A model generated the notes under the pieces. That model was not told where the DNA came from and did not search any database. It saw only the letters and a list, made by a program, of their open reading frames with translations. 64,000 bases of DNA from Acanthopleura granulata (taxonomy: Eukaryota > Mollusca > Polyplacophora > Chitonida > Chitonidae): contig JABBOT010000003.1 in assembly GCA_016165875.1 (NCBI GenBank), positions 27,732,983 to 27,796,982 of the forward strand. Direction: 5' to 3'. Both the position numbers and the translations under genes were made by a program. Positions 1 through 64,000 of the stretch are shown here, piece by piece (position 1 is the stretch's first letter; each line of letters opens with the position of its first letter).

Positions 1-61
1 TGCCTCTGGACATGAAACGTTCCCTACCAGACAAACTAAAATGCCTTAGCATGCCAATTAC

Positions 62-543
62 CTGGTACATTGGCTGCCGACCTCAGCAGTTCAAACAGCA
101 TCTCCAGGGTCTGGGGCTGGTAAGACTTAGGGCAGACCGCTATAGCGCTGGCCAGTCCCTCCAGCACCAGGTACCAGACGTGCAGTATCCCCGTGGGGTT
201 GTCCAGCTCATCCAGGGTGACCAAGGCCGGTGTTGCCTTACTGCCCACTTTACATCCAGATCCTCTGGGATGCCCGTCCAAGTGTTTGTCACCTGATGCG
301 TCCTTGAATTGTGACGTGTCCTTGGGGCTTTTCGGTGCGGGGTTGCCGTCCTCGGCCGCCTCAAACTCGGCCATGGTGATGGAGTGATAGTTCCCCTGGC
401 CTGACTCGTCCGAGTCTTCCTCATCCTCCCCGTCCCTGTTCCCCATTTTGTCATCCTCGTCAATAAAGACCCGCCTGAACCCATCAAAGTCTACATTGGG
501 GACGGCCGGGTCCACCAAGGCAGGAGAACTGCCAGAGTGGATT
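62..543 (-). CDS. ARFGEF3: ARFGEF3 exon 25 (last one in window)
   Basis: Residues 1353-1513. An acidic segment (DEDDKMGNRDGEDEEDSDE), then GILHVWYLVLEGLASAI and LEMLFELLRSAANVPG, conserved in BIG3. Donor CCAG|gtaatt, phase 1; the next exon is outside the window. Confidence 0.93.
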
Positions 544-3500
544 CTGTAACACAAACAACATGGATTCATTAAGCTCACTGGGGTTTAATATCATCTTCAG
601 ATATATTGTTAAGGACCTAAAATTTAGCTCCCCAAACCTGCATTTGTAGAGGTACATAAATGTCATAATACATTGGTCTTGGTGCTGAAATTTAAATTGC
701 AAACAAACTTATAAAGAAACAGTAAAATCTAAAATCAATAGAACTATCAGATTCAGAAAAAGATGCGCAACATAATCATAGACAAAACTTTAAGTCATTC
801 AGGGTATTTCACATCTGTGATGACATGCAGGTCTATAGAGAGACCTTGAGGGAAACCATTGCAAATACAAATTACCCGGTATAAAGCCACCTCAACAGCC
901 AAAATTGCAACAATGTCATATTTTTAATTAAATGACATTGGTAAATAAAGTTTAACTGAGCATCTTTATTAACATTTATTTCACGTGTTCAATTTGGACA
1001 AAACTGTTTTGACTCAACATCTAGATGTTGATAACATACCACCCCATTAAAACAGGTATCTTTTCTGATGGCTATTTCTTTGCACAGGAAAACAAAAATA
1101 CAGCAAAACAGGGAAACTGTGAGATCCTACCTGAGCGGCCCTCTCAACATAATCCACATAAGGTAATTCTTACTTGATTCCTTCCCCCCTTCCCCTGACC
1201 CCTGCATCAGAGCTCAGTATTTCATATTTGTCCAGAGATTGTCACACAAGATGACATTCTCACAAAATACCGGTGTGTTGCGTGGGTTTATGGCCTGATA
1301 TTTCGGCGAGAAGAGCAAAATATTGATCTTTGATACCCAATATTAGGCCGTAAACCCACGCAATATGCTGGTATGATGAATTCATCACAATGACGAGCAT
1401 CACCGGTGACTTTTGTTGACATTTTTGTCAAAATACGCCAAGTTCTTACAGGGGCTTTGCCACTGACTGAGCAACCGAGACTGATGTCACGGCTCACACA
1501 ATGAGAACAGCACAGACTAGGACCGGGGTGCTGATGGCACAGAGCAAAAAACACTTGCTTTAAATCGACTGCGAGATATTAACTTTTGATTCAATTTGCA
1601 CCGGTTTGCAATTTAACTGTGTCAAAAAGATGCTACGAGAAACTTTTCTACACGTTGTTGTTGTTGCTAACTACTGAATCATTAGAACTCTTAAGAGAAT
1701 AGAGGCAAGAAAAGTTACTGACTCGTACATTGCTGACAAGCATTGCTATCCTCCGGCGTAAGAATCCTTGACTCCATAGGGATACAGAAAAAATATCAAA
1801 GGTGCGAGACTGTACTGCTTGTTTGTTTTGTGAATACAGTAAACTATTCAAGGCAGATAGACCAATCACATGCGCAGAATTTTCTCTGAATTGAATCTAC
1901 TGATAATGAACAGTGTAAATTGTTCTGCTGCATGCATGAGGTTTCCAAATATGATGATGGGAAACAAGGACTCAAGTTTCATAGGCTTGAGAAGATTTCC
2001 ACTGTGTCAAAATGATCATCACAGCCTATCAATAAGACATAAAATATAACAAATAATTGCCACAAGACAGATCTAATATTGACGAAATGGCATAAAGCCA
2101 TAATCATTCATGAATAACAAATGAAATAAAATGTGAACTACCGGTACATTTACAAATAGTGTCAATGTCCACAACCCGAGCCTGAACTGTGAATCTGACC
2201 TGTGCGCCCCGCTAAAGGTGGGGCAGACTGGGATCTTCCACATAGAGGACAGGATATTGCAGCATTTCTGTAGGTATTTCAGGGCAGGTTCTGCGAGGTT
2301 CTCATCTGCCCCAGGTTCGGTTAATCCAGCATCACTGCCTGAGTCTGAGTCATCATCCAGGTCAGCCTGGAACTCTCCTGTAGTGGAGGAGAAAAAAAGA
2401 AAGAGGAGGAATATTTTTTCAAATGCTGCTCCAGTATAGTCTGAAAGAAATGAATTTCCAATGTTCACAGCTCCCTTTCATAAAACCTTGAAACACTTAC
2501 AGTGTATCTGAAGATGATATTTCTGTGATACAATATTTCATGGCTACTGTTACTAAAATGTAAAATGTTTCTGTTTTCATTTCTCATTATTACACACAAA
2601 CACAAAACACGCACGTAGCCCACAAACACAGCAAGAAAACTTTTACGGTCATATACACGTAGTTGTAAAATTATTAAAAGAAACTACATCTGTCTGCTTT
2701 GAACGAAACACTACACACACAGAATTTAAATGGAGCAGAATCCAAATAGGTCCCAATCCAAGCAAATCTAGCCCCGTAGCTGGCAGTAAGACATACAAAG
2801 TAAGTATGAGTTATGTGCATATTACAAGTGCAGTGTATAAAACTTATAAAACTGATCCTACACACTGAAGCCCTTACCTGGCCCTCTGACGTATTTCAGC
2901 AGGCAGAGAATACAGTCCACAGTCGCATTGGCAAACACATGCACATTGTCTGTTGACAGGAACACGTCAAATACATCCAACACCGCGGTCACGTGACGCT
3001 GACGTGCCTCATTCACCTCCTCGTTGGCCGTGTACTCGATTTTAACAGCTCGGAGTGCGGCAAACAAAGGGCGCCAGCCGGAGCGGATCTCAGCCGTGCA
3101 CGCCTCCACTAGCTCACATATAGAACACACAACCTGGAATGCATAACATAATGTGACTATTCAGAAACAATACAAGTGATCACTGTGCATGAGCACGCAT
3201 AAGAAATTAGCCATCTGCTCCAATGGGGTGTAAAGTTTTTGATCATGTGCTAAAATTATGCATGCAAGTAAGGTGGATGCCTTGCTTGCACACGACAACC
3301 AATCATGTCCCATCCATGATCCAGACGGTTGAGATCGGGGCTCATTGCAGGCCAAAGAATCAGGAGGCTGACAGGTGGTATGAGGAGAAGGGTTCAGGTT
3401 GTCATCATGGCACAAGGCAGACACACTCGATATTGACTTAAAATGGGCTCACTGCAGGCCACAGAATCAAGAGGCTGACAGGTGGTATGAGGAGAAGGGT

Positions 3501-6500
3501 TCAGGTTGTCATCATGGCACAAGGCAGACACACTCGATATTGACTTAAAACGGGCTCACTGTAGGCCACAGAATCAGGACGCTGACAGGTGGTATGAGGA
3601 GAAGGGTTCAGGTTGTCATCATGGCACAAGGCAGACACACTCGATACTGACTTAAAACGGGCTCACTGTAGGCCACAGAATCAGAAGGCTGACAGGTGGT
3701 ATGAGGAGAAGGGTTCAGGTTGTCATCATGGCACAAGGCCGACACACTCGATATTGACTTAAAATGGGCTCACTGTAGGCCACAGAATCAAGAGGCTGAC
3801 AGGTGGTATGAGGAGAAGGGTTCAGGTTGTCATCATGGCACAAGGCCGACACACTCGATACTGACTTAAAACGGGCTCACTGCAGGCCACAGAATCAAGA
3901 GGCTGACAGGTGGTATGAGGAGAAGGGTTCAGGTTGTCATCATGGCACAAGGCCGACACACTCGATATTGACTTAAAACGAGCTCACTGCAGGCCACAGA
4001 ATCAGGAGGCTGACAGGTGGTATGAGGAGAAGGGTTCAGGTTGTCATCATGGCCCAAGGCCGACACACTCGATACTGACTTAAAACGAGCTCACTGCAGG
4101 CCACAGAATCAAGAGGCTGACAGGTGGTATGAGGAGAAGGGTTCAGGTTGTCATCATGGCACAAGGCCGACACACTCGATACTGACTTAAAACGAGCTCA
4201 CTGCAGGCCACAGAATCAAGAGGCTGACAGGTGGTATGAGGAGAAGGGTTCAGGTTGTCATCATGGCACAAGGCCGACACACTCGATACTGACTTAAAAC
4301 GAGCTCACTGCAGGCCACAGAATCAAGAGGCTGACAGGTGGTATGAGGAGAAGGGTTCAGGTTGTCATCATGACACAAGGCAGACACACTCGATACTGAC
4401 TTAAAACGAGCTCACTGCAGGCCACAGAATCAAGAGGCTGACAGGTGGTATGAGGAGAAGGGTTCAGGTTGTCATCATGGCACAAGGCGGACACACTCGA
4501 TACTGACTTAAAACGGGCTCACTGTAGGCCACAGAATCAAGAGGCTGACAGGTGGTATGAGGAGAAGGGTTCAGGTTGTCATCATGGCACAAGGCGGACA
4601 CACTCGATACTGACTTAAAACGGGCTCACTGTAGGCCACAGAATCAAGAGGCTGACAGGTGGTATGAGGAGAAGGGTTCAGGTTGTCATCATGGCACAAG
4701 GCTGACACACTCGATATTGACTTAAAACGGGCTCACTGTAGGCCACAGAATCAGGAGGCTGACAGGTGGTATGAGGAGAAGGGTTCAGGTCGTCATCATG
4801 GCACAAGGCCGACACACTCGATATTGACTTATGAGATACCAAATGACTTTTTTCAACCACTGCTTCAACACCGCTCACTCCAGAAACATACTTGTATAGC
4901 CATTGTTTCACATCAAAACCAGTGATGACAGAAATGTGCATGTGTGTTATCATTAAAATACTTGTATTCCAATAATTTTCTCGCTTTTCATAATCCAAAG
5001 AATCTCACGGTTCACAACCAATCACAATTTCCACTCTTTTGATACAGAAGAACATTAATGGCATGTTTACAAAATCGCCACAGTTAAAACCAGGCACTTT
5101 GTGTATATATTAGCCAAAGCATTGATTTATGACATTCCCCTTCCCCGAAAAAAAAACAAAAAACACCTGATTATAGCCCCCTTATAACAAATAAAACTGT
5201 TCACATTATTTTCTACCTCATACTCACCTGATCTTGGACATCTCCATCACAGAGATCTAAACACAGCAGAGTCTCCAGGGTTTTACACAGCAGCTCGTTC
5301 ACATGGAAATGGGGTAATTCTGGAGAGTTACTGACCATGGCTGTGATGTAACCATGGATACAACTAACCGCCATCTTGGATATGTTCCTATCAATATGAC
5401 CTGCAGCCTGTAAATTAGAAAACAACACCAGCTTATAGGATGACGGCAACACACTTTCTGCTTATTTTATCAAAAACGAGTAATAAATATTAAATCATTC
5501 TGTATGTTCACATAGAAAAAATGTGTGAAACGTTCTCAAAAAATTCAGAAATTAGCATGAATTTACTAATTAAAATGACTGTCCTAACTGGCATTTAGCC
5601 ATTCCACAATATCTAAAACACTGACGCATTACACGTTGTTTGGAAATTAGTGAGCAAACCGTCCATTTACCTCAGCCAGATAAGGGGAGACAACTGTCCA
5701 AGCCCTCAGTAGGTGGAGCAGTGGCCTGCCACTGTGAAGTAGCCTCATCATCACATCCTGTAGACGGTACAGATGGAGGGCGTTAGTGGGCAGGTGACTG
5801 GCAGCTAGGACGACACCCTCATTACCATCCTCCCGCCTCTGAGATTTGGACAGCTGGATCTGGCTGGCATCACAGAGCTCTCCCAGAAACCCCAACAGAG
5901 CCCCCATATTCAGCTTGTTGGCAGCATCTTCAAACAGTCTGTAACATACATCACAAACTGTACATCAAACTACATAGCAAGTGTTTGCCTGTGTACATGT
6001 AGCATGTGTGTACATGGCAAAAAAAAACAATGACAACATATGAAGAACGAACAGTTAAAAATATGTGAATTCTAAGATTGTGGAAACCACTGCACTTCAC
6101 ATGCTGAGTTCACATTCACAAGACAAGAGTTCTATTAACCTTGCTACTACACTCAGTCTTAAAAAACCTCAGGTGAAAATGAAACAATTACTTATTTGAT
6201 TCTTGCATATAGCCATGCTTGGGAATATTTCACTTGAACTCTGGAAGTCTTATTCATTGGTGATGGAAACCGAAATGCCCCAGGTAAACCCCTGACCTTT
6301 GGCAAGTTACTGACAAACTTTTCCATGAGTGGCATATATATATGCATGCCACATTGGTGGAGGATGGGTGGTCCTAAATGGGTGTTACAACAGCACAAAT
6401 GGCCACCTGAGTGTTGTTCACCGCTTACTATCATGATAGCCCCACAAACAGTGAGAGGGTGGAATCTACAAATTTGTTGTCTAAATCCCAGGTCTGTGCT

Positions 6501-9500
6501 TTGCATATATATCCCTGTCATTCCATCACGTTATACCTGTCAACTTCCTGAGAGAGTCCACACAAAGCCTTGGCAGTCTGGGAAGCACTCAACACCCCTC
6601 CTCCTGATAATGCACTGTCCCAACCTGCCTCTATACCACTCTGTTTAATCAGCTCGGGCACATTGATTCTGGGGGTCACAGCTACAGGAACAGTCTGCAT
6701 CAAAGGGCCTGACATAAAATCAGGTTCCCTGCAATGGATGAAAAGCAAGAGATTTCAATCAAACTACACTTAAATATGAATGTTTAGCCACAATAATAAT
6801 TACACCACAACTAGGTTCTTCCTAATTATTTGTCACATTAAAGTCAACTTTTATAAAAGGATAGAACTAATCAATTAGATTACAGATTCTGAGGGCCTAG
6901 ATCTTCTTCCTTTTCACAATTACACGTACAAGTATCTTGAGCTCTTGACAACATTACAAGTGTCTGGAGCTTTTTCTTTATACCATACTGGTATCTTGAG
7001 CTTTATCATGACAGCATTACAAATATCTTGTGTTACCCAGTTGTGTTGTCACACATTAAGTCAGAGAACAAACCTCTCAATGATTTGTCCTGACAGTACT
7101 TTGGGCAGGTTGCTTTGGTTGTTACCACTGCTGAAGTACTTGTGTTCTAACTCAGAGATGTGCGCACAACATCTGAAATCAAAACACAAATATCATTAAC
7201 ATGGATATATACATATTTATTTATTAGATTTCTTCTTAATGCCATACTCAAGAGCTTTTCACTTGGTGGTTAGTTTTCAGGGCAGAGGAAACAGAAGTGC
7301 CTGGCAAAAACAACCAGCCTCTGGCAAAATACAGACAAACTTTCCCATGTGTGATTTAAAGCCAGCCACACAATGTCTGTAGAGGAGAGGAGGGTCTTTA
7401 ATGAATGTTAGATTTTGTTAACGATGACACAAGTGGCATCAAGTGTTTACTGTCACATAGGCTCCACAAGCAATGAGAACCGAGGAACATACCAGTGTGT
7501 GAGTTTCAGTGATTGAAAAGCAAGCCCCTCTAACCACTAGGCCACAGCCTACTCCAACATGGAAACATAGTTAATTCCACATGTATCATCACCACAACAA
7601 CTACGACGTGAATCAGGAATACCAAGTGGAGATTAATAATGGCAATCTGCACTGCTCCAGTTGTAGTTTTGACAGCACTGGATATAAACTACAAAGAGAC
7701 TCAGTATGTCGAACAAACCCCAAGCAAATAAATAAATTAACAAAGAGACTTAACTAAAGACATGACAAGTCTGGGGCCCACTTCACGAAGGAGGTGTAAC
7801 ATTTCCTCAAACTTAACTACCATGGCAACATATCTCAAACAATATAACAGTGTGTGTTGTCACAACAATTACGTCTGACATAACTTAGACCCCGTTTGTA
7901 AAACGGGCCCCTGCTGGGAGCCTTACCTAAAGACATGGCTCCAGCAATCTGCTGAGTGGCTGCCCATCTCCAGCCCCATGGTCATTACCACATCCATGCT
8001 GAGAACGTGTGCCGCATGCAGCCGCACCAGTTTGGGCTTGGTGGGGAGCCCCGGTGGCTTGGGACCCTTCCTGTCCCCCTGGGGTGTCTGGTGAATGTCC
8101 TCCATGACACAGGAGGAGTTGGCTAACAGGGCAAACACACTGCCACATCGACCCTGTAAACCTGGGGAACAGAGAACATCCTATATAAGGATTCACTTTA
8201 ACATTTATTGGGTTCAACTGGGTAGGAACCAAACTACAGCAGTGCTAACTGTATGGATACACAAAGTGGTTCATTTGACACTTTGCACACCACTAGCTTT
8301 CTTATAGCTGTCAGTTGGGTAAATATTTTATAGTGATGTAGGGTAGACTTCCTTAGCCATCTCAATCCCTAACATCAGACCTACATGTAGGCTGGTGGAG
8401 ACCTCTCCCCCACCCCCAGGGTTGAGTGTGTTATACTGTACCTAGTGAGCAGCAGAGCCTGGCAGCTTTCTGTAGACCTTCCAGACTGGTACAGATGGCC
8501 TCCCTCGCCTTCAGACTTTCCTCCTTAGCTCCCTCAATCCCCAACATCAGTCCCAGGCTACTGGAGATGCCACAGGAACTATCTCCATTCAGTAAGACAG
8601 ACATCACATCAATGATGCCCTCCCAGCACGAGGTGAGGATGTAACGTGACAAGAGTTTGCCTGTGGAGAAAATGAATTATTTATTTATCTGATTGCTGTT
8701 TAATGCCATACTCAAGAATTTTTCAATTACATGATGTGGGTCAGTTTTATGGGTGGGAGGAAACCAAAGTCTCAAAGACCTCTGAACACTGAACTTTGGC
8801 AGGTTGCTGAGAAACCTTCCCACATGGGATATGTACTCAATATCAGTGGAGAACCAGTGGTCTTTAAGAAGCCATTAGACCGTGCAAACAGCCATAGGAG
8901 TGTCATCTAGCTGCTTACTGTCACTTACTGGACACACAAGCAATAAGAGCAGGGAAATCTACAAATGCCCTGTCCAATGCTAGCTTTGAACTCTTACCTG
9001 GTGTGTTCTAATGATGGTGGGGAAAATGAAAAACACTTTGTAATCCTGTTTTTTATATCAGTTTTTGATCCATTGTAATTATTAAATTGGAATTGGACAT
9101 ATTAATAAATTTTCACGGCAAGATTTTAGATTTAAATATGCCATATCGGAAATCATACAAGACACTGTTAAGTACATGTAACAGTATATGGATCATAGGT
9201 TTGGTATGTGCACATGCATATGTACATTTTGTTAAATACTAAGCATTAAAAATGTTGTTGTTGTTAACAGCTATATTATCAATAGAGGTTAATGCTGTAG
9301 GCATAATTTATCTTTTATTATTTATTATTTCAATTATTTTTCATTCTTGCCTAAAATCTGAGAGCAATATTATTCAAGACCTCTACAAGTATGCAGGCAT
9401 TTATAGTGATCTATTCATTTAAGTCACAGCTATATATTAATAAGTTCAGTCAACTGTTACTTGATCCACCACTTACATCTATATGTATCCTGTAATAAGG

Positions 9501-12500
9501 GCACTTAAAACATAGTGCTTGACATTATCTCAGTAGGAGAGTCAGTTATTCCTGTTGAAGATTTATTGCATTCCCACAACCATGCCTCACTGACTTAAAA
9601 GGAGAAGGCCAAACAGCCAAGTGTAACGTAAGTCATAGTTAAAAGAGTAAGGTTTTAAGATTTTAAAAACACCATCCGATAATTTTTTGGACGTACTCTG
9701 TAAACCATCTGCTTCATCTCTGTAAGCTCTCACAGCTGTCAGAGGACACCAACACTTTATTGACCCGAAGCTGGATAAATGACATGAATCAAGCTGGTCA
9801 CTCTAGCCTAGATCCTTCTCATCTGTATATGACATGCTGTTTGTGCAGCCAAAAGCTGCACACTGTCGCATCCTGCCAGCTCTTAGTTTTGGTCTGAACA
9901 CAGACAAAACAAGGTGCAGCAGCCAACTGTCTATAATCAAGCTGATTTCATATGTATAAGAAAAGTCTTGAGTACAGACAACAGATGGAATGGTAATGAG
10001 TTACCAGCCCGAATCATGTCACATCCTCTAGTCCTGCTTCAAATAATCCAGTGTCCTGATTGGTCAAAATTATTTTCACAGTTATGTTCCCCTTTACAAG
10101 GAGGTACATTTACTTATTATTTGCCACTGAGTATGTTCTACCTTGAAACTTCTTGTCTCGGAACTAAAAAAAAGCTAAAAACAATTTATTGGTTATTTTC
10201 AACTCTTCAAACCTTATTCTTTCACCACAAACGGCCCATATTTTCCTGGTCTTTTCCTATCATCATTCATACTCTTTACAAGAAAAGACAACAAAAAATA
10301 TTACCAAAGTTATTTCAGAAGAGGAGTCCATACAGACCTAAATGGGCATAGGCAATTCTTCATGACATGCTTGATAACTCTATAAATCACTTTTAATCTC
10401 GAATATTTACGAGGCCATATGATACGTCATTTTAGAGAAACCGGAAAGATGAGTTTCAGTACTAGGGGAGAGATACTCCTTTCTGTGTGAAGTGAGGTCC
10501 CCTTTAGTATTACAATCGAAGGCCACGCACTGTGGCATCCTGCTTGATACCTTGGAGAATAACCCGAATCATATTCTACTACCATTTTCTTACTGAAAAT
10601 GGCTTTAAATTATATTAGAACTGTCACGTACTCACAAGGGAAATAGCTGATTTAACACTACTTCTACATGGCAAAGTGGTGAACTAGGTATGGGTGACGT
10701 CAAAGGGGAAACAGATGTCTTCGCTGGTAGAAATATCTCACCTCTGATTGGTTAACATTGAGAGAATGGCAGCCTATTCGATTTTCCCCGCTTCAGAGTT
10801 TTTGCTAACTTTATCATGCATCACATAAAAAAAACTTATGTTTTTTGAACTATGAATAGAATTCTTTATCGATACATATATACATGTGGTTAAGTGTTGT
10901 CTTTTCTTTTAAGTACTATACACAGATTCTGTAAGCCATTCAGGCAGATAATAAAAGTTACATATCACAACGAAGGATGAGTTGTCTACCCGGTTAAATA
11001 TCTGAACTTGCACATCCAGAAACATGCTGTTATTCTTGTCACCCCACATCACTAGCCAATATTAAATTTTTGGTTTACCTCACTCCATATAACACTGTAA
11101 CCTGTGGAAAATCAAGCAACCAGCTGTGTAGCTGTGGTATGAAATAATGAAAAGTTGCTGTAACTCTTCAACTTAATTCAAGTTCTGTTTCGCTTAACGC
11201 AACATTCTTAAGACTTTTGAGGCTCTATGAATCCACCTAGCGTATCACATTTACACAATCCAGCAGAAAAAACAAATGATTCTGGAATAATGTTTTCAGA
11301 CGATTCCTGTGATGCATCACATGTATACACAGCTGACTTTTTCATATCCTCAAACTGACAAAACCTTGAGTCAAGAGTTCATTCCAACAACTGCCACTCT
11401 GCCTTTTGACCCAAGCCATACACAAAGCAGCCTAACAGATGGTCTTCACTACCAATGTCGTCTTCACTACCAATGTCATCAACACACCTGCTTCCACCTG
11501 CCTCCTGTTGCCTGCAGATGGGATGATTTCATCACATTGTTCATTACAAAGCAGTTGTCTGCCTTTGTCATGGCTTCCCAAGCCATCCAAATCTAAAAAT
11601 ATAAAACATGTGATGATAAATAACTGTAATACAATTCAATACAAAAGCATTCAAATAAACACATACATTCTGACGATACACGTAAATGCCTGATTACTGA
11701 AAGAAAAAGGAAAAACCAAATATTATAGCAATTTCATGTGGAACTGTGCCATCATATGTTGTAAACATGGGAAGACGAGGAAAAGATGAAAATTCGGCTT
11801 CATTTTCTCATTTTACTGACATGCATAAGAATACAAGAAAGTATTGTCCAGTCTTCGGCAGGTTGTATGTATAATATGAATGCACCTAACTGCTCCTGAG
11901 CTTCTAAGATAACCTCTGCATACACAACAAGGAAACAGATTCAGGCAAACAGCACTTAACTTTTTGATTTGATAGGATTTCCAGTATTAAAATTCAGAAA
12001 TTGCAATCTGTGTACAGGACATACTTCCAAAAATTCTTTACTGCCAATGCTAAAAAGGTTTCAAAATGTCTCAAGGGTATTTGAGCTAATGTTGCCCAGA
12101 CTGACATTACAGACCTGTGAGAAAGCTGATAAGGGGTACGTCACTGGTGGTTTCGATGTCTGGCACATAACCTGCCTCCACCAGAAAGTCTGTGGTGATG
12201 ACGAGTCGGTATAGCTCCGACAGCCAGGTGGGTGAGAGGAATAGCAGCAGTCCCGTCCCCAAGACGCTATCCACAAACCAGTCCTAAGGGCAGACAGGGC
12301 AATTAGCTTTAAGTCATGGAGTCCACACCTGAAGACTCAGAACCCAAGCGTTTTGAGAAAGCTTTATGATTCCTGCTAGGTTGACTGTAGGGTATAAGTA
12401 ATGAAGCAACTGTCATAAGAGTATGTCACTAAATCCATGCGAACACAATGAAAAATGTGTACTCAGGTTCACCTTGTGTGCCTTAAACATCAGTTAAGCC

Positions 12501-15500
12501 CTAAATACACACTGTAACGCATTGGCTTTAGTTCTTATCTCCTAGGTTTAGGGTTTAGGTGCCATGTGCTCTGGCAGTCTGCAATGGGTTATGCCCTTGT
12601 TGCTAAGCTTGGGCTAGGATCAGCATGTCAAATATGCTAAGCTTGTCAGCAAATAATATACATGCTACAGCCAGAAGACATGGCTGCTGCATATTTAATA
12701 TGATATACGCATGTGAAATAAAGAGGCTGTGTATGCACAAAGCTGACCTCACTCATGGGTGGTATGGAGGATGTTGTGTGAGGATAGCTTACCTCACTGA
12801 TGGGTGGTATGGAGGATGCTGTGTTAGGACAGCTTACCTCACTGATGGGTGGTATGGAGGATGCTGTGTCAGAATAGCTTACCTCATTGATGGGTGGTAT
12901 GGAGGATGCTGAGTTAGGACAGCTTACCTCACTGATGGGTGGTATGGAGGATGCTGTGTGAGGATAGCTTACCTCATCGATGGGTGGTATGGAGGATGCT
13001 GTGTCAGGACAGCTTACCTCATCGATGGGTGGTATGAAGAATGCTGTGTCAGGACAGCTTACCTCATCGATGGGTGGTATGAAGAATGCTGTGTCAGGAC
13101 AGCTTACCTCACTGATGGGTGGTATGAAGGATGCTGTGTCAGGACAGCTTACCTCATCGATGGGTGGTATGGAGGATGCTGTGTCAGGACAGCTTACCTC
13201 ATCGATGGGTGGTATGAAGAATGCTGTGTCAGGACAGCTTACCTCATCGATGGGTGGTATGAAGGATGCTGTGTCAGAATAGCTTACCTCACTGATGGGT
13301 GGTATGGGCGATGCTGTGTGAGGATAGTTTACCTCACTGATGGGTGGAATGGATGGTTCTGTGTTAGCATTGCTTACCTCACTGATGGGAGGTATGGATG
13401 GTTCTGTCTTAGCATTGCTTACCTCACTGATGGGTGGTATGGATGGTTCTGTCTTAGCATTGCTTACCTCACTGATGGGTGGTATGGAGGATGCTGTGTC
13501 AGAATAGCTTACCTCATCGATGGGTGGTATGGATGGTTCTGTCTTAGCATTGCTTACCTCACTGATGGGTGGTATGGAGGATGCTGTGTCAGAATAGCTT
13601 ACCTCATCGATGGGTGGTATGGAGGATGCTGTGTCACAATGGCTTACCTCACTGATGGGTGGTATGGATGGTTCTGTCTTAGCATTGCTTACCTCACTGA
13701 TGGGTGGTATGGAGGATGCTGAGTCAGGACAGCTTACCTCATCGATGGGTGGTATGGGGCATGCTGTGTGAGGATAGCTTACCTCATCGATGGGTGGTAT
13801 GGAGGATGCTGTGTCACATTGGCTTACCTCACTGATGGGTGGTATGAAGAATGCTGTGTCAGAATAGCTTACCTCACTGATGGGTGGTATGGATGGTTCT
13901 GTGTTAGCATTGCTTACCTCACTGATCGGTGATATGGATGGTTCTGTGTTAACATTGCTTACCTCACTGATGGGTGGTATGGAGGATTCCGCATCAGTAT
14001 AGAAGCCTGACAGCGACAGCTTCAAGTTTAGCCATAATGCTGATATGGTGGCCATATAAACCCCGTCTGCATTCAGTATCACATGTGACTGGTCTGTGTT
14101 CTCCTCCCAGGAATGCTGAGAACATAAATCTGCAACACAGAATAAGTGCAACTCAGGAGCCACTTACCTATTAGATACCCAATCTGGCCCCTTGGGATAT
14201 GCAAAAGCACATATCAGATATTGTGCAAGCCAACACAGAAATTAGCAAGGATTTTGGCTATATTTCAACACTGGAGGTGCAAATTTACAGTGTACATGGT
14301 GTATCATATTGGTGGATGGTAAGTGCATGATCTCCATGAAATGCGTGTTATACCACCTGAAAAGACCCTCTGTGCACTGATGCCCCAGCAACAAGGGAGG
14401 TGTGGAAAATCACGCATGCCATGAAGAAAACTTCAAGCCAAGAGCTGGCCTAACAGTTTATTTATTTATTTGACACTTGTTTAGTGCCTACTGAAGAGTT
14501 TTTCACTTTATATATGATGGCAGTCTATTTATGGAAGGCGATAACTGCCTGCCTTGCCTGGATTAATCACTGGTTTTCGGCAAGTTACTGACACACTTTC
14601 CCACACATGACATACAAGTATGCAAGCTCAGGACACTGGCTTAAAAATTCACCAAACTGATGAAAAAATGGCATGAATCAGTACTTAATACATGGCTTAC
14701 TCTGGCAGAAGTTGGAGGCAAACTTGACCAATGCCTCATCCACATCCCTCACCGAGTACTCCTGTAACAGGACAGGTAAGAACTTGGCCAGCACCTGTGA
14801 AAAGTCTTTGGCACTCTGGCGTTCCATGTCCTCGAACTTGGTCTTGAACATTTCGGCTCTTCTCTGAATCTGCAGATGTCTTTCTTCGTCCAGCTGAAGC
14901 TGGATCGCCTCGTGGACGTTCGGGTTCTGAAATGAACTGTCATCCGACGTTTCTTCGAAATCTTCATCGCTGACATCCCCTGTTATTCGCATCATTGTAA
15001 TACTGTTCCCTCCATTGACAGGCAAGTTATCAGGCTGAGGGTACGAGCCGTCAGGTAGTGCTTCATCCCCATCCCTGTGGGAGTCCTGGTCCTTCTCGCC
15101 CTCCGCAGCGAGATTAGGCTGGGTGCTGTCTCTGTCCCCGTCATTAACTCTCTGTTCACCTGTCTGTTCTGGTCGATGAGATGTTAGCTCTGAGGGCGTA
15201 TCACTGCTACTGGTTGTTTCCACCCTGATAAGTGGCACAGGTAGGTCTCCCACAGATATACGCTCACTCTGACCTGGTCACAAATATCGCCAGGTAAGGA
15301 CATACTGTAATTCTTCAACCTTTTCACATGTTTGCAAGTTTATTCAAAAATATTCTGAAAGCATTACTCTGTGATGACTGATAACATTATATCTTTTGTG
15401 TAGTCCTTAAACTGGCCAATACAACCAATGCAGTTTTGTTTCCAAAATCAAATTAAAAATGTGCAATAATTGCATTTAAATTGCCTTTTCATATGTGACA

Positions 15501-18500
15501 AGGCTCAGGAATTAGGGTAATGTAATAATCAAAAAAGTTACCTGAAGCATGATTTAAATTTCCATTAAAGCCCTAATTATAAAACATATTCCTCACCGCG
15601 AGTTTGGACAGGATTTATCTATTTTCTTTAATTACCGTTTTGCAATAAAAACACAGTTGTATGTGTACACGACAAATCCCCTGACTTAATCACACTCTTT
15701 GCTGAACTAACAGCAACTGGCTGAACACAAATCATTGGTCGAGGAGGGCTGCTTGTTTCCCGGGATAACCGCCATATAATAAATACATAAATTAGAGAAA
15801 GATATCATGTGCCGAGGATCCAACTACATTTCAGATGTGCACAAGGGATAAATCAACATACACAAAGCACCCACAAGCTTTCAATTGCATTCATAACCCA
15901 TTTCAATCCAGAATTCAGCAACCTTAAACGCAGGAAAGTCCTGTCTCTGGAGAGGAAAAGAAGAGCTGGTACTGCTGTGCTCTGAAGGATGTACAACGTA
16001 TAGACAAAAGACAATGGGAACCTGGTAATTGTCAGCAGTAAGACTGAGATGCCATTTTATTAACATTAAACTTTCCATTCCCAGCTCATCTTAATGAAGT
16101 CATATTAAAGGCAGAACAACATTACAGTCAAAACTGATACACTGTAACATTACGAACTTGTGTTACAATTCATTTTTGATGTAACAATGGCTCAAGAGCC
16201 TGCTTCACACTAGCGCCACCACATGGGATTCAAAAATAAGCTGCCTTCCCAGCAGTTCTGACCAGTGATCAGGTGAGAGAAACTAAAGCCTGTGACTATG
16301 AATCTGCAATAAATTGTCACAGTGCCAAAATTCCAGACTGATTTTGCGACATCAGATGCCTCTACAACAACTCACTCGCAATCGCAACATGGTACATGTG
16401 CCTATATGAAGAGGACAGTTCTGTTGGACTTACTATAAAACTGAACAGCTTTCTAGCCTTACCTATCTGCTGATAGATGTGAAACTTCAGTTTGAGGATG
16501 CGTTCTGTGACCTCTGGCGTTAAGCCTTCTCCTACACAGAGCTGTTCCAGTCCTCTGAGCAGTAGATTGACACACTCCACACTGGTGATGCAAACGGCTG
16601 AGTCTGTGCAATGACAACACTCCTGAAGGGAGTCCATCATTCTGCAACGACAATGCGCCTCACATCAGGACAACGCACATAAGATGTATTCATGCACCAA
16701 TATTTCACCAGTCTTGTTAATCGATTAAACAGAAATAAATTAAAACCCCAAAATAAAACTAAATATGTACAGTAATTATGAGGATCAAGGTGTTTGAGAA
16801 CAGAAATTAGTGAAAAATGGAAAAGGAATTAACGGGTAAAAAATGATCTACTTGTTACCCAGTACCTTGACTGATAATTGATAAATGTCATGCTCGGGAC
16901 TTTTGACTTCTGACAGTCTGTTTTATGAATGGAGGAAACCAGAGTGACAGGATACTCCACTGACCTTTGGCAAGGTTAAAACTCCTAATCTTTGCAGAAT
17001 GAGACATACAGATTTGTAAGCCATACTGGCTACACTGTACCAAATAAATCTTGATGAAATTGAAGTCTGAGCAAAGCTCATATTGGACGAAAGCAAAGGT
17101 TGATTTCACAAGAAAATGTGACACAGGACTGATATCAGTCAGTTATATGTACCTTACTCAGCAATGTGTTTTTCATGGCTTAAGTTGAAATCAAGCACAT
17201 TTTATGTGATCAAAGAAATGTCAAGAATAAAATCACTAAGTGCATGACCATGTTACGTCAAGGTAAATGACCTCTCTCAATATTTAAACAGGACACTTGG
17301 GCTCAGCCGAGCTTGTCAGATACGTGTACCCGTAGCCGGCTAGTCAACATCCAAAGTACATGTAAAAGAAAAATACAATATTTACAGTTTGAGGAGTCCA
17401 ATGTCCGCCTTGTGATCTCCTGGGTACTTCTCTTTCTCTGCTGAGCTGTCCAATGAAGGTAAGACTAGGGTGACCACCAGGTCTACATTACTGACCATCT
17501 GAAATCAGGACAATTCACATGTCTTATTCGCATATTATTTTTATTGATCAAAATAGACACCACAATTACACTTGCATTTTAATATTCCAAATGACAGAAG
17601 ACATAAGTGTGAGAAGACTTAAGAGTGAGAAGACTTAAGCAGTTTTTAATCAACAATCAAACGACGCCTCATATTATGAGGCTTACTGACCTCATACAGT
17701 TTTATATCATATTATGAGGTTTACTGACCGCATACAGTTTTATATCATATTATAAGGTTTACTGACCCAATACAGTTTCGTACGATTTCACTCAGTAACC
17801 ATGTCACTAACAATATTCCTCATTCGTGTTTTTTTTTTTTAGAAACTACCGCATGATTATAAAACAAGCTCACCTGTCTGACTGCCTTGAGGGCCTCGTG
17901 TCTGTACTGAGGGGGAGGAAATAACAACATGCGGTGAAACAGCGATTCCAGAACAGGTCGTAGAGACAGCTTTCCTCCTACCAGACGCATCAACTCCACC
18001 GATATACTGAAAACATGCATCAAAACTTATAATGTACACGTAGGTTTATTTGTACAAGAAATTGTACAGGTGAGCCAACGTCTGTGTAACAACTTCAGAG
18101 ATACTAAGTCAGATAAATTTAAATGTTCTTCAATATTTGGGAAAGGGATCTGAGAGCTGATATGTTTATAACTGTTACTCAGTGCAAAAGGTTTCAAAAC
18201 TCAGATCCAACCATTGTTGAAATGACAGTTTTCTTTTAATTAGTATAAATAATCAATGGCACTTATTTATTTGGTTATTTGGTTGGGGCTTGACACTGTA
18301 CTGAAGAAAATTTCACATATACTGTGATGGTCAGGCTTACAGTTCAAGATAACAGGGTAAAGTCTACAGAGAAAAAAATACCCTGCTATCTGCAACGTAA
18401 CTGACAAATCTCATTACATAAGGCTGAGAATTAACAGCAAAAAAAACGCGAGCCTGTAAAGATATCATTACCTGTAGACCATACGAGATGCCTGTAGGGA

Positions 18501-21500
18501 GAGAGAGGGTGCTGCCGTAGAGGCCCCAGAGCCTCTCCCCCTGTCATCGTGAACCTGACCCCCAGACTTCTGACTTAATGTCCCCTCAGCTTTAGGGTTA
18601 CCCAGGAGCCCGATGATACTGGGACACAGCTGCTGCCTGAAATAATACCAATTAAGGGCATTAACTCTTCACACATTCAGGAATAAAACTTCACAGATGT
18701 GGCTATGATATTGAAGCCTTACAGAAATATCTCAAACTGTACATAAGAATTATAGTAGGCTTATTGTTAATTTATGTTCAGCCTCACAACAATGCCCCTT
18801 CCCCCTCCTAGTCAACACTCATCCATTAATATGATTTAGGTGCCAGATACTATCTTCACTGTGTAAGCTATAAAGGATAAATGGGAAAGCCATACACATC
18901 ATTAATGGAAAGAACAATGGAGAAAGAGTTTTCATTTTTCTTGATGTCAGTTATCATCAAGGCTTCAATGACATTAGCTGTCTTTAACACGTTTATACAT
19001 AATACTAAGTAATTACTACATGCTACATCAATACTAAGTAAAAACTTGCACAGCTGTGAGCATCGGCAGATTTTTTCCTCCGGTAGACTACCACAACATC
19101 ACCCCACGATAACCAATATCTATCAATATGTCGTATGGTATTTCATATTCCTCCAATGTATGCAATTTGACACACATGTAAATCACACACAAAGGTAACT
19201 GACAAGATTTAAATCCAGAAAAGCAGGCAATACCACAAAAATCAGTATTGTCATGGCTTTTCAGACGTAGCTGTAGCGGCCTGTGGTCTTTACGGAGGAG
19301 CTCATCATAAGTCTGAATATCAGCCGTATCAATGTTGATTTCTTACCAGACCAGATCCGAGAAGTCAGTGAACTCTCCTAGAGAAGTGGGGACATTGTGA
19401 AGAATGGCATGGATGCCCTCCAGTAGTAATGGTGTGACCAGCTTGTTCTGAGGGCCTCTGCCGAAACAACAACACATTGTGAATTTCTGAATCAAGGTAA
19501 ATATGAGCTTCAATCAACGTGATCTTCTCAATGGGTTAAGAACATTGCTGAGAAACGATGGCATATGTTAACAGCAGTCACATGTTACCTGACAAAATGA
19601 TTTTTGAAGAATGTGAAGTAAGAAAAACTTTGGGGTTATTCAGCTATAAATATACTGTAAATGACCTAACATTTTGCTCCAGAAAGCATTTTTACAGCTT
19701 ACAGACCAAAACAAATGTCACAAAATATAACTTTAGGTGCTGAAACATACATTTTCTCCGCTAATATATAATCCCAGCTCCCAAAGAAACTTCAAATCAT
19801 GAAGTGAATTTTATCGTGCACAAAACTCTAGGTTACTCTATACAGTATTCTAAAGCCGCCTAAAGCATGAAAGGCTATGTGACGATTGAGATTGAGATCT
19901 GCAGGTTATGGGGTGAACTCCTGGGCTCACTTTCACCAAACTTCACAAAACGCATATTAATTTGTCATAACTTTTCTCACAAAAGACATCATCTAGGCTA
20001 TAACGCCATAAGGGGACATGATATACAAGACAAGTTATGAGAAACTGATTTGCTAAGTTTTGTGGTAGTGGTTCCAGTTCATGTTGAAAAATGGTAATCT
20101 GGTTAAACACGAACTGCATTCCAGCCACAGCCTATCCACCTGGCGCTTGATTCACATGTTTTGAGATTGATGGATGGCATCTAGAGGTCAGCGTGCTGCT
20201 AAAGGACAAAATGACTCTAGCCCTTTGATTTTAAGCCACAATAAATCAGACAAAAGAAATTTCTTACCCCTGCCAACTGGAAGACAATCTTGTGACCAGG
20301 AACTTGAGGATGCATACAATATCCTGCCGGATACTCTCCACAGCACCAGCTTTCTCACCTGAGGTAAGTGTAAAAACAAAAAAAACACACACACACACAT
20401 ATTCCAATTAATTTGTTTGATTTATTTACTTGATGGTTATTTAATGCCACACTCAAGAATTTTTTACTTGAGGTCAGTTTTATGGTTGGAGGGAACTACA
20501 GTGCCTGGCGTAAACCACCACTCTCTGGCAAACTGCTGACAAACTTTCCCACATGTGAAATGCAGATATGCACACCATATTAGTGGAAGCCATATGGCTT
20601 TCAATGAAAATTAGGCTATGCAAACAGCATCAATCATTTACTGTCCTCACTTCCCATATCACACTTCATAGTGCTTCCCTTCTGGCGTTACTTACACCTT
20701 CCACCTGAGGCATTTAACCCAAGCATTTAAGCAGATGGGACTGACTTGCAGAAAATGAATGCCTCCAAAACAGAAGCACAACACCGAGCCACACTAGGGC
20801 AAATAGCACAAGCCTGTACTTTGTTTTGGGCCAAATTTTAGCTGCCTTGTTTATGAAGATTATGCCACCAATACAGCTTTACTGCACTCACATAAAAAAG
20901 CAGGCCTTCTGTGTAAACTGATCTTTATGTTTGTCTAATACAATTTGTTAACTTCTAAACTTTGTAAATCATTCTAATATGAAAAGTGATCTGTCTAAAT
21001 TGATAATTATGTTCGTCTGACACAATTTGTTAGCTAAATCAGAATATGCATATCAAATGGCCGACATGTTCGTGTTGCAGCCAAGTTTTTCACAGAAAAA
21101 CTACTATAAGCACAATACCTTTTGCTTTGAAATCAGCCAAAATATCATCAGCATCATCTTCCACCTGAAAAACAACAGCATATTCATACAATTTTGTGGA
21201 TTTTCACAATTATCCTGTGTGAAAAGGGGCAAATATTCCTTTACTTAAATGTAAATTTATTTAAATTTCTTAACATGAATACATGTACACATACCTTAGC
21301 TCACACGGAAAAATTAAGTATACATGTTTGAGGCTGCTTTCCCAATGAATGACATTACATGTTGACAGACATTATGACACAAATCTATACTGATATGATA
21401 AAAGCCATACGGGTAACGTTCTAACCATATATGTATCACACAATCACGAACACTTTTACTTTAAATTTGAAATGAAAAAGAAAACAAACCAACATGTGTA

Positions 21501-24500
21501 ATAATTAGCCTTCTAATACATTATCAACTTACCATGGAATACCAGCAGAAACATATATGTAACTTATAAACAGAAATAAATACCTGGAATTACCTTAAAC
21601 ACATGGATCTGATTTCATTTTTTATGCCCTTATGAGAATAAGATTTATCTTTACATTAATTTTCCTCCATGTATCATAATTTCTTTATTTGAAAACATGT
21701 ATTTGATTAGTGCTATACAGTGATCTAAAACTGCTCACCTATATTTACTTATTTCTTTATTCAATTGGTGTTTTACACTGTACTCAAGAATATTTCACTC
21801 TTTTCACCTATATTATAAATGTCAGGGTTATAGGTTACATCATAATTAATTTAAAACGTAATCAAACACATAGTAAGGTTAAAACCGGAACTTCAGAATG
21901 GTAAAATGAAAATACAAAGGAAATGAAAGAAAATTAAACAAAAAAAAAAAACAAGAAATTCCATTCCCACATATCAATTTGCTGCCTCACAGCACAAACT
22001 CTGAATGAAGTTACTTGTTACTTTTAAGACAGCCCCAGCAAGTAACTTAGATCTATTTCTGCTAAATTTAACCATCCCGGTTTTTAATAGGCTAAAGGGA
22101 TTAATAACAATATAGGTCAATGACATTTTACCCTCGTCAATTTTTTCGAATACCGACCGTAATTTGAATAAATTGTCACGTCTCAATTAAGTTTAGGGGT
22201 ATGTCCGCTTAGATGTAGTTGAACAGCATCCAGAGTCTGTTCTCTGTATGCAAATATTGCAAGTGACCTAAAATTTTGTCCATGTCTAAAACTGCTCATT
22301 TCTTCTCGAGTTCTTTTCACATTACAAAGTTGTTCTGAGGGTGATCTGGAAGGTTAGTAATGTCATTTTCAGCAGCAAAAGTAGTATTATATGACATTTA
22401 TTTACCTCCAAAAATGAGCTTTTTAGACACTTTTTAGACTCTAGGTCATTTTATACACTGTCTCAAATCCTTTAAATTAATAGAAACAGGCTTACAACAT
22501 GTATACAGCAACAACAACAACAAGACAGCAAGCTTACCCAGTTCTCCTCCGTGCTGCAGAGTTTCTCAGCAAAGCTAGCTAACATTTGGGTGATAGTGGC
22601 CTTACTGGCGCTCCTGACACTGGCACTACTGCAGGGATAAGTGTCAACCAACACCTGGGGAAGGCAGGTAGAATTGGGGGTCAGAGAGGATGAAGAAAGG
22701 ACAGGCAAACAGGCCCCGGGTTTACGAAGGATATTTCAGCCCTGTGAAATAGTGACGACATTGGGCAATAGCCGTCGTAAATGTTGCCATTATTTGTATT
22801 ACGATGGCACAAAAATGCTGTCCTACGAGATTTGCTGTGTACTTTGTGCTAAGTCACACTTACCTAAGTGCACTTCCTATCTTTAGAATATACGGAATAC
22901 TTAGTTAAGTGTGCTTCATGAAACTGGGACCAGAACCATTACACCTCTCCTCACAGCTTTGCATGAAAACTTTTTTCACCATCAAAATTATATCCTGTTG
23001 GAGGTCTATAAGGCAACATCATTTGAGACGACAAACTTTTCCTCCGCAACTGATGTTGCTTTGTGAAACTCAAACACAACCCAACGGTAATCGAGGTTTG
23101 CAGAGAAAAATCCTCCTACACTACGAAAACCAAAAGTATAAAAATCTTCCACTGAGCTGAGATGCAAACAGGGTGTAGGTATGTGTGGGTACTTCATCCA
23201 GATACCAAAACTGAGAGATATACTCGTCTGTAAATGATGAAGACTTTCTTTTCACCCGATTGGTAGAATTAACACCAAGCCCACCCGATCCCAAATACAG
23301 GGTTACTAAACCTGCAGTCTCTACCTTACTTGACCCACAGGGGGAGGGGACAAATCCCTGTTGGATCAGCTGACGCTGGTAGAACACCCCCAAGGTTTGG
23401 GTCACAGTGTTCACACAGGCTTTGCGGACTTCTTGCTTAGCCCCACTCAACAGAGTTTCAAAACACAGCTGAAAATGTCACAGCAAAGTCTTGACTGGGT
23501 GAGTCTTGAAATAGTGCTCGACTGTCATGACTTGTGTCTTCAAAGAACAATATCTTAGTAGGTTGTGTTTACACTGACACATGCTTGAAACCATGTCAAA
23601 TGAACTTAATTATTCAAACTTTCAGTCTTTCACATATACAGAAGGCATGAAGCAATTTCAAAGGTGTTTAAAAACAAACTACCTCAAGACAGTGCCAGCA
23701 TATTATAAACAGTAGTTCAGATTGGTTGTAAAGGTTCTATTTCAAGGCTTTTCCCAAGCCCAAGTTAAAGAAAACCCCCTGATTTTCCAAGCTTTCCAAA
23801 GCCTGGAAAAGTTGGAAAAATTCCAGGCTATCCATGGTTTTAAACGACCCATAAGAACCCTGTTATTTGTTCAACTCATGGAACCCGTCAAAGAGGAAAT
23901 CAATAGGGATCACAACACCAGTGTCTCAGCAAAGATTTTGATACAGTTTTTAAGACACTCATCTGCTTTATTTGCAACAATGAGACTGCAAACTGTATAA
24001 TCAGTCTTAATTATTTTAACAGAAGATACCATGTCATACCTGAGATATCCTGATGATGACTTTAGCATTCATACACCACACAGTTGTAAAACTCATATTC
24101 AGCAACACCTGCAATCAGAATGCTAATGATGATTACCACGTACAAGAAGATACATGTGCCTTTCCAAATAGTTGCCTTGGTCCTTTAATCACCTAAACTG
24201 ACAAACATTTTAACTGTTGAAAACTATGTTGATGCAAAGTAAGCCAACACTTACAAAACAAAACCAAATACATAAGATATCATCAAAAAACTCTTTGAAA
24301 TCTTCTCTGTAACTTCATGATTTCCACCTGAGCCTCTTCAGCCACAGAACGTTCAGATCACACTGTGTCTGACTTCTGCACAGGTAACCAGTGAATCTCT
24401 CTGTCTGCTTACCTTCATGGTTTCCACTTGAGCCCCATCAGTCAGAGAGGGTAAGGACCACACCTGCACAGGTAATCAGTGGTTCTCTCTGCTTACCGTC

Positions 24501-27500
24501 ATGATTTTCACCTGAGCCTCTTCAGCCAGATAGGGTAAGGACCACACTGTGTCTAACACCTGCACAGGTAATCAGTGGTTCTATCTATATACTTACCTTC
24601 ATGATTTCCACCTGAGCCTCTTCAGCCTGGGAGGGCAAGGACCACACTGCTGTGAGAACCTGCATAGGTAACCAGCGGTTTTCTCGCTCACTCTCCATAC
24701 TAGACTGGAACCTTTCATCCTTGAGCAGCAACTAAAAATAAGACAAAATCACAAGAACGTAAACAAGGCACAAAACACGTGGAATTTAACAACGGTCAAA
24801 TTAGCAATTACACACAACTTCTTCTTTTACACAGGATGCTGAATGGAGATATCATCCTTAGTAACACAGCAGAGATTAAATTTAAACCCAAGAATACAAC
24901 AATGATTGCTTAACATTCAACATCCTTTTGATGTTTCCAACTGCATACTGACTACACTCATTCTGCATGACTTCAGGATATTAAAAGTTCTCTCTGTGCT
25001 TTGGGTATTAATAGAGTTCTCTAACTTCAGATTTTTCTGTACGTTTTGATATTTTGCTTTTTCCTCAAAACAGAAAGAAAACAGTAATGATGGATAGCCT
25101 GTATTTATGCTACAAAAACTGAAGCTGAAACACAGGTGTCAGCACTCAAAGAACTGTTAGTTTAGCATAGCCAACACTACAGGATACACCGTATACTATG
25201 ACCATCTACGACCCAAGAAAATCTGCTAACGTATTCGACCACTGACAGGCCATACAACTCCTATGGGCAACCCTGGTCTCGGAAATAACCTATAAAAACA
25301 TTTGATATGGATAGCGCAGCATGGGATTTCCGGACGTCGGCTGATTGCTTGAAGATTCGTACAGTTATGTACACCTGTAACTGAACGTGCTTGATGAGAA
25401 GATTTTGTTTCAGGATAACTGTTTGTTCTGAAAAGAGCAGTTGGGTAGTGGTTGTTGTTGTTCATTTACTGTCAATTCTGTTGTCGTAACTTCCCAGTAT
25501 AAAGCCTGTTACCGGAGAAGGTATACTCACAAGGAATTTCCAGTCCCTGCTTCTCAACATGTGATTGTCTTTTCTTTGATGAAGTGATTTTGCATTCAAT
25601 ACTGAGACCTTTCAAATAGCAATGGAATTCAGCAAAAGCCATCGTAAATGCTGCTGTTACCTGGATTACGAAGACAAAAAAATGCCGTCGTACAAGATAT
25701 GCTGTGAATGACTTGATGCTGAATATTTGCTTTTCGCAGTGGTCTCTAGAAAAAAAAGCAGGAGTAAAGTGGTACACTGGCCACAACAGTCGCTCCCCCG
25801 CTGTGGCTATCTTTAGAAGGTACAAGCAGAAACAGTGATTTAAATGGTGAAGGCTCAGAAAGTTGAAAAATGGGGACTTCCGTCTATGAAGTATGAAGTG
25901 GATGAGGACAGTTTTGCATGCACTCAGAAAAAGCCTGAATATATTCTAAAGATATAGTAGGTCTGTAAAGTAGATCTCGAATTTGATGGAACTGCTCTCG
26001 ATGAGGTCTGCGTTTGTGTCACGCAATCTTACCTGTATTCAAAATTGACGACAATGAAAATTTTTATGCCCGTGTGGGCTGCAAGATGAAGAATGAAGTG
26101 GAAACTACAATGAAAACATCACAGTTTTCTAGAAGTTTTCGATACTAGAACACCCGGGCACTTCAGGGTCAAGACTTGGTTACGAGACTTCTCAAAATGG
26201 CTGTAAATAGTAAGCCGTTTGAAGTTCTCATGGTCAATCTGATCACAAGGCGTCCAGTTAATTAGTTTCATCAGTAAAGGTAGTAAATTAAGACAGGAGT
26301 CTAGATTCAACCGGAAATGGGTAAATAAAGTGAGCTGAAGTGACACTTTGAGTTCAGAGATCTGCAGCGATTTTTCTTCAGTATGGGTTGCGATGTGACT
26401 TCCCGACGGAATTTATATTTGCCCTCATCAAGTGAGACACCACGCATTTTCACCAACTTATTTTCAGTTACCGTACCACCAGATGAAACACTGACCAAAC
26501 CTTGCAACCAACTATATAAACACACCAGTGTGCTTGATGACACATGAAAGCAAAAAAACCATCACGTAATGACCAAGTTCAACTGAGAAGCAAGCTACTT
26601 TTTCAGCCATGCCACCGTGTAACAAGGGAAATAAATAGTTGTTTGAAACAACAACAACATGAGGAATGCCACGTCGGTATAACAGTAATCCCGTATACAT
26701 TTCAAAAGGCCACTTACGAAAAGTAATATAGACTACAGCTACAATTAATCTCTAGTGTGGAATTCTGTGGGCTTAATTAAACCGTCTCTTTGATTGGAGG
26801 GGCCCTCCATCAAAGGCAGGGGTTTCCTGAACTGTCTGCAGCACCCCTTCTGTGATCAAACTCACTACGAGCCCGTGAGTCGAGTGACCAATAAGGTGCA
26901 GTCTTCGGTCGTAAATTGTCATAGTATACGGTGCATGTATGTGCATGAGTATCCTGTCCAGTTTGGTGCTGACTGAACTTTTATTTGAATACAGATCAAT
27001 CCCCAGCCGGTTCAATACCCACGACGTTAAAAATGGTACTTGCTGCTGCCTTGTTTTGTATTCAGTGCTGGGAGGTTAGAGCGAGAAAACAGGGTTGGTT
27101 GGACCAGTGTCAATGTGACATGACTGGGTGGGGTGTATGCCTGGTGTCTTCGGTATGACGTTCCACTGGCAGCAGCACTTTGGTGGCATGAAGGCACAGT
27201 ATATACATTCTAAGGACTCCTCGTCGAAACGTTGACTGAAAAACTGTACAACGTAAAATCCCAAGCACACATACATACATATATGACAAACCCTAATCAC
27301 TTACCCTGATGCCTGTGACAGCGTGGGAGGAGAGCTTGTTACTGTGTGACTCCAGGGACAGCTGGAATGTCTCCAGGCACTTCTCTCTCAGCTCATACAC
27401 AGGGGTCTGGCTTATGGCCTCCTTGTTCTTTAGAAGATCTGAAAAGAAAACCAACTTTTTTATTTTTTGTTTGACTGGTATTTTACGCCATACTGAAGAA

Positions 27501-28099
27501 TATTTCACTTACATGCCCGTAGTCAGCATTATGGTGGGAGGAAGGAGCTCTGTGGCAATCCATGATCATCCACAGGGTTGATGCCAAACCTTCCCACGTA
27601 CGGCCAGAGAAAATGTCAACCTCAGCCGGACTTGAACTCACAGCAACCATATTGGCGATAGGCTGCACCCCTGTACGTACATGTAGACTTAGAGTGCAGA
27701 TAGATGTATAACCTCCTAACATGTACACAGTGACACCAACTATTACATGTTTATGTATTTGGTATGAACAATCTTTTCTTGTTAGAATTCACATAACACA
27801 AAAAAAGCATACCGTAATTGCAGTCCACACACATACTATGTTTTGTTTGTGTACATGAACAGTTCACCTGATATAAAAACCTGTAACAGTACAAAAACAT
27901 TAGCTCTCCTACACAATATATGCACATGGTTTAAAAACAACAGATCAACAACTTCCAAGATTGTACACCCATGTGCTTCAATGCCCATGTACTATTTATA
28001 TATACTGAGCTCACCAATGGCAGTCTGACAAGCCTTGTGGATGTGAGCAAACTTCGGGGTGCCTGTCTCCCTGCAAATCTTCTCCAACAGGTCCTCCAT
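62..28099 (-). CDS. ARFGEF3: ARFGEF3 / BIG3 ortholog, 25 coding exons, 3' end beyond window
   Basis: This is a large BIG/Sec7-family protein. In vertebrates BIG3 restrains biogenesis of secretory granules. I joined 25 exons by GT-AG sites and every codon phase agrees, giving 1513 codons from ATG 28099 to the left edge; the human protein, as I remember it, is about 2180 residues, so roughly a third is missing. Order: an N-terminal DCB/HUS-like helical region (residues 1-510), an acidic linker (510-690), a divergent Sec7-like region (about 690-900), and HDS-type repeats (900-1513). Diagnostic stretches include VLVDTYPCSSASVRSAS, LFLSPTWLSELYRLVI, RLFEDAANKLNMGALLGF and EIRSGWRPLFAALRAV. An in-frame TAA lies 15 nt upstream of the ATG. 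No FRLPGE-like glutamic-finger motif appears in these exons, in line with BIG3 being thought catalytically inactive. MON2 and BIG1/2 are the alternatives; the matches favour BIG3. Confidence 0.95.
1268..1375. repeat. inverted repeat / hairpin element
   Basis: The left arm (about 1268-1302) contains TTGCGTGGGTTTATGGCC and the right arm (about 1341-1375) contains GGCCGTAAACCCACGCAA, nearly perfect complements around a loop of about 40 bp. Intronic, no coding capacity; MITE-like. Confidence 0.7.
2200..2377 (-). CDS. ARFGEF3: ARFGEF3 exon 24
   Basis: Residues 1294-1352. Acidic LDDDSDSGSDAGL, then LKYLQKCCNILSSMWKIPV. Phase 1 in, 2 out; donor ACAG|gtcaga. Confidence 0.9.
2878..3133 (-). CDS. ARFGEF3: ARFGEF3 exon 23
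   Basis: Residues 1209-1293, in the HDS-type region: ICELVEACTAEIRSGW, RPLFAALRAV, then VFDVFLSTDNVHVFANAT. Phase 0 in, 1 out; donor CCAG|gtaagg. Confidence 0.96.
3340..4830. repeat. 107-bp minisatellite, 14 units
   Basis: GCTCACTG(C/T)AGGCCACAG recurs every 107 bp from 3340 to 4731 without indels in the spacing I checked. It lies in the intron between exons 22 and 23. 107 is not a multiple of 3, so the array is not coding. On the minus strand each unit carries an acceptor-like CTGTGGCCTGCAG or CTGTGGCCTACAG. Confidence 0.95.
5228..5407 (-). CDS. ARFGEF3: ARFGEF3 exon 22
   Basis: Residues 1149-1208, AAGHIDRNISKMAVSCIHG and FHVNELLCKTLETLLCLDL, ending DVQDQ. Phase 0 at both ends; donor CAG|gtgagt. 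Confidence 0.95.
5671..5938 (-). CDS. ARFGEF3: ARFGEF3 exon 21
   Basis: Residues 1059-1148. LFEDAANKLNMGALLGFLG is one of the clearest BIG3 signatures; later ALHLYRLQDVMMRLLHSG and VVSPYLAE. Phase 2 in, 0 out. Confidence 0.95.
6190..6495 (-). mobile_element. SINE-like retroposon, family D
   Basis: Contains the family D blocks: a TTATTTGATTCTTG start, GGGAATATTTCACTT, ATGGAAACCGAAATGCC, CTGACCTTTGGCAAGTTACT. Diverged. Confidence 0.55.
6537..6728 (-). CDS. ARFGEF3: ARFGEF3 exon 20
   Basis: Residues 995-1058, a less conserved linker including PRINVPELIKQSG and ALCGLSQEVD. Phase 2 in, 2 out; donor ACAG|gtataa. Confidence 0.88.
7074..7172 (-). CDS. ARFGEF3: ARFGEF3 exon 19
   Basis: Residues 962-994, CAHISELEHKYFSSG followed by a variable segment. 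Phase 2 in, 2 out; donor AG|gtttgt is non-consensus after GT, but phases agree on both sides. Confidence 0.88.
7208..7556 (-). mobile_element. SINE-like retroposon, family D, with tRNA-like head
   Basis: The tail at low coordinates carries AATGCCATACTCAAGAGCTTTTCAC. At the other end the minus strand reads GTGGCCTAGTGGTTAGAG, like a tRNA A box. Lies between exons 18 and 19. Confidence 0.65.
7773..7912. mobile_element. 140-bp MITE-like element with inverted ends
   Basis: The ends GGGGCCCACTTCACGAAGG and (reverse complement of the far end) GGGGCCCGTTTTACAAACGG form imperfect terminal inverted repeats. No coding capacity. A related element is at 22712-22931. Confidence 0.55.
7927..8161 (-). CDS. 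ARFGEF3: ARFGEF3 exon 18
   Basis: Residues 884-961, with HAAHVLSMDVVMTMGLEMG and DCWSHVFR. The acceptor gttccccag| (phase 1) fits exon 17; the later tttacag| would not. Confidence 0.93.
8342..8402 (-). repeat. decayed partial copy of exon 17
   Basis: Plus-strand 'CTCAATCCCTAACATCAG' and flanks resemble the interior of exon 17 ('CTCAATCCCCAACATCAG', about 8532-8549), including the preceding 'CCTTAGC' and following 'GGCT.CTGGAGA'. It is a tandem partial duplicate in the adjacent intron, with no usable splice sites visible. Confidence 0.6.
8442..8660 (-). CDS. ARFGEF3: ARFGEF3 exon 17
   Basis: Residues 811-883, with RYILTSCWEGIIDVMSVLL, LGLMLGIEGAKEE and GLQKAARLCCSLG, strongly BIG3-like. Phase 1 in, 1 out; donor CTAG|gtacag. 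Confidence 0.94.
8676..8995 (-). mobile_element. SINE-like retroposon, long-tail family (D)
   Basis: Starts on the plus strand with TTATTTATCTGATTGCTG and AATGCCATACTCAAGAATTT, then a 'TTTTATGGGTGGGAGGAAACC' block and TTTGGCAGGTTGCTGA. The same order recurs at 6190, 7208, 14459, 18262 and 20411, which identifies a dispersed family. The A/T-rich end at low coordinates suggests insertion on the minus strand. Confidence 0.65.
10636..10755 (-). promoter_or_regulatory. possible internal promoter and first exon in intron 16
   Basis: A perfect CRE (TGACGTCA, 10695-10702) and an inverted CCAAT box (GATTGG, about 10746) lie upstream, in minus-strand terms, of a good donor CCCTT|gtgagtac ending at 10636. 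This could be an alternative first exon for a shorter ARFGEF3 transcript. Each motif can occur by chance. Confidence 0.2.
12115..12283 (-). CDS. ARFGEF3: ARFGEF3 exon 16
   Basis: Residues 755-810. DWFVDSVLGTG precedes LFLSPTWLSELYRLVI and EAGYVPDI, matching the Sec7-like region of BIG3. Acceptor tgcccttag, phase 0, so it accepts any of the 28 upstream donors. Donor ACAG|gtctgt is weak; phase 1 out. Confidence 0.93.
12646..13962 (-). CDS. in-frame extension of exon 15 through the minisatellite
   Basis: If the first donor of exon 15 is skipped, translation continues without a stop through 27 units of 15 residues and reaches a stop only at 12646. Unit types include SYSDTASSIPPISEV, SNAKTEPSIPPISEV and SCPDTAFFIPPIDEV, rich in Ser, Pro, Ile and acidic residues. 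Any of the other 27 donors would add a multiple of 15 residues and rejoin exon 16 in frame. Whether these forms are made cannot be told from DNA. Confidence 0.4.
   Translation of the reverse strand, partial: VSNVNTEPSISPISEVSNANTEPSIPPISEVSYSDTAFFIPPISEVSQCDTASSIPPIDEVSYPHTACPIPPIDEVSCPDSASSIPPISEVSNAKTEPSIPPISEVSHCDTASSIPPIDEVSYSDTASSIPPISEVSNAKTEPSIPPIDEVSYSDTASSIPPISEVSNAKTEPSIPPISEVSNAKTEPSIPPISEVSNANTEPSIPPISEVNYPHTASPIPPISEVSYSDTASFIPPIDEVSCPDTAFFIPPIDEVSCPDTASSIPPIDEVSCPDTASFIPPISEVSCPDTAFFIPPIDEVSCPDTAFFIPPIDEVSCPDTASSIPPIDEVSYPHTASSIPPISEVSCPNSASSIPPINEVSYSDTASSIPPISEVSCPNTASSIPPISEVSYPHTTSSIPPMSEVSFVHTQPLYFTCVYHIKYAAAMSSGCSMYIIC
12741..13985 (-). repeat. 45-bp minisatellite carrying a splice donor in every unit
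   Basis: The donor-bearing motif starts at 12741 and recurs every 45 bp exactly to 13956: 28 sites with no insertion or deletion. On the minus strand every copy reads TGAG|GT. Nearly all are GAG|GTAAGC; exceptions are GTCAGC at 12741 and GTAAAC at 13326. The unit derives from the last codons of exon 15 and the first intron bases. The array lies between exons 15 and 16 and does not look like a transposon. Confidence 0.95.
13963..14129 (-). CDS. ARFGEF3: ARFGEF3 exon 15 (first-donor form)
   Basis: Residues 699-754, with SWEENTDQSHVILNADG and ALWLNLKLSLSGFY. Phase 1 in. The first available donor, GAG|gtaagc at 13963, is phase 0 and fits exon 16. With this donor the product lines up without a gap against human BIG3 as I remember it, so it is probably the ancestral end. 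Twenty-seven more donors follow in the minisatellite. Confidence 0.88.
14459..14625 (-). mobile_element. SINE-like retroposon fragment, family D
   Basis: TTATTTATTTATTTGACACT, GAAGAGTTTTTCACTT, then a block ending TTTCGGCAAGTTACTGACAC. Intron between exons 14 and 15. Confidence 0.5.
14701..15273 (-). CDS. ARFGEF3: ARFGEF3 exon 14 (acidic linker)
   Basis: Residues 508-698, the longest exon. It holds an acidic, Ser/Thr-rich, probably disordered linker, then conserved helices ending DVDEALVKFASNFCQ, where the Sec7-like region begins. Of two possible acceptors I chose ccag|GTCAGAG because it is phase 1, as exon 13 requires. Confidence 0.9.
16463..16641 (-). CDS. ARFGEF3: ARFGEF3 exon 13
   Basis: Residues 448-507, containing CVNLLLRGLEQLCVGEGLT. 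Phase 2 in, 1 out; donor ATAG|gtaagg. Confidence 0.92.
17386..17498 (-). CDS. ARFGEF3: ARFGEF3 exon 12
   Basis: Residues 411-447, with DLVVTLVLPSLDSS and KADIGLLKL. Phase 0 in, 2 out; donor CT|gtaaat. Confidence 0.9.
17668..17785. repeat. three copies of a 38-39 bp repeat
   Basis: The block 'ATTATGAGGTTTACTGAC', followed by 'ATACAGTTTTATATCAT', recurs near 17672, 17711 and 17749, inside the intron between exons 11 and 12. Confidence 0.8.
17874..18006 (-). CDS. ARFGEF3: ARFGEF3 exon 11
   Basis: Residues 366-410, with SVELMRLVGGKLSLRPVL and FPPPQYRHEALKAVRQ. Phase 2 in, 0 out; donor CAG|gtgagc. Confidence 0.94.
18262..18420 (-). mobile_element. SINE-like retroposon fragment, family D
   Basis: TTATTTATTTGGTTATTTGG, then CACTGTACTGAAGAAAATTTC and a diverged remainder. 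Intron between exons 10 and 11. Confidence 0.45.
18472..18636 (-). CDS. ARFGEF3: ARFGEF3 exon 10
   Basis: Residues 311-365. LCPSIIGLLGNPK is followed by a low-complexity Gly/Ser/Ala stretch and ASRMVY, the pattern expected at this place in BIG3. Phase 2 in, 2 out. Confidence 0.92.
19347..19457 (-). CDS. ARFGEF3: ARFGEF3 exon 9
   Basis: Residues 274-310, containing LVTPLLLEGIHAILHNVP and ending DFSDLV. Phase 2 in, 2 out; donor TG|gtaaga. Confidence 0.92.
20268..20358 (-). CDS. ARFGEF3: ARFGEF3 exon 8
   Basis: Residues 244-273, containing ESIRQDIVCILKFLVTRL. Phase 1 in, 2 out; donor GG|gtaaga. Confidence 0.92.
20411..20640 (-). mobile_element. SINE-like retroposon, family D
   Basis: TTGATTTATTTACTTGATGG, AATGCCACACTCAAGAATTT, GTGCCTGGCGTAAACCACCA and TGACAAACTTTCCCACATGT are present in the family order. 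Intron between exons 7 and 8. Confidence 0.65.
21119..21164 (-). CDS. ARFGEF3: ARFGEF3 exon 7 (46-nt micro-exon)
   Basis: Residues 229-243, VEDDADDILADFKAK. Recognised by a good acceptor (gttgttttt-cag) and by phases: in 0, out 1, matching exons 6 and 8. The donor AAAG|gtattg is weak. Confidence 0.82.
22538..22654 (-). CDS. ARFGEF3: ARFGEF3 exon 6
   Basis: Residues 190-228, VLVDTYPCSSASVRSAS followed by ATITQMLASFAEKL, the most conserved part of the BIG-family N-terminus. Phase 0 at both ends; donor TGG|gtaagc. Confidence 0.94.
22712..22931. mobile_element. 220-bp MITE-like element
   Basis: The left end GGCCCCGGGTTTACGAAGG and the reverse complement of the right end, GGTCCCAGTTTCATGAAGC, pair imperfectly. 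Interior blocks (CGTCGTAAATG, ATTACGA.GGCA, TGCTGT) recur near 25640-25720. Confidence 0.5.
23325..23468 (-). CDS. ARFGEF3: ARFGEF3 exon 5
   Basis: Residues 142-189, containing KQEVRKACVNTVTQTLG and ending GSSK. Two donors are possible: AAG|gtagag (phase 0, agrees with exon 6) or TCAA|gtaagg (phase 1, disagrees); I chose the first. Confidence 0.9.
24040..24108 (-). CDS. ARFGEF3: ARFGEF3 exon 4
   Basis: Residues 119-141, VLLNMSFTTVWCMNAKVI. A short 69-nt exon, phase 0 at both ends. Acceptor gattgcag, donor CAG|gtatga. Confidence 0.9.
24413..24463 (-). CDS. candidate cassette exon 3B (copy of exon 3 end)
   Basis: A second copy of the end of exon 3, with cctgtgcag| and AAG|gtaagc at its borders. 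It is 51 nt, phase 0 at both ends, and open: VWSLPSLTDGAQVETMK. As with copy C, it would insert in frame. The acceptor is weak and use is unproven. Confidence 0.35.
24497..24559 (-). CDS. candidate cassette exon 3C (copy of exon 3 end)
   Basis: A diverged copy of the end of exon 3 lies between cctgtgcag| and |gtaagc. It is 63 nt, phase 0 at both ends, and open: 21 codons starting VLDTVWSLPYLAEEAQ. It could be included after exon 3 without changing the frame. The acceptor has a weak pyrimidine tract, so use is unproven. Confidence 0.35.
24597..24731 (-). CDS. ARFGEF3: ARFGEF3 exon 3
   Basis: Residues 74-118, containing RWLPMQVLTAVWSLPSQ and ending VEIMK. Donor AAG|gtaagt, phase 0. Its 3' portion and splice donor are tandemly repeated in the following intron (24309-24590). 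Confidence 0.93.
27000..27290 (+). mobile_element. SINE family A, copy 1
   Basis: A B-box-like GGTTCAATACC is followed by GAGGTTAGAGCGAGAAAACA, GACTGGGTGGGGTGT, TGGTGTCTTCGGTATGACG, and the end ACGTAAAATCCCAAGCACAC. It shares this whole order with 30578-30930. Intron between exons 2 and 3. Confidence 0.7.
27305..27438 (-). CDS. ARFGEF3: ARFGEF3 exon 2
   Basis: Residues 29-73, containing YELREKCLETFQLSLESH, the conserved first helices of the DCB-type region. Acceptor ttttcttttcag, donor AGG|gtaagt, phase 0. Confidence 0.93.
27462..27700 (-). mobile_element. SINE family C copy
   Basis: TTTTACGCCATACTGAAGAA, TATTTCACTTACATG, GTCAGCATTATGGTGGGAGG, CCTTCCCACGTACGGCC and CTTGAACTCACAGC match the longer copy at 48366-48620 in reverse orientation. 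Confidence 0.7.
28015..28099 (-). CDS. ARFGEF3: ARFGEF3 exon 1 (start codon)
   Basis: Residues 1-28, beginning MEDLLEKICRE. The start context is ACT-ATG-G and there is an in-frame TAA just upstream. Donor G|gtgagc, phase 1. Confidence 0.92.
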
Positions 28100-30577
28100 A
28101 GTTCTTGATGTTTAGGACCGTGGTTTACGCTTAACTCATGTATCAGTATACATGTAGCCTTGTTACTTGGGTGGCAGAGATTATGCAGCCATGCGCACAC
28201 TGAAATCAAACATACATTTCAGCTATCAGGCAAACAATTAATTTGTAGTTTCAGACGGAAAGAATCCAAAGTCCATCAAGGTAACTATATCACCAATCAA
28301 GCTTTCGCAGCTCATGCATCTTGCTTTCATGTCGTTATAAGAAATGAACTCCCATCAACATGAAAATGTTTCCCAAACTGATCCCAAATTCTCCTATTAT
28401 TGCTATCATGAACTGTTTCTTCGCTTTCCGATATTATGTCGCACCCTTTTGTCTTTTGAGATAAAATTAAGTGAGGAAAATGCAAGAGGCATGATTTCAG
28501 AGGCACAGGCCCTGAAGATGCTGAGCTGACTGATATTGAGAAGTCTATTCTTACTGAAACATGTGTGAATCTCAAAAGTTTACAATTTCAACAAACGGTT
28601 TCAACACACTGCAAACGGGACCTTCTATTATTCATCAAAATCTACTGCTAAATACTGTGCCAACACAGAGCTACACCAGCTGTCGGCTGAATCGCGTATT
28701 GGGAATAACGACAACAACATTGACTGACTCCATCGTGTTTACTGTTTCGTTGATTGTAACGTTCACAAGTAAGCATAAGCTTTCGATTTTGATTCTTGTA
28801 ATAAATGGAGTTAGAGGATTCACATACATACCATAATAACTGCTTATGAAGGAATCGTGAGTGATGTGTCGAAGAAAATAAACCCCATATGCCACCTGTC
28901 AGATTTCGCGTTCGTTGCCAACATGGCGTACTCCAGTCCATAATAAATCAGCTGGGGGTTAGTTCAGAGTTATGTCCCCTTCTCTACTCATTTCAATCAA
29001 AGCTTACAGGCTACAGTGTACCGTGAAACGTTTTACAATTCTGCATTTGTAAAGAAAACGATACGTTGTTTTTCGCTAAAAACGTTGGTTACACGTTATA
29101 AACTACTGAGAACTAAAGGGTATTATGGACGAAATTCATTTCATCATACATGTAATTGTTCTAATTTGTTGATCGTTTAAACGGAGCTCAAATTCAGCAA
29201 CGTGTATATATATAGGATCAAGAAAATTTTACTCCGTATAGAGCTTTGCCTATGAACCCGTGCAAACCCGAGAGTTTGACTCAGTACCTCGCATGTCATT
29301 CCAAGCCCTGATAAGCATTTAGACCTAAATTATTATGTGTCATATAACTGACTATGCCGTCAGTTACTCTCTCGTTAATTGATCTAAACCCCCCGGCCCC
29401 TACTGAAAACGTTCTGCGTTAAGAATGTAGGGATTTCGACTCCCGAGAAATATTCACCTGTTTTCCCTGTGACAAGCCTAGCTCCTGAGGGGGGGTGGGG
29501 GGTCGAAATCTACACTCAGAGAGGCCTGTATGTGGCCCTAACAAATGTGTGTAACGATATATTGGCCGATGGTGAAAATTTAATATAGGAAGGCCTATAG
29601 AATCATACCTTCATTCACATACGGTATTGTAAATTGACCCAGAATTTCACTTTAAGTTGCACATTTTCCGCCAATTCTGAGACCTCTACTAATTGATCTC
29701 AGACAGATGTTTTCCGGTTAGTTTAGAATGAAAAACGGAACTTCCAGAACCAAGAGTTACAATTAGGACATTTACTGGCTTCTAAATAGATGCACTTTTA
29801 GGGGTGTCCTTTACCAGGTATATACATCAATTAGCACCAGGGACAATAGTACGTTTGTCTTCATATGTCACAAATGGAACATATGTGTTATCATAGCGCG
29901 GTGCCTCCAGCACTGCTAACGGCACTTGTATACGCTACACCCAGGTACATTGTTTAGTCACGCGTGTTTCCCGGTTGGGAGTCATCTAATGTTGAGAGAC
30001 AGAGCTGCATGTGTATAAGCTCCTTAGACGATTAGGCTACTGCATGCGTATTTTACAAGATGATGCCTATATATGTTAAATTAGATATTCAGGCACATAG
30101 ACTTACCCGTTTGCTTGAAAAATGTATACTTTTGTCAGCATACAGTGCGAGTATAGCAGGCCTAGTGTTGGCCCCACTGACACATAGGCCTACTGACATA
30201 CATGCACATGTATACAACTGCAGTGTTTCCACATAGCTACATGTATAATTAAGTTCAGTGTGTTAATCAGGCTTGTTAATGATCTCCAGTGATCTGTCGG
30301 AAATGTAATTTCCACCAAATAATATGGACGTATATTTACGAGGTAGCCTAAAAGACAGATCTCTGCAAAAATCACTACGGTACGTCTATAGCTGCATGTT
30401 GTTTTTGTCTCCGGACCTTCAACTACATCTAGCTGAATACTTTCAGCTGGCACAAAAGTTAACATGTCTTTACTGACGCTTCCTGCCAAACCCATTTACG
30501 TACGGAACAAAAAAGAATCATTTCAAATGATAAGAAGTTTTCCTTGCAGAGCCAAGAACAGTTCTACAATGGGAGAG
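28100..30577. other. intergenic, upstream of ARFGEF3
   Basis: No convincing gene. The ARFGEF3 promoter should lie here. A YY1-like AACATGGC sits at about 28919, with a possible minus-strand donor (CTGACAG|gtggc) close by, so a 5' UTR exon near 28.9 kb is conceivable. The rest is AT-rich with no recognisable element. Confidence 0.4.
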
Positions 30578-30930
30578 GACCGCCTAGGGGCCTTGTGATT
30601 AGAACGTCCACCTCGAGCTCGGGAGATCAGGGATCAATCCAGGGTCAAGCCATACCAAAAACTATACATGGTAAATGTTGCTGCCTCGTTTGGCGGTCGG
30701 CACTAAGAGGTTAGAGCAAGGAAACAGTCGGTGTATTTTGACTGGGTGGGGTGTCATGTCTGGTGTCTTCGGCATGATGCTCCGGTGACGGCAGCACTTT
30801 GGCGGCATGGATTCGACTTGCCACAAGGAGACACAGCATATATCTGCATTCTAAGAACGTTTCGTCATCATATGACTGCAGAAGTGTCGAGTGCGACGTA
30901 AAACCCAAGCACAGATACATACATGCCGAC
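30578..30930 (+). mobile_element. SINE family A, copy 2, with tRNA-like head
   Basis: The head GTGATTAGAACGTCCACCTC then GGGATCAATCCAG resembles tRNA A and B boxes. The body GGTTAGAGCAAGGAAACAG, GACTGGGTGGGGTGTCATG, TGGTGTCTTCGGCATGATG and end GACGTAAAACCCAAGCACAG match copy 1 at 27000. Confidence 0.75.
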
Positions 30931-32614
30931 AGACAATGCAAGAGCCCGGTATGCTTGGTACTTGACGCCAGTCGTTCGCGGCATCTTAGACGTCGACAGT
31001 GGGCCCTTTCTTCCTTCCCTCGTTTGTTTATTTATGTTCCACACACTCTACTCAAGACTGTTTCAAACATATATGAAGACGATCGGGTTTATGAGTGGAG
31101 GAAACCAGAGTAGAGGCCTATATACCTTAAGTACATCACCACCGCCCCACGCCAAGCACCTGACAAGCCTTCTCGCTTAAGACAAACCTCTTGGCCTATG
31201 GGGATGTAGGCATACACGGCCACATTTATCCCCATAGGACCGATCGGCAGAGGAGAGTGCATGTACAACGTTTCAGCGACTGAGGCAGTAAGTCTTCCGA
31301 TATATATCCATGCATGTACCAGTGTAATACGTGAAAGTACCAGATATAATAGCTGATATCAGCTCAATGAGAAATGAGGCACTCTGTACCATTCCATGTA
31401 TACAAATTTGCACATCCACAATGGCTGTGTATCAGTGGTATACATGTATACAAACTGTGTGTCACTGATATACGCGTCATTGTAAATCTACGTACACTAG
31501 ACAAACTACACAAATTGTGGACGGCTGGTGGCACAGAATTATGTGCATTTTTGCCACATTGGTGTGAAGGCGCTACTGGTAACAGTATGTAGAGAGCAGC
31601 GGACTGCCAGAAGGCTACATATGTTGGTCTTATTGGTCTACTGTCACAGTAGCCGTATAGTTAATTAATTAATTACCCAGACTAGTTGTGTAGTTAATTC
31701 TCAACCCGCGAGTTGTCGAAAGTGATGGCAGTTTGGTGTTCCTAAGTTACTGCGTTACTAGGTTCCGATGACCGCGCATTTGGTGTCAAGCATGATTTCC
31801 CTATACGCCGGCCTTCATATATATACCAATAACGGTAAATGTGTATGGAGTAGCTGGTTGTGTAATAGATACAAGCTCTCCTTTGTCTTTGCATCAGTTT
31901 ATCTCAACAACATCGGCAACATGACCCATTACACTGCATTAATTAATATTTAATGTCAACAAACTCGACCGACAGAAACCAGATATATACATGTTGTTTG
32001 CAATTGGTCTCTGAATAATAAATATAAAACATAAATACTGAATCCCGACAATATTTTTAGGAACGCAACAATTGAAAACGTCGGATCGAGTGTGGCAGAA
32101 TATACAGACCCGGTGTAAATGAGTGCAATATATTGTCATGTTTATTGGTATATATTATTGGCATTATTAGGGTTAGTGTGTATAGAGAATATATATCAGT
32201 AAAAGCATTCGGTTTATTTTTTTTAATGATTCACATGATTATTCTTTGATATTGTAAACAGGTTTTCCGCTTGCAAAGCAGTGGGCTTAATTGCAAGGAA
32301 GGCCCCATATTTTATGTCTTGCCATCAATTATTATAAAAGCATTCATGTTTTTAGATTTCATATATCAGACATCTGGAATTAAGTGAAACAAATTCGATC
32401 TTAAAATTGTCAACTTCTAGTTATGTATCCTTGATGAATTAGGATGATTATCGGCGATTTGCATGCACATATTCCTTGAATACAGAGTGGTAATATCGCG
32501 ACAAAAGCTGCCATTTTATCGTGGCATAGTGCAATAATGTGACATTTCAACTCTCTTCTACCGGCGGACTGAAATGAGGCCCTTCTTACTAGTTTCTATG
32601 CCGTAAAAGGTGAA
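30931..32614. other. intergenic, no gene seen
   Basis: Nothing coding is recognisable. A weak family D relic at about 31019-31250 contains CTACTCAAGACTGTTTCA and GAGTGGAGGAAACCAGAG. Confidence 0.4.
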
Positions 32615-32768
32615 TCATTGTATTTGGTGTTTTACGCCGTACTCAAGAGTATTTCACTCCTACAAGGGCGACCAGCATTATGGTGAGAGGAAATCGGGCA
32701 GAACCATGGGGAAACTCACGACCATCCGCAGGTTGCTGGCCGGAGAGGATGCCAGCATGGGCTGGGGT
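32615..32768 (-). mobile_element. SINE family C copy, 3' part
   Basis: TTTTACGCCGTACTCAAGAG, TATTTCACTCCTACAAGG, CCAGCATTATGGTGAGAGGA and CCGCAGGTTGCTGGC match family C. It directly abuts the family B SINE that starts at 32771. Confidence 0.75.
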
Positions 32769-32770
32769 GT

Positions 32771-33097
32771 GAATGAATGAATGAATGCTTATTGTTTAAC
32801 GCCCTACTCAAAAATATTTCACTTATACGAAGGCGGTGTCTCCTTGGTGCAGGACGGATTTCCACCGTATCTTTTATCTGGTGCTGCCTCACCGAGACGA
32901 CTTGCCGAAGACGCCCAACAAGCCCCCTCACCCAGTCACATTATACTGACACCGGGCCGACCTCTCTTATTGCTGAGCGCCTAGCGAGGAAGCAGAATGT
33001 ACTTTTTTAAAGTCTTTGGTATGACCCGACCCAGGTTTGAACCCAGATCTCCCCGTCCGAAAGCGGACGCCCAACCAACTGCGCTATCCGGGCGGGT
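32771..33097 (-). mobile_element. tRNA-derived SINE family B, copy 1
   Basis: Read on the minus strand it begins with a tRNA-like head (CCGGATAGCGCAGTTGG, then GGTTCAAACCTGGGTCGGGT) and ends with a CATTC repeat tail. Body and tail match 58835-59135 closely, including GTGCTGCCTCACCGAGACGA. Confidence 0.85.
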
Positions 33098-35226
33098 TTG
33101 CATTGGTGTGAGGTACCTTGTTCATTACGTTGCATTAGCGCGATATGCCCCACAGCCACCGAGGATCCCGTGAATCACTATGCTTACGGGGACAATATAC
33201 TTTAGATTTAATGCCGGGAAAGATGGATTTGCCACTCAAGGCCGATTTTATACGGCCAGATCATTCAGTAATTCATAACCTAATCAAGGCCAACATCGCC
33301 ACTGGCAACCGGACGTCCTCAATATTCATTGGGTCTAGTTTCAGTCTGATATACGTTCTTGAACGTGCCCAATTTGTTCATAAATTTCGTTCAACTTAAG
33401 ATTCGAGTTTTAACTCTTATGATGAACTGGACACAATATGTTACGAATATGTAGCATAAAAATAATGCGAAAATACGTGCAAACTTATAGCCAGTTCACC
33501 CGAGATCACAAAAGGCAAAACAAGAGCCAAGTCCGACGCCTGCACCATTACATCCGGGCATATTGATTTCAGGTACGACGCCATAAAGTATCGGGGTATA
33601 GATTTGCTGATGGGTATTAGGGAATTAGATTGATTAGAAGTGTTGGTGAAGTTGCGCAGCATGGACCGCCACCATGAGTTATGAGGAAGATGTGAGGGAT
33701 GAAGGGGAAGTACACCATCTGGCACATTCCCACATACCCTGGCTACAGAAGCTTCCAAATCTGCCGGGTTCATCCGTGTTCAACGGTGCTAAGTACATCA
33801 TATAATACTGACTACGTCCCCCTCACACAGTGGCTACAGGGCTTTCAGAGGACCGATTCTGCAGGAAGCCTTGCCAAATAAATTTAATTTAGCCTGAAGC
33901 CCTGATCATCTTCATGACAAAGGCATGTATGTGTTTTCTGTCTTTTCTGCTACACCAAGCCCGTAATCGACACGGCCTCATCGTCATCCAGCCTAACGCA
34001 GTTCCACGATTCTCTGAAGTACCTTTGAAGATTTAAAACTGGAAATCTGTTCACGGTATCATGAAATGGTACTACAAAAATACGACAGATCAATAACTTT
34101 CGCAGAAACGCCAGTTTCAACCTGTCTAAACTTCATCTCTGAACCATTTTTTGGCCCCGGCTCACAAGCCAAGAAGCTTTCGTACTTTACTGCCAATTTA
34201 AACCATAATTTAGTATTTCTGAATCTTAGTTTCACTTCTTCATCTGAGGACATGAGAGTTCAAGTGGTTTTAATCTTCCTTTTATTGCATCAAATTATGG
34301 TTATACATTTATAAAGATATGTGGGATCAGTACCATATTGATCGTAGTAGAATAATAACAAATTTTCCGTACATTTGTAAAAAGCTGGTTTTTTGTGACG
34401 ACCCATCAAGGTGCCCATATAGCACCTTACTTGGCAAGGAATATCATTCGTATCAATAATCCGAGTAGACATCTCCACCCCCTCCCCCCATACGCGCCCC
34501 TCCACATTGAAAGAGGGGTCACAATAGGCCAGGCGCAACCACTGACCAGTCAATACCATCATACAATAGGAAGCAGGCAAAAGAAAACATATCCAATAAT
34601 ATAAGATACACTTGTGTTTGGATAGATAGAAGCAAATTTATACATCATCTGCATACAAAATACATGTACATAATGTCCTTGTACAAAAAAAAAAAACAAA
34701 AAACAAAAACAAAACAAAACTGGATCATTCTTCCACCTATCCAGTTCAGGTGAAGTAGTAAGGAGATGTAGCACTTAATCACAGGTCGCCGAGAGAGCTC
34801 CTGTCAGTAAGTGCAGACACACCAGACTCGCCGTGACCAGGAGTTTTTGTTCAATTACAATGTACTTCGGGTATCTAACATAGTTATGTATGCATGTTTT
34901 GCGTCCGCTCTTGACATTTATGATAAACAATGGTAATTTGAAATTTAGTTGTTTTTTTTTTCCAAGTGCTGAAAAAGGCCTACTCTAATAGTCTTTATAT
35001 ACACGATCCATGAGGGAGATAACATTCACTTGGCTGATGGTTGGAATCAGATTGACAGGCTTGCCGAAATCCCTTAGATCAGACACAAGATGATCAAGTG
35101 TTTTTTTGGCTGCCACAATTTGGCAATGTCTCTGGTAATATGGTCATACAGAGCTGCAGCAACCTTGTGGCGACCTCTGGTGGAGTATACAGTAACATAT
35201 CTACACACACACACAAACACCTCCTT
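33098..35226. other. intergenic, ERM 3' flank
   Basis: Contains the likely ERM 3' UTR. The first AATAAA I see on the minus strand is at about 34290-34295 (TTTATT on plus), some 930 bp after the stop. A 43-codon ORF with an ideal Kozak context is at 33674-33805 (plus). No other gene is recognised. Confidence 0.35.
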
Positions 35227-48778
<13,552 letters not shown>

Positions 48779-48851
48779 TTTGGCGGTTTCCCTGTGTCAC
48801 ACCGATATATATTTTCTGTCAGCAGCCAGCAAGTTTTGTTATTTCAGTCAC
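48779..48851 (-). other. ERM 5' UTR segment
   Basis: The exon continues 73 nt upstream of the ATG to a strong acceptor (tttctttttctttctttcag|GTGACTG). This means at least one more non-coding exon exists upstream. Confidence 0.75.
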
Positions 48852-51800
48852 CTGAAAGAAAGAAAAAGAAATCCTGTTAAATATAAATTCATGAAGCACA
48901 ACAATTCTGCAATACTGCAACAAAACTATGTGAAAATTTTATTCAATATGTGAGTAAATATGTAATCTGACTATAACAGAGGGAATCTATGCATGTATGT
49001 CCTTCCATTTTCTACAGCATTTCTCTGATTGCCTCACACTTGTCAGATTGGGATGTTTCATTGGGGACTGAAGAAGAGGGGTATAATGTTGAGGACTTGA
49101 AAACCTGCTTGTTGTGTGTGCAAGGTTCAGTAGGCAATAATGTTACAAAATGGGGAACTAAACTACAGGGTAAAATGCTCATTCAGTCCTAAACATCCTT
49201 CCTACCAGCACCACTTTAAGTAATTATTTCAATGACAGGACAATCTGATAATAATAAGCTAAACATATAAGGTTATATAAATTATAACAGGCCTCATCAG
49301 AATCTTCCAGTGATCATCTACTGATTTTATCAATGTGTGATGGGACACATCAGTACTTTTAAAACGAGCATTCACATAAAAGGGAATCCGACTGTTCCAC
49401 ATGGGTGAGAAAGTCACGACTATGACCTGTTGCCATTGAATGAACTGAATGAATGAATACAGTTTACTGCCACGTTAGTCACTGGTTACCTGCAGTACAG
49501 TATTTTTTCCCCCTTGAATTCGCAACAGATGGAATTTGTCTCTCCTAAGCCCATGTTAATTCACACAATGTGTACATGTATGCTATGCATCATCAGCTCA
49601 GCACAATGTTGTTGTTGTTACAGAGACTATAGATATGTGTAGGCCATGTCTGTGATGATAACCTGGGCCACAGGATGCCACTCAGTCAGCAGTTTATCGG
49701 TCTTTCATTCTCGTGCCAATGAGAATGGATTAACCAAGTTTCTCAGCTTTCAACTTTCGCTTAATATATGTACAAAGTCACATACATGTCCATACAAACA
49801 AGTGCATTAAACACACCTTTATGACAGTTTCCATATTTTAAGTGATTTGGAGTTTTACGTCCGAGCATACTTGGAATAAACCTTATCGTCACTGTGGAAG
49901 TCTCAAGATAATGCTGGTTTTGGACAAAACAGGGTGGGGGCTCTCAAGCCCAACAACAACATTGCTAACCTTCATGAAATCATGGTAGTTCGCGAGAGCT
50001 GCCACCCTGTTTCGTCTACAACCAGCGACATTTCGAGAGACTTCTGCATTTCAGGTTCGGCTCATTAAGTTCACATGATCCGTAAAATCTACAGTACACC
50101 AAGTACACGTGGTTTGGATAATGTACAGGGAAAAGGTCTTTAAACCCTCCATCGAATACAGATAAATCCACCTGGTCCCATATGGAGTACAACACCACAA
50201 CACAAGGGGCATAAATCATTCATTACTTTTTGGCAATCAAACCATTTCCCAACACTATCCATTATCCATTAGAAGCACAGTGGGGAGAACCTGATACACT
50301 TGTGAGGCAACAGATCAATGTGATTTAATGAATGGAAAGATGGTTTTTGTACAGTGTGAGCACTACCATTATTAACACCTATATCAACCACTGTACTACA
50401 GATTAATACCTTAACATGCATTTATATTCTAAATTATCTAGGCTTTACAATCAAACTTAAGGGCATTTTGCACACAAAATTGAGGCAAAATTTCAATATC
50501 AGTACCTTAGCAACCTTATCTGTACACATAATTAAAGCAGTACCAGAATGCAATGACAAGTACAGCAGATGGTATGAGCAAAAAAAACACAAAACATAAT
50601 CTGGCAGTTTCATTAGAGCTGCCTTGGATAAAAATATAACCAAAATGACACGTCTGGGGATTGGGTTAACAATTGGGCTGATCACTCATGTAATTTGATG
50701 GTTGACCTCCACAGTGACCTCCAATTTACATTTTGAAGAACATAGCCATGCACTTACCCAACCATACATGGATTCCACCAATGCCTTAATCACTTGTCTG
50801 ACTGAATGGCAAGGGTGTGGGATATATACATGAAGTAGACACCTATCAATTATACTTCATGTCACCAAGCCTGCTATCTGTCAAATGTTTCAAGGCTTTA
50901 TGTCACAGAGGGTGTGACCACTTCCATAAAGTATTAACTACTGGTAGCTTACCTCACTGCGAACAGCAATAGGCTTAATGTAAATGTATCTAACTGATAG
51001 AAAACACATGCATCTGTGAGCCAGATCAAGAAATAAATTTTATTAGGGTTTCACAATGTACTTAAAGTACTTAAAGTTTTTTTTATGCATCATTCAGGTT
51101 TATGGAAGAATGAAACCAAGAAAACCTCCACTTTGGTCCAAGTATGCGAGAAAGGTCCCCCAATCCTCATCACCTCCTCACTACAAAATGTAACCAAGCC
51201 AGCAGGTACTCTATGGTCTGGCAGGGGCCATTGGCAGCTGTGACTGCTGAGTCTACATTAAATCCTGCACATCCTGTAGTGAGGGTGGGTTAGGGTATGT
51301 CTGTCAGAATGATCATGGACACTCGTACAGTATTATGTTCGAAACAAACCATGCTAACCTAGTGTATCTGGAAAAGATTTGAAGTCATGTGATATGCTAT
51401 GTACCTAGTCCTACAGATTGGTACATGTAGGTCAGCACAACCACTTTCACTTTACTTTCTCGCAGATCAGTTAGAACAGGTCTCAATCTGGCAGACACCA
51501 AGATAATATATCATCACGATAATGTATAGTATGCTGTTCTTCATCTATATGCAAATAATTCTCTCTGCAGAATCCCCAATGGATGTCAAACAAGATAATT
51601 TAACATGAGCATCAATTCTAGAGAAAATCAGTTTTCCTGGTTGTGAGGTTGTAAAAAAATCTAATCTTTTGTTGGCTAAATTGTCTGAATGGTTCCTCCT
51701 ACTTGTTTACAAAATATCTGATGTATTTTTATGTTGCAACACATTGGCACATGTATATAAAGCGACAAAATAAAACAATAATCAAAACATGTAATTGCCA

Positions 51801-52940
51801 TCCATGCCAATCCAGTGCATTATTATAAGTGACAGGCCTACCGAATTTGTTACCCCCAACTCTTCATGGAAAAATCCATGAAAACCAATTACAACTTATA
51901 TGCATTACACCCCTCCCGCTGCTATACCAGGGGAGTGTGTGAGTTTGAACGGAGTTTAGCCTGAGTTGCTGACTTAAATTATAATACATGTAGTTATGCT
52001 GGTAACTATATAATTAGATATCCATCCATGTATGGAAGTAACTTTTGGTGTGGGGGGGGGGGAGGGATGTGTGTTGTAATAACCATGTCTTTGCTTGAAG
52101 GGGGAGAGGGAGTGTGGCTTATGTGCCTGCTAATTAAATCTTTGGTCAACTTCAATGCACTTTTGAAATCTAGTGCACCTTCCATCCGAAAATATTCACT
52201 TTTGCTTAGAGATATATCTAGGGAATTTAACCTTCAGCTGTTCAGAACATAAAGGTAACTCCCCAGATCACAGTAAAAAAGAATATATAATGATATGCAC
52301 TGACCGCATGGTACTTGATTTTGGTCACTGGGCAATTTGGAAAGTCATCATCATAGGTACAGTAGGTTAAAAGACGGCTGAAGTAAACCTTGGAACTCAA
52401 AATAATCAAGCAGTTATTGATGAAAGGTAGGGAAATGTGGCACATATATTTTAACCATACATCGGATTCTCCCCCTATAAAGAGACAAATCCTAATTTCA
52501 AAGGCGACACAAAGAATAACTGACTTCTTATTTCATTTTTTTTTAAACGCATCGATTCCTAAACATCAGCAACTGAGTGATTTTTTAAAAAAGATGTCGT
52601 CTGAAAATGTACAATATCTGATTGCACGATCGTATGTACAAGGACAGGATTAATGATCCAAAGTCAACCAAAAAACTGATCTTTGATACGTGTTTGCTTC
52701 AAAAGTTCAACTTTTTTTAACAACTGGAAACACCCTCCGTTCCGTGACCGGGCACTGGCGATGCGATCGAAGCTGCTCGCTATTACATGCCCGTTCACTT
52801 GAGGAGCATCCGACTTTGTCGATCCTCCAACACGTTCAGGGTGACAGTTACCTCACTATCGGACCATTCTTACGCAGCCGTGCGGATACAATGACTGCAG
52901 ATGCGATGTTTAAAGAGCTAAGACTTTCCAGACAACTTAC
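48852..52940. other. probable first intron of ERM gene
   Basis: No gene recognised. A faint family D-like relic lies near 51030-51250 (GGTTTATGGAAGAATGAAACC). Confidence 0.4.
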
Positions 52941-53130
52941 CTTCTCTAACTGTACAACTTCCCAACAGCTAACCGGTAGCAATATGGCCGTTATTAGAAG
53001 GGTGGGGTTTAGCCGAGCTAAATGCAATTTCAGCGCAATCTCAGTACCCCCCTCTAGGAGAGGATTGACAACTCATCGGCCGTCTCCGCCTTTTTCCGAC
53101 GATGAACAGCGCCCCCTAGCCGATGACAGT
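52941..53130 (-). promoter_or_regulatory. possible ERM non-coding first exon and promoter
   Basis: A near-consensus donor, GAGAAG|gtaagttg, ends at 52941 on the minus strand within a less AT-rich, CpG-containing stretch (about 52.7-53.3 kb). The exon at 48767-48851 needs an upstream partner, and this is the best donor I noticed. The 5' boundary is unknown; the end given is arbitrary. Confidence 0.35.
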
Positions 53131-53259
53131 ACTCACATGTCCGGTACATATGTGGGCTCATCTTTAAATAGGCTCACCGCGACACGGAGCACTGAGGTTA
53201 TGCGTCTCGACGAAGAAATAAAGCCTACATACATAGCTGAGGATTAATCATACTATATT

Positions 53260-56200
53260 TAACGCTTGGATTAGCCCGCGGACTGCATCGCGATCTTCTT
53301 ATCAATCAACAAATGTAGCTGTAATTCTATATTTTATAGAGTACCGTGGCCTTGACTTGTTACATGTACACGCAGGAATCCAGTATACGTGTACATGTAG
53401 TTAAATATTCTCAATCATACAACGTTGTATTAATGTATGCATAACGGTGAATATTGCAGGCACGTATATTTGTATGATACAAAATACATGTATCCCTTGT
53501 GAACAATTTCTTCAAGAAAAAAAATGACTTCAAGGTAGGTTAATGCCTGCTTGCGCGGGAAATGAATGAATGGTAATTGCTTCACGCCATTCCTGAAACA
53601 TTTGCAGCCATACATACGTTTTGGCAATAGGAAATGTATAGTAGCCTACCATATATTTTTTAAATAAAGCCCGGGCCCATTGGCAAAAAATTTAAGCTAT
53701 ATGTACACTTTGGATCTTCTTAACTTTAAATGCTCGTTGCCTATTATTCGCTGTTACGCTTGTATTGCACACACTAGACGAGACTGATTAATTCATTAAT
53801 TAATGAAATGATATAGAGGTGTGTATTACGGAGTGGCCGAGGACAGAATTCCTCTCTCTTCACGTTACGAATGCCGATTTCATAAATACAATCTTCCGCA
53901 CATGGCACCAGGCATCTGTATTCAAACATATACATGTAAATGTCTTAGGACGTACACATCAAAGATTCTACCCTTAGTTATAGTTCATGTTGCACACCTA
54001 TTCGTTTGTCAAGTCAAACAATAGGTAGTATTTGACTGCTTATTCATCTATGCATCAGTTCCATGATACTATTTAGAACACAATACATACAGGTGATCGA
54101 TTATGCTCGGGAGATATATACTGATCTCATGTAACCAATCCTTGGAGTACGTCATATCCCTAAGTAATGATCTCTGGACATCAAATTAATTAACTGTGTG
54201 AAAACTGTCAGTGGGTTTTACAGTGGTGGAATTGAGAGAGATCCAAAGTGGGTGGGGGTAGAGTACTACAGAAAACCGACTATGTCTAACACAAACTGTA
54301 TTACCTCTTCGTACATCTACCAGAATCAGTATAGGCCTACGTTTGCAGCTTCTGCTTCGGTTTGCACAAAAGCTGAATAAATGACCCTGTATGGGAAAAA
54401 ATATATACACACCCATGTACACACGTGCATACATAACATGGATAGGTACATTCCATGTTCGGGATTTAATCTGATCAGGAATTCCACTCGAAACATTTCA
54501 TCTGAATTCTTACAATATATCCTAATTTGCCCAAACACTTGACGCCAGGAAGGCAAATGTGATAAATCAAATTCTTGGAATGTTTCACATAGAGTTAGTA
54601 GATGACATGTACCACACAGAGAACGGGTTAGGCTAAAACGTACCTCCAGTCAATAAAGAGGAAATACTTCTGGCTGAGGCGTATTACATATGCCGTCCGC
54701 TGTCTAGACGTACATGTACACCACCGTAAGCTCAACAGATACGTATAGGCCCACTGCCTGGTCTCTGCTGAGGATTCGCCTGTATACACTGTATGTACGG
54801 GTGGTGTTACGGTAAATGCGTATGGGGTACTTTGACTATGTTATCTCGGTTTTATGCGTCTAATCAGAAGTGTACTCTTCGTTTAGTCAGCCCCACGACA
54901 TGAGCCGGTATTTATACCGTTACTAATCTTGTTCATTCACAGCGCGCGAATGAGCCCCGCCCACTATAAGTGCCACGCCCATCCATGTGTCATACTACCG
55001 GTGTGAGTGTACGTCGGTATGCATTCGTACACATAGCCAGGCAATGGCCAGTCACTGTATAAGGGAGGTTAAAGTACATGTGGTACCGTACCTGTCGTGG
55101 TTCGGAGCGAAGTCCAACCTTTATCAGATGAACGTGCACGGACTAATACTAAACATCGAACATGTCAAAGGCATGAAGGGATACTCTGTGCATCGACAAT
55201 CCACGTCGGCTTATATGCTGATCCATATATTGTATGCTATAACGGTAGTTATATACATATGACCGAATTCACACCATATGCTGATGTTATCTAAATACAT
55301 ATTCAGAGCAATGTGTTGGATTATGTGTTGGATTATTTAGAGCCATGTGTTGGTTATTTATGGAATAATTTTATTAAATATCATTGTTTTTTCAAACAGT
55401 ATAACAACGCTAAGGTATAAGTGTCTCTGCGTTGTAAAATTATACACATTCTTGTTGTAAAGATCTGCTAAATGCATGCTATAGAAACAAACACAATGAC
55501 CCACTGTTGCGTTGTGCTTATACGATAATGGCACCATAATATATATATATACATAAACATATAGCCCTGTATGCAATTTAAGAATAATTAAACATTCATG
55601 GGGCTTATATTGTGGCTTGTTCACTGCGTACTTTGAGGCCTATATGTACAGTATATCTGCTGTATTATATACAGTGCCTCCTGAAAGTCACGGGTAGTCA
55701 GCGAGAGTGTCTGATTAACGCCTTCTTGGACCGGTTGGCGAAACGTGAGAAAATAATTCTGTTGCCATCCGAGACTAATTTGTCAAGAGGATATATGACA
55801 ACTATGAGGGAAGTGGCACAAAAAATGACGACAAAAGCCCACTAGCTGTGACAGCCATAACTGACAAGCCTATCTCCGTCATGTGTATCTTCCTATGCGA
55901 ACAGGTGCATGCACCTGTCCCGTATTTACGTCTGCTATAGAGTGTTTAACATCTTGTGACGGTATAGGCGTTCAGAACGTTTAGAACGCCGGATAACGGC
56001 ATATGGTGGATTGTTACCGATTTGTATATCTGCAATGGTATGTAATTAATGGCCTATCGGGTTTGAGATTGTTCAAATAATTCACACCTTTCCTCAATTT
56101 AGTCTATGCATGAACCACCAGATTTAATTTACATAGCATATGTAATTTCACTAGTTGCTGGACGGCTACAGTAATATGACAATGGCACTGCGTATGTAGA

Positions 56201-57479
56201 AAGACATGCTTGTACAATTTTGCTGGCTGCATGCTAATACACTTGCAGCTAGGAAGATAACTAATTTTAAATGGTGCGCACTGTTTCTTACGCACCAGAA
56301 CCTGTTTTCAGGTATGCAGACAAATGTTTTCTGTACGAACTTTATAAACATGAGATTCACAAAATAAACGCTCCAGTACAACCGCAATTGAAAATTTTGT
56401 CATGGGTGGTTGACGTCATTTTGAACTATATATAATGACAAATTAATTTACGTCACTGCGCTTTGTTTCATTTTTGTAATATATAGATGTGAATATTTCT
56501 TAATTGATGTTGTGTAAAATATTCTGTCGTAAAATGTAGTATTCATTTAAGTTAAGAATCAGAATACACGTTGATGTTGCACACATATAAATGTATAATT
56601 TGTCAGAAATCATTTTAGAAATGAAGAAAGTATCAGTAGAAAGGCCATCAAAAACAGCATTTCAAAATACCTTCAACAATTTTTTTCAATTTTTTTTCTC
56701 ATTGAATTAAATGTAGACAAATGTTTGGACAGTAAGGTGGGCTTTTGTATAATTGACCTTATGGCTAACGTACAAAGTCAAGTGACGTCCCCGACTTTTT
56801 GGTATCCATAAAACCGGAATCTAATGCCACATTCAATTTTACCCTCGCAGGCGCACATTTAGCGAGTAAAGGTCACAATGATTTTATTCAGACCACAACA
56901 AAAGGGTCTAAAATAGTGCTTTGATATCAGTGACGACAAATGTGATCACGAGGGTTCGTGAAGTCCACCTCCAAAGTCAAAACTCTGACTGCATTTAATT
57001 CAATTAAACTAATATCTAAAAGAAAAGATATTTTCAGAAATTGAACATGTTTATATCATTTTTAAAGTTTTTTCCCCTAAAAAACATCTGTGCTTATTGA
57101 TTACTAATGATACATGTACGCGTGTACATGTATCTTTCATGCATACAATAAATGGCTGTCGGGATGTGTATGCAGGATATACTCTCACTGGCTGTATTGA
57201 ATGTGACATGTATAAAGCCATGAGAATATTTACCCCAGAGTAGCTACAGTAAATATATGCTAGATATATACGCGCCGATATTCGGAAAGATGCATCTCAT
57301 AAAGCGAATACTAAATGCGAGACACCTATACTTACGCCCATGCTGGGTAATGGGCAGTGGGACATAACATACCGTTATGCCATTGGGGCGATCTTACAAT
57401 CTTGTCGTAACATGCGACTGTTGTAATGTCCACGGCAACATTAAATGAGACTGGTGGACAATCGAGAATCGTGGTTCTG
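53260..57479. other. intergenic, no gene seen
   Basis: AT-rich with many TACATGTA motifs. Open frames are short and show no family resemblance. A small SINE tail relic (AATGAATGAATGG and TTCACGCCATTCCTGAA) lies at about 53563-53600. Confidence 0.4.
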
Positions 57480-57860
57480 ATCATGCAGTGAAGCCCTGAA
57501 AATTTGTGAGAATCTTGGTTCCATCAGTGAATCATTGAACTCGTTATACAAACTGGGCGTACGCGGGAATATTGGTTATGGTGAATTAATCATTGGACAT
57601 ATGTGGGAATCTCGATTCTGATCAACGAACCATGAGACATACTTGGAAATATTGGTTCTGATCAGTCCACCTTTGGACATACGTGAGAATCTCGATTCTG
57701 ATCAATGCATCATTGGACATACGTGAGAAACTCGATTCTGACCAATGGGCCATTAGACATAGGTGGGAATCCTGGTTATGATCAATGCACCATTTTACAT
57801 GTGTGGATATCTCATCAATGAACCAATAGACATACTTGGAATCCTGGTTCTGACCGGGGA
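57480..57860. repeat. degenerate 40-bp minisatellite, about 8 units
   Basis: GACATA(C/T) followed by GTGAGAATCTCGATTCTGA(T/C) recurs at 57596, 57636, 57676, 57716, 57756 and 57796, exactly 40 bp apart, with weaker copies on both sides. Confidence 0.85.
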
Positions 57861-57945
57861 GGAAGCCAGCCCGAGCTGTGCTTGCACTCACAGCAATCGC
57901 ACTGGTGAGTGGCACATAGGTCATTACGCTGCACTAGCAAGAATC
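57840..57945 (-). mobile_element. SINE family C fragment (head part)
   Basis: GGGGAGGAAGCCAGCCCGAG, CACTCACAGCAATCGCACTG and GGTCATTACGCTGCACTAGC are the reverse of the head of the 48366 copy. Confidence 0.6.
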
Positions 57946-58834
57946 TTGGTTCTGTTGAACCTGCGTGTAGAGATTGGTTCTGGTCTTTGGACTGTTGGAG
58001 TTTAGATTTCTGTTCAGATATTTTGAACATCACAGTGCTATGCATGTTTCCCATGCTGAAGTTTTACTGGCTTTCAAGATTTTTATTTCTGTGTGTGGGT
58101 GTGTGGAAGTATAGGTGTGTTAGTAGCTCATTGACAACTTTACAGGCCATTGACCCGGGCATAGTACGATTTTATCTGAGCAGTTTTTAAAAAGTAGGTG
58201 TAGATACACTTTGTATATGCGACAATATACACCTACATATAAACCCACATATACACGCAGGCGACTGCATCAGTCCTCCTGTAGACTACATGCGCGTCTT
58301 CATACGTTCCTAACGGGTGACATAGGCAGTACTCGAACAATAAAAACTTTCTTTGAACGATACAGAGATCTATGGGGTAGTGACGAAAATGCACGGAGCA
58401 CATCAGTGAAGTAGATTTCCTACTATATAAACACTGCACTGAATTGTCAGACTTCTACGTGACCCATACCATAAAGAGGCCAGTGAAGAATTAAGCACCG
58501 CAATAAAATTTGTACACAAATACACCCCTAGTACACAATGGCTTCATTCAAATATACACGTGAATTCCAATTTCATAACGCGTGTATATATAGGCCCTGC
58601 ATTTAGAAGAAAAACTTCTTTATAGTGGAATATATGAGCTGCTCAGAGTATGGATATATTTAATATATATGCAACACCAAACTATTCTTAAATCGGAATC
58701 TTAAATTGAAAACCTAGCATACCGTCAGTTTGTATGAAAATATCGAGACAATAGTCATACAGGAATGAATTAGTGGTTATGGCTTAACTTCACGCTGGCA
58801 GTATCTCAGCCATATAGTGGCGAGAGTCATACAG
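57946..58834. other. intergenic, no gene seen
   Basis: I recognise no gene or repeat here. Confidence 0.35.
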
Positions 58835-59135
58835 GAATGAATGAATGCTTATTGTTTAACGCCCTACTCAAAAATATTTCACTTATCCTTGGTGCAGGAC
58901 GGATTTCCACCGTATCTTTTATCTAGTGCTGCCTCACCGAGACGACTTGCCGGAGACACCCAATAAGCCCCCTCACCCAGTCACATTATACTGACACCGG
59001 GCCGTTTACTCCACCCTCTATCCTCTTATTGAGGAGGCAGGATGTACAGCCTTTGGTATGACCCGATCCAGGTTTGAACCCAGACCTCCCCCGTCCGAAA
59101 ACTGACGCTCTACCAACTGCGCTATCCGGGCGGGT
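58835..59135 (-). mobile_element. tRNA-derived SINE family B, copy 2
   Basis: The minus strand begins CCCGGATAGCGCAGTTGGTA (A box) and later GGTTCAAACCTGGATCGGGT (B box and 3' acceptor-like end). It ends TTGAGTAGGGCGTTAAACAA and CATTCATTCATTC. It matches copy 1 at 32771 apart from small internal deletions. Confidence 0.88.
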
Positions 59136-61618
59136 CGAGTCAAAAAGGAAGCATACAAGATGATATACATGTATTTATACTTTATGAGTAATGTCATAAA
59201 ATACTTGACCAGAAAGCATAAAAACAGAATATTTTTGATTTCCATCGTAAAATGTACGTGTATTTTCATCAGCCCTAAAGTATGTAGGCCTATCTGTGCA
59301 TATGTGCAGTATTGCAGAGCATGTCTCTCTCTCTATATATACGCACAGCTTTGAAAAGCATGTAATGAAGGCCTACAACTTTAGTCTCTTGTGAAATTGA
59401 GCGCAATATCATTACAACATGTATTTTATTTCGGAACGTGTACGTGTTTATGGTAAGGTTTACTATCACTCTGAACGTCAGAGATCTTGATTCAGCCCTT
59501 TTCGCCGTCCTTGAGGCAGTGGTGACGATAAGTGGTCAATGAGACTCGCGTGACCTTTCGCGGCGTGTAACTCTCTTCCACCGGCACGGCTTGTGTGCCT
59601 GTACATGCACGTCACACATGGGAATGTTCGTCACTATGTAAGCATAACCACATTAAGAGCAATTCTTTCCCTCGGCTTACCCGTTTTCCTCCGTCTATAA
59701 AACTGAGGAACATTGTACATGATAAATTCTTGGGTACGAATTCTTTTTTTTATCAAAAACAAAATGAGACCTGAATCATGAGACCTGGCCAGAATCAGCA
59801 GGTTGTTGTATATGGTTGATGGCGCTCTTCACCAATGTTTAAACGAATTCATTTGCTAAGGAAGAAATTAATCCGTTAGATCAACGGAAAGGTAATCCGT
59901 TATCCCTCGTGTAAGGGGTTTAACGCTCCTGTCTTTTCTCTGTATAGATTATATGTAAAACGGTAGCCTGTAATCTGTGATTCCACTGTATAGAATACGT
60001 CACCTGCATGACACACAAGGAAGTCTGCCATTCTCCTGTGCCGCATGAGAGATCAGCGCCATCAAATATAAATACTGCACCCTTCTAGGGTAGAAAGGGA
60101 TCTTCTGGCGTCATGATTTATATTACATGTTATTGCTTTTTAAAGACATTCGCTATCAATAATTTTCAACTTAGACATGTACATAAATGTTGGTCAGTTT
60201 TATGGGTGGAGCTAACGGTAGTGCCCGGCGTAAACCACTGACAGCTTTTATTTTTGGAGGGAGAAGGGATTTCACAAGTATAATAGAGGCTTTGACCGTA
60301 ACCCCGTATGTTCTATCTTGAACCTTTCACTATCTGATTCACCTAAAGATGGATATGTTTCCGCCCTAGTCCAGCAATGCACGTGGGCGAAGAAACAAAC
60401 GTACCTCTGTCTTTCCGTTACTCAGTCTGTTTTATTACGATGATGTCTATGCAGAAAGGCAACCCGACTACCAGTAATAAAAAAAATGTTACATATTTAG
60501 GTAATACATTAAAACTTTCGTTGATCATAGTAAAAAAAAGCATGGTTAGTCACTGTGTGGCGACTAAGATTTCCTCGTCAGGTTGTGTCGTATTGAGTAA
60601 TCTAAGTATGTTTGTCAAAATGCGCTACGTCGTATTGACTAAGGGTGAATTCAGGAGTTTGTCCTTTCCACTAACATCTAATAAGTCACCGAGTATGGCT
60701 AACATAACTTAGCTAAATCAAACAATTTAGCACAACGAGGTCGGCTTCTTTGACAAAGTGACGAACACTAGTGAGGGGAGATAAATAGCATTACTCGTCC
60801 AGATAGAGGGATATGAAGTCTGGCTTTGGCGAAGGTAAGTCAATCGGGACAGATTCATTACTTTAGTTGTCATATGAAATATCTAATTATCGCTGTGTGA
60901 TAGTCTGAACGAATGGGCTGAAATGCCCTATTGTCCTATTACTGAGACCTAACAGCTTTTGCAATTAGTCAATATGACCATTCATAAATTCAGGGGAGGC
61001 AATCAGAATTTCCACTCACAAGAGGGATTCCTTGTTTCCGGTAGCACGTTGTCCTATGTTCTGCATTCTGTGGTGAAGGTAAAAGTCAATCCGACTCAAT
61101 CCGCTGTCATGCTATCATATTATTTTATTTTGAATTGTCGACTGAATTAATGCTTTCATCTAAATATCGGTACATTGAGTTTCTTTAGAGTTTAAAGGAG
61201 GACGATTTGGCTGTCATTTAGACTTTAGTTTTCAAAAACTTCTATTGCAATGGCTTAAGGTAAAAAAGAAATGTGTATGTCATGTGATATATGCATGTTG
61301 CAAATCGTAAAAACTAAACTTGGGCATTTGTAGATCAGGCATATCTGATTATGCTAATTTGCTGCTTAAATATACCCGAAAGGTGTTGAAATATGTTTTT
61401 CAGTTTCAAAAAACGGAAACGTTTACAATAATTTTGAATATTTGTGTATGTGTGCATGCATGTCATTTGGTGGCTGACTTCCTCTGTCATAAAACTGACA
61501 ACTTGTATGCAACACATTCGTTATTAAGAAATCTAAATCAGTCAATGTTAGATAGATTGTTTCTGTAATGGATGTATGAATTTACCAGCAATATGTACTC
61601 ACTTCATGCAGTTAACGA
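59136..61618. other. intergenic, mostly featureless
   Basis: A family D scrap lies at about 60190-60240 (TCAGTTTTATGGGTGGAG). A possible plus-strand mini-exon ATGAAGTCTGGCTTTGGCGA with donor G|gtaagt lies at 60813-60834, but I found no partner exon that stays open. Confidence 0.3.
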
Positions 61619-61683
61619 CTATCTAAACTGTTTGCGGCCATCCATGCTCACACTGAGAGCAGCCTGCTCCTGGTGCCTGATCT
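61619..61683 (-). CDS. candidate terminal exon of an unidentified minus-strand gene
   Basis: After a fair acceptor (tttctctccatcaag|AG) the minus strand reads IRHQEQAALSVSMDGRKQFR and a TAG stop, with a protein-like composition. A possible preceding exon at 61866-61896 has a compatible phase. I do not recognise the family; it may be chance. Confidence 0.25.
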
Positions 61684-61865
61684 CTTGATGGAGAGAAATA
61701 GAAAAATGTATAGAAAAAGTATGCATTCTTACTATTTGCTTTATATAAAGTCAGTATATTGTTTTGATCATGGACATTTTTTTCGATCTGTTGATATAGT
61801 GTATTTGAAGAAGTACTGAGCATTGAAAATGTTTCATTGGATCCTCTAGATCTGTTCTGACTGAC

Positions 61866-61896
61866 TTTCCAGCTTAAGCTGCTCAGTCTCATGGCT
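61866..61896 (-). CDS. candidate penultimate exon, same putative gene
   Basis: SHETEQLKLE plus one base, donor GAAA|gtcagt, phase 1, matching the candidate terminal exon. The acceptor (gatataag) has almost no pyrimidine tract, so this is weak. Confidence 0.15.
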
Positions 61897-63083
61897 CTTA
61901 TATCACCTTATGCTCAGAAGCTAGCTCTTACCATGTATCAGACGCTGCTGACGTAAACATGGCAGTGATTTTTCATACCCAGTTCCAGGCTAGGGTTGAG
62001 CAAGTTAAGCTGGTCTGTCATGTAATGAAGGCTAATCAAAATCAATTTTTTATGCTTCCATGCATAGTGTAGAGGAGAACTGAATAGAAGCCGTTGTTTA
62101 AAGCATGAATTTATGGCATGCACTTGTATTTATATGTTAAGAAATGTGCTTAAAGTTTTTTGTGTATAAAATGTCTTTGGACACATTTTGGTTGTTTATG
62201 TTAACAAAATGTGTATCTAAGTCCAGAATTGAGTCTGACCCTGTTTATGTCCCCTGAATTGGATATCTGTGTTTATGATGTTCCATAATATTGTTTTAAA
62301 TGTTCATGTTGCAAAACAGAGAGTAAAAATATAGATCATTTTGGAGTTCAACTTTTCCCCCCCAAAAGTCTGAAAAATGCAATTATATTTTTGTCTTCAC
62401 CTCAAGAAGTTTGTAACGTTGAAACTCCACAGTTTCTTTCCAGATGCAATCTTGTGACTGTCAGATCCCGTGTGTGTGATGGATGATATTTCAGAAGAAC
62501 TCAAAGGCCATTGCGTTTTTCCAGTGCATTGTGTTAAATTTGCAGGGTGCCCCTACAATTCCTGACCTTGCTCTTACAGTGACAAAAAACAAAAACTGAA
62601 TAACTTTATCGCCTGCCAGTCTTAGAACTCACCATACATCTGTACTTGTATAACATATTCTAACATTGTCTGACGTACATGCATGCAGCCAAAGCCATTA
62701 TGAATTATACAACCTGTTGATTATTTAACAGGTTTTTATATCAATTAGATGTGCACATATGAAATCTCAAGGGAAGGCGATTCAGCTCATCACAGAGCTG
62801 TCTGTCGGTCTATATAACACGCCCGTTGCCTTGTAGGCGGCAGTATTATCACGTAGATGCTATTGGTGTTTTGACAGGCAGTCTGTCCACATGAACTTGG
62901 ACACTGTCATGTTCGTGTTGAAACAGATCTTGTGTTAATTGATTTCAGCTGAAAAGAATAACATATTTTGTCCCTGACCAAGGTGACGGTAAGGCCCGAC
63001 TGTTGCAATTTAATCATAGTTTTACGAGTGTGAATTAACAACATGATAAATGTTGTGAATTGACCAGCCCTAATTAGTCTTTT
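61897..63083. other. no gene recognised
   Basis: Nothing identifiable; only short open frames. Confidence 0.3.
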
Positions 63084-63237
63084 TCTTCGACTAACCTCGA
63101 TGAGTCATGTTTGACCAATATCGATAAACTAGTCATTATGACGAGCTTTGAGTCACTTGGAATCTTAGGCCGAAGATTAATCTAAGTTAGTCAGTTACTC
63201 CAAGTTAGTCGAAGAATCAAATATTGGTCAACATGAC
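63084..63237. repeat. inverted repeat / hairpin element
   Basis: TCTTCGACTAA and CATGTTTGACCAATAT in the left arm (63084-63121) are matched in reverse by ATATTGGTCAACATG and TTAGTCGAAGA in the right arm (63204-63237). The loop is about 80 bp. No coding capacity. Confidence 0.75.
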
Positions 63238-64000
63238 AAGAAAAAAAATGGTCATCTGGGAGACGGCCCTATTACTAACCTTTCCCGGTCATTCTGACAA
63301 GGGAAAGTTTTTCTAATTATATAGGCTTATGTGTTTCGCTGATGTGTATTCTGAAGGATGGTTAGGTAAACATTTCCATTTATTACAAAAACATATGGTG
63401 TGCATGTTATATAGCCATGGGTCTGTAGCTAATGGCCTTCTTATAACAACGGACTTAATGCAGTATGATATGCAAATGATGTTACGATATATACATTTAT
63501 GTACATAGGTAAATACAGTATAACTTCATATATGCTTGCCTGCATGATATTGGCTTTCGCCATTATTGGATAAGCACGCTATAATGATCTGTAGAATTCT
63601 TATTCAGATTGGTATTCGGACAGTATAATGGTGTGAAGTCACTTGATATGTCGTCAGGCGCCCATTACACGCTCTGATAGATCACGCTCATTGTCCAAAT
63701 TAAGACCGTGACATGTGATACCGACCGATGCGGTAATGCGATACAAGCAACAGTGATAGGTTTTACTTGACTTATACGTGATCTCTGTAAGTACAGAATG
63801 TACAAATATATGCCACTGGCAGTCAATGACACACACGTGTCATTCAAGATCAACATTAAGTGTACATTGTCACGCAACACGCCCTATAGATGCACCATGA
63901 CGTCTATAGCTCTTACCTTTCTAATTGAATTTTTCATTTCATGGTTGTTCAGCGTCGTGCTCAAGGATGTTTATACTTTTTCATTGGCATTATTTTGAAA
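63238..64000. other. no gene recognised
   Basis: AT-rich sequence to the right edge without recognisable coding or repeat structure. Confidence 0.3.

What the first reader, a model, noticed from the sequence alone, without database searches (positions are those of the whole stretch)
12741..13985. An exon-end splice donor amplified 28 times, all in frame
The junction of ARFGEF3 exon 15 (last codons plus first intron bases) has become a 45-bp minisatellite. Every one of 28 units keeps TGAG|GT, and 26 read GAG|GTAAGC. The unit is 15 codons, each donor is phase 0, and exon 16 starts in phase 0. One exon could therefore end at 28 alternative donors, giving a protein with 0 to 27 extra 15-residue units inside the Sec7-like region. 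I know of no described gene with such a ladder of donors. The structure is seen directly; its use is inference.
Basis: partly seen in the sequence, partly recalled or inferred. Interest (0 to 1): 0.92.

Follow-up and report, generated by a model that had tools for sequence, protein, structure and literature searches.

The report
In-frame minisatellite copying a splice donor
In a chiton gene, the end of one exon together with its splice signal has been copied 27 times in a row; the copies are real and stay in frame, but similar arrays are known in amphioxus and in a human gene, and the cell most likely uses mainly the first signal.

Summary
On the minus strand, 28 GAG|GT junctions lie at exact 45-bp steps from 13963 to 12748; 26 of 28 read GAG|GTAAGC, and the phase-0 frame is open through all 27 units. 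The gene is ARFGEF3/BIG3 of a chiton; the best relative is Liolophura sinensis, 87% identical.

Donor-spanning minisatellites are already described: amphioxus "mirages" (PMC3087553) and the human ABCA7 VNTR, whose 25-bp unit begins with the exon-18 donor and whose second donor is sometimes used (PMC5954066). Minigenes with two identical donors 52 nt apart used only the upstream one under exon definition (PMC9225289), a similar layout. The predicted L. sinensis protein has no extra unit; of 120 listed relatives, 112 align across the site with at most 9 extra residues, and one (P0023) has 67 unrelated ones. The units show no protein-level constraint. Exon 3 has a second, out-of-frame donor duplication.

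Best reading: a boundary minisatellite, mostly intronic, spliced mainly at 13963. Unexplained: donor columns vary less than the rest (p about 0.01). No transcripts were seen.

The parts
13963..14129 (-). ARFGEF3/BIG3 coding exon 14 (167 nt) with its own donor GAG|GTAAGC at 13963
   Evidence: tblastn of the predicted Liolophura sinensis protein P0001 and splice-site scan
12748..13962 (-). Array of 27 complete 45-bp units (6 bp intron start, GTAAGC in 26 of 27, + 39 bp relative of the exon end), each ending in GAG before the next GT
12745..12750 (-). 28th junction, GAG|GTC, the weak distal donor at the edge of the array (last exon-like base 12748)
12284..12747 (-). Remainder of intron 14 after the array, down to the acceptor of exon 15
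12115..12283 (-). Coding exon 15, starting in phase 0 (DWFVDSVLG...)
14701..15274 (-). Coding exon 13; intron 13 is 14130-14700 (571 nt)
24313..24731 (-). Exon 3 of the same gene and three further copies of its 3' end; copies end at 24597 (the exon itself), 24497, 24413 and 24313; three of four keep GT; reading on past 24597 meets a stop after three codons

Best explanation
The array is a minisatellite that arose by tandem duplication of the last 39 bp of ARFGEF3 exon 14 plus the first 6 bp of the following intron in a chiton lineage. It works like the boundary-spanning arrays called mirages in amphioxus. In most transcripts exon 14 ends at the exon-proximal donor 13963, the whole array is removed with intron 14, and the protein has no extra unit. 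Minor use of the next donor or donors would add 15 residues per unit, in frame because the unit is 45 bp. Shown: the sequence structure, the frame, and a predicted orthologue protein without a unit. Inferred: dominance of the first donor, the duplication mechanism, and any leak to later donors.
For: The unit is exon end plus intron start. The predicted L. sinensis protein reads straight from exon 14 to exon 15. Of 120 listed relatives (of 268 found), 112 align across the junction; 104 have no residue inserted in the aligned stretch, 4 have one, and one each has 2, 5, 6 and 9. Flanking introns are 571 nt and 509-1679 nt, above the 250 nt that PMC9225289 gives as the switch to exon definition, where its five minigenes with two equal donors 52 nt apart used the upstream one exclusively (passages). 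Mirages are reported not to interfere with regular splicing (PMC3087553, PMC3902484 passages). No protein-level constraint in the units: 5 synonymous against 42 non-synonymous changes, where 26.6% synonymous is expected. The same gene has a second donor duplication that cannot be read in frame, so such copying does not depend on coding use.
Against: No transcript was examined. The donor's nine columns have one variable column against 22 of 36 elsewhere (Fisher p 0.0098), which neutrality does not obviously predict. 26 of the 28 donors score the same on an approximate matrix, above 17 of 22 other donors of the gene. The proximity rule comes from human data, and outside the minigenes it is partial: PMC9225289 finds the upstream donor preferred in 60% of human events with near-equal strength, and the downstream donor in about 60% when strength is not controlled. 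The L. sinensis DNA was not seen, so it may lack the array, and its protein is a database prediction. P0023 has 67 extra residues at the site.
Confidence: 0.68

Rival explanations
1. Working donor ladder: several donors of the array are used at appreciable levels, giving proteins with 0 to 27 extra 15-residue units in the degenerate Sec7 region.
For: 26 of 28 donors identical and fairly strong; frame open throughout; the donor is the least variable 9-column stretch of the unit (tied rank 1 of 45), with 1 of 9 columns variable against 22 of 36 elsewhere. In human ABCA7, retention of one unit of a comparable array is seen in some transcripts.
Against: Predicted orthologue without units; at most 9 extra residues in the 112 of 120 listed relatives aligning across the site; no protein constraint; equal-donor minigenes use the upstream donor. 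Two protein searches with the repeat found nothing, but they are weak: could only see proteins of about 278-884 residues, and one search failed to recover even P0001.
Confidence: 0.12
2. Length-dependent splicing modifier: the array stays intronic, but its many donor-like sites or its length change the efficiency of intron 14 removal or cause exon skipping, with copy number varying between animals, as reported for ABCA7.
For: ABCA7 VNTR length goes with more exon 19 skipping and lower expression (PMC5954066 passages). Donor sequence is retained although the units otherwise diverge.
Against: No length variants or expression data seen here. In ABCA7 the paper suggests splice-factor motifs in the unit as the cause, and retention of one unit did not change with VNTR length.
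Confidence: 0.13
3. Whole-array exonisation: under an intron-proximity rule the last good donor (12793) is favoured, giving a 1337-nt exon and 26 extra units.
For: Frame open to the end; 509-nt remaining intron; classical work favours the donor nearest the acceptor (as told in PMC9225289).
Against: Very long exon; exon-definition data point the other way; none of the 112 relatives aligning across the site shows it.
Confidence: 0.03
4. Assembly artefact, with copy number inflated or units mis-joined.
For: Reads could not be examined; PMC3087553 reports that one amphioxus mirage appears wrongly assembled in the draft genome.
Against: 21 of 27 units distinct and an exact 45-bp register.
Confidence: 0.04

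Closest known systems
Amphioxus mirages (Adh3, globins BflGb6 and BflGb9, troponin C, PGBD5)
   Same: Minisatellite-like tandem copies that span an exon-intron boundary, many retaining AG/GT signals; reported not to interfere with regular splicing (PMC3087553, PMC3902484, passages read; the Adh3 and troponin C originals not read).
   Different: Cephalochordate, not mollusc. Units given there are 10-72 bp (Adh3), 150-160 and 157 bp (globins), 60 and 108 bp (PGBD5), with 6 and 3 copies in two BflGb6 haplotypes; the passages I read mention no in-frame, phase-0 array of this many donors.
Human ABCA7 intron-18 VNTR
   Same: 23.7 units in the reference (about 12 to 427 in people), lying directly against exon 18 and including its donor; the consensus unit begins with the donor GT; retention of one unit is observed (PMC5954066, passages read).
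   Different: 25-bp unit, not a multiple of three, so a retained unit shifts the frame; each unit begins at the donor GT, whereas here 39 of the 45 bp are relatives of the exon end.
Intron gain by tandem duplication of AG/GT proto-splice sites (Rogers model)
   Same: Tandem copies carrying AG|GT in a coding gene (as told in PMC3087553).
   Different: Here the unit ends score poorly as acceptors (median -6.2 against 3.3 for 17 acceptors of the gene, approximate matrix), so splicing within the array looks unlikely.
Epstein-Barr virus W repeats (EBNA-LP); recalled, not tested
   Same: Repeat copy number gives a ladder of in-frame protein lengths through splicing.
   Different: There whole exons inside repeats of about 3 kb are repeated, not a single donor.

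Membership tests
Mirage-type boundary minisatellite | Tandem repeat whose unit spans an exon-intron boundary | tested here: met
   Unit = 39 bp relative of exon 14 end + 6 bp of intron start
Mirage-type boundary minisatellite | Copies retain splice signals | tested here: met
   28 of 28 GAG|GT, 26 of 28 GAG|GTAAGC
Mirage-type boundary minisatellite | Regular splicing not disturbed | not testable with these tools
   No transcripts of this species; the predicted L. sinensis protein without units is only suggestive
Mirage-type boundary minisatellite | Copy-number instability between alleles or tissues | not testable with these tools
   One haplotype only
Mirage-type boundary minisatellite | Occurrence in cephalochordates, where the term was coined (a fact of reports so far, not of structure) | tested here: not met
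   Best relative is a chiton, Liolophura sinensis; so it is said to work like a mirage, not filed as one
ABCA7-type donor VNTR | Array starts at the authentic donor and repeats it | tested here: met
   First unit starts at 13962, directly after exon 14
ABCA7-type donor VNTR | Transcripts using the second donor, length-dependent exon skipping | not testable with these tools
   No RNA data
Alternative-donor ladder producing protein variants | More than two donors used at appreciable level | not testable with these tools
   No RNA data; indirect evidence against
ARFGEF3/BIG3 | Orthologous protein along the part of the gene in the window | tested here: met
   1079 of 1229 aligned positions identical to the predicted L. 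sinensis BIG3-like protein; 1214 of its 2156 residues covered at E up to 1e-5, the window ending inside the gene

The most novel reading that the evidence does not exclude
The spliceosome uses many of the identical donors stochastically, so that one exon yields a graded set of ARFGEF3 proteins with 15-residue steps in the degenerate Sec7 region, and selection keeps the donor sequence, but not the peptide, in every unit.
Probability: 0.1. Interest if true: 0.82.

Novelty: new variant of a known kind. Interest (0 to 1): 0.42.

Why it matters
It adds a mollusc case to boundary-spanning minisatellites (my paper searches, and others, listed none, but they cover open-licence papers only). It offers a natural test of how the spliceosome chooses among 28 evenly spaced, in-frame donors, 26 of them identical: because each choice is translatable, it can be read in transcript or protein length. 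A second donor duplication in the same gene hints that such events may be common in this lineage.

Tried and rejected
Amphioxus as the host: my first guess from the mirage literature, rejected when the best protein relative proved to be a chiton, with Branchiostoma at 39-42%. Coding selection on the units: not supported. Open frame as evidence of function: rejected, since the probability of no stop in 47 changes is 0.56. Splicing within the array: unit ends score poorly as acceptors (median -6.2) and 16 internal CAG|TGAG sites score a median of 0.1, against a median of 3.3 for 17 acceptors of the gene (18 of 25 exons were given, one failed because my coordinate missed the AG). The donor comparison used 22 of the 24 other exons; exons 11 and 19, whose edges were unsure, were left out. 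The splice matrices are approximate and recalled. The 47 changes come from a minimum spanning tree, so conversions count as mutations and its donor test (1 of 47 against 9.4 expected, p 0.00036) is overstated; the column test (p 0.0098) is the safer one, and it assumes equal mutability. Two searches for proteins containing the repeat found nothing but are weak: one search excluded full-length proteins by length, and one search did not recover P0001. Six of 120 listed relatives gave no match to the junction region. Two gastropod proteins end their match exactly at the end of exon 14: P0022 lacks the residues of the next exon, and P0023 carries 67 residues between the matched pieces that are not 15-residue repeats and look to me like retained intron.

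Literature searches for a donor ladder, mirages or a mollusc case: (open-licence PMC only); one search was for chiton genomes, of which PMC12005716 passages were seen and gave nothing on this. PMC8724738 passages were seen and not used. Other papers in those lists were seen as listings only.

Full report
What is there. The minus strand of 12741-13987 is a 45-bp minisatellite of 27.7 copies. Starting from the end of coding exon 14 of an ARFGEF3/BIG3 gene, 28 GAG|GT junctions follow at exactly 45-bp spacing, with last exon-like bases at 13963, 13918 and so on to 12748. 26 of 28 read GAG|GTAAGC; the others are GTAAAC (13333) and GTCAGC (12748, the distal edge). Each unit is 6 bp of intron start followed by a 39-bp relative of the exon end; units differ from the exon's own last 39 bp at 5 to 11 positions and 21 of 27 are distinct. 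The phase-0 frame is open across all 27 units.

Gene and organism. A protein joined from window exons finds a predicted Liolophura sinensis BIG3-like protein at 87% identity; next in score is a scallop at 50% over the same length (some lower-scoring rows have higher identity over part of the query, for instance 68% over 36%). So the window is from a chiton close to, but not, that species. By tblastn 1079 of 1229 aligned positions are identical, covering 1214 of 2156 residues. Exon 14 (14129-13963) and exon 15 (12283-12115) are adjoined in the L. sinensis protein as SSIPPISE|DWFVD, with no extra unit. In the relative P0010 the Pfam Sec7 match (525-639) contains the junction near residue 612; P0001 itself has no Sec7 match.

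Relatives at the junction. Of 268 proteins found, 120 were listed and examined; 114 match the region (E below 1e-5) and 112 align across the junction: 104 with no residue inserted in the aligned stretch, 4 with one, and one each with 2, 5, 6 and 9. The list is redundant (many pig entries). The remaining two, both gastropods, end their match exactly at the end of exon 14: P0022 lacks the residues of the next exon and P0023 has 67 unrelated residues between its matched pieces. This suggests a conserved intron position and gene-model trouble there; that is inference.

Is the protein reading maintained? Along a minimum spanning tree of the distinct units there are 47 changes: 5 synonymous and 42 non-synonymous in the open frame, where a random change would be synonymous in 26.6% of cases. 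The chance of no stop in 47 random changes is 0.56. So neither the amino-acid sequence nor the open frame shows constraint.

Is the donor maintained? Eight of nine donor columns are invariant against 14 of 36 others (Fisher p 0.0098). This is the one result that favours functional donors. It assumes equal mutability of columns and was tested because the finding pointed to the donor. On an approximate, recalled donor matrix, 26 of the 28 junctions score 6.3, above 17 of 22 other donors of this gene; the two exceptions score 3.0 and 2.0.

A second case in the same gene. Of 50 exon boundaries tested (25 exons, some edges approximate), two have local tandem copies, both donors: exon 14 and exon 3. 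At exon 3 the exon end recurs at 24497, 24413 and 24313, with GT kept in three of four counting the exon itself; reading on past 24597 meets a stop after three codons. Donor duplication here therefore does not depend on a usable frame.

Known precedents. PMC3087553 and PMC3902484 (passages) describe amphioxus mirages, tandem copies of exon-intron boundaries, and hold that regular splicing is not disturbed, though PMC3087553 adds that the copied signals could act as cryptic sites. PMC5954066 (passages) describes a human ABCA7 VNTR whose first two bases are the exon-18 donor, 23.7 units in the reference, with transcripts that retain one unit. PMC9225289 (passages) reports five minigenes with flanking introns of 365 nt and two identical donors 52 nt apart, all using the upstream donor exclusively; across human events of near-equal strength the upstream donor is preferred in 60%, and without that filter the downstream one in about 60%. 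Here the flanking introns are 571 nt and 509-1679 nt, so the exon-definition rule predicts use of 13963. That transfer from human cells to a chiton is inference.

Age. Codon 6 of the unit is Thr in 25 of 27 units and Ser in two; the L. sinensis protein also has Thr there, while this species' exon has Ala. This single-site hint suggests the array was seeded before that exon change; it is inference.

Verdict. A real, well-ordered boundary minisatellite, in frame by virtue of its 45-bp unit, most likely removed as intron with splicing mainly from the first donor. A working ladder is possible; the identical donors and the donor-column result are in its favour. New variant of a known kind.

Noticed in passing
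24313-24731: A second donor-spanning tandem duplication in the same gene (exon 3), out of frame; together with exon 14 this makes two of 50 boundaries tested.
   Followed up: partly
3338-4831: A 107-bp minisatellite of 14 copies, 97% matches, inside the intron between the exons at 5407-5228 and 3133-2878 and not touching either exon.
   Followed up: no
12741-13985, plus strand: 18 of 27 units carry four GG tracts with loops of 1-4 bases (a two-layer G-quadruplex motif) on the template strand; such motifs are linked to minisatellite instability (recalled). No control was run.
   Followed up: no
35230-41369, minus strand: An ezrin/radixin/moesin-type gene lies upstream in the same orientation: of six ORFs scanned, one matches ERM_C, two FERM_M and two FERM_C (both FERM_C matches below Pfam's cut-off), and two match nothing.
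   Followed up: partly
P0023 (Nucella lapillus) residues 792-858; P0022 (Lottia gigantea) after residue 703: Gene models of two gastropods lose the match exactly at the end of the homologous exon, one with 67 extra residues and one lacking the next exon, which suggests a conserved intron position.
   Followed up: partly
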